Below, in pieces: positions 1 to 64,000 of a stretch of 64,000 nt of DNA. The stretch lies in the NCBI RefSeq assembly GCF_006438725.1, contig NZ_RCZD01000001.1, positions 496,001 through 560,000 of the forward strand, in the 5' to 3' direction. The position numbers and the translations under genes were made by a program. The notes beneath the pieces are model-generated. The model made no database searches, was not told the origin of the DNA, and was given only the letters and a program-made list of their open reading frames with translations. How positions within the stretch are numbered: the stretch's first letter is position 1; every line of letters begins with the position of its first letter. Origin of the DNA: Ewingella americana. Lineage in GTDB: Bacteria > Pseudomonadota > Gammaproteobacteria > Enterobacterales > Enterobacteriaceae.

Positions 1-192
1 GGTGAAGTTAAATTCACCGGTCAGGTATTGCCGACTGCAAAAGTGGTGACTTACCGACTGAACTTTAAACGCGTGATCAACCGTAAACTGATCATGGGCG
101 TAGCTGATGGTGAAGTACTGGTTGATGGTCAGGTTATTTATACCGCCAGCGATCTTAAAGTGGGTCTTTTCAAAGACGCCGCCGCCTTCTGA
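1..192 (+). CDS. fabA: 3-hydroxydecanoyl-ACP dehydratase/isomerase FabA, C-terminal part
   Basis: This is the last 63 codons of FabA; the start lies outside the window. FabA dehydrates 3-hydroxyacyl-ACP and isomerises trans-2-decenoyl-ACP to the cis-3 isomer, the branch point to unsaturated fatty acids, in the cytoplasm. The visible part is the end of the hot-dog fold, with the family's characteristic stretch [18 protein letters not shown] followed by [11 protein letters not shown]. The catalytic His and Asp lie upstream, outside the window. An intrinsic terminator follows 18 bases after the stop. The next gene, rmf, is convergent. Identity is certain from the conserved C-terminus. Confidence 0.97.
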
Positions 193-210
193 CAAACAGC
201 TATACCCTGA

Positions 211-244
211 AAAAAAACGAATATGGCAACATATTCGTTTTTTT
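211..244 (+). terminator. Rho-independent terminator of fabA
   Basis: An eight-base-pair stem (CGAATATG / CATATTCG, loop GCAA) is flanked by seven A on the left and seven T on the right. It can therefore work in both directions, but the fabA stop at 190-192 makes it the fabA terminator. Confidence 0.85.
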
Positions 245-279
245 ATGTCTGTCATATCGTGGATGAAAGCACCAGAAAC

Positions 280-304
280 AAAAACCTCCGCCCGTAGCGG
301 AGGT
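280..304 (-). terminator. Rho-independent terminator of rmf
   Basis: Perfect arms ACCTCCGC and GCGGAGGT surround a five-base loop. Read on the minus strand the stem is followed by five T. It lies 26 bases beyond the rmf stop codon. Confidence 0.85.
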
Positions 305-330
305 TGTTCCTTTTTCTGACAGAGCTCCGC

Positions 331-498
331 TTAAGCGGTAACTGCCCTGTCCTCCATGGCTTGTCGCCAACCCCCGAGCCAATGCGATCGGGCATCTAAT
401 GATTGATAGGGGCAAATTTCTTTCGAGCGCCCGCCTATTCCGGCTTGGTAACCACGTGATAATGCCCGTTCCAGGCGATCGCGTTTTTGTCTCTTCAT
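331..498 (-). CDS. rmf: Ribosome modulation factor RMF
   Basis: This is a 55-codon gene. RMF binds the 30S subunit near the anti-Shine-Dalgarno region and drives dimerisation of 70S ribosomes into inactive 100S particles in stationary phase. The protein begins MKRQKRDRLERA and contains the conserved GYQAGIGGRSKEICPY and HWLGGWRQAMEDR segments; it is small and very basic, as the family requires. A longer open frame on the same strand (200-514) is in another reading frame and is not a gene. rmf has its own terminator and lies between convergent fabA and the upstream pqi operon, as in E. coli. In E. coli it is controlled by ppGpp and growth phase; no specific site is identified here. Confidence 0.95.
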   Translation of the reverse strand: MKRQKRDRLERALSRGYQAGIGGRSKEICPYQSLDARSHWLGGWRQAMEDRAVTA

Positions 499-696
499 GC
501 CTTGTTTCCCTCATTTATTCAGGTTCAGGTGGAAAGAAAACAGTGGTCCGCATCTGCGTCCACACTTAACAAATAGCTGCTATAGCCGAAGAGGTCAATG
601 CGAAAATTTCACGCCAGTGTCATATTTGTGAGGTATTTTATCTGATTGCGCGCGAGCTAATCGCGCCATAAAAATCTCATCTGGCTGATCACCAAT

Positions 697-736
697 AAAA
701 AATCCCGCACACTGAGCGTTCAGCATCCGGGATTTT
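697..736 (-). terminator. Terminator at the end of the pqiABC operon
   Basis: Arms AAAATCCCG and CGGGATTTT enclose a long, partly self-complementary loop. On the minus strand the stem ends in a T-rich tract. It lies 38 bases after the pqiC stop and separates the pqi operon from rmf. Confidence 0.65.
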
Positions 737-774
737 ATCTGTTTAGCTTAAATAAAATTAAGCTTAAAAAATGT

Positions 775-1347
775 TCATCTTATCTGACGGGCGATCTGGC
801 TCGCTTCTTGCTGCCAACCCGCGGCAAGCGTGCGTACTAACGCATCATAGCCATCTTCTTGCTGTTTCAATGTCAGGTTGAAACTCCGCTGAATAGTCTG
901 CCCATTGTGGGTTAATACCCAACTTCCGCTTATCAGTGCAGACCCATCATAGCGACCATGGAAGCCCGTCACATTGACGTTAAGCACATCCTGTTCAGCA
1001 CTGCCGGCGGGCTGCGCAGAGACAATGCGTCCCGGCAGTTCACGCCCCAGATAAGTCACTAGCGACTGCTGGAGCTGTTGGTCCAGAGGACTGGCCCACA
1101 GGTTATTTTGTGTCAGCACGTACTGGACGTCATTGGTCTGAAACACCAGACCGTTACCTGCCAGATAATCCGCGACGCTAACATGTTCAACCCACAACTG
1201 CCGTTGCTGCCCTTGCGGCATCATGCTGCTGCCGCTGGTTGTTGCTGGGGTGCTGCTCAGTGCTGGCAGTTGGTAATAGGTTTTATGGTCACTGCTGCTA
1301 CAGGCAGTCAGAAATAATGCTAAGACGACAGGTATCCATTTCATCAT
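775..1347 (-). CDS. pqiC: Outer-membrane lipoprotein PqiC (YmbA)
   Basis: A 190-residue lipoprotein and the last gene of pqiABC. The N-terminus MMKWIPVVLALFLTACSSS is a type II signal peptide with a lipobox (LTAC), so the mature protein starts at Cys16. The rest matches the ABC-type transport auxiliary lipoprotein family (PqiC/YmbA). In E. coli PqiC is an outer-membrane lipoprotein that contacts PqiB, completing a lipid-transport bridge across the periplasm. The start overlaps the pqiB stop by one base (TAATG), showing translational coupling; two ATG codons in tandem are possible starts. The Ser after the lipid-modified Cys, rather than Asp, agrees with outer-membrane sorting. Confidence 0.95.
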   Translation of the reverse strand: MMKWIPVVLALFLTACSSSDHKTYYQLPALSSTPATTSGSSMMPQGQQRQLWVEHVSVADYLAGNGLVFQTNDVQYVLTQNNLWASPLDQQLQQSLVTYLGRELPGRIVSAQPAGSAEQDVLNVNVTGFHGRYDGSALISGSWVLTHNGQTIQRSFNLTLKQQEDGYDALVRTLAAGWQQEASQIARQIR

Positions 1348-3002
1348 TATTTGGCCTTCTTCGGCTGAGGATCATCTTGCCCTGGGGCGGCGAAAATCAG
1401 TGCGTTGCTTTTCTGATTCAGTGTTTTCAGAACCGGTTGCAGTTCACGCAGGGTTTTATCCAGACTCTGCATATCACCGACCAGATTGCTGTATGCCGGT
1501 GAACCAGGCTGGAAGCCTTTGAGGCTGCGGTTAAGCTGGATAAGCGTTTGTTGCATATCCTGCGGCAGCGTTTTCATCTCTTTACTGCTCACAATGGCAT
1601 TCAGTGAATCGATAGTTCTCTGCGTCGACTTCATGGTTTTTTGACTTTCAGCCAGCGTACTGGTCGCTTCACGTATCATCGGTTCGATCGGCAGATTGTT
1701 AATCTTATCCAGCGTAGTCATCAGTTTCTGCTGGATCTGCGCAAAACCACCGCTCACTGTTGGTAGCAGTTTGTGTCCTGCAACTTCCAGCGGACCTTTC
1801 CACGGTTTCTCATTTGGATAGAAATCGAGATCGATAAACATCGAACCCGTTAGCAGGTTGGCTGATTTCATCGAAGCCCGCAGACCATGGGCGATACCAT
1901 CGCGAATGTGATCTTCAATATTGAAGCTGCTACCCAATAATTGATCAAAACGATCCGGCTCGATGCGGATAAGAACCGGTATCCGGTAGTCATCCGTAAT
2001 TTGCTGTTTCATGACGTTCAGCGGATACGGTACTTCCGCCACCGTTCCCAGACGGATACCGCGGAACTCCACCGGAGCGCCTGGTTGCAGGCCACGCACA
2101 GAATCGGAGAAGAACATCACGTAATCCATATGACGGGTATACAGAGATTCCTGAATACTTTTTTGGTCGTCAAACAGCTGATAATTATCGCCGTTCTTAG
2201 CTTCCAGCCCCTGCGTCCAGCCATTAGGAATATCAAAACTGACGCCACCGCTGAAGAGCGTCGTCAGTGAACCCATTTCGACACGCATACCTGCGGCAGA
2301 CATATCAAAGTTCACACCGCTGTCTTTCCAGAAGCGTACGTTGTCTGTGACCAGCGTGTCGTAAGGAGCGCGAATGAATAGCTGGTATTTGATGTTACGG
2401 GCTTTCGGGTCGAAATGGCTGGTCTCAACACTACCGACCTGGAAGCCACGGAACAGTACCGGATCGCCAGGACTAAGCTGCCCAGAGCGTTCACTTTCCA
2501 GCACCACGCGGATCCCTTTCGCATCAGGGGACGCCAGAGGTGGTGAGTCATCAAGTTTGTATTCCGCTTTCTCGCTACCTCTATTACCGGGCTGCAATTG
2601 GATATAGGCGCCGGACAGCAGTGTCCCTAAACCCGACACCCCTTCGCGTCCGATTTGCGGTTTCACCACCCAGAAAACTGAATCGTCGCGGAGCATTTTT
2701 TCCATGCCAGTGTTCAGACGCGCTTTGATGATAACCTGTTGTAAGTCATCACTCAGGGTCACACTTTCCACTTTACCGACATCGACGTTACGGCTCTTGA
2801 TGGCGGTTTTCCCACCCTCAATACCTTCGGCAGTCGTGGTGATTAATGTCACTTCCGGGCCCTGATGGCTGTAATGGTAAAACAGGATCCAGGCCCCGAT
2901 AAGGGCAGTTACGATAGGAATGATCCAGACAGGCGACCAGCGTTTAATTTTTTCGATCTTTGCGGTGCCACCGTTACTGTGGGGCATATTATTTTCCGCC
3001 AT
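1347..3002 (-). CDS. pqiB: Intermembrane lipid transport protein PqiB (MCE family)
   Basis: This 551-residue protein has one membrane helix at about residues 24-43 and a large periplasmic part. It holds three MCE repeats, near residues 45-140, 160-260 and 285-390, each with the typical pattern of a V/D-x-G-x-V-x-x segment (for example KSRNVDVGKVESV, FRGFQVGSVET and FRGIRLGTVAEV). The C-terminal 130 residues are predicted coiled coil (TLAESQKTMKSTQRTIDSL). In E. coli PqiB forms a hexameric syringe-like channel that spans the periplasm and moves lipids between membranes. The start overlaps the end of pqiA by 14 bases, which fits coupled translation. The length matches E. coli PqiB, so this is not the seven-MCE protein LetB. 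Confidence 0.97.
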   Translation of the reverse strand: MAENNMPHSNGGTAKIEKIKRWSPVWIIPIVTALIGAWILFYHYSHQGPEVTLITTTAEGIEGGKTAIKSRNVDVGKVESVTLSDDLQQVIIKARLNTGMEKMLRDDSVFWVVKPQIGREGVSGLGTLLSGAYIQLQPGNRGSEKAEYKLDDSPPLASPDAKGIRVVLESERSGQLSPGDPVLFRGFQVGSVETSHFDPKARNIKYQLFIRAPYDTLVTDNVRFWKDSGVNFDMSAAGMRVEMGSLTTLFSGGVSFDIPNGWTQGLEAKNGDNYQLFDDQKSIQESLYTRHMDYVMFFSDSVRGLQPGAPVEFRGIRLGTVAEVPYPLNVMKQQITDDYRIPVLIRIEPDRFDQLLGSSFNIEDHIRDGIAHGLRASMKSANLLTGSMFIDLDFYPNEKPWKGPLEVAGHKLLPTVSGGFAQIQQKLMTTLDKINNLPIEPMIREATSTLAESQKTMKSTQRTIDSLNAIVSSKEMKTLPQDMQQTLIQLNRSLKGFQPGSPAYSNLVGDMQSLDKTLRELQPVLKTLNQKSNALIFAAPGQDDPQPKKAK

Positions 3003-4254
3003 CTTGTTGCTCCTTCATAGGCTGTACCACGGCCCGATCCCAAATCAGCCTTGGATCGAAAATCATTGCGGCGAACATAGTAAGAATAACGACTCCAGCA
3101 AAAAGCAGTGCACCGATGTCTGGATAAATACTCATTAGCTGCCCCATTCTGACCAGTGCAGAAAGCACTGCGATAACGAATACGTCAATCATCGACCAAC
3201 GCCCGACAAACTCGACCACCTCATAAATGACATGCAATCTCTCACGGTCGATGGGTTTGTTGCTGTTGGCATCCCAACACAGCCAACCGATGGCAATCAT
3301 TTTTAATGTTGGCACCAAAATACTGGCGATCAGAATCACCATGGCAACGGGATATGACCCTTCGCTCCATAGTAGAATAACACCGGCCATAATCGTCGAC
3401 GGCATTGGCGTACCCAACACCTGCGTGATCATAATAGGTAATAAATTAGCGGGGATATAAAGCAGTATCGACGTCACCAGTAATGCCATAGTCCATTGCA
3501 CACTGTTTTTACGCCGTGCGTAACCTTTCATTTCGCAGCGGCTGCAGACCAGCTGATCCACCGGCAAAATAGCCATACAGCAATGGCATGAACGTAGCCC
3601 CTGACTCAGACCACTCTCACCGATTCGTAGCGACTGGGTCGGACGTGGCGCAGGTTCAACCTGCTGCCATAACCCGTAGCGGTCAGTACACTGAAAGGCC
3701 CGTAATTGCAGCAAGCAGAAAAGCACATAAGGAAGGAAACTGGTACCCACCCCCACATCGCCATATGCCATCAGTTTGACAAAACTCACCAGCACACCAG
3801 CAAGGAAGATCTCCACCATGCACCAGGCTTTCAAACGGAACAGCGTGCGCGCAATACTCACTTTCCAGTGGGCTGAAAGCCGGGTCTTCATGCACAGAAC
3901 GATGATTGACAGCATGCAGACAGCAGGTAGCAACTGCACCACGATCATAAACAGAGAGGCCATGCTGGCATAGTTTTCAGAGACCAGCACTTGCGGAATT
4001 TGGATCAGCGTCACTTCACTGCCAAGACCGGCGACTTTCATGTTAACGAAGGGAAAAAGATTGGCAAGCAACAGCATAAACAGGGCGCTTGCAGCATAGC
4101 CGATAGGACGCCTGCGGGGCTCTTTCCAGCGCGATGTCAGCGTGGTGTGACAACGGGGACATTTCGCTTTTTGCCCGATGGCAACAGCAGGGATCTCCAC
4201 CAATAAGTCGCATTGGGGACACAAAATGTGCGGGTCATGGACATGAGAACACAC
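2989..4254 (-). CDS. pqiA: Inner-membrane protein PqiA
   Basis: First gene of pqiABC, encoding a 421-residue polytopic inner-membrane protein thought to pair with PqiB in lipid transport. It has two PqiA modules, each preceded by a rubredoxin-like zinc ribbon: CPQC and CPRC near residues 12 and 34, then CHCC and CSRC near residues 225 and 240. About eight hydrophobic helices are visible. I set the start at a GTG (4254): a GAGGAG ribosome binding site lies six bases before it, and the resulting N-terminus MCSHVHDPHILCPQC aligns with E. coli PqiA. The alternative TTG at 4260 directly abuts that site. In E. coli the operon belongs to the SoxRS regulon; no soxbox was recognised here. Confidence 0.95.
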   Translation of the reverse strand: MCSHVHDPHILCPQCDLLVEIPAVAIGQKAKCPRCHTTLTSRWKEPRRRPIGYAASALFMLLLANLFPFVNMKVAGLGSEVTLIQIPQVLVSENYASMASLFMIVVQLLPAVCMLSIIVLCMKTRLSAHWKVSIARTLFRLKAWCMVEIFLAGVLVSFVKLMAYGDVGVGTSFLPYVLFCLLQLRAFQCTDRYGLWQQVEPAPRPTQSLRIGESGLSQGLRSCHCCMAILPVDQLVCSRCEMKGYARRKNSVQWTMALLVTSILLYIPANLLPIMITQVLGTPMPSTIMAGVILLWSEGSYPVAMVILIASILVPTLKMIAIGWLCWDANSNKPIDRERLHVIYEVVEFVGRWSMIDVFVIAVLSALVRMGQLMSIYPDIGALLFAGVVILTMFAAMIFDPRLIWDRAVVQPMKEQQDGGK

Positions 4255-4336
4255 TGTCAACTCCTCAACGGCGGAAGATACTAATACCTGCGCGGACGAA
4301 TAAATCCGTTATTCGCCTGCGCAGGGAGGGACAGGT

Positions 4337-6241
4337 TTAGCCGTTTTTCTGCGCTTCCAGCGCTTCCCAACGTTCAAAGGCCTGTTCTAACTCTTGTTCG
4401 ACGGCCGCCAACGAGTTTAATACCTGCTGGGTTTCATCATGCGGACGGGTGAAAAAATCCGCATCATTCATTTGTTGCTGCAATCCGGCAATCCGCCCTT
4501 CCAGCTCACTGATTTGCTGGGGCAAAAGCTCCAGCTCACGTTGCTGATTATAGCTGAGCTTATTGGCAGTGCGTTTGGCAGGTTCTGCTTTCTGCTGTGT
4601 CGACGCTTTGTTTTCTGTCGCTGCAACCTGGCGGATTGGCTTCTGGTGGCGACGTTGATGTTGCGCATCATGGTAACCCCCCACATAGCTGTTGATCACG
4701 CCGTTGCCTTCATAAATCCAGCATTCGGTTGCCGAGTTATCAACAAATTCACGGTCATGACTAACCAGCATCACGGTGCCCTGATAGGTGTCGATCATCT
4801 CTTCCAGCAGCTCCAGCGTTTCCACATCCAGGTCATTGGTTGGTTCATCAAGAATCAACAGGTTGCTTGGGCGCAGGAACAATTTTGCCAGCAGCAGACG
4901 GTTACGCTCGCCGCCTGACAGCGCTTTTACCGGCGTCATGGCGCGTTTAGGGTGGAACAGGAAGTCCTGCAGGTAACCCAGCACGTGGCGTGAGCGACCG
5001 TTTACCATCACTTCCTGTTTACCTTCTGCCAGGTTGTCCATCACGGTACGTTCCGGGTCAAGCTCAGCGCGGTGCTGGTCGAAGTACGCCACTTCCAGCT
5101 TGGTGCCGCAGTGAACGCGGCCGCTATCGGCTTGAATCTGACTTAACATCAGTTTAAGTAATGTCGTTTTACCACAGCCGTTCGGGCCAACCAGCGCAAT
5201 TTTATCACCGCGCATCACTTGAGCAGAGAAGTTGCTCACCAGCTGTTTACCGGCAATCGCGTAGCTGACATCTTCCATTTCGAAGACAATCTTGCCGGAA
5301 CTCGAGGCTTCAACGACCTGCATCTTGGCGGTGCCCATCACTTCACGGCGATCAGAACGCTCTTTACGCAGGGCTTTCAGGGCGCGCACGCGGCCTTCGT
5401 TACGGGTACGACGGGCTTTGATACCCTGACGGATCCACACTTCTTCCTGTGCCAGCTTTTTATCAAACTCGGCATTTTGCAACTCTTCTACACGCAGGGC
5501 TTCTTCTTTCGCCAGCAGGTAAGCTTCGTAGTTGCCCGGATAGGAAACCAGTTTGCCGCGATCAAGATCGACAATGCGGGTCGCCATATTGCGGATAAAC
5601 GAACGGTCATGGGAAATGAAGATAATGCTGCCCTGGAATTCTTTCAGGAACTCTTCCAGCCAGCTGATACTTTCGATATCTAAGTGGTTGGTCGGTTCGT
5701 CGAGCAGTAATACTTTCGGAGAACTGACCAGCGCACGGCCCAGCGCGGCTTTACGCAACCAGCCACCGGACAGCGAAGTCAGTTCAGCATCGGCATCCAG
5801 ACCCAGTTGCAGCAACACTTCACTAATGCGGCTATCGAGCTGCCATAAGCCCTGGTGGTCAAGAATTTCCATTACCTGAGAGAGTTTGTTCAGGTTTTTC
5901 TCGCTCGGGTCGGTCTCTACCAGATGCGAAATAGCGTGATACGCCTTCAGATGTTCCGCCTGCTCAGACACGCCTTCAGACACGAAGTCAAACACGGTAC
6001 CGGCGACATTACGTGGCGGATCCTGTTGCAGGCGCGCCACGATCAAATCTTGCTCGTAAACAATACGACCGTCATCCAGCGGGACTTCGCGGTTGATGAT
6101 TTTCATCAGCGTCGATTTACCGGCGCCGTTACGGCCTACCAGACAGACGCGTTCGTTCGGTTCGATGTGTAATTCGGTGTTATCCAACAAAGGCGAGTCA
6201 CTGAATGACAGCCAGGCACCTGACATACTGATTAACGACAT
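4337..6241 (-). CDS. uup: ABC-F family ATPase Uup
   Basis: This 634-residue soluble protein has two ABC ATPase domains. Walker A is GRNGAGKST near residues 36-44 and GPNGCGKTT near 350. The signatures are LSGGWLRKAALG and LSGGERNRLLLAK, and the Walker B boxes are LLLDEPTNHLD and LILDEPTNDLD. A linker rich in Arg and Lys (RRTRNEGRVRALKALRKER) matches the ABC-F P-site tRNA interaction region, and the last 70 residues form a coiled coil that binds DNA in E. coli Uup. There are no membrane segments. The E. coli protein affects transposon excision and ribosome-related functions. It starts five bases after the rlmL stop, so the two are probably co-transcribed. Confidence 0.96.
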   Translation of the reverse strand: MSLISMSGAWLSFSDSPLLDNTELHIEPNERVCLVGRNGAGKSTLMKIINREVPLDDGRIVYEQDLIVARLQQDPPRNVAGTVFDFVSEGVSEQAEHLKAYHAISHLVETDPSEKNLNKLSQVMEILDHQGLWQLDSRISEVLLQLGLDADAELTSLSGGWLRKAALGRALVSSPKVLLLDEPTNHLDIESISWLEEFLKEFQGSIIFISHDRSFIRNMATRIVDLDRGKLVSYPGNYEAYLLAKEEALRVEELQNAEFDKKLAQEEVWIRQGIKARRTRNEGRVRALKALRKERSDRREVMGTAKMQVVEASSSGKIVFEMEDVSYAIAGKQLVSNFSAQVMRGDKIALVGPNGCGKTTLLKLMLSQIQADSGRVHCGTKLEVAYFDQHRAELDPERTVMDNLAEGKQEVMVNGRSRHVLGYLQDFLFHPKRAMTPVKALSGGERNRLLLAKLFLRPSNLLILDEPTNDLDVETLELLEEMIDTYQGTVMLVSHDREFVDNSATECWIYEGNGVINSYVGGYHDAQHQRRHQKPIRQVAATENKASTQQKAEPAKRTANKLSYNQQRELELLPQQISELEGRIAGLQQQMNDADFFTRPHDETQQVLNSLAAVEQELEQAFERWEALEAQKNG

Positions 6242-6246
6242 AAACT

Positions 6247-8367
6247 TTACTTTTCCTCGCCGGCGTGAGAAAGCAACCAGCAGTTATGAATTTGACGATT
6301 ACGGGCGAAATCCTGCGACAGGGTTTGGCTGGTGATCTCTTTTGCGCTCAGACCGAGCTGACTCAGTCCCTCGAGATCCATCTGGAAACCGCGCTTATTA
6401 TTGGAGAACATGATGGTACCGTTGCGACGTAAAATACGCTTCAGGTCTTTCATTAATGACAGATGATCGCGCTGAACGTCGAAACTTTCGGCCATACGTT
6501 TAGAGTTGGAGAAGGTCGGCGGATCGATAAAGATCACATCGAACTGTTCGTCGCACATGCCTAAATAGGAGAGACAATCTGCCTGGATCAGGCGGTGTTG
6601 ACGCCCTGTCAGGTCGTTGACCCGCAGGTTTTTCTCCGCCCACTCAAGATAAGTACGAGACATATCCACCGTGGTGGTACTGCGTGCGCCACCGAGTCCT
6701 GCATGAACGCTGGCGGTACCGGTATAGGCAAACAGGTTAAGGAAGTCTTTACCCTTGCTCATTTCGCCGAGCATCTGGCGGGCAATACGGTGATCGAGGA
6801 ACAGGCCAGTATCCAGATAATCGGTCAGGTTAACCCACAGCTTAGCGTTGAACTCTTCCACCAGCTGGAATTCACCTTTTTGCGCCAATTTCTCGTACTG
6901 ATTTGCGCCTTTCTGACGTTCACGGGTTTTCAACACTAACTGGCTGGAAGAGATATCCAGCACGGAGAGCGTAGCATTGATCACATCGAACAAACGCTGA
7001 CGGGCTTTCTGTGCATCGACAGTTTTTGGCGGCGCGTACTCCTGCACCACCACTTTGCTGCCGTAGCGGTCAACGGCAACGTTGTAATCCGGCAGATCGG
7101 CGTCATACAGGCGATAACATTCAATCCCTTGCTGTTTGGCCCATTTTTCCAACTTTTTGACGTTTTTACGCAGACGGTTGGCGTAATCCTCTGCCATTTG
7201 CGTGCCTGCCGCGCCGGTCGGGTTTTCGGCCAACAGGTAGTTTTTCTGCACACATTCCAGCGGACCGTTTTTAGCCTTAAATTGGCGATCGGCGCGCAAC
7301 TGTACGCAGCTCAGCAGTTCAGGCGAAGCGCTGAACAGAGAGAGCTGCCAGCCGCCAAACTGGGTTTTCATAATGCGGCCCAGTTGGTTATGCAGGGCAA
7401 TCAAGGCCGGTTCGCTTTCCAGACGCTCACCATACGGTGGGTTACTGATCACCGTACCGGTCGGGCCTTCTGGCAGCGGATTCACCAGTTTGCCGACTTC
7501 GCCCGCTTCGAGGGTGATAAGTTCAGCGACACCGGCACGACGGGCGTTAGCACGGGCCATTTCAATCACGCGACGATCAATATCAGAACCGAAGAAGCGC
7601 GAGGTGGTCTCCTGCAAGGCACGACGGGTACGCACCTGCGCCTCGGTCGTGAGTTCACGCCATAAATCCGCGTCAAACTTATTCCAGCCGGTAAAACCCC
7701 AATGTGGGCGATGCAGACCCGGTGCGCGATCGGCCGCGATCATGGCGGCTTCAATCAGCAAGGTGCCAGAACCACACATGGGATCGACCATCGGCGTGCC
7801 GGCTTTCCAGCCAGAACGCATGACAATGGCGGCAGCCAGGCTCTCTTTCAACGGTGCCTGACCGGCCAGGTCACGGTAGCCACGCTGATGCAAACCTTCG
7901 CCGCTCAAATCGAGCGCCACGCTGGCAGTGTCACGTTGCAGGAACACATTGACGCGGATGTCCGGCTGCTGTTTCGCCACGTTAGGACGTTCATCCATTT
8001 TACGGGTGAAACTGTCAACGATGGCGTCCTTAACTTTCAAGGCACCGTACTGGCTATTACGGATCTCATCATTCAGACCACTAAAGTGCACTGCGAAGGT
8101 TTTATCGACGCTGAAAATTTCCGGCCAGTCGATCGCCATCACGCCCATATAGAGGTCTAAATCACTGTGGACTTTAAATTCATTCAGAGGCAGCAGAATG
8201 CGCGAAGCCAGACGGCTCCACAGCAAACTTTGATACATCAGGCGATCGTCACCTTCAAAATGCACCCCTCCCTGCACAACTTTACAGGCTTGCGCACCCA
8301 GCGTTTCCAGTTCGCTTTTTAAAAGTTCTTCCAGTCCACGCGCCGTGCTGGCAAACAAAGAGTTCAT
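6247..8367 (-). CDS. rlmL: Bifunctional 23S rRNA methyltransferase RlmL/RlmK
   Basis: A 706-residue fusion protein that makes m2G2445 (N-terminal RlmL half) and m7G2069 (C-terminal RlmK half) in 23S rRNA. It has an N-terminal ferredoxin-like and THUMP region (about 1-155), then a SAM-binding domain with [14 protein letters not shown] and the base-flipping motif NPPYGERL. The second Rossmann methyltransferase carries [16 protein letters not shown] and [12 protein letters not shown]. Its length matches the fused gammaproteobacterial form. Translation starts with [16 protein letters not shown], as in E. coli. It is transcribed divergently from ycbX across a 107-base gap and is followed closely by uup. 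Confidence 0.97.
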
Positions 8368-8474
8368 ATCGACATATCACCAAAAAGAAAATAGTTGCGC
8401 ATTATAGCTAATCCGGCCCGCTTGTCATAAAGTCTCTGGTCATCAGAAAAAATAGAGCAAGGAGGCACGTTTCC

Positions 8475-9578
8475 GTGGCCACCCTTTCACGATTATTTGT
8501 TCACCCTGTAAAGTCGATGCGTGGACTGCAATTGTCTCACGCACAGGTGACAGCCAGCGGTCTGGCGTTTGATCGCCTCTTCATGCTGACAGACCCACAG
8601 GGAATGTTTATCACCGCCCGCCAATATCCGCAGTTGGTCCAGTTTACGCCCGCTTTGCTTCCCGATGGCCTGTTAATCAACAGTCCCGATGGCGAAACCA
8701 TCAGTATGCGTTTTCGTGATTTTAGCCAACCAGGTGCAGCCACGGAAGTTTGGGGCAATCAGTTTACCTCACTCATCGCACCAGATGCGGTAAATCAGTG
8801 GCTCAGCCGCTATTTAAACCGCGACGTGCAATTGCGCTGGGTGGGCGAAGAACCGACACGCCGCGTGAAAAAGCACGCTGATGTCCCGCTCTCCTTCGCC
8901 GACGGCTTCCCTTACCTGTTAATGAATGAAGCCTCGATGCGCGATTTGCAAAACCGTTGCCCCAGCAGCGTGAAGCTTGAACAGTTCCGGCCGAATCTGG
9001 TGGTCAGTGGCGTGGAAGCCTACGCCGAAGATAGCTGGCAGACCATCCGCATTGGCGACGTCATTTTTGACCTGGTGAAACCTTGCAGTCGTTGCGTGCT
9101 GACCACCGTCAGTACCGAACGTGGGCGCAAGCATCCACGCGGTGAGCCGCTGAAAACCCTGCAAGGTTATCGCACCGCCGACAACGGCGATGTGGATTTC
9201 GGCCAGAACATGATTGCCCGTAACACCGGGATGATCCGCGCAGGTGACAGCATTCAGGTGCTGGCGACCAAACCCCCGCGCCCTTACTCTCCCGGCGTGG
9301 TGGTTGAAAGCATTGTGGCACCCAGGAATGAGGTCAAAAGTGTCAGCATTCATTATCAGGGCACGGCGTTCACCGGAAATAATCAGCAGATTTTACTCGA
9401 ACAGTTGGAAATGCGGGGTTTACGTATCCCTTATTCCTGCCGGGCGGGAATTTGCGGTGCATGCAAGCTGACGCTGGAGGCAGGCGAAGTGTCACCGCTG
9501 AAAGCCAGTGCCATTGGTAAAGACGGGACAATATTGTCGTGTAGCTGTATTCCAGGAACGGATATCGTTCTGCGTTAG
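8475..9578 (+). CDS. ycbX: MOSC and 2Fe-2S ferredoxin domain protein YcbX
   Basis: This 367-residue protein has an N-terminal MOSC beta-barrel (MOSC_N then MOSC, about residues 1-265) and a C-terminal plant-type [2Fe-2S] ferredoxin domain. The cluster ligands are visible as CRAGICGAC plus the later CSC near the end. In E. coli YcbX is a molybdenum-cofactor protein that reduces N-hydroxylated base analogues such as 6-hydroxylaminopurine. The MOSC cysteine that would bind molybdenum is in the segment [11 protein letters not shown]. The start is GTG at 8475 with an AAGGAGG ribosome binding site about ten bases upstream. It is single, divergent from rlmL and convergent with zapC. Confidence 0.95.
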
Positions 9579-9607
9579 ATGCAAAGTGACGAAGTCAGGC
9601 GGGGAAC

Positions 9608-10156
9608 TTAGACCGCCTGATCGTAGAAATGGGTTTTCGCTGCACGAACCGGTGCTGGCATCAAGCGGTCATGCATGATCTTAATCGCATCACCGAGCAC
9701 CATCCCCCGGCCAGCCAGTGTTAGCCGGTCCTGGGCCAGTAAACAGAGGCTGGCGCTATCACCGGACTCCACCACCAACAACGTGGCCTGTTCACCGCTT
9801 TCCATCACCTGGACCTGCGCAATCTGGCCATTATCAGGCTGGAATGGTCGGGACTGTTGAGTAAAGTGCCAGCTTTTAGGCATCAATGGCTTGAGGAAAC
9901 GGAAAGCCACCAGCGCATTCAACACTAATTCAGCCCGTTGCTCATTACCTAATTTGACGTTTTTACACTGCTCTTCATAATCAAAATAGAGTGCGGCATC
10001 ATCGACGCAAAATGAGGCATCGCTGAAGGCGTCGGGAGTTAACATTTTTGCAGGAAAACGGGAACGGAAAATCATGCCATTGGCGAGATCCAGCATTAGC
10101 CGGTCATGTTCGGCATCAAAATACCAACGCCAATTATCATCTGGTTTGATTTTCAT
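9608..10156 (-). CDS. zapC: Cell division protein ZapC
   Basis: This 182-residue cytoplasmic protein binds FtsZ and promotes bundling of protofilaments at the Z-ring. Identification rests on overall similarity to E. coli ZapC, especially [35 protein letters not shown] and [13 protein letters not shown] set the start at the ATG at 10156 ([11 protein letters not shown]), preceded by AGGATAAC; the frame is open for ten more codons, but these are not conserved. The gene follows pyrD on the same strand with about 200 bases between them, as in E. coli. The middle part (residues 110-140) is diverged from E. coli. Confidence 0.93.
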
Positions 10157-10304
10157 TTCGTTATCCTGTTTGCTCCGAACCCACAATCTGATGACTGACT
10201 ATTAAAAGCACCGAGCTTACATTAGGCTTTTTAGTAGTGAATCAACATCAGACAAATCTTGAGCTGCTGCTGCCGATATATAAGGCAGTGGACAAAATAT
10301 AGAC

Positions 10305-10333
10305 GAGCCGGGTTAATAAATAAACCCCCGGCT
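10305..10333. other. Inverted repeat between pyrD and zapC
   Basis: AGCCGGGTT and AACCC-CCGGCT form a stem with a two-base bulge around an A/T-rich loop. It lies just past the pyrD stop on the minus strand, but no clear T-run follows. It may be a weak terminator or an mRNA end-stabilising hairpin that lowers read-through into zapC. Confidence 0.35.
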
Positions 10334-10353
10334 GTCATTAGGCGTGAAAAATA

Positions 10354-11364
10354 TTAGATATGAGTGACAATATCCTTAATCAAACGCGGTCCGTGATAGA
10401 TAAAGCCGGAATAGATTTGAATTAACGAGGCACCGGCTGCCATTTTTTCCCGTGCGGCGGTTAATGAATCTATCCCCCCAACACCAATAATAGGCAACTG
10501 GCCTTTAAGTTCATCAGAGAGCATACGGATGATTTCCGTACTGCGCAGTTGAACGGGACGTCCACTTAACCCGCCGGTCTGCTCACAATAATTAAGCCCC
10601 TGGATCAGTTTACGATCCAAGGTGGTATTGGTGGCAATCACGCCATCCATATTATGGCGAACTAAACTGTCGGCTATTTGGATCAATTCTTCATGAGAAA
10701 GATCCGGCGCGATCTTCACCGCAACAGGAACATATTTTTGATGCCGCTGCTGCAATTCGAGCTGCTTATTTTTGATCGCTGCCAGCAAATCATCCAGCGC
10801 CTCACCGTACTGCAAAGAACGTAATCCCGGTGTATTTGGCGAGGAAATATTGACGGCGATATAACCGGCATAAGGATAGATTTTATCCATGCAGGTCAGA
10901 TAATCATCTTTGCCGTTCTCGACTGGCGTGTCTTTATTCTTGCCGATATTAATGCCGAGAATTCCGCCAAAGTGTGAACGCTTCACATTGTTGACCAGAT
11001 TATCTACACCACGGTTATTGAAACCCATGCGGTTAATCAGACCTTGTGCTTCAACAATACGGAACAAGCGCGGCTTATCATTACCGTCCTGCGCACGCGG
11101 CGTCACTGTACCGACTTCCACAAAACCAAAACCCATCGCACCGAAGGCATCAATGCAATCACCGTCTTTATCCAGACCGGCGGCAAGACCTAATGGGTTT
11201 TTAAATGACAGCCCCATACAACTGACCGGTTTGGTCGGCACGGACTGGCGGATGAGAAATTCAAACGGCGAACCAGAAATACGGCTCAGTTGGCGGAAAG
11301 TAAGTTCGTGCGCGCGCTCAGGGTCGAGCTGAAACAGTGCTTTCCTGACAAGAGGATAAAACAT
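10354..11364 (-). CDS. pyrD: Dihydroorotate dehydrogenase (quinone), class 2
   Basis: This 336-residue enzyme oxidises dihydroorotate to orotate in pyrimidine synthesis, passing electrons through FMN to quinone at the inner membrane. The N-terminal amphipathic region [21 protein letters not shown] is the class 2 membrane and quinone site. [11 protein letters not shown] carries the catalytic Ser, and the C-terminal [21 protein letters not shown] region binds the FMN phosphate. The start is the ATG at 11364, behind an AGGAG; the 13 upstream in-frame codons are not conserved. The predicted transcript starts in a CCCCG run, and a small CCCG/CGGG hairpin can form before the ribosome binding site. 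This recalls the pyrimidine-sensitive start-site switch of E. coli pyrD, which is inference here. Confidence 0.97.
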
Positions 11365-11401
11365 GAAGACTCCTGGATTCCCGGTGGCTAGACGGGGCGA
11401 C

Positions 11402-11440
11402 ATTATCGACTAAGCGCCGCATAAAGGGAAACGATTCACG
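11402..11440 (-). promoter_or_regulatory. Putative pyrD promoter with PurR-like operator
   Basis: On the minus strand, GATAAT (11407-11402) is a good -10 element and TTCCCT (11430-11425), 17 bases upstream, a poor -35. An imperfect PurR-type palindrome, AGGGAAACGATTCACG (11425-11440), covers the -35, which would repress the promoter. Eight of the eleven fixed PurR consensus positions match. PurR control of pyrD is known in E. coli; the assignment here is from the sequence only. Confidence 0.4.
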
Positions 11441-11655
11441 GCTAAAAACTGACTTCTGCGCAATCGATACCCTTTTATTCACTTCCACTTTACCTTTTCA
11501 TTACTTTTAAGCCATAAATTCCCGGCTATAGCCGCTTTTTCACTATTCATTTCTAAAATTTAGATTTCCAGTCCCCTGCCCACGCCTGTTAGCTTTAAAT
11601 CACTTCGTTAAACAAAATGATGAATCTAGAACTTTAAGTTATAAGGAATGGTGTG
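11441..11655. other. Upstream region of the ssu operon
   Basis: This A/T-rich stretch between divergent pyrD and ssuE must hold the ssu promoter. A short dyad CGGCTATAGCCG at 11523-11534, followed by a T-run, is visible. In E. coli the operon needs the LysR-type activators CysB and Cbl. Their sites are degenerate, and I cannot place them with confidence. Confidence 0.4.
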
Positions 11656-12237
11656 ATGATACGCGTTATCTCTTTGGCAGGCAGTCCACGGCAACCCTCC
11701 CGATCTTCAGCATTACTGGCGTTGAGCCATCGCTGGCTGACGTCACGTGGCGTAGAAGTGATCTCTTATGGCCTGCAGGATTTCTCAGCAGAAGATTTAC
11801 TGTTCGCTAATTTCGCCAGTCCTCAGTTGAAAAAATTGACCGCGCAACTTGCCGAAGCCGATGGGTTGATCGTCGCCACACCGGTTTATAAGGCGTCATT
11901 TTCCGGGGCGCTGAAAACCCTGCTGGATCTTTTACCCGAACGTGCGCTGGACCATAAAGTGGTACTGCCTCTGGCAACCGCTGGGTCGATTGGCCACATG
12001 CTGGCAGTGGACTACGCGCTAAAACCCGTACTGGCTTCTTTGAAAGCACAGGAGGTTTTGCAGGGCGTATTTGCCGATGACAGTCTGATCAGTGATTACC
12101 AGACCTTTCCGGCCACGCTGGAACCCGCGTTGAGCGAACGACTGGAAGAGTCTCTGGAGAATTTCTATCTGGCGCTGAGCCGCCGCCGTCCGCTTCCCCG
12201 CCCTGCCACCCAAACCGCCGTGACCCTGCGGGTCTGA
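11656..12237 (+). CDS. ssuE: NADPH-dependent FMN reductase SsuE
   Basis: First gene of ssuEADCB, 193 residues. SsuE reduces FMN with NAD(P)H and hands FMNH2 to the monooxygenase SsuD. It has the flavodoxin-like fold: [15 protein letters not shown] is the FMN-phosphate loop, and [21 protein letters not shown] is the conserved flavin-binding and tetramerisation helix. I chose the ATG at 11656, eight bases after an AAGGA; an in-frame GTG three bases earlier is possible but less well spaced. The ssuA start follows 20 bases after the stop. The C-terminal 15 residues ([14 protein letters not shown]) are basic and proline-rich, unlike E. coli. Confidence 0.95.
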
Positions 12238-12257
12238 CAGGCCAGAAGAGGAATAGA

Positions 12258-13235
12258 ATGATGAGGTTACCGCTCTCTCTGTTACGCCACCTGCCGTTAA
12301 TGGCCGGGCTACTGGTCACGCTTTCGTTCAGCACGCAAGCAGCCACTTCGCAGGAAAAAGCCCCGGCGGAATTTCGCATCGCTTATCAAAAAGGCTCTGT
12401 CGGACTGGTGCTGGCGAAGTCCCATCAATTGCTGGAAAAACGCTTTCCTGATACCAAAATCAGCTGGGTAGAATTCCCTGCCGGCCCGCAAATTCTGGAA
12501 GCACTGAACGTCGGCAGTATTGATCTCGGCGGCACGGGTGATCTTCCCCCACTGTTTGCGCAGGCTGCCGGGGCCGACCTGCTCTATGTTGGCTCTGAAC
12601 CGCCGAAGCCGAAAGCCGAAGTGATTCTGGTTGATAACGACAGCCCAATCAAAACCGTCGCCGATCTTAAAGGTCATAAAGTGGCGTTTCAGAAAGGCTC
12701 CAGCTCACACAATCTGTTATTACGCGCCCTGCAACAGGCCGGTCTGAAGTTCACCGATATCAAACCGATTTACCTGACACCGGCTGACGCACGCGCTGCC
12801 TTCCAGCAGCATGACGTTGATGCCTGGGCGATTTGGGATCCCTATTACTCCGCCGCGAAACTGCAAGGCAATGTGCGCGTATTGATTGATGGCAGCACGC
12901 TGAATCAGACCGGTTCGTTCTATCTGGCACCGAAGACATATACCGAGGCCAACCCGCAGTTCATTCATCAGGTTCTGGCTGTGCTGACTGAAGCCAATGC
13001 GCTGGTCAAAACCGAGCGGGTGCAAAGTATCCAGCTGCTTGCCAAAGCCATGGGCCTGCCGGAAGACGTGATTGCCAGCTACCTGGATCATCTACCCGAT
13101 TCCCCTATTACGCCGGTAGACGAACGTACGGAAAAAGCCCAGCAGGCGACAGCGGACCTGTTTTATCAGAATCATATTTTACCCAAACCGGTCGATATTA
13201 AAGACCGCATCTGGCATGACCGCGCTGCGCAATAG
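12258..13235 (+). CDS. ssuA: Aliphatic sulfonate-binding periplasmic protein SsuA
   Basis: A 325-residue substrate-binding protein of the SsuABC importer, which captures alkanesulfonates in the periplasm. The N-terminus MMRLPLSLLRHLPLMAGLL with a following hydrophobic core is a Sec signal peptide, cleaved near STQAA. The mature part has the NMT1/taurine-binding fold: RIAYQKGSVGLVLAKS, GSIDLGGTGDLPPLFAQAAG and AFQKGSSSHNLLLRAL match SsuA proteins. Two ATG codons in tandem are possible starts; AGAGGA lies upstream. A strong hairpin lies between this gene and ssuD (separate entry), so the binding protein may be made in excess over the downstream genes. Confidence 0.95.
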   Translation: MMRLPLSLLRHLPLMAGLLVTLSFSTQAATSQEKAPAEFRIAYQKGSVGLVLAKSHQLLEKRFPDTKISWVEFPAGPQILEALNVGSIDLGGTGDLPPLFAQAAGADLLYVGSEPPKPKAEVILVDNDSPIKTVADLKGHKVAFQKGSSSHNLLLRALQQAGLKFTDIKPIYLTPADARAAFQQHDVDAWAIWDPYYSAAKLQGNVRVLIDGSTLNQTGSFYLAPKTYTEANPQFIHQVLAVLTEANALVKTERVQSIQLLAKAMGLPEDVIASYLDHLPDSPITPVDERTEKAQQATADLFYQNHILPKPVDIKDRIWHDRAAQ

Positions 13236-13261
13236 TCAGCACCGATCTCTCTATAACAACG

Positions 13262-13285
13262 GCCGCCGCTGATAGAAGCGGCGGC
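13262..13285 (+). other. Intra-operon hairpin between ssuA and ssuD
   Basis: A perfect eight-base-pair G/C stem, GCCGCCGC / GCGGCGGC, has an eight-base loop. No T-run follows, so it is not a classic terminator. It sits 26 bases after the ssuA stop and 23 bases before the ssuD start, where an RNA stabiliser or ribonuclease barrier would act. Confidence 0.7.
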
Positions 13286-13308
13286 ATCGACGACAGAGGA
13301 GTTATCAC

Positions 13309-14463
13309 ATGAGTCTGAACGTTTTCTGGTTTCTGCCCACTCACGGCGATGGACGTTATCTCGGTACCGACAAAGATGCCCGCACCGTTGATCTCAGCTA
13401 TTTGCAACAAATCGCCCAAGCGGCGGACCGTCTTGGTTTTGGTGGCGTGCTGCTGCCGACTGGCCGCTCCTGCGAAGACTCCTGGCTGGTAGCCGCATCG
13501 CTGATTTCCGTCACTCAGCGTCTGAAGTTTTTGGTGGCGCTACGGCCGGGGATTATCTCCCCGACGCTGGCGGCGCGTCAGGCTGCGACGCTGGACCGGC
13601 TTTCCGGCGGTCGCGCTCTGTTTAATCTGGTGACCGGCGGTGATCCTGCCGAACTGGCGGCCGAAGGATTGCACCTCAATCATAAAGAGCGTTATGAGGC
13701 CTCGGCGGAGTTTACCCGTATCTGGCGGCAAGTGCTGGAAGGCGAAACCGTCGATTATGAAGGCAAACACATACAAGTGAAAGGCGCCAGCCTGATGCAC
13801 CCGCCAGTACAACAGCCGCGCCCGCCGCTCTATTTTGGCGGATCTTCGGACGAAGCACAGGACCTTGCCGCTGAACAGGTCGAGCTCTATCTGACCTGGG
13901 GCGAGCCGCCGCATTTGGTGAAAGAAAAAATTGAGCAGGTCCGCGCTAAAGCGGCAGCCCACGGGCGCAGCGTGCGCTTTGGCATTCGTCTACACGTGAT
14001 AGTGCGTGAAACGAATGAAGAAGCCTGGCTGGCCGCGAACCGACTGATTGCCAATCTGGATGATGCAACCATTCAAAAAGCGCAGGCGGCGTTTGCCAGA
14101 ACCGACTCGGTTGGCCAGCATCGCATGGCTGCCCTGCACGGCGGTAACCGCGACAAACTGGAAATCAGCCCAAATCTGTGGGCGGGTGTGGGCCTGGTGC
14201 GCAGCGGCGCAGGCACCGCACTGGTCGGCGATGGGCCAACCGTGGCGGCCCGCATGCAGGAATATGCCGATTTGGGGATCGATACCTTTATCTTCTCAGG
14301 TTATCCACACCTCGAAGAAGCCTACCGCGTCAGCGAATTGCTGTTCCCGCATCTGGATCTGGCGACAGCCGATCAGGACACCACGGTGAAACGCGCCATT
14401 GAAGCGCGCGGTGAACTGGTGGCACATGATTTCGCACCTCAGCGCTCTGCCGCTCAACACTGA
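13309..14463 (+). CDS. ssuD: FMNH2-dependent alkanesulfonate monooxygenase SsuD
   Basis: This 384-residue enzyme of the bacterial luciferase-like family cleaves the C-S bond of C2-C10 alkanesulfonates, releasing sulfite and the aldehyde. It uses FMNH2 from SsuE and oxygen. The TIM-barrel motifs [14 protein letters not shown] at the N-terminus, [34 protein letters not shown] and the C-terminal [14 protein letters not shown] match SsuD. A conserved Cys near residue 54 (GRSCEDSW) corresponds to the active-site cysteine of E. coli SsuD. Its ATG follows an AGAGGAG. The stop is ten bases before the ssuC start. The length is close to the E. coli protein (381). Confidence 0.97.
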
Positions 14464-14473
14464 GGAGTCCAAC

Positions 14474-15265
14474 ATGCATGCATCGCAACGCTGGCTGGAT
14501 CGTGTATTGCCTTGGATTTTACCGTTCGCTCTGATTGGTGGCTGGCAGCTGGCGGTAGAAGCCGGGTGGCTGTCGAACCGAATTCTTCCCGCGCCGAGCG
14601 CTGTGGTGGAGGCGTTCTGGACGCTGGCGAAAAGCGGTGACCTGTGGCAAAACCTGAAAATCAGTACGTTCCGTGCACTGGTCGGTTTCGCCCTCGGTGG
14701 CAGTCTGGGCCTGCTGCTGGGCTTTATTACCGGTCTGTCACGCTGGGGCGAACGTCTGCTCGACAGCTCGTTACAGATGCTGCGCAACATTCCCCATCTG
14801 GCGCTGATCCCGTTGGTGATTTTATGGTTTGGCATTGATGAATCCGCCAAAATTTTCCTGGTGGCCCTCGGCACATTGTTCCCAATTTACCTCAACACCT
14901 ATCACGGCATTCGCAATATCGATCGTGGCCTGCTAGAGATGGCACGCAGCTACGGGTTGTCCGGTTTCCCACTGTTTATACAGGTGGTTTTACCGGGTGC
15001 CCTGCCCTCAATCATGGCCGGCGTGCGCTTCGCGCTGGGATTTATGTGGCTGACGCTGATCGTTGCAGAAACCATTTCGGCCAACTCCGGTATCGGTTAT
15101 CTGGCAATGAACGCCCGTGAATTCTTGCAAACCGATGTGGTCGTGGTCGCTATTGTACTGTACGCCATTCTCGGCAAACTGGCCGACCTGCTGGCCCGCG
15201 CGCTGGAGAGCGTCTGGCTACGCTGGCACCCGGCTTATCAGAAGAAACAAGGAGACGCCGCATGA
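14474..15265 (+). CDS. ssuC: Aliphatic sulfonate ABC transporter permease SsuC
   Basis: This 263-residue inner-membrane permease has about six transmembrane helices. The cytoplasmic EAA loop reads [20 protein letters not shown], which contacts the ATPase SsuB. The conserved start [20 protein letters not shown] places the ATG at 14474, behind GAGGAG; the frame is open 25 codons further upstream into ssuD, but that part is not conserved. It overlaps ssuB by four bases (ATGA), a sign of translational coupling. The substrates are alkanesulfonates delivered by SsuA. Confidence 0.96.
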
Positions 15266-16044
15266 GCAACACGGCTCGTATTCCACAAGGCACGCCGGTT
15301 ACGCTGACAGGTATCAGCAAGAAATATGGCAACCGCACGGTGTTAAATGACATTAATCTGCGCATTTCTCCCGGACAGTTTGTGGCGGTGGTCGGCCGCA
15401 GCGGTTGTGGCAAAAGTACCTTGTTGCGCCTGCTGGCCGGGCTGGAGAGTACCACGCACGGGGAAATGCGCAGCGGCAGCGCACCGCTCAGTCAGGTGCG
15501 GGATGACACGCGGCTGATGTTTCAGGATGACCGCCTGCTGCCATGGAAAAAGGTCATTGATAATGTCGGTCTCGGCCTGAAAGGTCAGTGGCGCGAGGCA
15601 GCGCAGGCAGCCCTGGAAGAGGTCGGGCTGGCCGACCGTGCCAACGACTGGCCTTCGGCGTTATCCGGTGGGCAAAAACAGCGTGTCGCCCTGGCCCGTG
15701 CACTGATCCACCGCCCCCGCCTGCTCTTACTGGATGAACCTCTGGGTGCGCTCGACGCGTTGACGCGCATCGAGATGCAGGGATTGATCGAACGTTTATG
15801 GCAGCAGCATGATTTTACCGTGTTGCTGGTTACCCATGACGTCAGCGAAGCTGTCACTGTCGCCGATCGGGTAATTTTGATTGAACAGGGCCAGGTTGGT
15901 CTGGATTTACAGATTGATTTGCCCCGCCCACGGCGCAAAGGATCTGCCCGCCTGGCGGAGCTGGAAGCCGAAGTCCTGGAGCGTGTTCTGACACCGCAAC
16001 CGTCCCAAACGGGGACGCAGGAAGCCAAACGCGCGCAGAGTTAG
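15262..16044 (+). CDS. ssuB: Aliphatic sulfonate ABC transporter ATPase SsuB
   Basis: This 260-residue ATPase energises sulfonate import. Walker A is GRSGCGKST, the Q-loop is in [14 protein letters not shown], the signature is [15 protein letters not shown], Walker B is [12 protein letters not shown] and the switch is THDVSEAV. These features, and the [13 protein letters not shown] segment after the Q-loop, are typical of the nitrate/sulfonate/taurine ATPase group. It is the last gene of ssuEADCB and is followed by a bidirectional terminator shared with convergent pepN. The C-terminal 25 residues (after [14 protein letters not shown]) are variable and polar. Confidence 0.96.
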
Positions 16045-16072
16045 TCATAAAGAACCATCAAGCCATGACGTA

Positions 16073-16099
16073 AAAAGGGCGATGTTTCCATCGCCCTTT
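16073..16099. terminator. Bidirectional terminator between ssuB and pepN
   Basis: The stem AAAGGGCGATG / CATCGCCCTTT has a four-base loop. On the minus strand it is followed by five T, so it is strongest for pepN; on the plus strand the T-run is short. Confidence 0.8.
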
Positions 16100-16123
16100 G
16101 GTTATTAATTATAACGCTGCTTA

Positions 16124-18739
16124 TTAAGCGTCTAACGCCTTACTGATCTTCTCGAACAGATCCCCTGACAGATTCTCCAGCCCTTTCAACTGCTCAAGCG
16201 CACTGCGCATCAACGTCTGACGGTTGGCGTCATAACGTTTCAGACGGATCAGCGGCTCAATCATTCGTGCTGCTACCTGCGGGTTACGGGTATTCAGATC
16301 GGTGAGCATTTCCACCAGGAACTGATAACCGCTGCCATCGGCGGCGTGGAATGCAGACGGGTTGGTCGAGGCAAAGGCGCCGATCAGCGATCGTACGCGG
16401 TTCGGGTTGCTCATGGTGAATGAACGGTGAGTCAGTAATGAACGGACTTTTTGCAATACATCCGCCGACGGGCTGGAGGCCTGCAAAATGAACCATTTAT
16501 CCATCACTAAACCGTCCTGATGCCAGCGCTCATCATAAGCCGCCATCAGCGCTTCACGGCACGGTAACTGGGCCGCAACGGCCGCAGACATCGCCGCCAG
16601 CGAGTCGGTCATGTTGTCCGCCTGCTCAAACTGGGCACGCACAATCTTGTCAGCCTGAGTCACATCACCAAACGCCAGATAACGCAGGCAGGTATTACGC
16701 AGTGCGCGCTTACCGATGTCCGCATGCACTACGCGGTACGCCGGCAGGCGATTTGCGTTGTACACCGCGAGGAACTCGTCAGCCATTTCGGTTGCCAGGC
16801 AACGGGTGATCGCCGCGTGCACCGCGCTGATCGCTTCCGGGTCGATAATATCGAACAGTTCCGCGATTTCGTTTTCAGACGGCAAGGTCAGGATCTGCGC
16901 GGCCAGGGCCGGATCAATCGTGTCATCCAGCAATACTGCGCGGAAAGCATCAGCCACGTGCAGCGGCAGTGACAGCGGTTGTTTCTGCTGATGACGCGCC
17001 ACATTGAGTTTGATGTAAATTGCCAGCAGACTTTGCGCCGAATCCCAGCGAGAGAAGTCATTGCGTGCATGCTTCATCAGGAAAGTGAGCTGATGATCGC
17101 CATATTTATAGTCCAACTTCACGGGTGCGGAGAATTCACGCAGCAAAGACGGCACCGGCTGATATTGCACATCTTCAAAGATGAAGGTCTGCTCAGCTTC
17201 GGTCACGTTCAGCACGTTGCTGACGATGCTGCCGTTTTGCTTGAGTGGGATCACATTGCCTTGCGGATCATACAGTTCGATATCCAGCGGAATATGCAAC
17301 GGCAGCTTTTCAGCCTGGTCGGCCGTCGGTGGCGTTTTCTGGCTGACGGTTAATGTGTACTGCTGTTTTTCCACGTCATAGTCATCACGTACGGTCAAAA
17401 TTGGCGTGCCTGACTGGCTGTACCAGCGACGGAACAGAGACAGGTCAACATTCGACGCATCTTCCATCGCCTGCACGAAGTCATCACAAGTGGCTGCGCT
17501 GCCATCATGACGTTCGAAATAGAGCTGAATACCGGCCTGGAACTTCTCTTCGCCCAGCAGGGTATGCAGCATGCGGATCACTTCTGAACCCTTTTCATAC
17601 ACCGTCAGGGTGTAGAAGTTGTTCATTTCGATCACTTTTTCAGGACGGATCGGGTGCGCCATCGGGCTTGCGTCTTCGGCGAACTGTGCGGAACGCATGA
17701 TGCGCACGTTATCAATGCGGTTTACCGAACGTGAGCCGAGGTCAGAACTGAACTCCTGATCGCGAAAAACCGTCAGTCCCTCTTTCAGGCTGAGCTGGAA
17801 CCAGTCGCGGCAAGTCACGCGGTTACCGGTCCAGTTATGGAAATATTCGTGGCCAATCACGGCTTCAATGCCCAGATAATCTTTATCCGTCGCCGTCTCC
17901 GCTTTTGCCAGCACATATTTAGAGTTAAAGACGTTCAGGCCTTTGTTTTCCATCGCGCCCATGTTGAAGAAATCAACGGCAACGATCATGAAGATATCGA
18001 GGTCATATTCCAGATTGAAACGGGTTTCGTCCCACTTCATCGACTGCTTCAGCGACGCCATTGCCCAGTCGGCGCGATCCAGATTGCCGCGGTCAACAAA
18101 CAGCTCCAGCGCCACATCGCGACCTGAGCGGGTTTTGAAGGAATCACGCAGCACATCAAAATCACCGGCCACCAGCGCAAACAGGTAGCAAGGTTTAGGG
18201 AACGGATCCTGCCACTTAATCCAATGTTTGCCGCCTTCCAGCTCGCCTGAATCAATACGGTTGCCGTTGGAGAGCAAGTAGGGATAACGCGCTTTGTCGG
18301 CCACAATGCGGGTCGAGAAACGTGCCAGAACGTCCGGGCGGTCCAGATAATAGGTAATGTGCTGGAAACCCTCGGCTTCACACTGGGTACACAACGCTTC
18401 ACCAGAGAGATAAAGCCCTTCCAGCGCGCTGTTTTTGGCCGGGTGGATTTCGTTGACGATGTGGAGTTCAAAGGCTTCCGGCAGGCGGTCAATGACCAGC
18501 GTTTTATCCGTCACCTGATAACTCGGCCAATCCTGGCCGTTGACTTTCAGGCTGATTAGCGTCAAGTCTTCGCCGTTAAGCACCAGCGAAGCGCCTTCTG
18601 CGCCCTGGCGTTTAATCTGGCTGACAGCGGTAACCACGGTAGTTTGCGCATCGAGTTCAAAATTGAGGTCGATATCGGTAATGGTATAGTCCGGGGCACG
18701 GTAATCGTGACGGAACTTGGCTTGTGGCAGTTGAGTCAT
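16124..18739 (-). CDS. pepN: Aminopeptidase N (M1 family)
   Basis: An 871-residue cytoplasmic zinc aminopeptidase with broad specificity for N-terminal residues, especially Ala, Lys and Arg. The M1 motifs are visible: the substrate-recognition GAMEN box (NMGAMENKGLN, near residue 260) and the zinc site HEYFHNWTGNRV with the third ligand Glu about 19 residues on (SLKEGLTVFRDQEFSSD). The C-terminal helical domain (about 545-871) is the DUF3458 region typical of bacterial PepN. Start MTQLPQAKFRHDYRAPDYT agrees with E. coli. It is divergent from pncB with a 447-base intergenic region, as in E. coli. Confidence 0.97.
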   Translation of the reverse strand: MTQLPQAKFRHDYRAPDYTITDIDLNFELDAQTTVVTAVSQIKRQGAEGASLVLNGEDLTLISLKVNGQDWPSYQVTDKTLVIDRLPEAFELHIVNEIHPAKNSALEGLYLSGEALCTQCEAEGFQHITYYLDRPDVLARFSTRIVADKARYPYLLSNGNRIDSGELEGGKHWIKWQDPFPKPCYLFALVAGDFDVLRDSFKTRSGRDVALELFVDRGNLDRADWAMASLKQSMKWDETRFNLEYDLDIFMIVAVDFFNMGAMENKGLNVFNSKYVLAKAETATDKDYLGIEAVIGHEYFHNWTGNRVTCRDWFQLSLKEGLTVFRDQEFSSDLGSRSVNRIDNVRIMRSAQFAEDASPMAHPIRPEKVIEMNNFYTLTVYEKGSEVIRMLHTLLGEEKFQAGIQLYFERHDGSAATCDDFVQAMEDASNVDLSLFRRWYSQSGTPILTVRDDYDVEKQQYTLTVSQKTPPTADQAEKLPLHIPLDIELYDPQGNVIPLKQNGSIVSNVLNVTEAEQTFIFEDVQYQPVPSLLREFSAPVKLDYKYGDHQLTFLMKHARNDFSRWDSAQSLLAIYIKLNVARHQQKQPLSLPLHVADAFRAVLLDDTIDPALAAQILTLPSENEIAELFDIIDPEAISAVHAAITRCLATEMADEFLAVYNANRLPAYRVVHADIGKRALRNTCLRYLAFGDVTQADKIVRAQFEQADNMTDSLAAMSAAVAAQLPCREALMAAYDERWHQDGLVMDKWFILQASSPSADVLQKVRSLLTHRSFTMSNPNRVRSLIGAFASTNPSAFHAADGSGYQFLVEMLTDLNTRNPQVAARMIEPLIRLKRYDANRQTLMRSALEQLKGLENLSGDLFEKISKALDA

Positions 18740-19186
18740 AAAAAACCTTTTAACGTTTTCGTTAGTGACGACGTCTGTTGCTCATCGTGGCTGGTCTGAG
18801 CACTCCGGCAGGAGAAACCTCAGCGACTTATAAAGCTTTCCTGAACTTTACCACAGGCACTTTAAATTCCCAGATTGTTGCAGGTTTGTGAGTCTGTTAG
18901 ACCACGTTTTGTTCAAAACGGAAACCCCAGCGACTGTGCAAACCAATTGTTAACAAAAAGATGCCATTTTGAAGACCAAAGCACGTTTAAGCCTCGACCC
19001 CTCTCGGACAATTATGATGTGATGAGGATTCTTTCGCAGGATATTACGGTATACTTCACAGACTTTGCTGTTTTATCCAGAATGCTTTTTTATCTGGAAT
19101 GGTTGGGTTTATGCGAACGGCCTCAATACGCTATGTCGAGGTTTTTGCCAGCCAGCCCTTTCTGACGAGGATGCTGTAAACGCGCT
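18740..19186. other. pepN-pncB divergent regulatory region
   Basis: This 447-base stretch holds no supported gene; a 96-codon frame inside it (18875-19165) has no recognisable product. Two dyads stand out: CGTTTTG-TT-CAAAACG at 18905-18920 (seven-base perfect arms) and TTGTTAACAA at 18947-18956. TATACT at 19050-19055 could be a -10 for pncB, though no good -35 is seen. The dyads look like operators, but I do not recognise the regulator. Confidence 0.45.
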
Positions 19187-20392
19187 ATGACTTCATACGC
19201 TTCCCCGATTTTGACTTCGCTGTTAGATACCGACGCTTATAAGCTGCATATGCAGCAAGCCGTCTTCCATCGCTATCATAATATTAGCGTCGTGGCAGAA
19301 TTCCGCTGCCGTGGTGACGAGCTGCTGGGCGAGTACGCCAGCGAAATACGCCAGCAAATCGAGATGATGAGCCAGTTGGCTCTGACTGATGATGAGTTCA
19401 CTTATCTCTCTGGATTGCCGTTTTTCAGCGCCGATTACCTCAATTGGCTGAAGACTTTCCGCTATAACCCTCAACAGGTTGTCGTATCTGACAGCGACGG
19501 TCATTTGCACGTGCGCATTTCAGGCCCATGGCGTGAAGTGATCATGTGGGAAGTACCGCTGCTGGCCGTGATCAGCGAGGTTGTACACCGTCACCGTTCT
19601 GCTCAGGTGACCACACAAATGGCGGTCGATCAACTGCGCAAGAATCTTGCACGTTTCAAACAGGAAACGTCTGACATCGATATCTCCCGCTTCCGCCTGA
19701 TGGACTTCGGCACACGCCGCCGTTTCTCCGGTGAAGTTCAGCACGCGATTGTCAGTACACTGAAAGCGGAATTCCCGTATCTGGTCGGCACCAGCAATTA
19801 TGATGTCGCCCGCAAATTACAGCTGTCACCTGTCGGAACCCAGGCGCATGAATGGTTTCAGGCTCATCAGCAAATCAGCCCGGTTCTGGCCAATAGTCAA
19901 CGCGCTGCGCTCCAGGCATGGTTGGATGAATATCCCGACCAACTGGGTATCGCGCTGACCGACTGCATAACGATGGATGCTTTCCTGCGCGATTTTGGCC
20001 CGACGTTTGCCAACGCCTACGACGGATTGCGCCATGATTCGGGGGATCCAGTTGAATGGGGCGAAAAAGCTATCGCGCACTATCAAAAACTCGGCATTGA
20101 CCCGATGAGCAAAACCTTAGTGTTCTCAGATAATCTGGATTTAGACAAAGCCTTGAGTCTTTATCGCCATTTCCACACCCGGGTGAATCTGGTGTTTGGG
20201 ATCGGTACGCGCCTGACCTGTAATATCCCTGGGGTCAATCCGCTGAATATCGTGATAAAACTGGTGCAATGTAATGGCAAACCGGTAGCGAAATTGTCTG
20301 ACAGCCCGGGGAAAACTATTTGTCAGGATAAAGCCTTCGTGAAAGCCTTACGTAAAGCCTTTGACCTGCCGCTGGTCAAGAAAGCCTCCTGA
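19187..20392 (+). CDS. pncB: Nicotinate phosphoribosyltransferase
   Basis: This 401-residue enzyme makes nicotinate mononucleotide from nicotinate and PRPP, with ATP-driven stimulation, in the NAD salvage pathway. Conserved parts are [19 protein letters not shown] at the N-terminus, [24 protein letters not shown], the segment [12 protein letters not shown] that holds the autophosphorylated His of the enterobacterial enzyme (near residue 220), and GLRHDSGDP. The length matches E. coli (400). It stands alone between pepN and asnS. In E. coli it is repressed by NadR; I do not see a clear NadR box. Confidence 0.97.
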
Positions 20393-20696
20393 CCCTTACG
20401 ACTGTGTTTATTCTAAATGCAGGCGGTTTACCTCCCCCTTCCTGCCATCATCTTATCCAGATGACTTTTCCCACTCACTTTTTCCTCCTTTATATAAATA
20501 TTATTTAGATCTGCGAATTTCCGGTCAGTCACACGATAAATAGGGAGATCTATTGCTCTGCACAGACGAATGTTGTCCGGGCAAGGTGATTTCTGCTTGT
20601 GTCCTGAGAAAGGCTAAGTAACATAGCAAAATCCCTTTTTATAGGGGTCCGTTAGTTCTCAACTATCATCTGAACATATAAGAAAGAGAGAAATTT
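20393..20696 (+). other. pncB-asnS intergenic region
   Basis: This 304-base gene-free stretch must hold the asnS promoter. TTGTGT followed after 16 bases by TAACAT, upstream of the asnS leader, is a weak candidate. Two AGATCT sites about 40 bases apart have no evident meaning. I see no convincing terminator for pncB. Confidence 0.35.
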
Positions 20697-22097
20697 ATGA
20701 GCGTTGTGCCTGTAGTCGACGTACTGCAAGGCCGTGCTGCGGTTGACAGTGAAGTCACCGTACGCGGTTGGGTGCGTACCCGGAGAGATTCTAAAGCTGG
20801 TATCTCCTTCCTCGCCGTTTATGACGGCTCCTGCTTTAATCCGTTACAGGCCGTTGTGAATAATTCTCTTCCTAATTATCAGGATGAGGTTCTGCGCCTG
20901 ACCACCGGTTGTTCAATTGAAGTGACCGGCACCGTTGTCGCCTCACCGGGTGAAGGCCAGAGTTTTGAGCTGCAAGCCACGGCCATTAACGTGGTTGGCT
21001 GGGTGGATGACCCGGACACTTACCCGATGGCGGCGAAACGTCACTCCATCGAATATCTGCGCGAAGTGGCGCACCTGCGCCCGCGTACCAATCTGATTGG
21101 CGCAGTTGCCCGTGTGCGTAACACCCTGTCGCAGGCGATTCATCGTTTCTATCATGAAAACGGCTACTTCTGGGTGTCGACACCGCTGATTACCGCCTCT
21201 GATACCGAAGGCGCTGGCGAAATGTTCCGCGTCTCTACCCTTGATTTCCAGAACCTGCCGCGCACCGATAAAGGCGAAGTCGATTTCAGCGAAGACTTTT
21301 TCGGTAAAGAAGCCTTCCTTACCGTTTCTGGTCAGCTGAACGGCGAAACCTATGCCTGCGCACTCTCCAAGGTGTACACCTTCGGTCCGACCTTCCGTGC
21401 CGAAAACTCCAACACCAGCCGCCATCTGGCAGAGTTCTGGATGGTTGAACCGGAAGTGGCATTTGCCACCCTTGATGATATCGCCGCACTGGCAGAAAGC
21501 ATGTTGAAATATGTTTTCCAGGCCGTTCTGGATGAAAGGGCAGACGATATGGCCTTTTTCGCAGAACGCGTAGACAAAGATGCTGTTTCTCGCCTGGAGC
21601 GTTTTGTGACATCAGATTTCGCTCAGGTCGATTATACCGATGCAGTAGAAATACTGATGAATTGCGGCCAGACATTCGAAAATCCTGTGTCATGGGGTGT
21701 CGATCTTTCTTCTGAGCATGAACGCTACCTGGCAGAACAGCATTTTAAAGCGCCAGTGGTGGTCAAAAATTATCCGAAAGATATCAAAGCATTCTACATG
21801 CGAATGAATGACGACGGAAAAACAGTTGCAGCTATGGATGTGCTGGCCCCTGGTATTGGGGAGATCATCGGCGGTTCACAGCGTGAAGAACGATTGGATG
21901 TTCTTGATGCGCGCCTTGAAGAAATGGGCCTGAATAAAGAAGATTATTGGTGGTATCGCGATCTTCGTCGCTACGGCACCGTGCCCCACTCAGGTTTCGG
22001 CTTGGGCTTTGAACGTTTGGTCGCTTATGTGACCGGTGTGCAAAATGTGCGTGACGTGATCCCGTTCCCACGCACACCACGTAATGCAACCTTCTAA
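20697..22097 (+). CDS. asnS: Asparaginyl-tRNA synthetase
   Basis: This 466-residue class IIb synthetase charges tRNA-Asn. It has an N-terminal OB-fold anticodon-binding domain (about 15-105: [20 protein letters not shown]) and a catalytic domain. Motif 2 is [17 protein letters not shown] and motif 3 is [16 protein letters not shown]. Absence of a GAD-type insert and the similarity to E. coli AsnS distinguish it from AspS and LysS. The ribosome binding site AAGAAAGAGAG precedes the ATG. A strong terminator follows 40 bases after the stop. Confidence 0.97.
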
Positions 22098-22137
22098 TTA
22101 ACTAAAATATTTTCCGAATAACATTTTAGTTACAAAA

Positions 22138-22170
22138 CTAAGGCCAGCTCAGCTGGCCTTAGTCATTTTT
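22138..22170 (+). terminator. Rho-independent terminator of asnS
   Basis: Perfect 11-base arms, CTAAGGCCAGC and GCTGGCCTTAG, surround a three-base loop and are followed by a short T-tract. It isolates asnS from ompF. Confidence 0.85.
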
Positions 22171-22203
22171 AAAGGTAGATCCCTGTCACAAAGTTCCGTA
22201 GAA

Positions 22204-22263
22204 ATTACACTTTGTAATACATTCTTTCTCGCTGAAACAAGTTTAGGGGTTTGGTAGCATTTT
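22204..22263 (+). promoter_or_regulatory. Three tandem OmpR sites (F1-F2-F3) of ompF
   Basis: Three contiguous 20-base elements align with E. coli F1, F2 and F3: 22204-22223 (core TTTGTAATACATT), 22224-22243 (core GCTGAAACAAGTT) and 22244-22263 (core TTTGGTAGCATTTT). Five bases separate F3 from the promoter -35, the same spacing as in E. coli. In E. coli phosphorylated OmpR fills these sites and a distant fourth site to activate or repress ompF with osmolarity. Confidence 0.7.
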
Positions 22264-22268
22264 CGATG

Positions 22269-22297
22269 TAGATTAAGCAGTCCTCGGATGGAACACT
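22269..22297 (+). promoter_or_regulatory. ompF promoter
   Basis: TAGATT (22269-22274), a 17-base spacer and AACACT (22292-22297) align with the E. coli ompF -35 and -10. Both elements are weak, as expected for an activator-dependent promoter. Transcription should start near 22303, giving a leader of about 96 bases that keeps long blocks of E. coli identity, including ACACCAAACTCTCA and the GAGGGTAATAA ribosome-binding region targeted by MicF RNA. Confidence 0.65.
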
Positions 22298-22398
22298 GCC
22301 TTCAGACACAGGAGACACCAAACTCTCAACAATAGTTCCCTAAAGAATTATTGACGGCAGTGGCAGGTGTCCAAATAAAACCAATGAGGGTAATAATA

Positions 22399-23568
22399 AT
22401 GATGAAGCGCAATATTCTTGCAATCGTAATTCCAGCTCTGTTGGCTGCTGGTGCAGCAAACGCAGCTGAAATTTATAACAAAGACGGCAACAAACTGGAC
22501 CTGTACGGTAAAGTTGACGCACGCCACACCTTCTCTGATAGCACCGGCGATGACGGTGACCAGACTTACGTTCGTTTCGGCTTTAAAGGCGAAACAAAAA
22601 TTACCGACCAACTGACCGGTTACGGCCAGTGGGAATACAACGTTCAGGCTAACCACGCTGAAAGCGCTGGCGACGAAGGCAACAAAACTCGTCTGGGCTT
22701 CGCAGGTCTGAAATTTGGCGACTGGGGTTCATTTGACTACGGTCGTAACTACGGCGTGATCTACGACGTAATGTCTTATACTGACCAATTGCCAATATTC
22801 GGCGATGACACCATGTACAAAACCAACGACAACTTCATGATTGGTCGTGCAAATGGTCTGGCTACTTACCGTAACAGCAACTTCTTCGGTCTGGTTGATG
22901 GCCTGAGCTTCGCTGTTCAGTACCAAGGCAAAAATGAAAATGATCGTAACGATGATGCATTTTCTAAAGACGGCCTTACCAATTTAGGTGTTCCTCACAG
23001 TTCATCTGTTACCCAGAACGGCGACGGCTGGGGTGCATCAACAGCTTATGCCATCGGCAACTCTGGCGTTAGCGTGACCGGTGCTTACTTCTCTTCAAAC
23101 CGTACCGATACTCAGAAACTTGACGGTAACGGCGACAAAGCGTCTGCCTACGCATTCGGTACCAAATACGATGCCAACAACCTGTACCTGGCTGCATTCT
23201 ATGGTGAATCAACTAACACCACGGCATACGGTCAAGGCAGTAACCCACAGACTGCTAACAAAACTCAGAACTTCGAAGTTGTCGCTCAGTACCAGTTCGA
23301 TTTCGGTCTGCGCCCATCCATCGCTTACCTGCAGTCTAAAGGCAAGGACCTGAATGGCGTAACTAACAGCAGCACTGGCGCTACCTACGGCGGCGGCGAT
23401 GCTGACCTGGTTAAATATATCGAAGTGGGTACCTACTACTACTTCAACAAAAACATGTCCACCTATGTTGACTACAAAATCAACCTGCTGGACGACAACG
23501 ATTACACCAAAGCTGCCGGTGCAAGCACTGACAACGTTGTTGGTGTTGGCTTGCAATACCAGTTCTAA
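22399..23568 (+). CDS. ompF: Outer-membrane general porin OmpF
   Basis: This 389-residue trimeric porin has a 22-residue Sec signal peptide ([20 protein letters not shown], then NA), and the mature protein begins [16 protein letters not shown]. Beta-strand segments alternate with loops. Loop 3 ([18 protein letters not shown]) constricts the pore, and the last residue is Phe in LQYQF, as the BAM signal requires. The start at 22399 follows GAGGG; the frame is open 16 codons earlier, but those lie in the leader. Genomic position after asnS and the OmpR operator identify it as OmpF rather than OmpC or PhoE. The loops carry runs of Asn, Asp and Ser unlike E. coli, the usual result of phage and antibody selection. 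Confidence 0.95.
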
Positions 23569-23612
23569 TTTCGCTTAACCGATGCGCTTACGGGTGCATC
23601 CTGAGTGATTTG

Positions 23613-23645
23613 AAAGGCAGGGCTTCGGCTCTGCCTTTTGCTTTT
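23613..23645 (+). terminator. Rho-independent terminator of ompF
   Basis: A stem of eleven pairs with one G-U, AAAGGCAGGGC / GCTCTGCCTTT, is capped by a TTCG tetraloop and followed by a T-rich tract. It lies about 45 bases after the ompF stop. Confidence 0.85.
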
Positions 23646-23803
23646 ACACACTTCCCCACCCTTTTCAATTATCACAATTATTAATCTCAAAGCCCGCTTC
23701 ACAACTCCGCTTTCTTTTTGCCGCAAACGGTTGGCAAACGGACTTTCAGGCGGTAACCTGATGCCCTCTTTCTGCTAAATATCAGGCCATGGAAGTCTCC
23801 TCT

Positions 23804-24994
23804 ATGTTTGAAAAAATCACTGCTGCACCTGCTGATCCTATTCTCGGTCTTACCGATCTTTTCCGTGCTGACGCTCGCCAGGATAAAATCAATCTTGGGA
23901 TTGGTGTTTATAAAGATGAAACGGGGAAAACACCGGTTCTGACCAGCGTGAAGAAAGCTGAGCAATTTTTGCTGGAAAACGAAACGACCAAGACTTATTT
24001 GAGTATCGACGGACTGCCTGATTTTGCGCGTTGTACTCAGGAACTGCTGTTTGGTAAAGACAGTGCCATCATCGCAGATAAACGTGCGCGCACCGCACAG
24101 ACGCCAGGTGGTACAGGCGGCCTGCGTATCGCCGCAGACTTTATCGCAACACAGACCAGCGCCAAGCGCATCTGGGTAAGCAATCCAAGCTGGCCTAACC
24201 ACAAAGGGGTGTTCAACGCCTCGGGTCTGGAAGTGGTGGAATATAATTATTACGACGCAACTAACCACGCACTGGACTTCGATGGCATGGTAAACAGCCT
24301 GAATGAAGCTCAGGCCGGCGACGTGGTGTTGTTCCACGGTTGTTGCCATAACCCAACCGGTATCGACCCAACAACAGAACAGTGGGCGCAACTGGCTGAA
24401 CTTTCTGTCGCTAAAGGTTGGCTGCCACTGTTTGACTTTGCTTATCAGGGCTTTGCCAAAGGGTTGGAAGAAGATGCACAGGGCCTGCGCATTTTTGCGG
24501 CTAAACATGCTGAATTGCTGGTCGCCAGCTCTTACTCGAAAAACTTCGGCCTGTATAACGAGCGCGTGGGTGCCTGTACTCTGGTCGCCGCTGATGCTGA
24601 AACCGCTGACCGTTCGTTCAGCCAGGTAAAATCTGTTATCCGCGCAAACTACTCTAACCCGCCGTCACACGGCGCTGCGGTTGTTGCCACTATATTAGGT
24701 AACGAAGCGCTGCGTGCTATCTGGGAGCAGGAATTGAGCGACATGCGTCAACGTATTCACCGTATGCGCCAGTTGTTTGTGACCACGTTGCAGGAAAAAG
24801 GGGCTCAGCAGGACTTTAGCTTTATTATTAACCAAAACGGCATGTTCTCGTTTAGCGGGCTGACCAAAGATCAAGTTATGCGTCTGCGTGACGAGTTCGG
24901 CGTGTACGCGGTTAACTCCGGCCGTATTAACGTTGCCGGTATCACCCTCGATAACATGGCACCACTGTGCGAAGCCATCGTCGCTGTTTTGTGA
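23804..24994 (+). CDS. aspC: Aspartate aminotransferase
   Basis: This 396-residue PLP enzyme (class I, subgroup Ia) interconverts aspartate and 2-oxoglutarate with oxaloacetate and glutamate. The PLP lysine is in [16 protein letters not shown], near residue 246. Other conserved parts are [30 protein letters not shown] and the substrate Arg in [10 protein letters not shown]. The start is the ATG at 23804 ([16 protein letters not shown]), matching E. coli AspC length exactly; five upstream codons are not conserved. It is followed by a terminator shared with convergent gloC. Confidence 0.97.
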
Positions 24995-25014
24995 TCAAAT
25001 AAAGCTGCAAAAAA

Positions 25015-25043
25015 AAACCAGTCAAGCCACTGACTGGTTTTCT
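25015..25043. terminator. Bidirectional terminator between aspC and gloC
   Basis: AAACCAGTCA / TGACTGGTTT forms a ten-base-pair stem with A-run and T-run flanks. It serves aspC on the plus strand and gloC on the minus strand. Confidence 0.8.
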
Positions 25044-25076
25044 TATTTATAGCATTCTGTATTTTATTGAAACGAG

Positions 25077-25724
25077 TTACCAGACCGGCAGTTCATCCTG
25101 CAAAAACGGGTTGGTTTTACGTTCATGGCCAAAATCTGACATCGGCCCATGACCGGGAATGAACGTCATATCATCACCCAGCGGTAACAGCTTGGTTTTG
25201 ATTGATTTGATCAACGCCTGGTGATTACCCCGAGGGAAATCACTGCGCCCGACGCCACCACGGAAAATAACGTCACCAGAAACGGCTAAACGGCTTTTAT
25301 CATTGATAAATATAATGTGTCCCGGCGTATGACCTGGGCAATGTAGAACGGTAAGACGCTCTTCGCCGACGCTTACCTCATCACCCTCTTCCAGCCAGGT
25401 GTTCGGCGTCAGTGGCGCGCAATAGTCTAAGCCAAACATCTGGCTCTGCGTCGGCAGTGATTCCAGCAAGAACAGATCTTCTTTCTGCGGCCCGACAATG
25501 GGGGCGTTAAAGTGCCTGGCAATATCCGCTGCAGCCCCCACATGATCAAGGTGACCATGCGTTAGCAAGATCTGGCTGACAGTCACACCCAGGGCGGCAA
25601 CTTCCGCAATGATTTTTCCAGCCTCACCACCCGGGTCAACAATCGCGGCCTGAAGGGTTTTACTGCACCAGATAACAGAACAATTTTGGCTGAATGCCGT
25701 GACAGGAATAAGATGGTATTTCAT
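25077..25724 (-). CDS. gloC: Type II glyoxalase GloC (YcbL)
   Basis: This 215-residue metallo-beta-lactamase-fold hydrolase corresponds to E. coli YcbL/GloC, a glyoxalase II that hydrolyses S-lactoylglutathione. The metal-binding motif is THGHLDHVG, with further ligands in [16 protein letters not shown] and FIPGHGP. It lacks the long C-terminal substrate domain of GloB, as expected for this shorter type. The start is the ATG at 25724 ([17 protein letters not shown]); nine upstream in-frame codons are not conserved. It follows ycbK by 51 bases on the same strand and probably shares its transcript. Confidence 0.95.
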
Positions 25725-25775
25725 AAGGCTCCACAACAGCTTATCCCGCAAAGGATAGACCGCAAATTACGCATA

Positions 25776-26324
25776 TCACCAGGTTCTTGCCGGACCCGTG
25801 TCGATGTGCACAAAGTTACTTCGTGGATAATATCCTACACCACCCATCTTCATTTTTAACGCAGCTTTGCGGATATAGCTCAACTCAATGCCTTCGATGT
25901 GAAAATCCATCGCCTGGCCTTTGGTATGATAGCTGTCTTTTGCTACCCCGCTGCCTGGTCTGCGCATGCTGTTGTTGGTTGCGACCGTACGGTAACCGGA
26001 GATCAGTTGAATTGGTTTATTGGTTGCAAGCATGATTTGCAGACGGTAAAGATGATCGAAGAGAGCCGGATCAATACTCTTCACCTTTTCTGCCCGATAG
26101 TCCCTGAACAGATGATTCAATCTGGCCAACTCATCCTTGTTGTAACGCTTTCCATCGAAAAATTCTGTTTTGAGGCTTTCGCCGGTATTCAAGTTATTAA
26201 CCACTAAAATACGCGGACGAGGTGTGGAAAGAGTGGCGAAAGCACGTCCTGGAAGGAGCGCAATACCCATAGCGGCACTGCCGAGTGCCAGCCATTTACG
26301 GCGATGTTTGTCAATTTGATCCAT
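25776..26324 (-). CDS. ycbK: YcbK family M15-type peptidase, Tat substrate
   Basis: This 182-residue exported protein has a twin-arginine signal: KHRRKWLALGSAAMG, then a cleavage site near GRAFA. The mature domain is the DUF882 / peptidase M15_3 fold, related to D-Ala-D-Ala carboxypeptidases. Likely zinc ligands are in SYHTKGQAMDFHIEG and FVHIDTGPARTW. In E. coli YcbK is a murein endopeptidase family member (MepK) that cleaves 3-3 crosslinks. Its position beside ldtD, which makes those crosslinks, fits that job. The start is the ATG at 26324; fourteen upstream codons in frame are not conserved. Confidence 0.93.
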   Translation of the reverse strand: MDQIDKHRRKWLALGSAAMGIALLPGRAFATLSTPRPRILVVNNLNTGESLKTEFFDGKRYNKDELARLNHLFRDYRAEKVKSIDPALFDHLYRLQIMLATNKPIQLISGYRTVATNNSMRRPGSGVAKDSYHTKGQAMDFHIEGIELSYIRKAALKMKMGGVGYYPRSNFVHIDTGPARTW

Positions 26325-26426
26325 GAACAGTCTACTACCCGGTAAGAGAGTCAAAAATAGGCACAAAAAGAGTACCGCTTCGAACCTTAACTGCCTTATT
26401 TCAGTGAGTCAACCCATCCATAAAGC

Positions 26427-26459
26427 AAAACGGGGAGGCTATCACAGCCATCCCCGTTA
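26427..26459 (-). terminator. Terminator after ldtD
   Basis: Arms AACGGGGATGGCT and AGCCTCCCCGTT pair with one bulged base and are followed on the minus strand by four T. It lies 44 bases after the ldtD stop and separates it from ycbK. Confidence 0.7.
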
Positions 26460-26503
26460 TCAGGCCAAATACTCTGACCGCTATCATTTTAGTTTTACTG
26501 CAT

Positions 26504-28354
26504 TTATTGCAGCAAAAGTTCAGCCTTTGACAAAATTTGTGCACCGGATCGCACCGGAGAGTCATAATTGTAAATGTCTGTGCGGAACTGAGGTTTACCA
26601 TCCTCAGCAACCCATGCCGTCAAATAAAACAGTTTAACCGGTATGTGATGACGAATTGGCACAAAGGTCGTATTCCCGGCCTGCAGGGTTGAGGAGATAC
26701 GGGTGTCATTCCAGCCGGCATCTTGCAACAGCATATTCGCCAGTTCAGACGCCTTATTAACGCGCACGCAACCTGAACTCAGGGCGCGGATATCTTTCTG
26801 GAACAAGCCGTGATTCGGCGTGTCATGCAGATAGATAGCATCCGAGCTTGGCATGTTGAATTTATAGCGGCCAAGGGAGTTTGTCGCGCCCGGTGCCTGA
26901 CGGATACGGTATGGGAAGTGGTTTGGCGTCACGACGCTCCAGTCAATCATTGACGGATCCACCACCTCAGCATCGTTGTTCCAGCCAGCCAGGACCGTAT
27001 AACCGTGCTTCTGGAAATAGCCGGTGTCGCGCATCGCTTTGGGCACAATATCTTCCCGAACCAGCGTAGTCGGCACGTTCCACGGTGGGTTCACGACCAC
27101 GTTGTTTAGCGCACTGCTCATCAGCGGGGTTTTACGGCTGGGACGGCCGACAATCACTCTTGACGACAGCACTTCACTGCCATTGAGATAATAGGTCAAT
27201 TGGTAGTTGGGAATATTCACCATAATGCCGGTATTGATGTTACCCGGCAGAATACGCAGGCGTTGGATATTCAATGCAAACAGCGTAGCACGCAGGCGTG
27301 GAGAGGCATTCAACCATTCGCGTGTACGTAAACCGATAACACCATCCGGCTCAAGTCCCTGCCATTTCTGGAAGCGTTTAACCGCCTCTACCAGCTCCGG
27401 CGAGTACACATTATCAGCCACGGAAACCGGAACTGCGGCAGCTGAATGTCCAGTACTTTCGACTGTAGGTAAGACGTCAGTAACCGACGTCGCAGCAGGG
27501 CTGACAACCGGAGATAGCGGCGCGGATTTATCTGCTGATTCATCAACGGACAAATCATCGTTGGCGGCCGCGCCCGGGCCATCTTTAGCAATAGTTTCAT
27601 CGGTAGGCTGTGGCGATTTCGCCTCGGCCGGTAAAGCGGTCATCATGCCACTACGGTTGAGGATTTCACGCAACGCCGGGATATCATCACTGAGTTGCCC
27701 AGGTCGCAGGCTGGCTAAGTGAGTAACCTGAGGCCATGGGCGGTTGTCCGCCAGCATGGTTTTTAACGCGGAATGCATTTTGGAATATAAAGGATGCTGA
27801 GGCATCAGCGTCTTCATATACCCCGCGGTCGTTCCCTTGCGTAGTGCCAGCTGCCATTGGTTTATCACCGTCAGGGGCGGCGTAGTCATTTTGTAGGGTT
27901 TACCGCTATAGAGCCAGTTGTCGCCGTTGGCTTCAACCCCGCTGACAAACTGCAAATACCCCAGCATCGCATCCGATAAAACGATATCACGCGACATCCC
28001 CGTCACTTGCGGATCAGTTAGCCATTTAACCCATTGCGTAAACTGTGGTTGCACACCAGAAATAGCCAGTTCGGCGAGTTGCTGCTGAAATTGCTGAACA
28101 GCGTCCCGGTTCTGCCACATGGGTTGCATGTGATTCGCGGCATACAACGTCGCAAGGGATGAAATATAAAGAGGTTTAACACTTGCCGGTAGCTCAGCCT
28201 GCAACTGGCTGAGGCTCTGCACACTCGAAAGCGTTGCGGAACGAACGGGCAACGTTGGTACCGCTGCAAATACAGCCCCCACAGGAGCCAGTCCCATGGC
28301 GAAAAGACAGCTGGCTACCAGAAATCTGAGAGACCCTTGACTCGTAAACAACAT
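26504..28354 (-). CDS. ldtD: L,D-transpeptidase LdtD (YcbB)
   Basis: This 616-residue periplasmic enzyme makes meso-DAP to meso-DAP (3-3) crosslinks in peptidoglycan; in E. coli it allows beta-lactam bypass and supports envelope-stress survival. It begins with a signal peptide (hydrophobic core [20 protein letters not shown]). A peptidoglycan-binding domain is at [20 protein letters not shown] (near 325-365). The YkuD domain has the catalytic motif HDTPNHGLF...SSGCVRV, with the nucleophilic Cys. A region of about 80 residues before the binding domain is low-complexity (Ser, Ala, Asp, Pro) and longer than in E. coli. The upstream region is shared with a divergent GNAT gene. Confidence 0.95.
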
Positions 28355-28765
28355 CCCTTGCCTCCCGTTAACATGCCCAAATTAAAATAGCTGAATTCAA
28401 GCAAACAACTCGTAGTGTAAGTATAAAAGAGAATTCTATTTTTGCGCGGGATCTCAACACAATAGCGCCCCCCGCGTGCTAAGAAGACTCTATGCTAGCA
28501 GCGGCGTTAAATAAAGCACTGTCAGTGGGATTATCATCTCATTCAACATGAGTGATGTTTATTTGCACAAAAAATAAACCTCGTCCAACAGCAATGTTCT
28601 TTATGCAACAGAATTTCATTTATCCTTATGCGCTATTCCCGCAAGAATCTCGCCTTCATGGCGGAACGGGTATTTTGATGAACTGATGAAAAGTGAGAGT
28701 GCGGCTGAATAAAAATTAGGGTAATTAATAGGGTATGAACTGAATAGTGGGACAAGGAGAAAACA
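28355..28765. other. ldtD-GNAT divergent intergenic region
   Basis: This 411-base A/T-rich stretch has no supported ORF. It contains an A/T-rich dyad GTTTATTT / AAATAAAC (28557-28579, seven-base loop), and a G/C hairpin with CCCG/CGGG outer and CGCC/GGCG inner pairs near 28637-28670. Promoters for both flanking genes must lie here. I recognise no specific regulator site. Confidence 0.4.
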
Positions 28766-29239
28766 ATGGTCGTCAGATTGGCATCACCGCAAGAAGCGGA
28801 AAAACTTTGGATAATTAGAAACAAAGCCATACGACACGGCTGCAAAGATTCCTATGGCGAAGAGACCCTCCAGGCATGGACGCAAGATAAAATGCCTGAA
28901 GGCTTCCGCAATACCATCGCTGAAAATCCATTTTTTGTTATTGATGATCCTGCAGGGGAATATCCCGTTGCCACTGGCTTTCTTGACCTAAAAAACCAGA
29001 GTGTTGAAGCTATATTTACCCTTCCCGAATTTACGGGTCAGGGAATGGCAAGAGCAATACTCGATGCTATAAAAAATGAAGCCCGGCTACGGGGGCTAAA
29101 AAAATTAGTTTTATCTTCAACGCCCAACGCTTTTGAATTCTATAAAAAGAATGGCTTTATCCTGTTAAAGGAAAGTATTCACCATTCACCTATGGCTAAT
29201 GCTGATTTACGCTGTATGGAAATGAGTTGCGACCTCTAG
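28766..29239 (+). CDS. GNAT-family N-acetyltransferase
   Basis: This 157-residue protein belongs to the GNAT acetyltransferases. Motif A, which binds the acetyl-CoA pyrophosphate, is FTLPEFTGQGMARAILDAI (about residues 84-102), and motif B is NAFEFYKKNGF (121-131). The substrate is unknown; the fold alone cannot tell a small molecule from a protein target. The ATG follows an AAGGAG. It lies alone between ldtD and mukB, on the strand opposite to both, at a place where E. coli has these genes next to each other. Its codons are richer in A and T than those of its neighbours (many AAA, ATT, GAA), which suggests later acquisition. No signal peptide is seen. Confidence 0.85.
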   Translation: MVVRLASPQEAEKLWIIRNKAIRHGCKDSYGEETLQAWTQDKMPEGFRNTIAENPFFVIDDPAGEYPVATGFLDLKNQSVEAIFTLPEFTGQGMARAILDAIKNEARLRGLKKLVLSSTPNAFEFYKKNGFILLKESIHHSPMANADLRCMEMSCDL

Positions 29240-29313
29240 ACATGACCTTCCTCCCCCACGCAGACAGTGTGATGTAAGACTCTGCATTATCTGATATATA
29301 TTTCATGAGCATG

Positions 29314-29338
29314 AAAAAGCCCCGCATGCGGGGCTTTT
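29314..29338. terminator. Bidirectional terminator between GNAT gene and mukB
   Basis: AAAAAGCCCCGCATGCGGGGCTTTT is an almost perfect palindrome with A and T runs at both ends (written here as one 25-base site: arms AAAAGCCCCGC and GCGGGGCTTTT). It can end both the GNAT and the mukB transcripts. Confidence 0.85.
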
Positions 29339-29371
29339 CAGTATCAACGTGTTACAGCTGCGGTTTTCGAC

Positions 29372-32300
29372 TCAGGAACTGCCCGCCTCAGTATTGACGA
29401 TCGCGGGCTGCTCGGCGGCAAAACCGCGTAAACCCACCACATGGACATGTTCATGATTATTGAATACTTTACGCACCAGTTTATAGGTGGTGCCTTTCTC
29501 TGGGCTGATGTTTTCAGGGGCAGCGATAATCAACTGCATCTCCAGTCGATCACAGAGTTCGAACAGCGTGGCAATAGATTTGGCATCCAGTCGCGCTGCT
29601 TCATCAAGGAACAGTAAACGGCAAGGCGAGATATCTTTACCGCGCATACGGCTCGACTCTTCCTCCCAGCTCTGCACCACCATCACCAGAATCGACATAC
29701 CGGTCCCGATAGCTTCACCAGTAGAAAGTGCACCGCTCTCTGCACGCAACCAGCCGTCAGATCCACGGTTAACTTCCACTTCCATCTCCAGATAGTTGCG
29801 GTAGTCGAGCAGCTCTTCACCGATGGTCTGCGGCGTACGCTGGCCCATATCGATTTGTGGATTCAGACGCTGATAAAGTTTAGCCAGCGCTTCCGAGAAG
29901 GTCAGACGGTTGCTGCTGAACAGATCCTGATGTTGTTCTTGCTGCTCAGACAGCACATCGAGTAATCCGGCATGTGCTTCACGCACATTAACGTTAAGCC
30001 GTACACTCTTCACCTGACCAAAGGCCACGGCCTGCAGGCCTTGGTTCAGTTGGCGAATACGGTTCTGCTCGCGTTGAATGGTTTTGCGAATAATGTTCGC
30101 TACGCTTTTTGAGCTTAGCGCCAGTTGCTGTTCGCGTGCGGTCAGTTCTTCGGTCAGACGGCCCAGTTCGATCTCCATCTGCTCAATGGCTTCAACCGGG
30201 TCATCGGTCCGAATAATATCCTGGCGGATACGTTCGCGCAGATGCTGATAAACGGCAATGTAGAACTGGATTTTACGTTCAGGACGCTTCGGATCCTCAG
30301 AAAGTCGCAGCACGTCACGCAGATGTTCGTTATCTGCCACCGCCAGACGCAAGGCACCGAGTGATTTATCCGACATCGAGCGCAACTCATCGCCGTCCAT
30401 GTAGGCCAGCTCGCGGCGGTGTAGACGGCGCTCAACACCGTTATCTTTCACCAGACGCATCACGGCACACCAGCCCGCTTTTGCCGTCACTACCTGTTCG
30501 CGGCTCTGATGGTAATCGCGTTCTAGTTTGCGTAATTTCTTCTGCAAGTTGTCCATTTCGGCTTCGCAGAAAGTGATCTGTTTTTCCAGCTGGTTGCAAC
30601 GCGAACGGTTGGTGCTCAACGCTGCATGCAGTTCGTCACGGCGCAATTTAGCGCGCGCTTCCGCATTGGCATCGGCCTGAACACCGATGTCCTGCAACTC
30701 CTGCCCCAACTCTTTGAGCATGTCACGCTTGGCATCAAACGAGCTTTTAAGTGACGCTAGCACCTGGCTGTACTGGGTGAACTGGGCCTGATGCTGGCGC
30801 AACAGGTCACGGGCACGAGTACGTTCCGCTTCAGCATGTTCGAGACGCTGGCGCAGTTTGTCATTCAAATCTGAGTTTTCAGTCAGCATGCCGGCAGAAT
30901 CGGTATAACCGAAATGCGCACGGCGCTGAACCACTTCGGTCAGCGAGAAGGCCTGTTGTTTGGCCAGACGCTGAGCGTGCTGCGCCTGAGCATAATCTTC
31001 TTTTAACTGTTCATGCTGTTCCGGGTCGCTTTGTAATACAGATACCAGCGGCTCCAGCTTGGTCAGCGAAGCACTGTGCTGCTGGATAAAGCGGGCAGAG
31101 TCCTGCGCCTCTTCCAGCTCTTCACGCAATTCCTCAACACGATCAATCAGCGTCTCATCACACAGCAGACCAACGCGCGGTTGCAGCTTATTGAGCATCG
31201 TGAAGGCGTCTTTTGCCTGTTCATACTGTTGGCGCTGCTGCTGATTTGCACCTTCATGTGCATTAAGCGCACGTTCCAGCTCACCACGGCGGGCACTCAG
31301 GCTACGAATATCAGCCTCTGGATCGGCATCAAACGCGACGGCCAGGTGGCTGCCGATAAAACGGCTGAAGGCCTGATGCACTCGCTGAATTTTCTGCACA
31401 TCAAACGACAGGTTGGCATAACGCTCGGAAAGTGTTTCACGCTCTTTATTGAGCGTCTCGAGTCGGTTATCACGCGCCGCACGGCCAAACAGCGGCACCT
31501 GAGGGAAATGGGAATAACGCCACTGGCGCTCACCACTTTTCACCAGGACTGCGCCAGGTAACTCTTCGACGGCAAATACGCTGTCATCAAAGGACTGCGG
31601 ATCCCCTTCAATCAGATATAAATCTTCAGGGCAATCATCCAGGCCATCGAGCTGATCGCGAATGCGTGATAAGTCAGGCACGACGATGGCATGGCGTGAC
31701 GGACCGTACAACGCGGAGAAGTACGGCGCATCGTCAATGGTCACGTCATCATAAATTTCTGACAGAAGCACGCCACCAAAGCGTTCCGCCAGGGCAATCA
31801 TGCGAGAATCTTCAGCACCGCTTGGCTGGCTAAGTCGGGTTATCTGCCCTTCAATACGGCGTTTTTTTGCCGCGACTTCATCACGTTCAACCGTGGTTTC
31901 GCGCTCGCTTTCCAGCAGTTGCTGCATATGCTCAGTCACCTGCTGGCTGCTTTCCAGCGGTTCTTTGCTTTGCTCGCTCAACTGGCTGAGGGCTTCCTGT
32001 GCGGCCAGCCAGACAGGAGCACGAGCCGTCAGTTCACGAATGCGCGACTGAACTTGTTCGAGTTCCTGACGCATTTCCATACGGCGTTCGCCAGCCTGGG
32101 AAACGACCAAAGACAACTCTTCAATCTGTACGTCGAGTTCGCGTTGCAGTTCATCAAGATCTTCAGGATGTACGTCTTGCCCGGTGCGCTTGCAGAACTC
32201 CTGCAACTGACGCTCAGCATCCTGCTGCTCGCGCAGACGTCCTTCCAACTCGGTAAGGCGCATACGCAGTGGCTCAACACGTTCGGCCTGATGCTGCTGG

Positions 32301-33820
32301 GCAGACCAGTCACGCAACAGTTCTCGGGCGGTTTGCCAGGCTTCACTGCGGCTGACTTCACCGGCGATTTTCACCACCAGTTGATAAGCATTTTCGAACT
32401 GGCTGTGCGCGGCATCGGCCACGCTCATTTTCTGTTCCAACATCAGCAAGATGTCTGTCGTTTCTTGCTCTTTGCTCTGGAAGGTTTCCAGCCACTCTTC
32501 GCTGTTTTGAATTGTCAGATCGGGGATCTGGCACAGTTCGCGGGCACGTTCGATAGCATGCAGCGCCTGCTGATACTGAATGGCACGAGTTTGCTGTACA
32601 TCCAGCGCCTGCTGATAATCGGCCAGCTGGCTTTTGAGTTCATCGACTTCGAGTTCAGCGGCTTCCGCGCGCGCTTCATGCTCAGTGTGCAGTTCACCGG
32701 CTTCGGCCACCACTTCATTTTGTTCTTCGAGGCGATAGGTCAGCTCTTCGAGATCGCCTTCGTAGCGCTCGATTTTTTCCTGCTGACGCATCGCGGTCTG
32801 CACCAGACTCAGGTGATCACTGGCCGCCTGATAGTCAGTTTCCAAATCGCTTTGTGAACCGCTCTGCTCGGCCAGTTCACGTGCCATTTCAACATGGCGA
32901 TACTGCTCACTGGAAAGCTGTTTGCGGCTACTCAGTAAGTCATTTCGCAAAACCAGGGCGCCGTCGAGATGAATACGACGATCGTTAGCATGACGCATGT
33001 AGTCCGCAGCAACGTACGAAGTGGCTTCTGAAATCAGATGCTTAAACAGATCACGGTCAGACTGGGTAACGCGAATGGCTTCCAGCGTCATGCGGTTTTC
33101 GCGCAATGCGGCTTCCATATCCTGGAAGGCTTTACGCACGCCGCTGTTTTCCGGCAACAAGTAGTCACGCAGAGAGCGGGTAATGGCACTGGAGATACCG
33201 CCATACAGCGAGGCTTCAATCAGACGGTAAAATTTGCTGCGATCCGAGGCCGTGCGCAGGCGGCGCGGGATAACACCCAGGTCGAACATCAGCGAGTGGT
33301 AGTCAGTAATGGAGTTGAACTGCTTGAACTGTACCCCTTCCATCGCTTCGACGTTGTCTTTCAGTTCCTGCAAAGAGAGCACGCGCGCCTGACGTTCACC
33401 CACGGTTTCCGTGAGGATTTCGGTCGGTTGAATCGACGTTGGCAAGCCCTGAATGGTGAAGGGTTTGATGTCCACTTTGCGGTCACGCCCGGCAACCTGT
33501 TGCAGGCGCACGCCGACGATCACCCGCTGATGGCGAGAGTTAACCACGTCCAGCGTCGAATAACAGACGCCCGCACGCAATTTACCGTGCAGGCCTTTGT
33601 CGCGTGAACCCGAGGTGGCGCCTGCTTCCGTGGTGTTACGGAAATGCAGCAAGGTCAAATCGGGGATGAGCGCCGTGACGAACGCTGCCATGGTGGTGGA
33701 TTTACCGGCACCGTTACCGCCGGAAAGCGTAGTCACCAACGCATCAAGGTCAAATGTCCGGGCAAAAAAACCGTTCCAGTTAACCAGCGTCAGTGAGCGA
33801 AATTTACCGCGTTCAATCAT
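29372..33820 (-). CDS. mukB: Chromosome condensin subunit MukB
   Basis: This 1482-residue SMC-like ATPase is the core of the MukBEF condensin, which organises and segregates the chromosome and binds topoisomerase IV. The N-terminal head has Walker [12 protein letters not shown] (near residue 35). Long coiled coils surround a central hinge (about 650-780), and the C-terminal head has the signature [17 protein letters not shown] and Walker [14 protein letters not shown]. The length matches E. coli MukB (1486). The start overlaps the mukE stop by four bases (ATGA). Long plus-strand frames inside it are shadows of the coiled-coil codon bias. Confidence 0.98.
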
Positions 33821-34545
33821 TCCTGTTCATCCTCTGCGCTCTCATTTCCATGCTCTGCCTGCGGTTCACCGTCATCATTTTCATCATTGAGCGACAGGGC
33901 ATTTTCAATCGGCATCGCTTCACCGTCGCGGATCATCCGCAACTGTGCTTCGCGGGCATCATCACCGCTGCGCACGTCAGCGCCGAAACGAAACACCGCT
34001 TCGGTGATACGGAATTTGGTGCTGTCAGCACCCATAAACCACACCATGCCCAGACGGCGCAGGCGATTGAGTGAGGTTCTGACCTTATCCTGCAGTTTCT
34101 GACGGTCCAGATCCGAACCGGTGGAACGCTGGTTGACGTATTTCATCAACTTAGATTCGTCCGCCAGACTTAACAGCTCGTCGTATAACTCCTGCTGGGT
34201 AAAAATACCCTCATGTGCCAGCCGCTCAGGGCTGAGGTACAGATAGCAGAGAATTTTGCCAACCATCATATCCAGTTCGGAAAGCACCGAGCGCGGAATA
34301 AGGGTGGTTGAACGCGGGCGCAGGTAAAAGAATCCTTCCGGCGCACGGATCAGTTCAACGCTGTAACGATGGTAAAACAGCTCTAATTCTTCCTGATAGT
34401 CCATCAGGAAGGCGTGGTTATCCAATTCATCAATGCCAATGTGACGGCCAGAACGAAGCTGACTGTCCAGAGCAGGAAAGAGGGAATTTGCCAACGCCTG
34501 CGCCAGCTTAGCTGGCATTATGTGTTCAATATTTGTCGATGACAT
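33817..34545 (-). CDS. mukE: Condensin subunit MukE
   Basis: This 242-residue winged-helix protein is a kite subunit that bridges MukF to the MukB heads. It matches E. coli MukE through most of its length ([57 protein letters not shown]). The C-terminal 30 residues are acidic and variable ([20 protein letters not shown]). The start is the ATG at 34545 ([20 protein letters not shown]). The frame is open 27 codons earlier, inside mukF, but those are not conserved. mukE overlaps mukF by 20 bases and mukB by four. Confidence 0.97.
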
Positions 34546-35848
34546 GGGCCTGCACCTTGGCTCCGAAATCATTGATTGCCTGCCATTCGGCTGGCAACCC
34601 TGAAAAATCTGCTTCAGCCACACCAAGGCGCACGGCCTGGTCGACTACAATTCGCGCTACGTCAAAATGCCGCGCACGCGGATACTGCTCGAGATAATCA
34701 CGCATCACGGTTCCCAGGTTGAGTGGCGTCTTCTGTTGTTGATAAACCAGCAATGCCTGTTCAATCAACGCGGTAAGTTGTTCACGTATTTCACTGAACT
34801 CTTCGTACTCGAGATCCGGCGGTAATTCCCCGGTCACTTCCTCACTGCGCAAAGCCAGCTCTTCGTCACGCATATCCAGCAGACGTTCAGCATTGGCAAA
34901 CGTCAGAGTCCAGGGCTGGTCGAAATAGTTTTGCACCGACTGGCGTAAACGTTGCGCAAAGACGCGGTTTTTATCCATGTCGATGGCAGTACGAATAAAT
35001 TTGTGGACGTGGCGATCGTAGCCAATCCAGAGGTCAATCGCCTGCTGGCCCCAACTGGTTATACGGTCAAGCTTACTTTGCAGATCAAACACCAGTTTGT
35101 CGACAAAACCCAGCTCGCCGTCGCCCAGGGTGTACTCCTGAATACGCAGTAAATGCGCCTGGAGTAAGTCGCCTGCGGCTTCCAGCGTATCTTGCAGTTC
35201 ACGTAGCGTACCGGAGGTTTCAGACAATAACATTTCACAGCTTGAAATAGCCGCACGCCAGTCTTTATTGAGCAGTGAAGCGATGTCATCTTTTACACCC
35301 TGCTGCTGTTCGTCCATGATCCTTTGGGTCAGATCGATACTGTCAAAGATCTCAGCCACGGAGTACTTGAGCGGGGCGAAAACGTTGCGGTGCCAGTGAA
35401 ATTCGTCGCCGCCCTCTTCGGCGGCATCCGCCGCACGCTTAAGTTCCTGCGCCACGATAGACAACTGCATAGAGAGTCGCAATGTGGAAAATTCGCGCTG
35501 GCGAATATAGTAGTCGGTAATGCCAATTCCCAGCGGGGTTAAACGATAGATGGCATTGCCATCAGCCAGTTCACTGACAAAACGATTGAGTAAACGCTGA
35601 CGCACCATGTCATTAATGGCGTTATTGGCACGTACGGTGACAGTTTCATGCGTCTGCTCGAAGCCTTTGCTTACGTGACGGAACGCATCAACCAGTTCAC
35701 CTTCACTCATTTCCCCATCAAGGCGCTCACCATTGAGCGTAGCGATCGCCAGAAGAAAGGCCAGCCTCTCCGTTGGCAGCGAAATTGAGAAGTCATTTTT
35801 GCGTGCCCAGGCGACCAGTTCGGGTACAGTCTGGGAAAATTCACTCAT
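34526..35848 (-). CDS. mukF: Condensin kleisin subunit MukF
   Basis: This 440-residue kleisin links the two MukB heads and dimerises through an N-terminal winged-helix domain (about 1-110: [20 protein letters not shown]). The middle helical part binds MukE (about 290-330), and the C-terminal winged helix (about 360-440) contacts the MukB head. The length equals E. coli MukF. It overlaps cmoM upstream by four bases and mukE downstream by 20, so cmoM-mukF-mukE-mukB is one transcription unit, as in E. coli. Confidence 0.97.
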
Positions 35849-36630
35849 GATTCGTCCTTCAGATTGGGTTTGTGCGCCATCACGTGGATGTAACGTCCCA
35901 AACTAACAAAAGGTTCCTGTCGGCAATAGCGCTGCTCCAGCGCCAAGAGCTCGTCAAAATCCTGTTTATGTTGTTGCCTGTTACGCAGGTAATCGTGGAA
36001 TACCCGGACACCCGTCTTGCCGCAGATCTGCATGCCCAGATCGTCAAGCCATTGGTAGACCTGTTGGGGTTCCAGCGGGTGATCGGGCAACAGCGAACTT
36101 TTTTTTATTTTTGGAACGCCAGCCTCAACGTGGCCGAAATTACCCAAAATCATGTGCCGCATGACCAGACCGTGGATATTGTAAAACATCAGCGACAGCG
36201 CGCCACCGGGCGCGAGGCATTCGGTTAATGCTTGTAATGCCGGTTGCGGTTCCGCCAGCCATTCGATCACCGCGTGGAACAATATCAGATCAACTGGGTG
36301 TTCCAAATGCTGTGCGATGTTCTGAGCCGGACATTGTACAAATTGCATGTTCCCGCTCACACCTTTTTCATCGGCAGCCACTTTGGCGCGGCGGATCATC
36401 TCACCTGACAGATCACACAACAAGACCTGATGTCCTAAAGCGGCCAGTTCACACGCCATTTGCCCTTCACCACCGCCAGCATCCAGAATGCGCAGCGGGC
36501 GGTCGGGCAGTGTTGCGATCAACTGCTGTAAATCCTGCCCCAGCACCGCCTGACGAATTCGTCCTTTCGTCGTGCCGTAGATATTGCGCGAAAATTTTTC
36601 AGCAATATCGTCGAAATTGCGATCCTGCAT
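35845..36630 (-). CDS. cmoM: tRNA 5-carboxymethoxyuridine methyltransferase CmoM (SmtA)
   Basis: This 261-residue SAM-dependent methyltransferase makes the methyl ester of 5-carboxymethoxyuridine (mcmo5U) at the wobble position of some tRNAs. The Rossmann-fold motif I is [20 protein letters not shown], with [11 protein letters not shown] following; [12 protein letters not shown] is motif IV. The conserved start [19 protein letters not shown] places the ATG at 36630. The frame stays open 46 codons upstream, but that stretch lies in the divergent promoter region with elyC and has no homology I recognise. It was formerly called smtA. Confidence 0.96.
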
Positions 36631-36787
36631 GGAATGACACCTGCTGCGAGAAGAAGAAATGAGTTGATTGCTCATGGCGGACTGACCGACCAGCCTGCTA
36701 TTTTGGCACAGGCTGACATAGAATAAATCATCCTGACGTGGATTCATTCCCGGATGCCGTTTTTTCACTCAAAAGGAGCGCTTTCAG

Positions 36788-37561
36788 ATGCTGTTTATGC
36801 TCAAAAAAACTGTTGGTGGGTTGTTACTGCCTTTGCCGTTTTTATTATTGCTGATGGCATTCGCGTTGGTTTTGCTGTGGTTTACCCGTTGGCAGAAGGC
36901 CGGCAAAGTCTGTTTTTTATTGAGTTGGTTGATTCTGGCCTTGCTGAGCCTGCAACCCGTCGCCGATAGCCTGCTGAGTCCGCTCGAAAACACCTACCCC
37001 ACTTATCAGCCGAACACGGCAGAGCCGGTGAAATATATTGTGGTACTCGGTGGCGGCTATACCTATAACGCCGAGTGGGCCCCCAGCTCGAATCTGATCA
37101 ACAACAGCTTGCCGCGCGTGACGGAAGGGATCCGCATTTACCGGCTGAATCCGGGAGCAAAAATGATTTTTACCGGCGGAAAAGCCGTGACTAATCCGGT
37201 GAGTTCGGCGGAAGTCGCGGCTAAAGTGGCGATAAGCCTGGGTGTGCCGGAAAGTGATATCCTAAAAGTGGATACGCCGCGCGATACGCAGCAGGAAGCC
37301 AAGCAGGTCAAAGCGCTGATTGGGCAACAACCGATGGTGTTGGTGACCTCCGCTAATCATCTGCCGCGCGCCATGATTTTCTTCCATGAGCAAGGACTGA
37401 CACCAATACCGGCTCCCGCTAACCAGCTGGCGATTGACTCCCCGCTGAATCCGTGGGAGAGAATATTGCCAAGCCCTCAGTTCTTATCGCACAGCGAGCG
37501 CGTTTGGTATGAAAGCATGGGAAGAGTCTGGCAATGGCTGCGAGGCAGCCCGCCGGAGTAA
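36788..37561 (+). CDS. elyC: Envelope biogenesis factor ElyC (DUF218)
   Basis: This 257-residue inner-membrane protein has two N-terminal transmembrane helices (about 8-32 and 40-60) and a periplasmic DUF218 domain with IVVLGGGYTYN, IFTGGKA and SANHLPRAMIFFHEQGL. In E. coli ElyC affects the undecaprenyl-phosphate supply for peptidoglycan at low temperature and enterobacterial common antigen balance. It is divergent from cmoM, with ycbJ convergent two bases after its stop. The N-terminus MLFMLKKTVGGLLLPLPF agrees with E. coli. Confidence 0.95.
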   Translation: MLFMLKKTVGGLLLPLPFLLLLMAFALVLLWFTRWQKAGKVCFLLSWLILALLSLQPVADSLLSPLENTYPTYQPNTAEPVKYIVVLGGGYTYNAEWAPSSNLINNSLPRVTEGIRIYRLNPGAKMIFTGGKAVTNPVSSAEVAAKVAISLGVPESDILKVDTPRDTQQEAKQVKALIGQQPMVLVTSANHLPRAMIFFHEQGLTPIPAPANQLAIDSPLNPWERILPSPQFLSHSERVWYESMGRVWQWLRGSPPE

Positions 37562-37563
37562 GC

Positions 37564-38457
37564 TCAGTTCAGCCACGGCAACAGCTGCTGGCGCGCATAG
37601 TCAAAGGCGCGCCGGTCAAATTGCCCGGTATGAATCAGATGAGAGACAGATTCCCAGATAATATAGAGCCAGCGTCTGGCGAGGAAAGTGTCAGAGACTG
37701 GCGCACGCTGTAAGTAGCTGAACAGCAGTTCTTCGCTCATGCCCTTTTCCCACAGGCGAAACAGATCGAACTCGCGCGGTGCCCACAATACAGTTCCCGG
37801 ATTGATCATCGCCAGTAGCTGGTCACTGCGCGGATCTTTCAACAAGCTGCGCAATGACACATTGCCATGTACCAGAACCGGGTTGTCATCGAAGTCAGCA
37901 AATAAGTCGTTCATGCTGGCTCGGGCACGAAACAGCAACGTGCGGTCATCCTGCGTGAGAATGCCGGACTGTAGGTTAGTTGCCGAGGCCCACAGCACTT
38001 CTACCCGTTGCTGATACCACGCCGTCCAGTTATTTTCCTGTGTGCTGTCGACCGTACCGACGCAACCGTGGCTATCAATACGATGCCATGCCAGCAAACC
38101 CTCGACAATTTGCTCCATCAGCACATTCCAGCGCTGTGGGGTGCGGGTCGGCGCTTCGGCAGAGACACCGCGCAGACGCTCAATCAGTAGGATCTCTTTA
38201 TAAGGGGGCTGACGTGTAGTCACCATGCCAAATATCGTCGGCACCCTGGTAACACCCTCGCGAGCCAGCATCGACAACTTATAAGCTTCCTGCGCGGCAA
38301 TACCTGCACAGGTAAAACTCTTCGCCAGCAGCGACATCGCATGCCCCTGCTCATCATAAATGGCAAACAGATGGGCATAGGGTTGTTCGCTGACACATTC
38401 GAGACGAGAGATACGCTCTCCCAGGACGAGACTTAATTCGGCTTTCAGCTGTTCCAT
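37564..38457 (-). CDS. ycbJ: YcbJ, aminoglycoside phosphotransferase-like protein
   Basis: This 297-residue protein matches E. coli YcbJ and belongs to the phosphotransferase (APH/choline kinase-like) superfamily. A kinase-like segment ILLIERLRGVSAEAPTRTP, a catalytic-loop-like NPVLVHGNVSLRSLLKD (HGN in place of the HGD/HxD Brenner motif) and LWAPREFDLFRLW after it are visible. The Asp-to-Asn change at HGN is shared with E. coli YcbJ, so catalysis is doubtful and its job is unknown. The start is either ATG 38457 (MEQLKAEL, as in E. coli) or ATG 38463; neither has a strong ribosome binding site. It is convergent with elyC. Confidence 0.9.
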   Translation of the reverse strand: MEQLKAELSLVLGERISRLECVSEQPYAHLFAIYDEQGHAMSLLAKSFTCAGIAAQEAYKLSMLAREGVTRVPTIFGMVTTRQPPYKEILLIERLRGVSAEAPTRTPQRWNVLMEQIVEGLLAWHRIDSHGCVGTVDSTQENNWTAWYQQRVEVLWASATNLQSGILTQDDRTLLFRARASMNDLFADFDDNPVLVHGNVSLRSLLKDPRSDQLLAMINPGTVLWAPREFDLFRLWEKGMSEELLFSYLQRAPVSDTFLARRWLYIIWESVSHLIHTGQFDRRAFDYARQQLLPWLN

Positions 38458-38664
38458 AATCATTGCACTGTAGTGAATGGGCTCTGGGTCATGATGGAAG
38501 CATTACCCGGGGATTTCTCCGTTTCAGATCAAGGAAAACGGCATAAATTTGCCTGGGTAACAATAGAAAGGCGATGTGGCTGGATGCATAAGGGAAAAGC
38601 CGGAATGTCGCAATGACATTCCGTATCAGTGCCGGTAACGGAAACTCACGGTTACAGGCTTTAT

Positions 38665-39414
38665 TTAGTGATCGAAGAATTCACGTACACGCTGCAAATC
38701 TTCGGGTGTATCGACACCGACAGAAGGAATGGCTTTAGCAACCGCAACGTGAATTTTTTCACCGTACCAGAGTACGCGCAGTTGCTCGAGCAGTTCAATA
38801 TTTTCCAGCTGACTCGGCGCCCAGGAGACATAACGCCTGACGAAACCGGCACGATAAGCGTAAATACCAATATGACGTAGGAAAGTGTCGCCCACGCTCT
38901 CTTTCGATTTGGCAAAACGCTCCCGTTCCCAGGGAATGGCCGCACGCGAGAAATAAAGGGCGTAGCCATTGATGTCCATCACCACTTTCACCGCATTCGG
39001 ATTGAACGCTTCTTCAGCGCTGCTAATCGGCACGGCTAGCGTAGCCATACCTGCTTCACAAGACGCCAAATTTTCTGCGACCTGACGGATAATCAGCGGA
39101 GGCACCAGTGGCTCATCGCCCTGTACGTTCACGATGATATCTTCATCAGTAAAACCGTAGTGCTCGATGACCTCCGCCAGACGTTCAGTACCGGACTGAT
39201 GATCGGCGCGGGTCATACATGCTTCGCCCCCCGCCGCCTGTACAGCGCTGAATACATCAGGATGGTCCGTCGCCACAATGACGCGATCGGCACCCGATTC
39301 CAGAGCGCGCTCCATTACATGGATCACCATCGGCTTTCCGTTGATATCAGCCAAAGGCTTGCCGGGCAAACGGCTGGAGGCAAAGCGAGCGGGAATGATA
39401 ACAATGAAACTCAT
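38665..39414 (-). CDS. kdsB: CMP-KDO synthetase KdsB
   Basis: This 249-residue enzyme joins CTP and KDO to CMP-KDO, the activated sugar for the lipopolysaccharide inner core. The nucleotide-binding N-terminus is [15 protein letters not shown], and QGDEPLVPP and PWERERFA are conserved metal and substrate segments. It overlaps ycaR by four bases (ATGA), so the two are translated together. The neighbours lpxK and msbA are also in lipid A and LPS biogenesis. Confidence 0.97.
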
Positions 39415-39593
39415 GGATGCGTCTCGTCAGCTGATAGCGCGCGGGCTTCTGTTTCTAACAACACCGGAATGCCGTCGCGAACCGGGAAAGCGAGCCCGTC
39501 CACTTTGCACACTAACTCTTGCGATTCTTTGTTGAAGTAGAGCTTACCGGTACAGACAGGACAAGCGACTATTTCGAGTAAACGATGATCCAT
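39411..39593 (-). CDS. ycaR: Trm112-like zinc protein YcaR
   Basis: This 60-residue protein has the Trm112/UPF0434 fold. It starts [18 protein letters not shown], giving one CPxC pair (CPVC) and a later Cys in [19 protein letters not shown]. It begins at the ATG at 39593; the open frame runs 61 codons further upstream, but those are not conserved. It is coupled to kdsB by a four-base overlap. The function in bacteria is not established; the fold is known to support methyltransferases in eukaryotes. Confidence 0.93.
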
Positions 39594-39770
39594 ACTTCCT
39601 CCCCGAGATTGCCCACATGGCAAGCAGCCCAATGCAGCAATGTTTTTTTGAGATAAACCTTTAGGGTGCCGAGAATACCATAAGCCGTAACAGGTCGTTA
39701 ATCGGGAAGCGGCAGGTAAGGGTTGCGAGAGTGTTAAGAAAAAAATATTGGGATGTTGGTTACGATAATA

Positions 39771-39799
39771 TTGCAAACAGGTTTATAGCGGCGTAGAAT
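39771..39799 (+). promoter_or_regulatory. Sigma70 promoter of the small-RNA/small-ORF locus
   Basis: TTGCAA (39771-39776), a 17-base spacer and TAGAAT (39794-39799) form a near-consensus promoter. Transcription should begin near 39805-39807. It drives the AzuC-like unit and is divergent from ycaR. Confidence 0.7.
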
Positions 39800-39805
39800 T
39801 TTTAA

Positions 39806-39821
39806 TGTGACCTGCATCACA
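39806..39821 (+). promoter_or_regulatory. CRP site over the transcription start
   Basis: TGTGA-CCTGCA-TCACA has both CRP half-sites perfect with the standard six-base spacing. Its centre (39813.5) lies about +7 to +9 relative to the predicted start, a position from which bound CRP would block initiation or escape. This predicts repression when cAMP is high. Confidence 0.65.
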
Positions 39822-39848
39822 AAAACAAATCAAATTATGAGAGTAAAA

Positions 39849-39899
39849 ATGAAACTGATCAACAAAATCATCTCAATGTTCGCGAACTTCAGTAACTAA
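39849..39899 (+). CDS. 16-residue AzuC-like small protein
   Basis: The frame encodes MKLINKIISMFANFSN. Its ATG lies six bases after GAGAG. The first 14 residues align without gaps to E. coli AzuC as I recall it (MKLRKILKSMFNNY), sharing MKL, SMF and an Asn, with an aromatic residue at position 14. Lys and Asn on one side and Ile, Leu, Met and Phe on the other would form an amphipathic helix, so membrane or protein association is likely. E. coli AzuC has 28 residues, so this form lacks the second half. The frame lies inside the predicted small RNA and overlaps no other gene. A regulatory-only role of the RNA is the main alternative. Confidence 0.5.
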   Translation: MKLINKIISMFANFSN

Positions 39900-39929
39900 T
39901 ACTGGCTTCACCTGCATTCATCGTGAAAG

Positions 39930-39959
39930 AACGGCCACTGAATGTGGCCGTTTTGTTTT
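39930..39959 (+). terminator. Rho-independent terminator of the AzuC-like unit
   Basis: Perfect nine-base arms AACGGCCAC and GTGGCCGTT enclose a five-base loop and are followed by TTGTTTT. The T-run lies only on the plus strand, so the signal serves the small transcript and not ycaQ. Confidence 0.85.
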
Positions 39960-39962
39960 ACA

Positions 39963-41201
39963 TTATTTCACGTCTTGAAGTAGAGACCAGCCCTTTCCCC
40001 AGCAAGCGTGCAGCGTTTCAGGAAGTTTACCTGTCCTGATTTCCTGTGCTCCGTGCCACAGTGCGCAGCGGCTAAACGCATCGGTCAGGTCTTTGACTCG
40101 ACGTGGACTGATTTTCAGACCCGCTTCCAGGTGTAACGCTTTAACTTCAAAAATTTTTTCCTTGCGATGAATCTTGGCATCTACTCGACCAATCAATTCA
40201 CCACGCTGTAAAATCGGCAAAGTAAAATAGCCAAACTGACGCTTTGCTTCTGGGGTATAGCACTCCAGACGGTAGTCAAAATTAAACAACGTCAGTGCAC
40301 GCTTGCGGTCCCAGACAACTGGATCGAAAGGTGAAAGCAGGGTCGTCACCGTGGAACTAATTCGTCCATCTAGCGCCTGCTGTAACAAAGGGTACTGCGC
40401 CTGATGCACATAACACTCACCCTCGATCCCCTCGACATTCACCCTCGTGATTTCACCACGTTGCAGTAAATCCTTGACTACATCAGCGGTTTTTACGCGC
40501 TTTAAGCGGTAATAATCGGCCAGCCATTCAGCCTTAAAAAAACCGAGGCTTTGAGCCGAACGACGCAACATCTGAAATTCCGCATCGGCCTGAGATAATG
40601 CCTGCGTTGCATCGTTCCAGTCAGGCAATACCCTTTCTGCCAGATCATAAACACGATGGAAATTACGTCTCTCTACCACCATCAATTTTCCTGCGGTAAA
40701 CAGCGTTTCGAGATGCTTTTTATGCGGCTTCCAATCCCACCAGCCACTGGTCGAGCGTTTTTCGGCATTGAAATCTGCAGAACGTACCGGGCCATTATCC
40801 GCTATATGACGAATCAGAATAGCAATGTCTTCCTGATGGGTATCAAACCATGCCTGGGAGTATTTCCAGCCCATATTTTCTGGCTGCAGCATCCGGTGTC
40901 GTAGTAACCGATAATCGTCGATTGGAATGAAACAGGCTTCATGTGCCCAATACTCGAAGAGTTTTCCTGCAGCCAGTGCCTCCTCCAACCATTCGGGAGG
41001 ATAATGCCCCAACCGGCTGAACAGCACCAGATAAGGGCTGCGAGCCACCACGCTGATGGTGTCAATTTGCAGCAGCGCCATCGTACTAATGGCCGAGATC
41101 AGATCTTCGCGAGCAGGTTTACGCTTTAGAGGGTGTTGTAACTGTTGTGCAGCAAGGTGCAACGTTCGGGCGGCAGAAAGAGGTATAACTGGGTGAGACA
41201 T
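39963..41201 (-). CDS. ycaQ: YcaQ (AlkX) DNA interstrand-crosslink glycosylase
   Basis: This 412-residue winged-helix protein of the HTH_42 family includes E. coli YcaQ (AlkX) and the actinobacterial AlkZ. YcaQ opens DNA interstrand crosslinks and removes N7-alkylguanine. The catalytic motif of YcaQ-type enzymes, Gln-x-Asp, is visible as LLQIDTISVV near residue 45. WDWKPHKKHLE, LSPFDPVVWDRKRA and the acidic EYWAHEACFIP are also conserved. The start is the ATG at 41201 (MSHPVIPLSAARTL); a TTG seven codons earlier is open but not conserved. It is convergent with the small-RNA locus. Confidence 0.93.
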   Translation of the reverse strand: MSHPVIPLSAARTLHLAAQQLQHPLKRKPAREDLISAISTMALLQIDTISVVARSPYLVLFSRLGHYPPEWLEEALAAGKLFEYWAHEACFIPIDDYRLLRHRMLQPENMGWKYSQAWFDTHQEDIAILIRHIADNGPVRSADFNAEKRSTSGWWDWKPHKKHLETLFTAGKLMVVERRNFHRVYDLAERVLPDWNDATQALSQADAEFQMLRRSAQSLGFFKAEWLADYYRLKRVKTADVVKDLLQRGEITRVNVEGIEGECYVHQAQYPLLQQALDGRISSTVTTLLSPFDPVVWDRKRALTLFNFDYRLECYTPEAKRQFGYFTLPILQRGELIGRVDAKIHRKEKIFEVKALHLEAGLKISPRRVKDLTDAFSRCALWHGAQEIRTGKLPETLHACWGKGWSLLQDVK

Positions 41202-41298
41202 ATCGGTATCCGTTAATGACAATCATCTTACAGATACCGATAGCATATTTTGCCCAGAGCGTAAATTTTACACGCTGAGATCAGAGGTAAATCCAGAC

Positions 41299-41511
41299 TT
41301 AGAAGGCAATCACGTCGGCAGCTGCCGGGCCGTGAACTACGCTGCGGTAGGTTGTGAACTCTACACGCTGACCTGCATTCAAAGACTTATTACCCGTATT
41401 GGCAATTGAGGCGCGTTGAACATAAATTTCAGACGAACCATCAAGAGGGCAGATAAAACCATAACCTTTGGCTTGGTTGTACCACTTAACTAAACCCATT
41501 TTTAACATCAT
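41299..41511 (-). CDS. Cold-shock domain protein, Csp family
   Basis: This 70-residue protein is a single cold-shock domain (five-stranded OB fold) that binds single-stranded RNA or DNA. RNP1 is KGYGFICP, close to the usual KGFGFITP. RNP2 reads SSEIYVQRASI instead of the standard KDVFVHFSAI, so the usual Phe and His are Tyr and Gln. The ending GPAAADVIAF is typical of the family. It could be a specialised paralogue rather than a main CspA/CspE chaperone. The ATG follows AGGA by nine bases; a second ATG follows directly. The unusually long upstream gap (474 bases) includes a leader that can fold into a GGGCA/TGCCC-closed hairpin. Confidence 0.88.
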   Translation of the reverse strand: MMLKMGLVKWYNQAKGYGFICPLDGSSEIYVQRASIANTGNKSLNAGQRVEFTTYRSVVHGPAAADVIAF

Positions 41512-41985
41512 AATTGTAAATCCTTTATTTGGGCATCCATGAACACGCTTTTTATTATTGTTCGGATGCGCTTGCCCATACTAAAGTTATTTTTTTATAA
41601 AAACCTCTAATGAGCGATTGTGAAAATAGTTTTCTTTTTAATGGAGACATCAAAAAGATCTGCCATAAGGCAATCAGGGCCAATCGATAAGATTGAATAC
41701 TTATGGGAGGGACTTAGAAGGTTCGTCTTTGAAGCGGCATCATTAGATAACGTCTTGGGAGGAACTACCTGACTCTAATACTCGTACATAAATAGCTCTG
41801 TATCACAGGCCGTTAGACATTTACTCATAAGTAAAAACAAATAGCAAGTCGATTTACTAAAGGAGAGATTAAGCACAGCAGCGTTAAAATTTTTATGATT
41901 AAAATCAGGGAATTATAAAAAGTTCCACAGAAAATTAAATGCACCAAAGGGTGTAAAAGAAAACATGCCGTGCCTGGAAACACGT
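41512..41985. other. Gene-free region between csp and lpxK
   Basis: This 474-base A/T-rich region has no supported ORF. It should hold the csp promoter and long leader (minus strand). GGGCATCC and GGATGC-GCTTGCCC segments near 41531-41580 can pair into a leader hairpin. A short stem near 41940-41955 is a likely lpxK terminator. The middle, about 41640-41930, is unexplained. Confidence 0.45.
41930..41955 (-). terminator. Probable terminator of lpxK
   Basis: TGCACC and GGTGTA pair (one G-U) around AAAG. On the minus strand the stem is followed by a T-rich tract (TTTAATTTT). It lies 31 bases after the lpxK stop. Confidence 0.5.
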
Positions 41986-42969
41986 TTATTTACGCAATAT
42001 CACTTGGTCTATTTTAGCAAACAGATTTCCAGATTCATCTGGCGATATGCGCGCATTAACAGGTAGGTACCACCAATGTGGCTGGGCAAACAACCTGCAT
42101 TTCACTGCATCTTTTTCTGTCATTAACAGTGTCTGATCTGGCGAAGCGAGAGGGTTTAACTGGTCGGGCTGATAGTCCTGATGATCCGCGAATGCGATCT
42201 CCGCCTGAGTTACCACACCCAAACTTTTTAATGTGGCGAAAAAACGCGGGGGGTGCCCTATCCCGGCCATCGCTACAACATCTTGCAAGGCTGTCACATC
42301 ACACTGCTCACCGGTCAGTACATTAACGGCAAGGCCCGCTTCGAGTGTCATACTAATTTCACCCGCGTGGGCAGTACCACCATTAGTGATCACTGCATCC
42401 ACGGTACTTAAGCGCGCAGCACGTTCGCGCATTGGCCCGGCTGGTAACCACCAGCCATTACCAAAACGACGAACACCATCAACCACGACAACTTCAATAT
42501 CTCGTTGTAATGCGTAATGTTGCAAACCGTCATCCGTGACGATCACATCAAGATGACTCTCTTTCAACAGCGCTTTTACAGCGTCCGAACGGACCGGTGA
42601 AACCGCCACCGGCGCACCTGTGCGTTGAAAGATCAATACAGGCTCATCGCCCGCTTCGGCTGCTGTAGTTGCGCTGTTTAATACCAACGGATACTTTGCG
42701 GCATTGCCCCCATAACCACGGGAAACAACGCCTGCACGTAAACCACGTTGTTGTAACGCTTCAACGAGCCAGATAACGACCGGCGTTTTACCATTGCCGC
42801 CTGCGGTTAAATTGCCGACCACCACCACCGGAACGGGGGCGCGCCAGCTCTTCTTCCACCCTTTTTTATAGCTGTAACGAAGCGTAAAAGTGATCAGCCC
42901 GTACAGCCATGCAAAAGGTAACAGCAACAGATAAAGCGGTGATTTACCTGACCAAATGCGCGCTATCAT
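41986..42969 (-). CDS. lpxK: Tetraacyldisaccharide 4'-kinase LpxK
   Basis: This 327-residue membrane-associated kinase phosphorylates the 4' position of the lipid A disaccharide. The P-loop is [12 protein letters not shown], an unusual Walker A typical of Lpx[22 protein letters not shown] is conserved around the catalytic Asp. The N-terminal hydrophobic segment ([18 protein letters not shown]) anchors it. It overlaps msbA by four bases, and with comEC upstream forms comEC-msbA-lpxK as in E. coli. It is followed by a weak terminator. Confidence 0.97.
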
Positions 42970-44714
42970 TGGCCAAATTGCATCCGGTGAAGCTGAGCAT
43001 AGACGCCATGCTGTGCGAGTAAATCGACGTGATTACCACGTTCGACTACACGGCCATCCTCAATGACCAGGATTTCATCCGCTTTTTCGATCGTTGAGAG
43101 CCGGTGCGCAATCACCAGAGAAGTACGGTTCTTTTGCAGTTCATCAAGTGCAGCCTGAATTGCACGCTCAGACTCGGTATCAAGCGCTGAGGTCGCTTCG
43201 TCAAGAATAAGGACCGGCGAGTCACGTAGCAGTGCGCGGGCAATGGCAATGCGCTGACGCTGCCCACCAGAAAGTAGCACGCCATTTTCCCCAATGACCG
43301 TATCTAAACCGTTGTCCATCTTATTGATGAAGTCCATCGCATATGCCATTGTCGCCGCTTTCTCAATGTCTTCGCGCGTGAAGACATCAGTACGGGCATA
43401 GGCAATATTATTGGCGATAGTGTCATTGAAAAGATGAACATTTTGCGACACTAAGGCCACCTGATTACGCAGCGAGGACAACGTGTAATCGCGTAAATCA
43501 TGTCCATCTAACAGGATTTCGCCTTCCTGAATATCATAAAAACGGGTCAACAAATTCGCGATAGTCGATTTGCCTGAACCCGAACGACCAACCAGTGCGA
43601 CGGTGCGCCCGGCAGGGATTGTGAAAGCCACGTCGCGTAATGCGGGGATATCACGGCCCGGATAGGTGAACGTAACGTTTTTGAACTCAACGTCGCCCTT
43701 CGCACGCTCTACAACACGCTTACCGTCATCTTTTTCCTGTTCCATATCCAGAATGGAGAACAGCGTCTGGCAGGCTGCCATACCGCGCTGGAACTGGGCA
43801 TTAACGTTGGTTAATGACTTCAGCGGACGCATCAGGGCAATCATGGAGGAGAAGACGACAGTGATAGTACCGGCACTTAATGTTTCCATAACGGAGGGGA
43901 AACTAGCCGCGTAAAGCACAAATGCCAGCGCCAGAGAGGCAATCAGCTGAATGATAGGGTCTGAAATCGATGACGCAGACACCAAACGCATACCTTGTTG
44001 ACGCATGCGGTTACTCACTGAGTCAAAACGTTCTGTTTCAACTTTCTGTCCGCCAAAAATCAGCACTTCTTTGTGCCCTTTCAGCATCTGCTCAGCGCTG
44101 GTCGTGACATGCCCCATCGTATTTTGCATATTTTTACTGATTTCGCGAAAACGCTTCGACACCACCCGGATAACGATGGATACGATCGGCGCGATCACCA
44201 CCAGGATGATCGACAACTGCCAGCTATAGTAGAACATCAGGATAAACAGTCCGATGATCGATGCACCTTCGCGAACCACGGTAACCAGAGCGCTCGATGA
44301 GGAGGACGCGACCTGCTCAGAGTCATAAGTAATACGTGACAGCAAAGTCCCGGTAGACTGTTGGTCAAAGAAGGCGACAGGCATCCCCATCATGTGTCCA
44401 AACAGACGGCGGCGCATTTGCATCACCACTTTGCCAGAGACCCATGAGATGCAGTAACTTGAAATGTAACCACTGATACCACGGACGATCATCAGGCCGA
44501 TCACAGCCAGTGGCATCCACAGCAAAATTGAGCGATCGGCTTTACCAAAGCCGTCATCAAGAAGCGGTTTCAGAAGAGATAACATAAACGTATCACTGGC
44601 GGCGTTAGCAACCAGCGCAACAGCCGCAGCGATAAGCCCGGCTCTAAAAGGAGTGATCATCGGCCACAGGCGACGGAATGTCTGCCAGGTGGAGAGATCT
44701 TTATCATTCATCAT
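42966..44714 (-). CDS. msbA: Lipid A flippase MsbA
   Basis: This 582-residue half-transporter flips core-lipid A from the inner to the outer leaflet of the inner membrane. It has six transmembrane helices (about residues 20-320), then an ABC ATPase: Walker [11 protein letters not shown]-loop [10 protein letters not shown], signature [16 protein letters not shown], Walker [13 protein letters not shown] and the switch IAHRLST. The length equals E. coli MsbA. Two ATG codons in tandem open the frame; E. coli homology ([10 protein letters not shown]) agrees with the first. It lies 38 bases after comEC. Confidence 0.98.
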
Positions 44715-44752
44715 GCATTATTAACCAGCTGCGATAGAGATAGCCGACCATT

Positions 44753-47029
44753 CTACTCATTATCGTCGGATACGCCAAACCGGGCGTGGTACCAGCGGGG
44801 AAATATTTGTTCGCGTAAACCATTAACAGACCAGTAATCTTCGAAAAAAAGTGCCGTTATCTGGCCTGAATGTGAAGTATCACGCCAGCCAAGCTGGGCA
44901 TGGTCGTATCTGCTCACCACTTTTTTGGCAGGTAAGTGCCATTGATTAAACCGGGAAGCGGAAGCGATTGCCATTTCAGGATTGACTGCCCGCAAGAAAG
45001 GCCCGGTTGAGGACGTATTGCTGCCGTGGTGTGGAACCTGCAACAACGTTGCAGCCAGTTCATGATGATATCGGGAGACGAGACTTCGCTCAGCGCTGGC
45101 TTCAATATCACCAGTGAGTAATACCCTGAATTTCCCGTCATCAATGCGGATAACACAGCTGTCGTCATTACCCGCCCGGCTGGTCAGTTTATCGGGCCAC
45201 AGCACGTTAAAGGTCAACCCTTGCCACTGCCATCGTGTGCCACTGATACAAGGTAGCGGTGAGCTTATTGAACTTTCGCGAACGCTCGCCAAAGGGAAAG
45301 CCCGTTGTATGCTCTCTAAACCACCCCGGTGATCCTCATCGCCATGGCTGATAATAATTTGTTCCAGCGAAATATTACGCCACCTGATGAAAGGTAAAAT
45401 ATTCATCTCCGCTGCGGAGCCACCCTCCCAGCGATTTCCCGTGTCGTATAAAATTCCTTGGCCGTTTTTGCTGATAAGTATCGCCAGACCATGGCCAACA
45501 TCGATCATATCGACACGCCAGCGTTCAGGCGCTTTCGCATTGAGCCAAACTGTGATCACCACTGCCAAAATCAGGATATTCGCTGGACTCGTCTGTATCC
45601 AACCAAAACGCCATGCCATTACACCGCACCACCCCGAGAACGTTAGGGAAAAAGCAGAAGCTCCTGAATAAAACCACTCACTGGCAAATTTCTTCACTCC
45701 CCAAAAGGCCAGTGAAAGAGTGTGATCAGCCACGGACCAAATTATCTGGTTAATTTCTGTCGAGAATATTCCATGACTGATCAACCCGAGCAGAACCAGC
45801 GGGACGGTGAATAATGAAACAATGGGCACTGCCCACATGTTTGCCATGAAGGAGGAATAATTGATGCCATGAAACAGGCCTACCTGCATAGGCAGAAGCA
45901 ACAATGTCATACCAAGCTGTAAATGCCCCCAACGTAATACTACCCAATAGCCATGACGGGTAAATCGTGCAGGAAGCGGAGCCCATTGAAACCAAAAAAT
46001 CAGCGCTGCGACGGCCAGGCATGAAAGCCAAAAACTGTCGGAGAGAATACTCATGGGATCCATCAGTAACAGAGTGGCGATCCCCCAAAGCCACACTTGC
46101 CACGGATGACATCTGACCCGGTAAAATCGTAACGTCATCCACAACGAAAGCGCCAGAGCAGCGCGCAGCGCGGGGGCGTTGCTTCCGGCAAGCCAGGTGT
46201 AAATGAGCAGCGTGGCTTCGCTGACAATCAGCGGAAAACGATAATCAATAAATTTAAGCGGTAGGAGATATTGTATTCCTCTCGCCAACAACCAGCCAAT
46301 CCACGCGGCGATACCAATGTGCAGCCCCGATATCGCAACCAGATGCGCTACGCCTGTTTTTTGCAACAGCGACTTATCTTCCTGACTGATAAGTCCTTTT
46401 TCTCCAAAGGCCAGCGCCACAAGCACCGCGCGATTGTTCAACCCCAGCAGATCGTTTTGAATACTGCTGATAAGCCGCTGGCGTGCATCGCACTTGTCAT
46501 TAAGCAACGTTCCATGCTCAATTCTTCCTTGTAATGGCCAATGATTTGCTAAAGCCCAGCGCTGGGAGTCAAATCCGCCTTCGTTAAGAGATGCATGAAC
46601 AGGCCTTAACTTCACTGTCAATTTCCACACCTGCCCAGCACAATTATTTTCCTCTGCATTTCCCCATTGGCCCCTGAAATAAATCGGCGGAAAAACACGC
46701 TTTCCCGCCACTTCGCGAATACGCATTATCACTTGATGCTTGTCTTGGCGATCTAAATTGATCGACTGAACGCTGGCGATAATCTCCTTATCCCCGCGAC
46801 TCAACGCACTGGTTTGAAATAATAGATATTGCCCCTGACACGCAGCCCAAACAAAGCTCACCAGGAGTATCGCAAGGAGGCGAGTAAATTTGTGGTCGAT
46901 TATCCACAGACCCCATGCAAAGAATGCGATCAACAGACAGCCCGAAAAAGAAGGCAGAGAGGGTAAAATGAGCAGCGGGAGCATGCCCGCAGTGACGGCC
47001 AGCGCCAGTTCATCCATTGAAAGTTTCAT
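44753..47029 (-). CDS. comEC: ComEC/Rec2 family DNA-uptake channel protein (YcaI)
   Basis: This 758-residue inner-membrane protein is the ComEC/Rec2 family member of enterobacteria (YcaI). It has about ten transmembrane segments, with the competence domain containing GLHIGIAAWIGWLLARG and SGNAPALRAALALSL-like sequence (LAGSNAPALRAALALS). The C-terminal beta-lactamase-like domain carries ISHGDEDHRGG and LLQVPHHGSNTSSTGPF. It is the channel for single-stranded DNA entry in competent species, although enterobacteria are not readily transformed. The start is the ATG at 47029 (MKLSMDELALAVTAG), with AGGGAC upstream. Forty-five upstream in-frame codons are not conserved. Followed by msbA. Confidence 0.93.
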   Translation of the reverse strand: MKLSMDELALAVTAGMLPLLILPSLPSFSGCLLIAFFAWGLWIIDHKFTRLLAILLVSFVWAACQGQYLLFQTSALSRGDKEIIASVQSINLDRQDKHQVIMRIREVAGKRVFPPIYFRGQWGNAEENNCAGQVWKLTVKLRPVHASLNEGGFDSQRWALANHWPLQGRIEHGTLLNDKCDARQRLISSIQNDLLGLNNRAVLVALAFGEKGLISQEDKSLLQKTGVAHLVAISGLHIGIAAWIGWLLARGIQYLLPLKFIDYRFPLIVSEATLLIYTWLAGSNAPALRAALALSLWMTLRFYRVRCHPWQVWLWGIATLLLMDPMSILSDSFWLSCLAVAALIFWFQWAPLPARFTRHGYWVVLRWGHLQLGMTLLLLPMQVGLFHGINYSSFMANMWAVPIVSLFTVPLVLLGLISHGIFSTEINQIIWSVADHTLSLAFWGVKKFASEWFYSGASAFSLTFSGWCGVMAWRFGWIQTSPANILILAVVITVWLNAKAPERWRVDMIDVGHGLAILISKNGQGILYDTGNRWEGGSAAEMNILPFIRWRNISLEQIIISHGDEDHRGGLESIQRAFPLASVRESSISSPLPCISGTRWQWQGLTFNVLWPDKLTSRAGNDDSCVIRIDDGKFRVLLTGDIEASAERSLVSRYHHELAATLLQVPHHGSNTSSTGPFLRAVNPEMAIASASRFNQWHLPAKKVVSRYDHAQLGWRDTSHSGQITALFFEDYWSVNGLREQIFPRWYHARFGVSDDNE

Positions 47030-47199
47030 AATGACGTCCCTGTCTTCGTATTCAACCGGATTCAGCTTGGATATCGACGGGACTCCATACCCGACGTTTA
47101 GGCAGCAAGTATGATTTGGGCATGATGCAGGGGACAAGCAGCAGAGGTGAAGGATGCGAGACATCGCGCAAGAAAGGACGTTGGCATTGAATTTTATGC

Positions 47200-47230
47200 A
47201 AAAAAAAACGGTACCTTAAAAAGGCACCGC
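47200..47230 (-). terminator. Rho-independent terminator of ihfB
   Basis: On the minus strand, GCGGTGCCTT and AAGGTACCGT form a stem (one G-U) followed by nine T. It lies about 42 bases after the ihfB stop. Confidence 0.8.
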
Positions 47231-47271
47231 TTTAGGTTCGCTATAGGCAGAATTTATGTCAGGCCAGAGCC

Positions 47272-47556
47272 TTAGCCATAAATATTCGCGCGATCACGCA
47301 ACTCTTTACCCGGCTTAAAGTGTGGAACATATTTACCTTCCAACTCTACTTTATCACCAGTTTTTGGGTTACGCCCAACACGCGGAGCACGGTAGTGAAG
47401 AGAAAAACTGCCAAACCCACGGATCTCAATGCGTTCGCCATCAGCTAAAGTTGCAGCCATATGTTCAAGCATCTCTTTCACTGCATCCTCAATGGCTTTC
47501 GCCGGGACATGAGAGTGCTGGCCAGCAAGTCTTTCAATAAGTTCAGACTTGGTCAT
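47272..47556 (-). CDS. ihfB: Integration host factor subunit beta
   Basis: This 94-residue nucleoid protein pairs with IhfA to bend DNA sharply at specific sites in promoters, replication origins and recombination sites. The helical base [13 protein letters not shown], the beta-ribbon arm [17 protein letters not shown] with the intercalating Pro, and the C-terminal [13 protein letters not shown] are all present. Length matches E. coli (94). It lies 63 bases downstream of rpsA on the same strand, separated by a hairpin, and has its own terminator. Confidence 0.97.
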
Positions 47557-47590
47557 ATTACCTCCAAGCTTTGCAGCTAAACTACCGTTT

Positions 47591-47616
47591 CGGGGCGATA
47601 TTGAAACCGCCCCCCG
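47591..47616 (-). other. Hairpin between rpsA and ihfB
   Basis: GGGGCG and CGCCCC enclose a ten-base A/T-rich loop three bases downstream of the rpsA stop. No T-run follows. It may stabilise the 3' end of the abundant rpsA message or lower read-through into ihfB. Confidence 0.45.
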
Positions 47617-47619
47617 TCA

Positions 47620-49296
47620 TTACTCGCCTTTTGCCGCTTTGAACGCTTCAGCCATAGCGTTAGAGAAGTTGCTTTCTTCTGCTGGTTTGTTGTTAACCAC
47701 AGCGATTGCTTCTTTCTCGTCTGACTCATCCTTAGCACGGACGGACAGGCTTACTACGCGGTTCTTACGATCAACACCGGTGAATTTAGCTTCAACATCA
47801 TCACCAACGCTCAGAACCAGAGTTGCGTCTTCAATACGGTCGCGAGAAGCTTCAGAAGCACGCAGGTAACCTTCTACGCCGCCTGCTAATTCAACTGTAG
47901 CACCTTTAGCGTCAACTGCTGTGACTTTACCAGTAACAATAGTACCTTTCTTGTTCGTAGACAGGTAGTTATTGAACGGATCTTCAGCCAGTTGTTTCAC
48001 GCCCAAGGAGATGCGCTCGCGCTCTGCGTCAACCTGCAGAACCACAGCTGCGATTTCGTCGCCTTTCTTGTATTCACGAACTGCTTCTTCGCCTGCAACG
48101 TTCCAGGAGATGTCAGACAGGTGAACCAGGCCGTCGATGCCGCCATCCAGACCAATGAAGATACCGAAGTCAGTGATTGACTTGATTTTACCTTCAACAC
48201 GGTCGTTCTTGTTGTGGGTTTCTGCAAACAGCTGCCATGGGTTAGATTTGCATTGTTTCAGGCCCAGGGAGATACGACGACGTTCTTCGTCGATATCCAG
48301 AACCATCACTTCTACAACATCGCCCACGTTAACAACTTTAGATGGGTGGATGTTTTTGTTAGTCCAATCCATTTCAGAAACGTGAACCAGACCTTCAACG
48401 CCTTCTTCGATTTCTACGAAGCAGCCGTAATCAGTCAGGTTGGTAACGCGACCAGTCAGTTTAGTACCTTCTGGATAACGTTTAGCAATAGCAACCCAAG
48501 GATCTTCGCCCAGTTGTTTCAGACCCAGTGATACACGGGTACGTTCACGGTCAAATTTCAGAACTTTAACAGTGATTTCGTCGCCAACGTTGACGATTTC
48601 GCTTGGATGTTTAACACGTTTCCAAGCCATATCAGTGATGTGCAACAGGCCATCAACGCCGCCCAGATCAACGAATGCACCGTAGTCAGTGAGGTTCTTA
48701 ACGATACCTTTAACTTCCATGCCTTCCTGCAGGTTTTCCAGCAGTTGATCGCGCTCTGCGCTGTTCTCAGACTCAATTACTGCACGGCGAGAAACAACAA
48801 CGTTGTTGCGTTTCTGGTCCAGTTTGATGACTTTGAACTCAAGATCTTTGCCTTCGAGATGCAGCGTGTCGCGAACAGGACGAACGTCTACCAGTGAACC
48901 TGGCAGGAACGCACGAATACCGTTCAGCTCAACAGTGAAACCGCCTTTAACTTTACCGTTGATAACACCAGTAACAGTTGCAGATTCTTCGTAAGCTTTT
49001 TCCAGCGTGATCCAAGCTTCATGACGTTTAGCTTTTTCACGGGACAGCAGAGTTTCACCGAAGCCGTCTTCGACAGCGTCCAGCGCAACATCAACTTCGT
49101 CGCCAACCTGGATTTCCAGTTCGCCCTGTGCGTTTTTGAATTGTTCTGCCGGAATTGCAGACTCAGATTTCAGACCGGCGTCAACCAGTACGATATCTTT
49201 GTCGATAGACACAACAACACCACGAACGATGGAGCCAGGACGGGTTTCGATTGTTTTTAAGGATTCTTCAAAGAGTTGAGCAAAAGATTCAGTCAT
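47620..49296 (-). CDS. rpsA: 30S ribosomal protein S1
   Basis: This 558-residue RNA-binding protein unfolds mRNA on the 30S subunit and represses its own synthesis. It has six S1 domains; each carries a G-x-V-x-x...G-F/A-F/V-V/I pattern, for example [43 protein letters not shown] and [22 protein letters not shown] (domains 3-5). The start is the ATG at 49296 ([17 protein letters not shown]). The frame is open 22 codons earlier, but those are not conserved. cmk precedes it on the same strand by 156 bases. The ORF is one codon longer than E. coli S1. Confidence 0.98.
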
Positions 49297-49452
49297 GTTG
49301 TTAATCTTTAAGTTCTTAAGTTTAACGTCCATCTGGCGTCCTGCTGGATGGGGTTGTTTCAAATGCCCCGCTACAGATCCTTGCGGCGAGGTTAAAAAAA
49401 ACTATAGCCAAAACTGGCACTGAATATTCTTCAGCACCAAATTACGGCTCGA

Positions 49453-50151
49453 TTACCGGGTTTGTTTTTGCGGCAATCCTAGAATTTCTGTGGCATAGGC
49501 CAGCGCACGTTGGATAACTTCGTCAATCGACATACTGGTTGAATCCAGTAATAACGCGTCTGAAGCAGCGACCAAAGGCGCAATAGCACGATTACGGTCA
49601 CGGTCATCCCGCTCCTTTATCTCGGCTAAAAGACGTTCAAAGTTAACACTAAAGCCTTTTTCCTGCAACTGTAGCATTCTTCTGTTTGCACGCTCTTCCG
49701 AGCTGGCGTCCAAAAATATTTTTACCGGTGCATCAGGAAACACGACAGTGCCCATGTCGCGCCCATCGGCAATCAGCCCGGGCGCTTCACGAAAAGCACG
49801 CTGGCGGCGAAGCAAGGCTTCGCGAACACGCGGAAACGCGGCAGCCTGAGAGGCCGTATTACCCACCGTTTCAGTGCGGATTTCGTTACTGACATCCTCA
49901 CCTTCTAAAATCACTTTTAATTGCCCATCCTGAGCGACAAAACGAACGTCCAGGTGTGCGGCAAGCGGTACCAACGCCTCTTCAGAGACAATATCGACCT
50001 GATGATGTAAAGCAGCCAACGCTAAAACGCGGTAGATCGCACCCGAGTCCAGCAGACGCCACTCGAGCGCCTCTGCCAGCGCCTTACACAACGTGCCTTT
50101 ACCTGCGCCACTTGGCCCATCAACGGTGATCACCGGGGCTAAAGCCGTCAT
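49453..50151 (-). CDS. cmk: Cytidylate kinase
   Basis: This 232-residue enzyme phosphorylates CMP and dCMP. The P-loop is GPSGAGKGT near residues 11-19, LLDSGAIYR is the CMP-binding part, [17 protein letters not shown] is strongly conserved, and [19 protein letters not shown] is the lid. The family insert typical of bacterial Cmk is present. It lies upstream of rpsA as in most gammaproteobacteria. The aroA gene precedes it, and a terminator between them separates the two units. Confidence 0.97.
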
Positions 50152-50310
50152 TTCAGTCTCCTTTGAGTGGGGTAAACCCTCATCATTAACCCGACAGGGC
50201 TAATTCAGGAGCGGTATTATACGCTGCCTTTATCACAACTGTTACCCCACGTTGTTCAGTTGCCGAAAAAGCAGACTACGCCTATCAAACAAGCCTGCAA
50301 TAAAGTGCAT

Positions 50311-50338
50311 AAAAAAACGGACACCTTTCGATGTCCGT
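50311..50338 (-). terminator. Rho-independent terminator of aroA
   Basis: ACGGACA and TGTCCGT arms are followed on the minus strand by seven T. It lies 13 bases after the aroA stop. Confidence 0.85.
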
Positions 50339-50350
50339 CATAGTTATAGA

Positions 50351-51634
50351 CTATGCGAGCGTACTGATAGACGCGAGCCGTTCAAAATAATCGGGGAATG
50401 TTTTCGCGGTGCATTTCGGATCAAGGATCGTCACTGGGGTATCCGACAACGCCACCAGCGAGAAACACATTGCCATTCGGTGGTCGTTATAGGTACCAAT
50501 CTCAGCAAATGTCAGTGACTGCGGCGGTTCCACGCGAATGTAATCCTCGCCCTCTTCAACTGTTGCGCCAACTTTACGTAACTCAGTCGCCATTGCCGCC
50601 AGACGATCGGTCTCTTTGACGCGCCAGTTATAAATATTGCGCAGCGTCGTCGGCCCTTTGGCAAACAGTGCGGCGGTGGCGATGGTCATCGCGGCATCAG
50701 GGATATGGTTCATGTCCATATCGATGCCGGTCAGTTCACCGCGGGTGCACTCGATATAATCCTCAGCCCAGCTGATTTTAGCGCCCATTTGTTCCAGCAC
50801 GTCGGCAAAACGGATATCGCCCTGCATGCTGTTTTTGCCAATGCCCGTCACGCGCACGGTGCCGCCTTTAATCGCAGCTGCCGCAAGAAAATAGGAGGCG
50901 GAAGAAGCATCGCCTTCAACAAGGTAGGTACCTGGCGAAACATACTGCTGCTTACCGGTGATACGGAACTGCTGGTATTGGTGATTTTCCACTTCAATAC
51001 CGAAGGTTTTCATCAGATTTAAGGTGATGTCAATATATGGTTTGGAAACCAGATCGCCCTTAATTTGAATCTTGGTGTCATTTTCTGCCAGCGGAGCCAT
51101 CATCAGTAGCGCTGTCAGGAACTGGCTGGAGACGCTGCCATCAACGGTCACTTCGCCGCCCTTAAATCCACCACGCAGGCGCACTGGCGGATAATTCTCC
51201 TGCTCAATATATTCAACATCCGCACCGCCCTGACGCAACGCATCAACCAGATGGCCAATCGGACGCTCTTTCATACGCGGCTCGCCAGTCAGCACCACAT
51301 CGTGCGAGCCGAGACAAAGGGCTGCTGCAAGCGGGCGCATAGCCGTACCGGCATTACCCAGGAAAAGTTCCAGGGCCGCTGATGGCTGAAAAACACCACC
51401 CAGACCATCGATTTCACAGTGTGTACGATCAGCGGAGAGGCGATAGGTAACACCCAGTTTGGTGAGGGCATTTAACATATGCCTGACGTCATCACTGTCG
51501 AGCAAATTATTCAGGCGGGTCGTGCCCTGTGCAAAAGCAGCCAGTAAAAGTGCACGGTTGGACACACTTTTTGAGCCAGGTAAATTGATGGTACCGTTAA
51601 CTAGTGCAACGGGTTGTAATGTCAGGGATTCCAC
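50351..51634 (-). CDS. aroA: EPSP synthase AroA
   Basis: This 427-residue enzyme makes 5-enolpyruvylshikimate 3-phosphate from shikimate 3-phosphate and PEP; it is the target of glyphosate. The PEP-binding motif is [17 protein letters not shown] and [11 protein letters not shown] lies on the other lobe; both are the glyphosate-sensitive type (Gly and Pro at the key sites). GTG is the start (51634), with GGAGA upstream. It follows serC by 92 bases, with a terminator-like hairpin between, as known for the enterobacterial serC-aroA mixed operon. Confidence 0.97.
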
Positions 51635-51659
51635 GCTTTCTCCATTTTCTTTTATTCAT

Positions 51660-51693
51660 AAAATGACCCCGGACTTCCGGCCGGGGTCATTTT
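51660..51693 (-). terminator. Attenuator-like hairpin between serC and aroA
   Basis: AAAATGACCCCGG and CCGGGGTCATTTT are perfect 13-base arms around an eight-base loop. On the minus strand four T end the stem. A terminator or partial terminator in this place lets serC be made in excess over aroA. A similar element is known in E. coli and Salmonella. Confidence 0.8.
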
Positions 51694-51726
51694 AAAACCA
51701 CACTTACTCAGCCATTCTGACACACA

Positions 51727-52812
51727 TTAACCGTGGCGTTTTTCGAAATCAGCCATAAAGTCGGTCAATGCCTTCACGCCTTCAATCGGCATAGCATTAT
51801 AAATTGAAGCACGCATGCCGCCAGCTACGCGGTGGCCTTTAAGCGCGTGCATGCCAGCCTCAAAAGATTGTTGCAGGAACAGTTTATCCAGGGAGGCATC
51901 GGCCATCTGAAAGGGAACGTTCATCCACGAGCGGTTGGCTACAGCTACATCGTTGCGGTAAAAATCGCTGCGATCAATGGTGCCATAGAGCAATTCAGCT
52001 TTTGCCTGATTCCGTTTTTCCATTTCACGTAATCCCCCCTGTTCTTTCAACCACTTAAACACCATCCCGGATAAATACCAGGCGAAGGTTGGCGGCGTGT
52101 TGAACATCGAGTCATTCTCGGCCAGTACTGTGTAATCAAGAATCGACGGCAGCGCTTTTTGCGCCTTGCCGAGCAAATCTTCCCGCACGATAACCAGGGT
52201 CAGACCCGCAGGACCGATATTTTTCTGCGCACCGGCATAAATCACACCAAAACGGCTGACATCGACAGGCCGGGATAAAATAGAGGAGGAGTAGTCAGCG
52301 ATAACAATTTTGTCACCAAAGTCAGGCACTTCATCTATAGCAACACCATCAATGGTTTCATTTGGGCAGTAGTGAACATAGGCGGCATCATCATTCAATG
52401 CCCACTGACTCATCGGCAAAATCCCACGCTTACCATCAACAGTAGTCGTCACATTGATAACATTTGGCGTGCAATATTTTTGGGCTTCTTTAACTGCGCT
52501 GTGCGCCCAATAACCACCGTCGATATAATCTGCAGTGGTTTTGTCACCCAGTAAATTCATCGGTACGGCGGCAAATTGCGCGCGCGCACCACCATGACAG
52601 AACAGAACTTTATAGTTGGAAGGGATATTCATCAGCTCGCGAATATCACGTTCGGACTCTTCTGCAACCTGGATAAACTCCTTACTGCGATGGCTGATTT
52701 CCATTACTGACGTTCCCAGCCCATGCCAGTTACACAGTTCCTGTTCAGCACGACGCAACACTTCTGCCGGGATCATTGCCGGACCAGCACTAAAATTATA
52801 AACCTGAGTCAT
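51727..52812 (-). CDS. serC: Phosphoserine aminotransferase
   Basis: This 361-residue PLP enzyme (class V aminotransferase fold) makes 3-phosphoserine in serine synthesis and 4-phosphohydroxythreonine in PLP synthesis. The N-terminus [21 protein letters not shown], the SPxGT-like [15 protein letters not shown], and the PLP lysine in [14 protein letters not shown] (near residue 198) are present. It is the first gene of the serC-aroA operon. GGGGAA precedes the ATG. Divergent from ycaO. Confidence 0.97.
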
Positions 52813-53003
52813 TTCCCCTCACCACTCCGCTGAGACAACCATAAGATATAACCAATTTACCGGTTTTATCATCCGAGACAAGCAGTCTGCAACGGTTATT
52901 CGTAACGGGAGCATGATCACATTGTTGTCACTGCGTTATCGGTTGCCTGTAGCCCAAAATCCCGTATGATTGCGCGTTTTTAGAACGCTTAAAAGTGAAC
53001 TCA

Positions 53004-54767
53004 ATGACTCAAACCTTTATTACTGGCAAAGACGCTGCGCTGGAAGACTCCATTTCCCGTTTCCAACAAAAACTCACTGATCTCGGTTTTAACATTGAGG
53101 AAGCTTCCTGGCTGAACCCGGTTCCTCACGTCTGGTCTGTGCATATCCGCGATCGCGACTGTCCACTGTGTTTTACCAATGGTAAAGGTGCCAGTAGAAA
53201 AGCGGCATTGGCCTCAGCGCTCGGTGAATATTTTGAGCGTCTGTCGACCAACTATTTCTTCGCCGATTTCTATCTGGGCAAAGAGATTGCTAACGGCGAT
53301 TTTGTGCATTACCCGAACGAAAAATGGTTCCCGATCCCAGCGGACAATAGTCTGCCAGCGGGAATTCTGGATAAGCGTTTACACGATTTTTATGATGCCG
53401 ATAAAGAACTGACCGGCAACGATTTGGTAGACCTCCAATCCGGCAATCCAGATCGTGGCATTTGTGCCCTGCCTTTCACCCGTCAGTCTGATCTACAAAC
53501 CGTTTATATTCCGATGAACATTATCGGTAACTTATACGTCTCAAACGGTATGTCAGCGGGTAATACCGCCAACGAAGCTCGCGTTCAGGGGCTTTCCGAG
53601 GTGTTCGAACGTTACGTAAAAAACCGTATCATCGCTGAATCCATCAGCTTGCCGGAGATCCCAACCGACGTGCTGGCACGTTATCCTGGTGTGGTTGAAG
53701 CTATTGCTAAACTGGAAGAGGAAGGTTTCCCGATCCTTTCTTATGACGCGTCGCTCGGCGGCAACTACCCCGTTATCTGCGTAGTGTTGTTTAACCCGGC
53801 CAATGGCACCTGCTTTGCCTCCTTTGGCGCACACCCTGATTTCGGCGTGGCGCTGGAACGTACCGTCACCGAATTGCTGCAGGGTCGTAGCCTGAAAGAT
53901 TTGGACGTCTTCACCGCACCGACCTTTGATGATGAAGAAGTCGCGGAACATGCCAATCTGGAAACCCACTTCATCGATTCCAGCGGTTTAATCTCGTGGG
54001 ATATGTTCAAGCAAGATGCTGACTATCCGTTTGCAGACTGGAGCTTCAGCGGCACCACAGAACAAGAGTTTGCCACGCTGATGGCTATCTTTGATAAAGA
54101 AGACGCCGAAGTTTATATCGCCGATTACGAACATCTGGATGTCTACGCCTGTCGCATCATTGTTCCGGGCATGTCTGATATTTATCCGGCTGAAGATTTG
54201 TTACTGGCCAACAACACGATGGGCGCTCATCTGCGCGAACAGTTACTGGCATTGCCGGGCAGTGATTTGCCGAAAGAAGCCTACCTGGAAATGATCACCC
54301 AATTAGATGAAGAAGGTCTGGACGACTTTACCCGCGTGCGGGAATTATTGGGTATCGCCAGTGGCAAAAACAATGGCTGGTATACACTTCGTGTTGGTGA
54401 GTTGAAATCCATGCTGGCACTGGCAGGCGGTGATTTAGATCAGGCCCTGACCTGGGCTGAGTGGGCTCATGAGTTTAACTCCTCCGTTTACAGCGATGAA
54501 CGCAACAACTATTACCGTTGCCTGCAGACCTTACTGCAACTATCACTGGAAGAAGATCGCTCTCCGGCTCAATATTATGGCGCTTTTGTCAAAATGTATG
54601 GCCAGGATGCTGTAGACAGCGCTTCAGCAGCCATCAGTGGCGAAGAACGCTTCCACAGCTTGTTCGCCGTCGAGATGGACCTGCGTGCCCTACCGTCCCA
54701 TCAGGGATTGCTGGCCGCTTACGAAAAACTGCAAGTGGCTAAACGCCGTCATTGGTCCAAAGCCTGA
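53004..54767 (+). CDS. ycaO: YcaO, ATP-binding ribosomal-protein S12 thiomethylation factor
   Basis: This 587-residue protein is the founding stand-alone YcaO. In E. coli it stimulates RimO-dependent beta-methylthiolation of ribosomal protein S12 Asp88 and has ATP-binding residues in a fold shared with azoline cyclodehydratases. The N-terminal YcaO domain (about 1-400) includes KGASRKAALASALGEYFERL, NEARVQGLSEVFERYVKNRI and ASFGAHPDFGVALERTVTELL, which carry the ATP/Mg-binding Glu residues of the family. The C-terminal part (about 430-587) is helical and TPR-like. No RiPP precursor or partner cyclodehydratase is nearby, so the peptide-modifying role is excluded here. The start is the ATG at 53004; an in-frame GTG nine bases earlier is less likely. 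Confidence 0.93.
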   Translation: MTQTFITGKDAALEDSISRFQQKLTDLGFNIEEASWLNPVPHVWSVHIRDRDCPLCFTNGKGASRKAALASALGEYFERLSTNYFFADFYLGKEIANGDFVHYPNEKWFPIPADNSLPAGILDKRLHDFYDADKELTGNDLVDLQSGNPDRGICALPFTRQSDLQTVYIPMNIIGNLYVSNGMSAGNTANEARVQGLSEVFERYVKNRIIAESISLPEIPTDVLARYPGVVEAIAKLEEEGFPILSYDASLGGNYPVICVVLFNPANGTCFASFGAHPDFGVALERTVTELLQGRSLKDLDVFTAPTFDDEEVAEHANLETHFIDSSGLISWDMFKQDADYPFADWSFSGTTEQEFATLMAIFDKEDAEVYIADYEHLDVYACRIIVPGMSDIYPAEDLLLANNTMGAHLREQLLALPGSDLPKEAYLEMITQLDEEGLDDFTRVRELLGIASGKNNGWYTLRVGELKSMLALAGGDLDQALTWAEWAHEFNSSVYSDERNNYYRCLQTLLQLSLEEDRSPAQYYGAFVKMYGQDAVDSASAAISGEERFHSLFAVEMDLRALPSHQGLLAAYEKLQVAKRRHWSKA

Positions 54768-54799
54768 TTTAAAGCCGTTTGACCAGGTTAATCTTTTAG

Positions 54800-54829
54800 A
54801 ACCGGCAGCCTCTAACTGCCGGTTTTTTT
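54800..54829 (+). terminator. Rho-independent terminator of ycaO
   Basis: AACCGGCAG and CTGCCGGTT enclose a seven-base loop and are followed by five T. It is 32 bases after the ycaO stop. Confidence 0.85.
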
Positions 54830-54843
54830 ATCTCGCAAGATAT

Positions 54844-54872
54844 TTGACTCGCAGATAAAAGTGGCGTGTAAT
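54844..54872 (+). promoter_or_regulatory. Upstream sigma70 promoter of the focA region
   Basis: TTGACT (54844-54849), a 17-base spacer and TGTAAT (54867-54872) differ from consensus by one base each. Transcription would start near 54879, about 340 bases before focA. In E. coli focA-pflB has several distant promoters, and this may be the counterpart of one of them. Confidence 0.55.
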
Positions 54873-54892
54873 TCGCCTTTGCCTGACTATAC

Positions 54893-54930
54893 TTGCCTGC
54901 TTAGGCCTTTAATCAGGCGGGTTCTTTTTT
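54893..54930 (+). terminator. Putative early terminator in the focA leader
   Basis: GCCTG and CAGGC (extended by two G-U pairs) enclose a 14-base loop and are followed by six T at 54925-54930. It lies directly downstream of the promoter at 54844-54872, so it could end a transcript of only about 50 bases. Confidence 0.4.
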
Positions 54931-55140
54931 AAACGTTAAAGAACAGTAAATATATTATGTTCATTCTTGGGTGTAATAGTTACATTGAAGCTTAAATGTT
55001 AACATGTTTTTTGCGTTGGCTAAAAAGCCCTTCAACTTTATTTGTAATATTTAAAATGTTTTTAATTCATAATTTTCAATGAGATAACCACTAAACCACC
55101 CCTTTAGCCTACGTTGAATACGTCCCTAACACCCCCCCTT
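54931..55140 (+). other. A/T-rich focA upstream regulatory region
   Basis: This stretch lacks ORFs. TTAAATGTTA (54993-55002) matches the core of the ArcA box, and a related GTTACATT is 20 bases upstream. In E. coli ArcA-P and FNR activate focA-pflB under anaerobiosis, with IHF bending the DNA. I cannot fix the number of ArcA sites. Confidence 0.35.
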
Positions 55141-55182
55141 ATGATCCAAGTCAATTTTTACGTTATACTGCTTTGCTAGTAT
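55141..55182 (+). promoter_or_regulatory. Class II FNR promoter of focA
   Basis: ATGATCCAAGTCAA (55141-55154) differs at two positions from the FNR palindrome TTGAT-N4-ATCAA. Exactly 22 bases further is TAGTAT (55177-55182), a good -10. This places FNR at -41.5 from a start near 55189, the class II position. The leader to the GTG is then about 33 bases. A second hexamer TATACT at 55164-55169 could be an alternative -10. Confidence 0.6.
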
Positions 55183-55221
55183 CTCGTTGTGCAGTAGATA
55201 ACCCTTAAAGAGAGAGTTACT

Positions 55222-56079
55222 GTGAAAGCTGACAACCCCTTCAATTTATTGTTACCCGCAGCAACAGCGAAAGTCGCCGAAGATGCAGGTGTTTATAAAG
55301 CCACTAAACAACCGCTGAAAACGTTTTATTTAGCGATCACTGCTGGCGTCTTTATTTCCATTGCTTTTGTTTTCTATATCACATCAACCACTGGTGCTGC
55401 GGCCGTTCCTTTTGGTCTTGCAAAACTGGTTGGGGGGATCTGCTTCTCACTTGGCCTGATGTTGGTCGTCGTTTGTGGTGCTGACCTCTTCACGTCTACT
55501 GTACTCATCGTTATTGCTAAGGCCAGCGGCCGCATAACCTGGGGTCAATTGGCGTGTAATTGGATCAACGTCTACATTGGTAACCTCATTGGCGCACTGT
55601 TTTTTGTCGCACTGATCTGGTTCTCTGGCGAACACATGGTCGATAATGGCTTGTGGGGGCTGAATGTTCTCCAAACCGCAGACCACAAAATGCATCACAC
55701 CTTCATTGAAGCTGTGTGCCTCGGTATTCTGGCTAACCTGATGGTCTGTCTTGCGGTATGGATGAGTTACTCTGGCCGCAGCCTGATGGACAAAATGTTC
55801 GCCATGATCCTTCCCGTCGCTATGTTTGTTGCCAGTGGTTTTGAGCACAGCATCGCCAACATGTTTATGATTCCTCTCGGTATTGTCATCAAGAACTTTG
55901 CATCGCCTGAGTTCTGGCAAGCGGTTGGAACCACGCCAGCGCAATTCGCAGAACTGAATATCAGTAACTTTATTATCGACAACCTGATCCCCGTCACTAT
56001 CGGGAACATCATTGGTGGCGGTCTGATGGTAGGGTTAACTTACTGGGTAATATATCTCCGCGATGAGCAGCATCACTAA
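55222..56079 (+). CDS. focA: Formate channel FocA
   Basis: This 285-residue inner-membrane channel moves formate out during mixed-acid fermentation and back in at low pH. It is of the formate/nitrite transporter (FNT) family: six helices, pentameric, with the conserved AITAGVFISIAFVFYI, LGLMLVVVCGADLFTS (helix 2b region) and HTFIEAVCLGILANLMVCLAVWM containing the pore His. The start is GTG at 55222, as in E. coli, with AAGAGAGAG upstream. pflB follows 75 bases later on the same transcript. Confidence 0.97.
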   Translation: MKADNPFNLLLPAATAKVAEDAGVYKATKQPLKTFYLAITAGVFISIAFVFYITSTTGAAAVPFGLAKLVGGICFSLGLMLVVVCGADLFTSTVLIVIAKASGRITWGQLACNWINVYIGNLIGALFFVALIWFSGEHMVDNGLWGLNVLQTADHKMHHTFIEAVCLGILANLMVCLAVWMSYSGRSLMDKMFAMILPVAMFVASGFEHSIANMFMIPLGIVIKNFASPEFWQAVGTTPAQFAELNISNFIIDNLIPVTIGNIIGGGLMVGLTYWVIYLRDEQHH

Positions 56080-56154
56080 GTACTGTGGGATGCTTGTCAC
56101 GACAGGTTTACAAACCGATTTTTAAAGAAAGCCAAATTAGAAGGTAGGTGCATA

Positions 56155-58437
<2,283 letters not shown>

Positions 58438-58470
58438 GATTATCTACCCGCAATAAGCAGGTATAAAACT

Positions 58471-58498
58471 AAGGCTCCACACCTGTGGAGCCTTTATT
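58471..58498 (+). terminator. Rho-independent terminator of pflB
   Basis: AAGGCTCCAC and GTGGAGCCTT enclose a four-base loop and are followed by TATTT. It ends the focA-pflB transcript before pflA. Confidence 0.8.
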
Positions 58499-58749
58499 TC
58501 ATCTACCGTCTCAACTATCGACATTCTCGAGTAGACTGTTTTGCCAGATATCTCCTACAGGCGGATCTCTGGCAAAGCAGTTCCGCAGTGCTGACTCAAT
58601 CAACCTTGCTGTTTGTCTGTTATTATTAGCTGGTAACCACAAGACCAAACTCAATGTGATAATGGCACCTTTTCAGTTTATCTCTGCCAGGTCAGCATCC
58701 GCGCGTTTTAGACTGCAACCTATTGGTCAATATTGGAGAAAAACCCGCA
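58499..58749 (+). other. pflB-pflA intergenic region with a long dyad
   Basis: This 251-base gap precedes pflA, which must have its own promoter here. The main structure is an inverted repeat TTTGCCAGATATC (58540-58552) / GATCTCTGGCAAA (58564-58576), with one mismatch and an 11-base loop. No T-run follows, so it is not a terminator. I recognise no regulator. Confidence 0.4.
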
Positions 58750-59490
58750 ATGTCAGTTCAAGGTCGTATCCACTCTTATGAATCCTGTGGCACGGTAGAT
58801 GGCCCGGGTATACGTTTTATTGTTTTCTTCCAGGGCTGCCTGATGCGTTGCATGTATTGCCATAACCGGGATACCTGGGACACGCACGGCGGTACAGAGA
58901 TCAATGTTGAGGATTTGATGAAGGAGGTGGTGACCTATCGTCACTTTATGAATGCCTCTGGTGGTGGTGTCACGGCTTCCGGTGGTGAAGCAATCCTGCA
59001 AGCTGAATTTGTGCGTGACTGGTTCCGCGCCTGTCAGAAAGAAGGTATTAACACTTGCCTGGATACCAACGGTTTTGTGCGCCGCTATGATCCAGTCATT
59101 GATGAATTACTCGATGTGACCGATCTGGTGATGCTTGATTTAAAGCAAATGAACGATGATATCCATCAGAATCTGGTCGGTGTATCCAACCACCGTACGC
59201 TGGATTTTGCGCGCTATTTGGCTAAACGCAACCAACGCACTTGGATCCGCTATGTCGTTGTCCCGGGCTGGTCTGACGATGATAAGTCATCACATCTGTT
59301 GGGCGAATTCACCAAAGACATGGCCAACATCGAGAAAATTGAACTGCTGCCTTATCATGAACTGGGCAAGCATAAGTGGACGGCGATGGGTGAAGAGTAC
59401 GGTCTGGACGGTGTAAACCCGCCGACCAAAGAGATCATGGAAAGGGTGAAAGGTATTCTTGAGAGCTACGGACATAAAGTGATTTACTAA
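58750..59490 (+). CDS. pflA: Pyruvate formate-lyase activating enzyme
   Basis: This 246-residue radical-SAM enzyme generates the glycyl radical of PflB using SAM and a [4Fe-4S] cluster. Cluster ligands are the three Cys of CLMRCMYC (residues 30-37), followed by the typical [17 protein letters not shown] is the GGE-like SAM site, and MLDLKQMND and [12 protein letters not shown] are conserved. The start is the ATG at 58750 ([20 protein letters not shown]), giving the E. coli length; nine upstream codons are not conserved. GGAG lies about 12 bases before the ATG. Confidence 0.97.
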
Positions 59491-59515
59491 TTCTGAAACT
59501 CAACTTACTCACCAT

Positions 59516-59554
59516 AAAAAACGCCCGGACAGTCTTACTGCCGGGCGTTTTTTA
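59516..59554. terminator. Bidirectional terminator between pflA and ycaD
   Basis: AAAAAACGCCCGG and CCGGGCGTTTTTT form a 13-base-pair stem with A and T runs at the ends. It can end pflA on the plus strand and ycaD on the minus strand. Confidence 0.85.
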
Positions 59555-59596
59555 TTGACCAAAGAGTCACTCGGGGAATATCTGTCTGACGTAGGA

Positions 59597-60742
59597 TTAA
59601 GCTGCTGCCACTGGATTTTGGTGCTTGTCGGCCTTACGTAACAATGCCACCAAATAAACCAATGCAACGATGGCAATCATCACAAACAGTAGCCGGTCGG
59701 AATAGCTTTGCATCAGCATGGCGGTCATCGTTGGGCCAGCCAGACTGCCAATGGTGTAACTCATCAACAGCGCCTGATTCATTGCCACCAGTTCGTCTGG
59801 ATTGACCTTTTCGCACGCCCAGGACATAGCCACCGGATATAGCGTAAAACCCGCGCAACCCAGAATAAACAAGGTGGGTGCCATTGCGTACCCGCTGAGC
59901 ATCGCTATACTGCCCAAAATCACCACAAAGACCTGCACCCGTAAAACAATCAGACGACCATAGCGGTCGGCAAGACGCCCGACCGGCCATTGGCCAATGA
60001 TGCCTGAGCTGACCAGCAACGCCATCCAATAGCCCACGTCTGCATCGCTCATCCCCTGATGATTCAGGAACAGCGGCATCAAACCATACAGTGACCCGAG
60101 AATTATCCCCGAGATAACGCAGCCATTAATTCCCAACCGCGCGCTGCGGCGCTTAAGCATAGGCCACACGGTCATACGCGGCTGCCCGCTGTCCTGATTG
60201 ATGATATGGGTGAAAAGTAGCGGCAGCATAGCAATCACAATCAGTGACGTGACCCATGGCAACACATTAAGCAGTTCGGTAGAAACCATACCAAGCATCA
60301 ACTGTCCGAAAACCGTACCGATGTAATAAATAATCATATAGGCCGCTAACAGCTGGCCGCGATTTTTCACCGTGCCGCTGCGCAGTAATGCGCTCTCAAC
60401 CACGACCCAAATCAGTGCGCATCCCATACCTGCAACAAAGCGCCAGCCAATCCAGCTCCAGAATGTCATGGAGAGCGCCAGACCGGCGGTGGCGATAGCA
60501 AACACAATGCAGGAGAGATGATAGCTGCGATTAAACCCGATTCGTTTGATCAACGCACCGGCGATCAGTGTGCCGACCAAATTCCCGGAATAATACGAGG
60601 AACTGACGAGTCCGACTTGCCAGGTTGGCAGCATGTCGTGGCTCAACCAGAGAGGGACAAGCGTATTGAGAACAGCAATAGAAACCGTCAGTAACAGGAG
60701 CCCACAGAGCAATAATATTACCGGGCGAGAATAGGCGGACAT
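59597..60742 (-). CDS. ycaD: MFS transporter YcaD
   Basis: This 381-residue permease of the major facilitator superfamily has 12 predicted helices. The E. coli homologue YcaD is uncharacterised. MFS signatures are the [10 protein letters not shown] motif (loop 8-9; motif A) and a related [11 protein letters not shown] in the first half. [22 protein letters not shown] and [16 protein letters not shown] are conserved with YcaD. It is monocistronic, convergent with pflA, and lies downstream of the dms operon on the same strand. The substrate is not known. Confidence 0.93.
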
Positions 60743-60845
60743 AGGGCGTTGGCGACCACGAATGCGAAGAAATTGCGCGCATCATGCCACCAGCGGATTA
60801 AAAGTCAATCAGGTGAAAATCGGCATGAGCACGAACTGCGGGGCA

Positions 60846-60859
60846 ATGATTCAAATCAC
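60846..60859 (-). promoter_or_regulatory. FNR-like palindrome upstream of ycaD
   Basis: ATGATTCAAATCAC matches TTGAT-N4-ATCAA at eight of ten positions. It lies about 105 bases upstream of the ycaD start and just after the dms operon. No good -10 is found at the expected distance, so its function is uncertain. Confidence 0.3.
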
Positions 60860-60881
60860 TCATCAATCATGGGGAACAATG

Positions 60882-61442
60882 TCACAGGCTCACTAAACAC
60901 AAAGTAATATCACCATGATAACAAACAAGTTTACATTTCCCACAGCCATTACAGTGCGTATTATCGATGATGGGTTGATTCTGTTGATTAAAAAATATTG
61001 CCGTGCGCGGACACACAATTTCGCACATCCGGCATAAATCATCCAGCCGCCCCAGACATTGGTCAGAAATCACCGGGCGCAGGCCGGTATCCATGACCGC
61101 ACTGAAGTCCAGCGCCCCACTATGGCAGATCGCTGTACAGGCACCGCAGAAATCACATTCGGCAAACTCGATATTCACCTGCGCTTTTCCGCCATCCAGA
61201 GCAATGATCCCCATCGGGCATGCATCGCGACAAGCCCCACAGCCATCGCAGGATTGTAAAAACAGCGGTTCTACGGCGGCTTGAGGTGGACGTGCCACAC
61301 GCCGCTGCAATGCCTCCGACTCAAAGCCGTGCTGCAAGGCTCGTTGCCCAGGAGCGAGTAAACCGCGAAACAGCCCGCGGCGACTGACCGTCCTTGAACT
61401 CATCCAGGCACGATAATAAGCCGAGTCGCGAGAGTCACTCAT
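60882..61442 (-). CDS. napF: NapF-like 4Fe-4S ferredoxin-type protein
   Basis: This 186-residue protein resembles NapF: an N-terminal Arg-rich segment SRRGLFRGLLAP, then four-iron cluster ligands CDGCGACRDACP, CDFCGACTAICH and CNGCGKCKLVC, with a further partial set CRMCEIVCP. NapF is a cytoplasmic ferredoxin-type protein that helps mature periplasmic nitrate reductase. Here no nap genes are in the window, and it follows dmsD at the end of the dms operon (overlap of one base), so a role in DmsA maturation or electron transfer is more likely. The name napF reflects family resemblance, not a proven nitrate role. Confidence 0.8.
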   Translation of the reverse strand: MSDSRDSAYYRAWMSSRTVSRRGLFRGLLAPGQRALQHGFESEALQRRVARPPQAAVEPLFLQSCDGCGACRDACPMGIIALDGGKAQVNIEFAECDFCGACTAICHSGALDFSAVMDTGLRPVISDQCLGRLDDLCRMCEIVCPRTAIFFNQQNQPIIDNTHCNGCGKCKLVCYHGDITLCLVSL

Positions 61443-62050
61443 CAGCGATATAGCTCATGCTCAACTACTGCGTGTGTACATTGCTGTTGCCATCCCGTCA
61501 ACGTGATGCGGGTTAACTGAGCAAGGCTCTGATACAAAGGATGCGCAGCGCCCTCCTCTAACAGGGTCAGATAACGGAAAGACCAGGGGAAAAGATGCAT
61601 TGCCAGAAACTCGTTGAGCAGAGCCGGAGAGTTTTCCGCCAACCAGGCTGACATCATCAACATCAGACCGATGTGATCCTCAGGTTCAGCCTGAGTCCGA
61701 TTGGGTTCGATACCGTGATCACGCATCCATTCCCGCAGGTCAAGGGTGGAATCACCAAACAGTACGCTTTCACGATCCAGATAAACCGATCCCCAGGGTG
61801 GTGCGGGCAGCGCATAGGGGCCAACAAACAGGCGCTGGAAAGCCTCTGCATCTGGCTCTTCATGGGTTGTAAATTGCGCTAAAAGTGTAGCAATAGGTTG
61901 CAGATCCCCTGGCTCACCATAAGGCCACTCTTGCATCCACTGATTGCTCTGCAACCAATGGATGAGGGGCAGTGCCTGCACTGAGTTTGGCGGAAAATAT
62001 AAGAGCGAACCTACGATTTTTCCTGTGGCGGCGATGGCTTCTACTGACAT
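61442..62050 (-). CDS. dmsD: DMSO reductase maturation chaperone DmsD (TorD family)
   Basis: This 202-residue cytoplasmic chaperone binds the twin-arginine leader of DmsA and delays export until the molybdenum cofactor is in place. The TorD/DmsD motif EPEDHIGLMLMMSAW, LFVGPYALPAPPWGSVYLD and the conserved ALLNEFLAMHLFPW are present. In E. coli dmsD lies with the ynf genes; here it is in the dms operon itself. The stop overlaps the next start by one base (TGATG). A strong hairpin separates it from dmsC (57-base gap). Confidence 0.93.
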   Translation of the reverse strand: MSVEAIAATGKIVGSLLYFPPNSVQALPLIHWLQSNQWMQEWPYGEPGDLQPIATLLAQFTTHEEPDAEAFQRLFVGPYALPAPPWGSVYLDRESVLFGDSTLDLREWMRDHGIEPNRTQAEPEDHIGLMLMMSAWLAENSPALLNEFLAMHLFPWSFRYLTLLEEGAAHPLYQSLAQLTRITLTGWQQQCTHAVVEHELYR

Positions 62051-62069
62051 ACGTCACTCGCTTTGAAAG

Positions 62070-62095
62070 CGCGCATTGCAGCGAAGCAATGCGCG
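62070..62095 (-). other. Intra-operon hairpin between dmsC and dmsD
   Basis: CGCGCATTGC and GCAATGCGCG are perfect ten-base arms around AGCGAA. No T-run follows. Its position, 12 bases after the dmsC stop, suggests a 3' stabiliser that separates the structural genes from the chaperone genes. Confidence 0.65.
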
Positions 62096-62107
62096 AGAGA
62101 TAAAGGA

Positions 62108-62965
62108 TTAACTGCCAATTGTCATACCTACGGTCATATGCAGACCATAGAAAACGGCACGCCCGATTAACTCACCGGCAAACACCATAACAAAAGCCAG
62201 CGTCAGGGAGGCAACCGCAGGACGGTTACGCTGAATCAGTGGGCAAATCCAGCAGCCAAGACCAAGAACAACCAGCACCAGACGCGCAACACTCAACGCG
62301 CCATATTGCGGTATCAGCGCAGACGCAGCCTGAACCGAGCTGTTGATCATCGCCAGGCTCGCACTCTGCATCACCACGGCCGCCATGCTGACAACCAGTG
62401 CAGCGACGCTTACCATCGGCAACAAACGTAACGTACAACTTTGGATATTGGCTAAACGCAGCAGCAAAGCACCGAGCAGCGGTCCACCAATCAGGACCGT
62501 CAGGACAAAGTTCAGTGAGGTATACGCATTGTCCCATGTCGGGACCGTATCAATTTCATAAACCCGGCACATGGCGTAAACAAAACCCACGCCCGCCACC
62601 ATGGTGATCACCAGCCAGACCTTACCTAACGCCTCAGGCATTTTATTCAATACGGCCAGCAGCCAGTAAATGCCGCCCAGCGCAAAGAACAAAGAACCAC
62701 TGCCGATTTCGTTACTCAGTGGCGATGACCCCAGACGATTCAATGAGTTGAACGCCCTAAGTGGTGAACCAAGGTGCAGCACGGAGGCGATAAAAGCCAC
62801 CGCCATCAACACCCACAGGAAGAACATTGCCAGGTGAATTCGGCGCATCTCTTCCTGAGTGCGTTTACTGAGCAGAGCCAAGGCTAAGACGACAAAGCCC
62901 CCCACCACACACTGCCCTAAAACGGTAAAGACCATCAAAGGCCATTCATGCCATCCGTTTCCCAT
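62108..62965 (-). CDS. dmsC: DMSO reductase anchor subunit DmsC
   Basis: This 285-residue inner-membrane protein anchors DmsAB and oxidises menaquinol. About eight transmembrane helices are visible. The N-terminus MGNGWHEWPLMVFTVLGQC includes the His and nearby conserved residues needed for quinol oxidation in E. coli DmsC; LHLGSPLRAFNSLNRLGSS is the family signature. The start is the ATG at 62965; eight upstream codons are not conserved. The dmsB stop lies one base before it. The C-terminal GELIGRAVFYGLHMTVGM matches E. coli. Confidence 0.95.
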   Translation of the reverse strand: MGNGWHEWPLMVFTVLGQCVVGGFVVLALALLSKRTQEEMRRIHLAMFFLWVLMAVAFIASVLHLGSPLRAFNSLNRLGSSPLSNEIGSGSLFFALGGIYWLLAVLNKMPEALGKVWLVITMVAGVGFVYAMCRVYEIDTVPTWDNAYTSLNFVLTVLIGGPLLGALLLRLANIQSCTLRLLPMVSVAALVVSMAAVVMQSASLAMINSSVQAASALIPQYGALSVARLVLVVLGLGCWICPLIQRNRPAVASLTLAFVMVFAGELIGRAVFYGLHMTVGMTIGS

Positions 62966-62966
62966 C

Positions 62967-63584
62967 TCAGACCTCCTTCGGGTTAGCAAGATATCCAGTG
63001 GTATCGCCTACCGGACGGCAATTCGCATTGGGCTTAATAACAATATTCGGTTTTGTGAACTGCGCACCAGGCAGAGGCGCAACCTGCGCCAGCGTGCCGT
63101 ATTTCTCCCGCAACTCTTCGATCGGTGCCATGTCCAGCGCGCGTAATGGGCAGGATTCGACGCAAATCGGTTTCTTACCTTCGGCCACGCGTTCGTAACA
63201 TCCGTCGCATTTGGTCATATGGCCTTTCGCGGCGTTGTATTGTGGTGCGCCATACGGGCAGGCCATGTGGCAATAACGGCAGCCGATACAGATATCTTCG
63301 TTAACGACGACGAAACCGTCATCACGTTTATGCATTGCGCCGCTCGGGCAGACCTTGGTACAAGCCGGGTCTTCACAATGGTTACAGGCAATCGACAGAT
63401 AGTAGGCAAAAACGTTCTGATGCCAGCCGTCGCCGTCCTGCTGCCAGTCCCCCCCCGCGTATTCGTAGATACGTCGAAAACTGACATCAGGTGTCAGATT
63501 CTTAAAATCTTTGCACGCCAGTTCGCAAGTCTTGCAGCCGGTGCAACGACTTGAATCAATATAAAAACCATATTGGGTTGTCAT
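62967..63584 (-). CDS. dmsB: DMSO reductase iron-sulfur subunit DmsB
   Basis: This 205-residue electron-transfer subunit carries four [4Fe-4S] clusters. The ligand sets are CTGCKTCELACKD, CNHCEDPACTKVCPSGA, CIGCRYCHMACPYGAP and CDGCYERV...CVESCP. In E. coli DmsB the Cys102 region tunes one cluster. It passes electrons from DmsC to the molybdenum site of DmsA. It lies 11 bases after dmsA and one base before dmsC. Confidence 0.97.
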   Translation of the reverse strand: MTTQYGFYIDSSRCTGCKTCELACKDFKNLTPDVSFRRIYEYAGGDWQQDGDGWHQNVFAYYLSIACNHCEDPACTKVCPSGAMHKRDDGFVVVNEDICIGCRYCHMACPYGAPQYNAAKGHMTKCDGCYERVAEGKKPICVESCPLRALDMAPIEELREKYGTLAQVAPLPGAQFTKPNIVIKPNANCRPVGDTTGYLANPKEV

Positions 63585-63595
63585 GATTTATTCCT

Positions 63596-64000
63596 TTAAA
63601 CCTTCGCCACTTGCACAAGGTTGGTATGAGAGGGGTTACCTTTCGCCAGGGGTGAAGGCCGTTGAGAAGTCAAAACATTGATGCTACCTGCACGGTCGAT
63701 TTTGTTACTGTCAGGTGAGTACCAGGCTCCCTCTCCCAGCGCAACCACGCCCGGCATCATACGCGGCGTCACTTTGGCAGCGATCTGTACTTCGCCACGG
63801 TCATTGAAGATGCGGATCATGTCGCCATTGCTGATATTGCGCGAACTGGCATCCAGAGGATTGATCCACATCTCCTGACGGCAGGCGGCCTTCAGGACAT
63901 CGACATTGCCGTAGGTCGAATGGGTGCGGGCTTTATAGTGGAAACCGGTCAGTTGCAACGGATAACTGCTCGCCAGTGGGTCATCATAGTTTTCAAATCC
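63596..64000 (-). CDS. dmsA: DMSO reductase catalytic subunit DmsA, C-terminal part
   Basis: This is the last 134 codons of DmsA; the rest, including the twin-arginine leader and the Mo-bis-MGD site, lies beyond the window. The visible part is the C-terminal molybdopterin dinucleotide-binding domain (MopB_CT): GFHYKARTHSTYGNVDVLKA, QEMWINPLDAS, NDRGEVQIAAKVTPRMMPGV and the end SQRPSPLAKGNPSHTNLVQV. It is the first gene of the dmsABC-dmsD-napF unit. A shorter frame starting at 63958 would begin at a TTG inside the gene and is not the real start. DmsA reduces DMSO and related N- and S-oxides on the outer face of the membrane. Confidence 0.96.
   Translation of the reverse strand, partial: GFENYDDPLASSYPLQLTGFHYKARTHSTYGNVDVLKAACRQEMWINPLDASSRNISNGDMIRIFNDRGEVQIAAKVTPRMMPGVVALGEGAWYSPDSNKIDRAGSINVLTSQRPSPLAKGNPSHTNLVQVAKV

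Follow-up and report, generated by a model that had tools for sequence, protein, structure and literature searches.

Ysr206 of Yersinia was classed by Nuss et al. as a trans-encoded RNA and gave a Northern signal only when crp was mutated; CRP binding to it was cAMP-dependent and cooperative, with more than one predicted site (PMC4376681). The main text of that paper makes no mention of a small protein, sORF, peptide, coding potential or translation. E. coli AzuC makes the glycerol-3-phosphate dehydrogenase GlpD more active (PMC10746267, PMC8672173), and for AzuCR both GlpD binding and base-pairing with cadA and galE are described (PMC8672173, PMC10746267, PMC9977716). VcdRP of Vibrio cholerae is a CRP-repressed small RNA with a 29-residue protein that acts on carbon metabolism, the small protein binding GltA and the RNA base-pairing through a four-cytosine motif (PMC8672173). 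Spot 42 is described as another CRP-repressed RNA (PMC8672173).

We report the anatomy, conserved operator, protein-level selection and Ysr206 homology of a unit from the window (the whole 64 kb stretch of DNA analyzed), which judged by its sequence is best read as a CRP-repressed small-protein mRNA of the AzuCR kind. It lies between ycaR (39411..39593, minus strand), a divergent neighbor with kdsB next, and ycaQ (39963..41222, minus strand), a convergent one. By comparison with its relatives, the interval codes for a conserved protein of 16 residues. All parts are on the plus strand. The sigma-70-type promoter TTGCAA-N17-TAGAAT, with GGCGTAGAAT around the -10, was found by inspection and promoter scan at 39771..39799; its -35 TTGCAA (39771-39776) is separated by a 17 nt spacer from the -10 TAGAAT (39794-39799). 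The putative transcription start is placed at 39805, the base to which the Rfam Ysr206 model aligns its first position, and over it lies the CRP operator TGTGACCTGCATCACA (39806..39821; motif scan and conservation). A Shine-Dalgarno-like GAGAG (39839..39843) precedes the 16-codon ORF MKLINKIISMFANFSN, which with its stop occupies 39849..39899 (ATG at 39849, stop ending at 39899; profile match and selection). After a short 3′ UTR (39900..39927) with CACCTGCATTCATCGTGAA, a weakly supported stretch common to 6 of 39 class I loci, comes an intrinsic terminator (39928..39959; terminator scan and folding) that opposes the convergent end of ycaQ.

The preliminary description of this DNA had claimed the TTGCAA-N17-TAGAAT promoter, the perfect TGTGA-N6-TCACA site and, between ycaR and ycaQ, an ATG with GAGAG upstream opening a 16-residue ORF, and all are present. 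Its terminator with T-rich tail is also there, but where it counted nine pairs the terminator scan gives 11, six of them G-C, in a stem-loop at 39928-39954. When 800 bases were scanned, promoter-like sites numbered 4 against 1.1 (sd 1.0) expected and terminator-like sites 1 against 0.9 expected. Such matches alone are nearly uninformative, so the case for the unit rests on comparison with relatives. The CRP site is the sole exact TGTGA-N6-TCACA in the window, with 0.12 expected and an exact site occurring in 12 of 100 shuffles of the 64 kb; it scores 10/10 and begins 43 nt upstream of the ATG. The palindrome at 39806-39821 is also the inferred RNA 5′ end, where it folds as a 5-bp hairpin that could protect the RNA.

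A search against Rfam gave a single weak match, Ysr206 (RF02852), with an E value of 0.0059 on 4001 bases and 0.00051 on 351 bases; the window scores 22.9 bits against this model, below its gathering score of 124. Ysr206 itself, in a genome of genus g40, scores 222 bits (locus L031, 1501-1809, minus strand) and begins one base before the CRP site. The Rfam consensus opens with C-UGUGA..UCACA and continues to AGGAGC, then AUG AAA CUC AUU AAU AAA AUU AUC GCA AUG UUC. Behind the AGGAGC the consensus holds a 23-codon ORF (MKLINKIIAMFEKMNVSFGTING), although Ysr206 was described as a trans-encoded RNA. The two units share a CRP site on the transcript start, a Shine-Dalgarno sequence, an ORF of the same peptide family and an aligned start. 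They differ in that Ysr206 has a 23-residue ORF, a long 3′ part (the model spans 312 positions) and a second CRP site 55-58 bp upstream (4/4 ychJ loci), and adjoins ychJ rather than lying between ycaR and ycaQ. From these alignments Ysr206 is the direct relative of the window unit, AzuC being more distant, and the published trans-encoded RNA becomes a probable mRNA. Since Ysr206 is detected only without CRP and is bound by CRP, what is shown for transcription and CRP repression concerns a relative and not the window's organism. Three genomes of Ysr206's genus also have a 16-residue copy beside ycaR (L060, L162, L164).

We searched for the family more widely. A DNA search matched 34 of 198 genomes of the window's taxonomic family. 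A peptide profile, A1, was then made of 21 peptides, mostly from the DNA search and Ysr206 model search matches, and at E<=0.01 it matches 119 of 392 genomes of that family, in 46 of 154 genera; two of the matches, in genomes of 0.3 and 0.5 Mb, are regarded as spurious, leaving 117. The window ORF matches A1 with E 3.5e-6 and 30.4 bits, partly by construction as its peptide is one of the 21 rows. A sample of the order gave 10 positives among 295 genomes, all ten within the window's family, whereas VcdRP is from Vibrio cholerae. Five genomes carry two copies by the profile search, four of genus g40 and one other (G337). When three 23-residue members were scanned against Pfam and NCBIfam no model matched, the 16-residue form being too short to scan. 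Searches of the literature on Ysr206, on Yersinia small proteins and on CRP-repressed small proteins, in main texts, turned up no report of the peptide family.

We collected 115 distinct loci in which a start was identified, merging those identical over 120 nt upstream, the ORF and 100 nt downstream, so that counts are of distinct sequences and not of genomes. They fall into five classes by chromosomal place. Class I (39 loci) lies beside ycaR and/or ycaQ (ycaR seen in 36, ycaQ in 24) and class II (48 loci) downstream of co-directional atpC, with co-directional glmU next in 25 where seen. Class III (20 loci) is beside adeP, with lpxP seen in 10, class IV (4 loci) beside ychJ, and class V (4 loci) at other places. 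The ychJ-side copy is Ysr206, and its two CRP sites fit the more than one site predicted in PMC4376681. Among the matches listed in a scan of named genomes, of which many others, from unrelated phyla, are probably due to chance, carriers include Rahnella rivi, Hafnia alvei, Rouxiella silvae and Yersinia ruckeri (genus g40) for class I, Citrobacter gillenii and Mangrovibacter phragmitis for class II, and Prodigiosinella and Edaphovirga for class III. We rejected two candidate places in E. coli K-12: the ycaQ-ycaR gap there is 51 bp, and the atpC-glmU spacer, read by eye on the forward strand, is without a family ORF and has no CRP site of at least 8/10. Since the peptide profile supplied most of the loci, these are biased to conserved peptides; free of that bias is only a sample selected by YcaR alone, in which 36 of 40 relatives had ycaR, 30 loci were taken and 29 were usable. 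The contig of the one excluded (L306, from genome G377 of the window's genus) stops 245 bases before ycaR and does not reach the spot.

Of the 115 loci, 114 have a CRP site of at least 8/10 at 30-60 nt upstream of the ATG; in class I the site reaches at least 9/10 in 38 of the 39, and L170 alone had no CRP site found. A second CRP site 52-60 bp further upstream is present in 72 of the 76 loci of classes II-V and in 0/39 of class I. The consensus promoter of class I has a GG-GTA core similar to that of the window and that of class II has GGCGTAGACT. Since a TTG and the GG-GTA core before the CRP site are common to both, the whole unit from promoter to ORF, and not the ORF alone, appears homologous between classes I and II. 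A terminator, by the rule of a candidate within 220 nt, was found in 28/39, 35/48, 16/20, 1/4 and 3/4 loci of classes I to V, against 0 in one mononucleotide shuffle of each locus in every class (0/39 in class I), and 11 of the 39 class I loci have none by this rule.

We consider it highly probable that the unit is a one-gene, CRP-repressed transcription unit for a conserved 16-residue protein that is made with glucose. When cAMP-CRP is high, on a poor carbon source, CRP on the start site (about +2 to +17) would block RNA polymerase; if the start of the Rfam Ysr206 model is the mapped start, the transcript would begin near 39805, with CRP indeed on +2 to +17. Glucose would lower cAMP, CRP would leave, and an RNA of ~150 nt would be made from about 39805 to the terminator near 39959. 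The peptide would then be translated from this RNA; repression and translation in this organism are what we infer. Most likely the peptide would bind the inner membrane or a membrane-associated central-carbon enzyme and tune it while sugar is plentiful, its molecular target being a guess by analogy with AzuC and GlpD. The window peptide has a net charge of +2 and a hydrophobic moment of 0.69 against a shuffled mean of 0.39, a fraction of 0.009 of shuffles being at least as high. The amphipathic signal is weaker in two 23-residue relatives (0.031 and 0.051) and not significant in AzuC (0.127). If helical, the peptide is amphipathic, which would suit binding to a membrane or an enzyme surface.

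The preliminary description went further and proposed a dual-function RNA like AzuCR, which would encode the peptide and also base-pair with mRNAs through its 3′ part; VcdRP is another RNA of this kind. The CRP-repressed design is common to AzuCR and VcdRP (PMC8672173), the window RNA folds strongly (z -3.4, in a structure that includes the terminator and 5′ hairpin), a CACCTGC[A/T]-N-TCATCGTGAA stretch recurs in the 3′ UTR of 6 of the 39 class I loci, and the 312 positions of the Ysr206 model leave a long 3′ part. However, only 28 nt separate stop and terminator stem in the window, and the recurring stretch is absent in L005 and L138 of the same genus. Ten close loci have a mean pairwise 3′ UTR identity of 0.61, against 0.72 for third codon positions and 0.58 for the 5′ UTR. 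Across the 39 class I loci no conserved 3′ block was seen besides the terminator. With a 3′ UTR so short and weakly conserved, the base-pairing function is unsupported, and we regard this second role as rather unlikely.

In the reading frame, class I has a pN/pS of 0.18, while its five other frames range over 0.43-1.84; the 6 distinct ORFs from the ycaR-chosen sample give 0.21, with 0.51-1.63 in the other frames. Column shuffling gave 0/300 as low in each of two sets, these 6 and 10 ORFs drawn at random from the 31 of class I. The 31 distinct class I ORFs have a dN/dS of 0.063; in class II it is 0.118 for the 23-residue form (28 ORFs) and 0.201 for the 16-residue form (12 ORFs), and in class III 0.337 (15 ORFs); the window's genus, with 5 usable genomes, gives 0.108. 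Equal synonymous and non-synonymous rates had been set beforehand as the refutation of the ORF; the class I pN/pS and dN/dS are instead well below equality. These values bear on the reading of the unit as a purely non-coding CRP-repressed sRNA with an incidental ORF, which would agree with the description of Ysr206 as a trans-encoded RNA in a paper whose main text is silent on small proteins (PMC4376681). Such an RNA is very unlikely given synonymous divergence that is specific to the frame (none of the 300 column shuffles being as low), dN/dS between 0.06 and 0.34 in four groups, and a reading frame kept at several chromosomal places.

A short ORF followed by a terminator could also be a leader peptide or attenuator acting in cis on a neighboring gene, and class II, downstream of co-directional atpC and with co-directional glmU next in 25 of its 48 loci, has an arrangement of that sort; but the unit also adjoins unrelated genes elsewhere, and we find this explanation highly improbable. 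At ycaR-ycaQ it was rejected by neighbor orientation, since divergent ycaR and convergent ycaQ leave no co-directional gene downstream. In the ycaR-chosen sample the ORF is present in 7 of the 29 usable loci, all 7 with a CRP site of at least 9/10, and the other 22 have neither ORF nor CRP site, with flanks complete in all 29. Of these 22, 11 are in other families of the order and some others are in reduced genomes; in the window's genus both features are present in 5/5 usable genomes. That the ORF arose by chance behind a real CRP site with another role has next to no credibility, for while promoter and terminator scan matches within the window say little, CRP site and ORF are jointly present or jointly absent in 29/29 ycaR loci, and this co-occurrence together with the class I pN/pS led us to reject chance as the source of either.

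The CRP-repressed small-protein mRNA remains to be compared with AzuC, to which the preliminary description had likened it as a related, shorter locus. E. coli AzuC does start MKLRKILKSMFNNY, as stated there, and the repression of azuC by CRP agrees with the literature (PMC8672173). The kinship with a CRP-repressed small-protein RNA stands, but identity with AzuC does not: the AzuC model NF033642 had 0 matches at E<=0.05 in the window's genus (6 genomes, among them that of the window), and by that test the locus is not AzuC. AzuCR and the window unit share CRP repression, predicted for the latter, and a small basic peptide starting MK with MF.N; unlike the window peptide, AzuC has 28 residues and the neighbors yecJ, yecR and ftnB. 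Spot 42, which has a small protein, and VcdRP are likened to the window by description and not by sequence, the former as a CRP-repressed RNA and the latter in its design of a CRP-repressed RNA with a small protein.

Profiles were compared for 9 AzuC, 75 first-ORF and 14 second-ORF distinct peptides, with shuffles that keep the first column fixed (L102 and L187, missed by the pattern, are outside the AzuC profile). AzuC against all first-ORF peptides scores 17.8, which 0/200 column shuffles reach (best 15.3), with an hhalign probability of only 48%; against class I peptides alone, unshuffled, the score is 16.0 and the probability 41%. Against the second ORF of class III these are 20.5 and 69%, the best shuffle reaching 13.2. 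A kinship of first and second ORFs was rejected as not shown, with 4/200 shuffles reaching the score and an hhalign probability of 7%.

Promoter layout was also compared. In azuC loci a CRP site is followed after 6 nt by TTGA (-35) in 21/22, and a second CRP site lies 30 bp downstream of the first in 22/22; the same 6-nt CRP-TTGA spacing occurs in 59 of the 72 loci of classes II-V with a distal site. The window lacks this paired layout, its sole site being over the start. By the N-terminal profile and the promoter layout of the other classes AzuC is a probable distant relative; common origin is rated probable only, because class I is without the distal CRP site and the alignments are very short. 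Mutual exclusion with AzuC is unsupported: among the 117 family-positive (the two small-genome matches dropped) and 119 AzuC-positive genomes (E<1e-4), 57 have both, 60 the peptide family only and 62 AzuC only. By our assignment of genomes to classes, those of class I tend to lack AzuC, which is found in 8/45.

The adeP branch would encode two small proteins, an MKLLNKII peptide and a second one of 27-28 residues with a C-terminal part similar to that of AzuC, so that AzuC resembles one of the pair in its N-terminal part and the other in its C-terminal part. We suggest, tentatively and as no better than a possibility, that an ancestral CRP-repressed small-protein cassette was re-sited among enterobacterial positions, that AzuCR is derived from it, and that Ysr206 and perhaps other CRP-repressed sRNAs are overlooked mRNAs. 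If true, such overlooked Ysr206-like small-protein mRNAs would act on metabolism in the sugar phase. The loci described here add proteins of 16-24 residues that form a widespread and probably CRP-repressed family. Its members are sited at several places and retain one operator design over the start, which provides many natural replicates bearing on a CRP-repressed micro-protein role with glucose.

A second small ORF of the M-x-IVRKINQILKALGKTYRGVNPHAIFR type follows the first in 20/20 class III loci (e.g., L007, L008, L012, L014, L020, L040, L072). RNA-level constraint on it is unsupported, with pS of 0.33 against 0.25 for the first ORF (15/20 loci). Six further loci (L178, L179, L180, L182, L183, L186) stand outside the counts for the 115, the finder having identified no start. 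By eye, the ycaR copies L178, L179, L180 and L182 start in frame at a GTG (VIKRLHKIIALFANFSH or ...YSQ) and each have a CRP-like site, and the ATG ORF of L183, MKKRLHKFIAMFSNMSF, is accompanied by CRP-like sites. L186, on the ycaR side, keeps a readable frame but lacks a start codon and looks like a decaying copy. The class V copy of L130 (about 2128-2199), from translations read by eye, lies between a psiE-like gene and pgi, a glycolysis gene.
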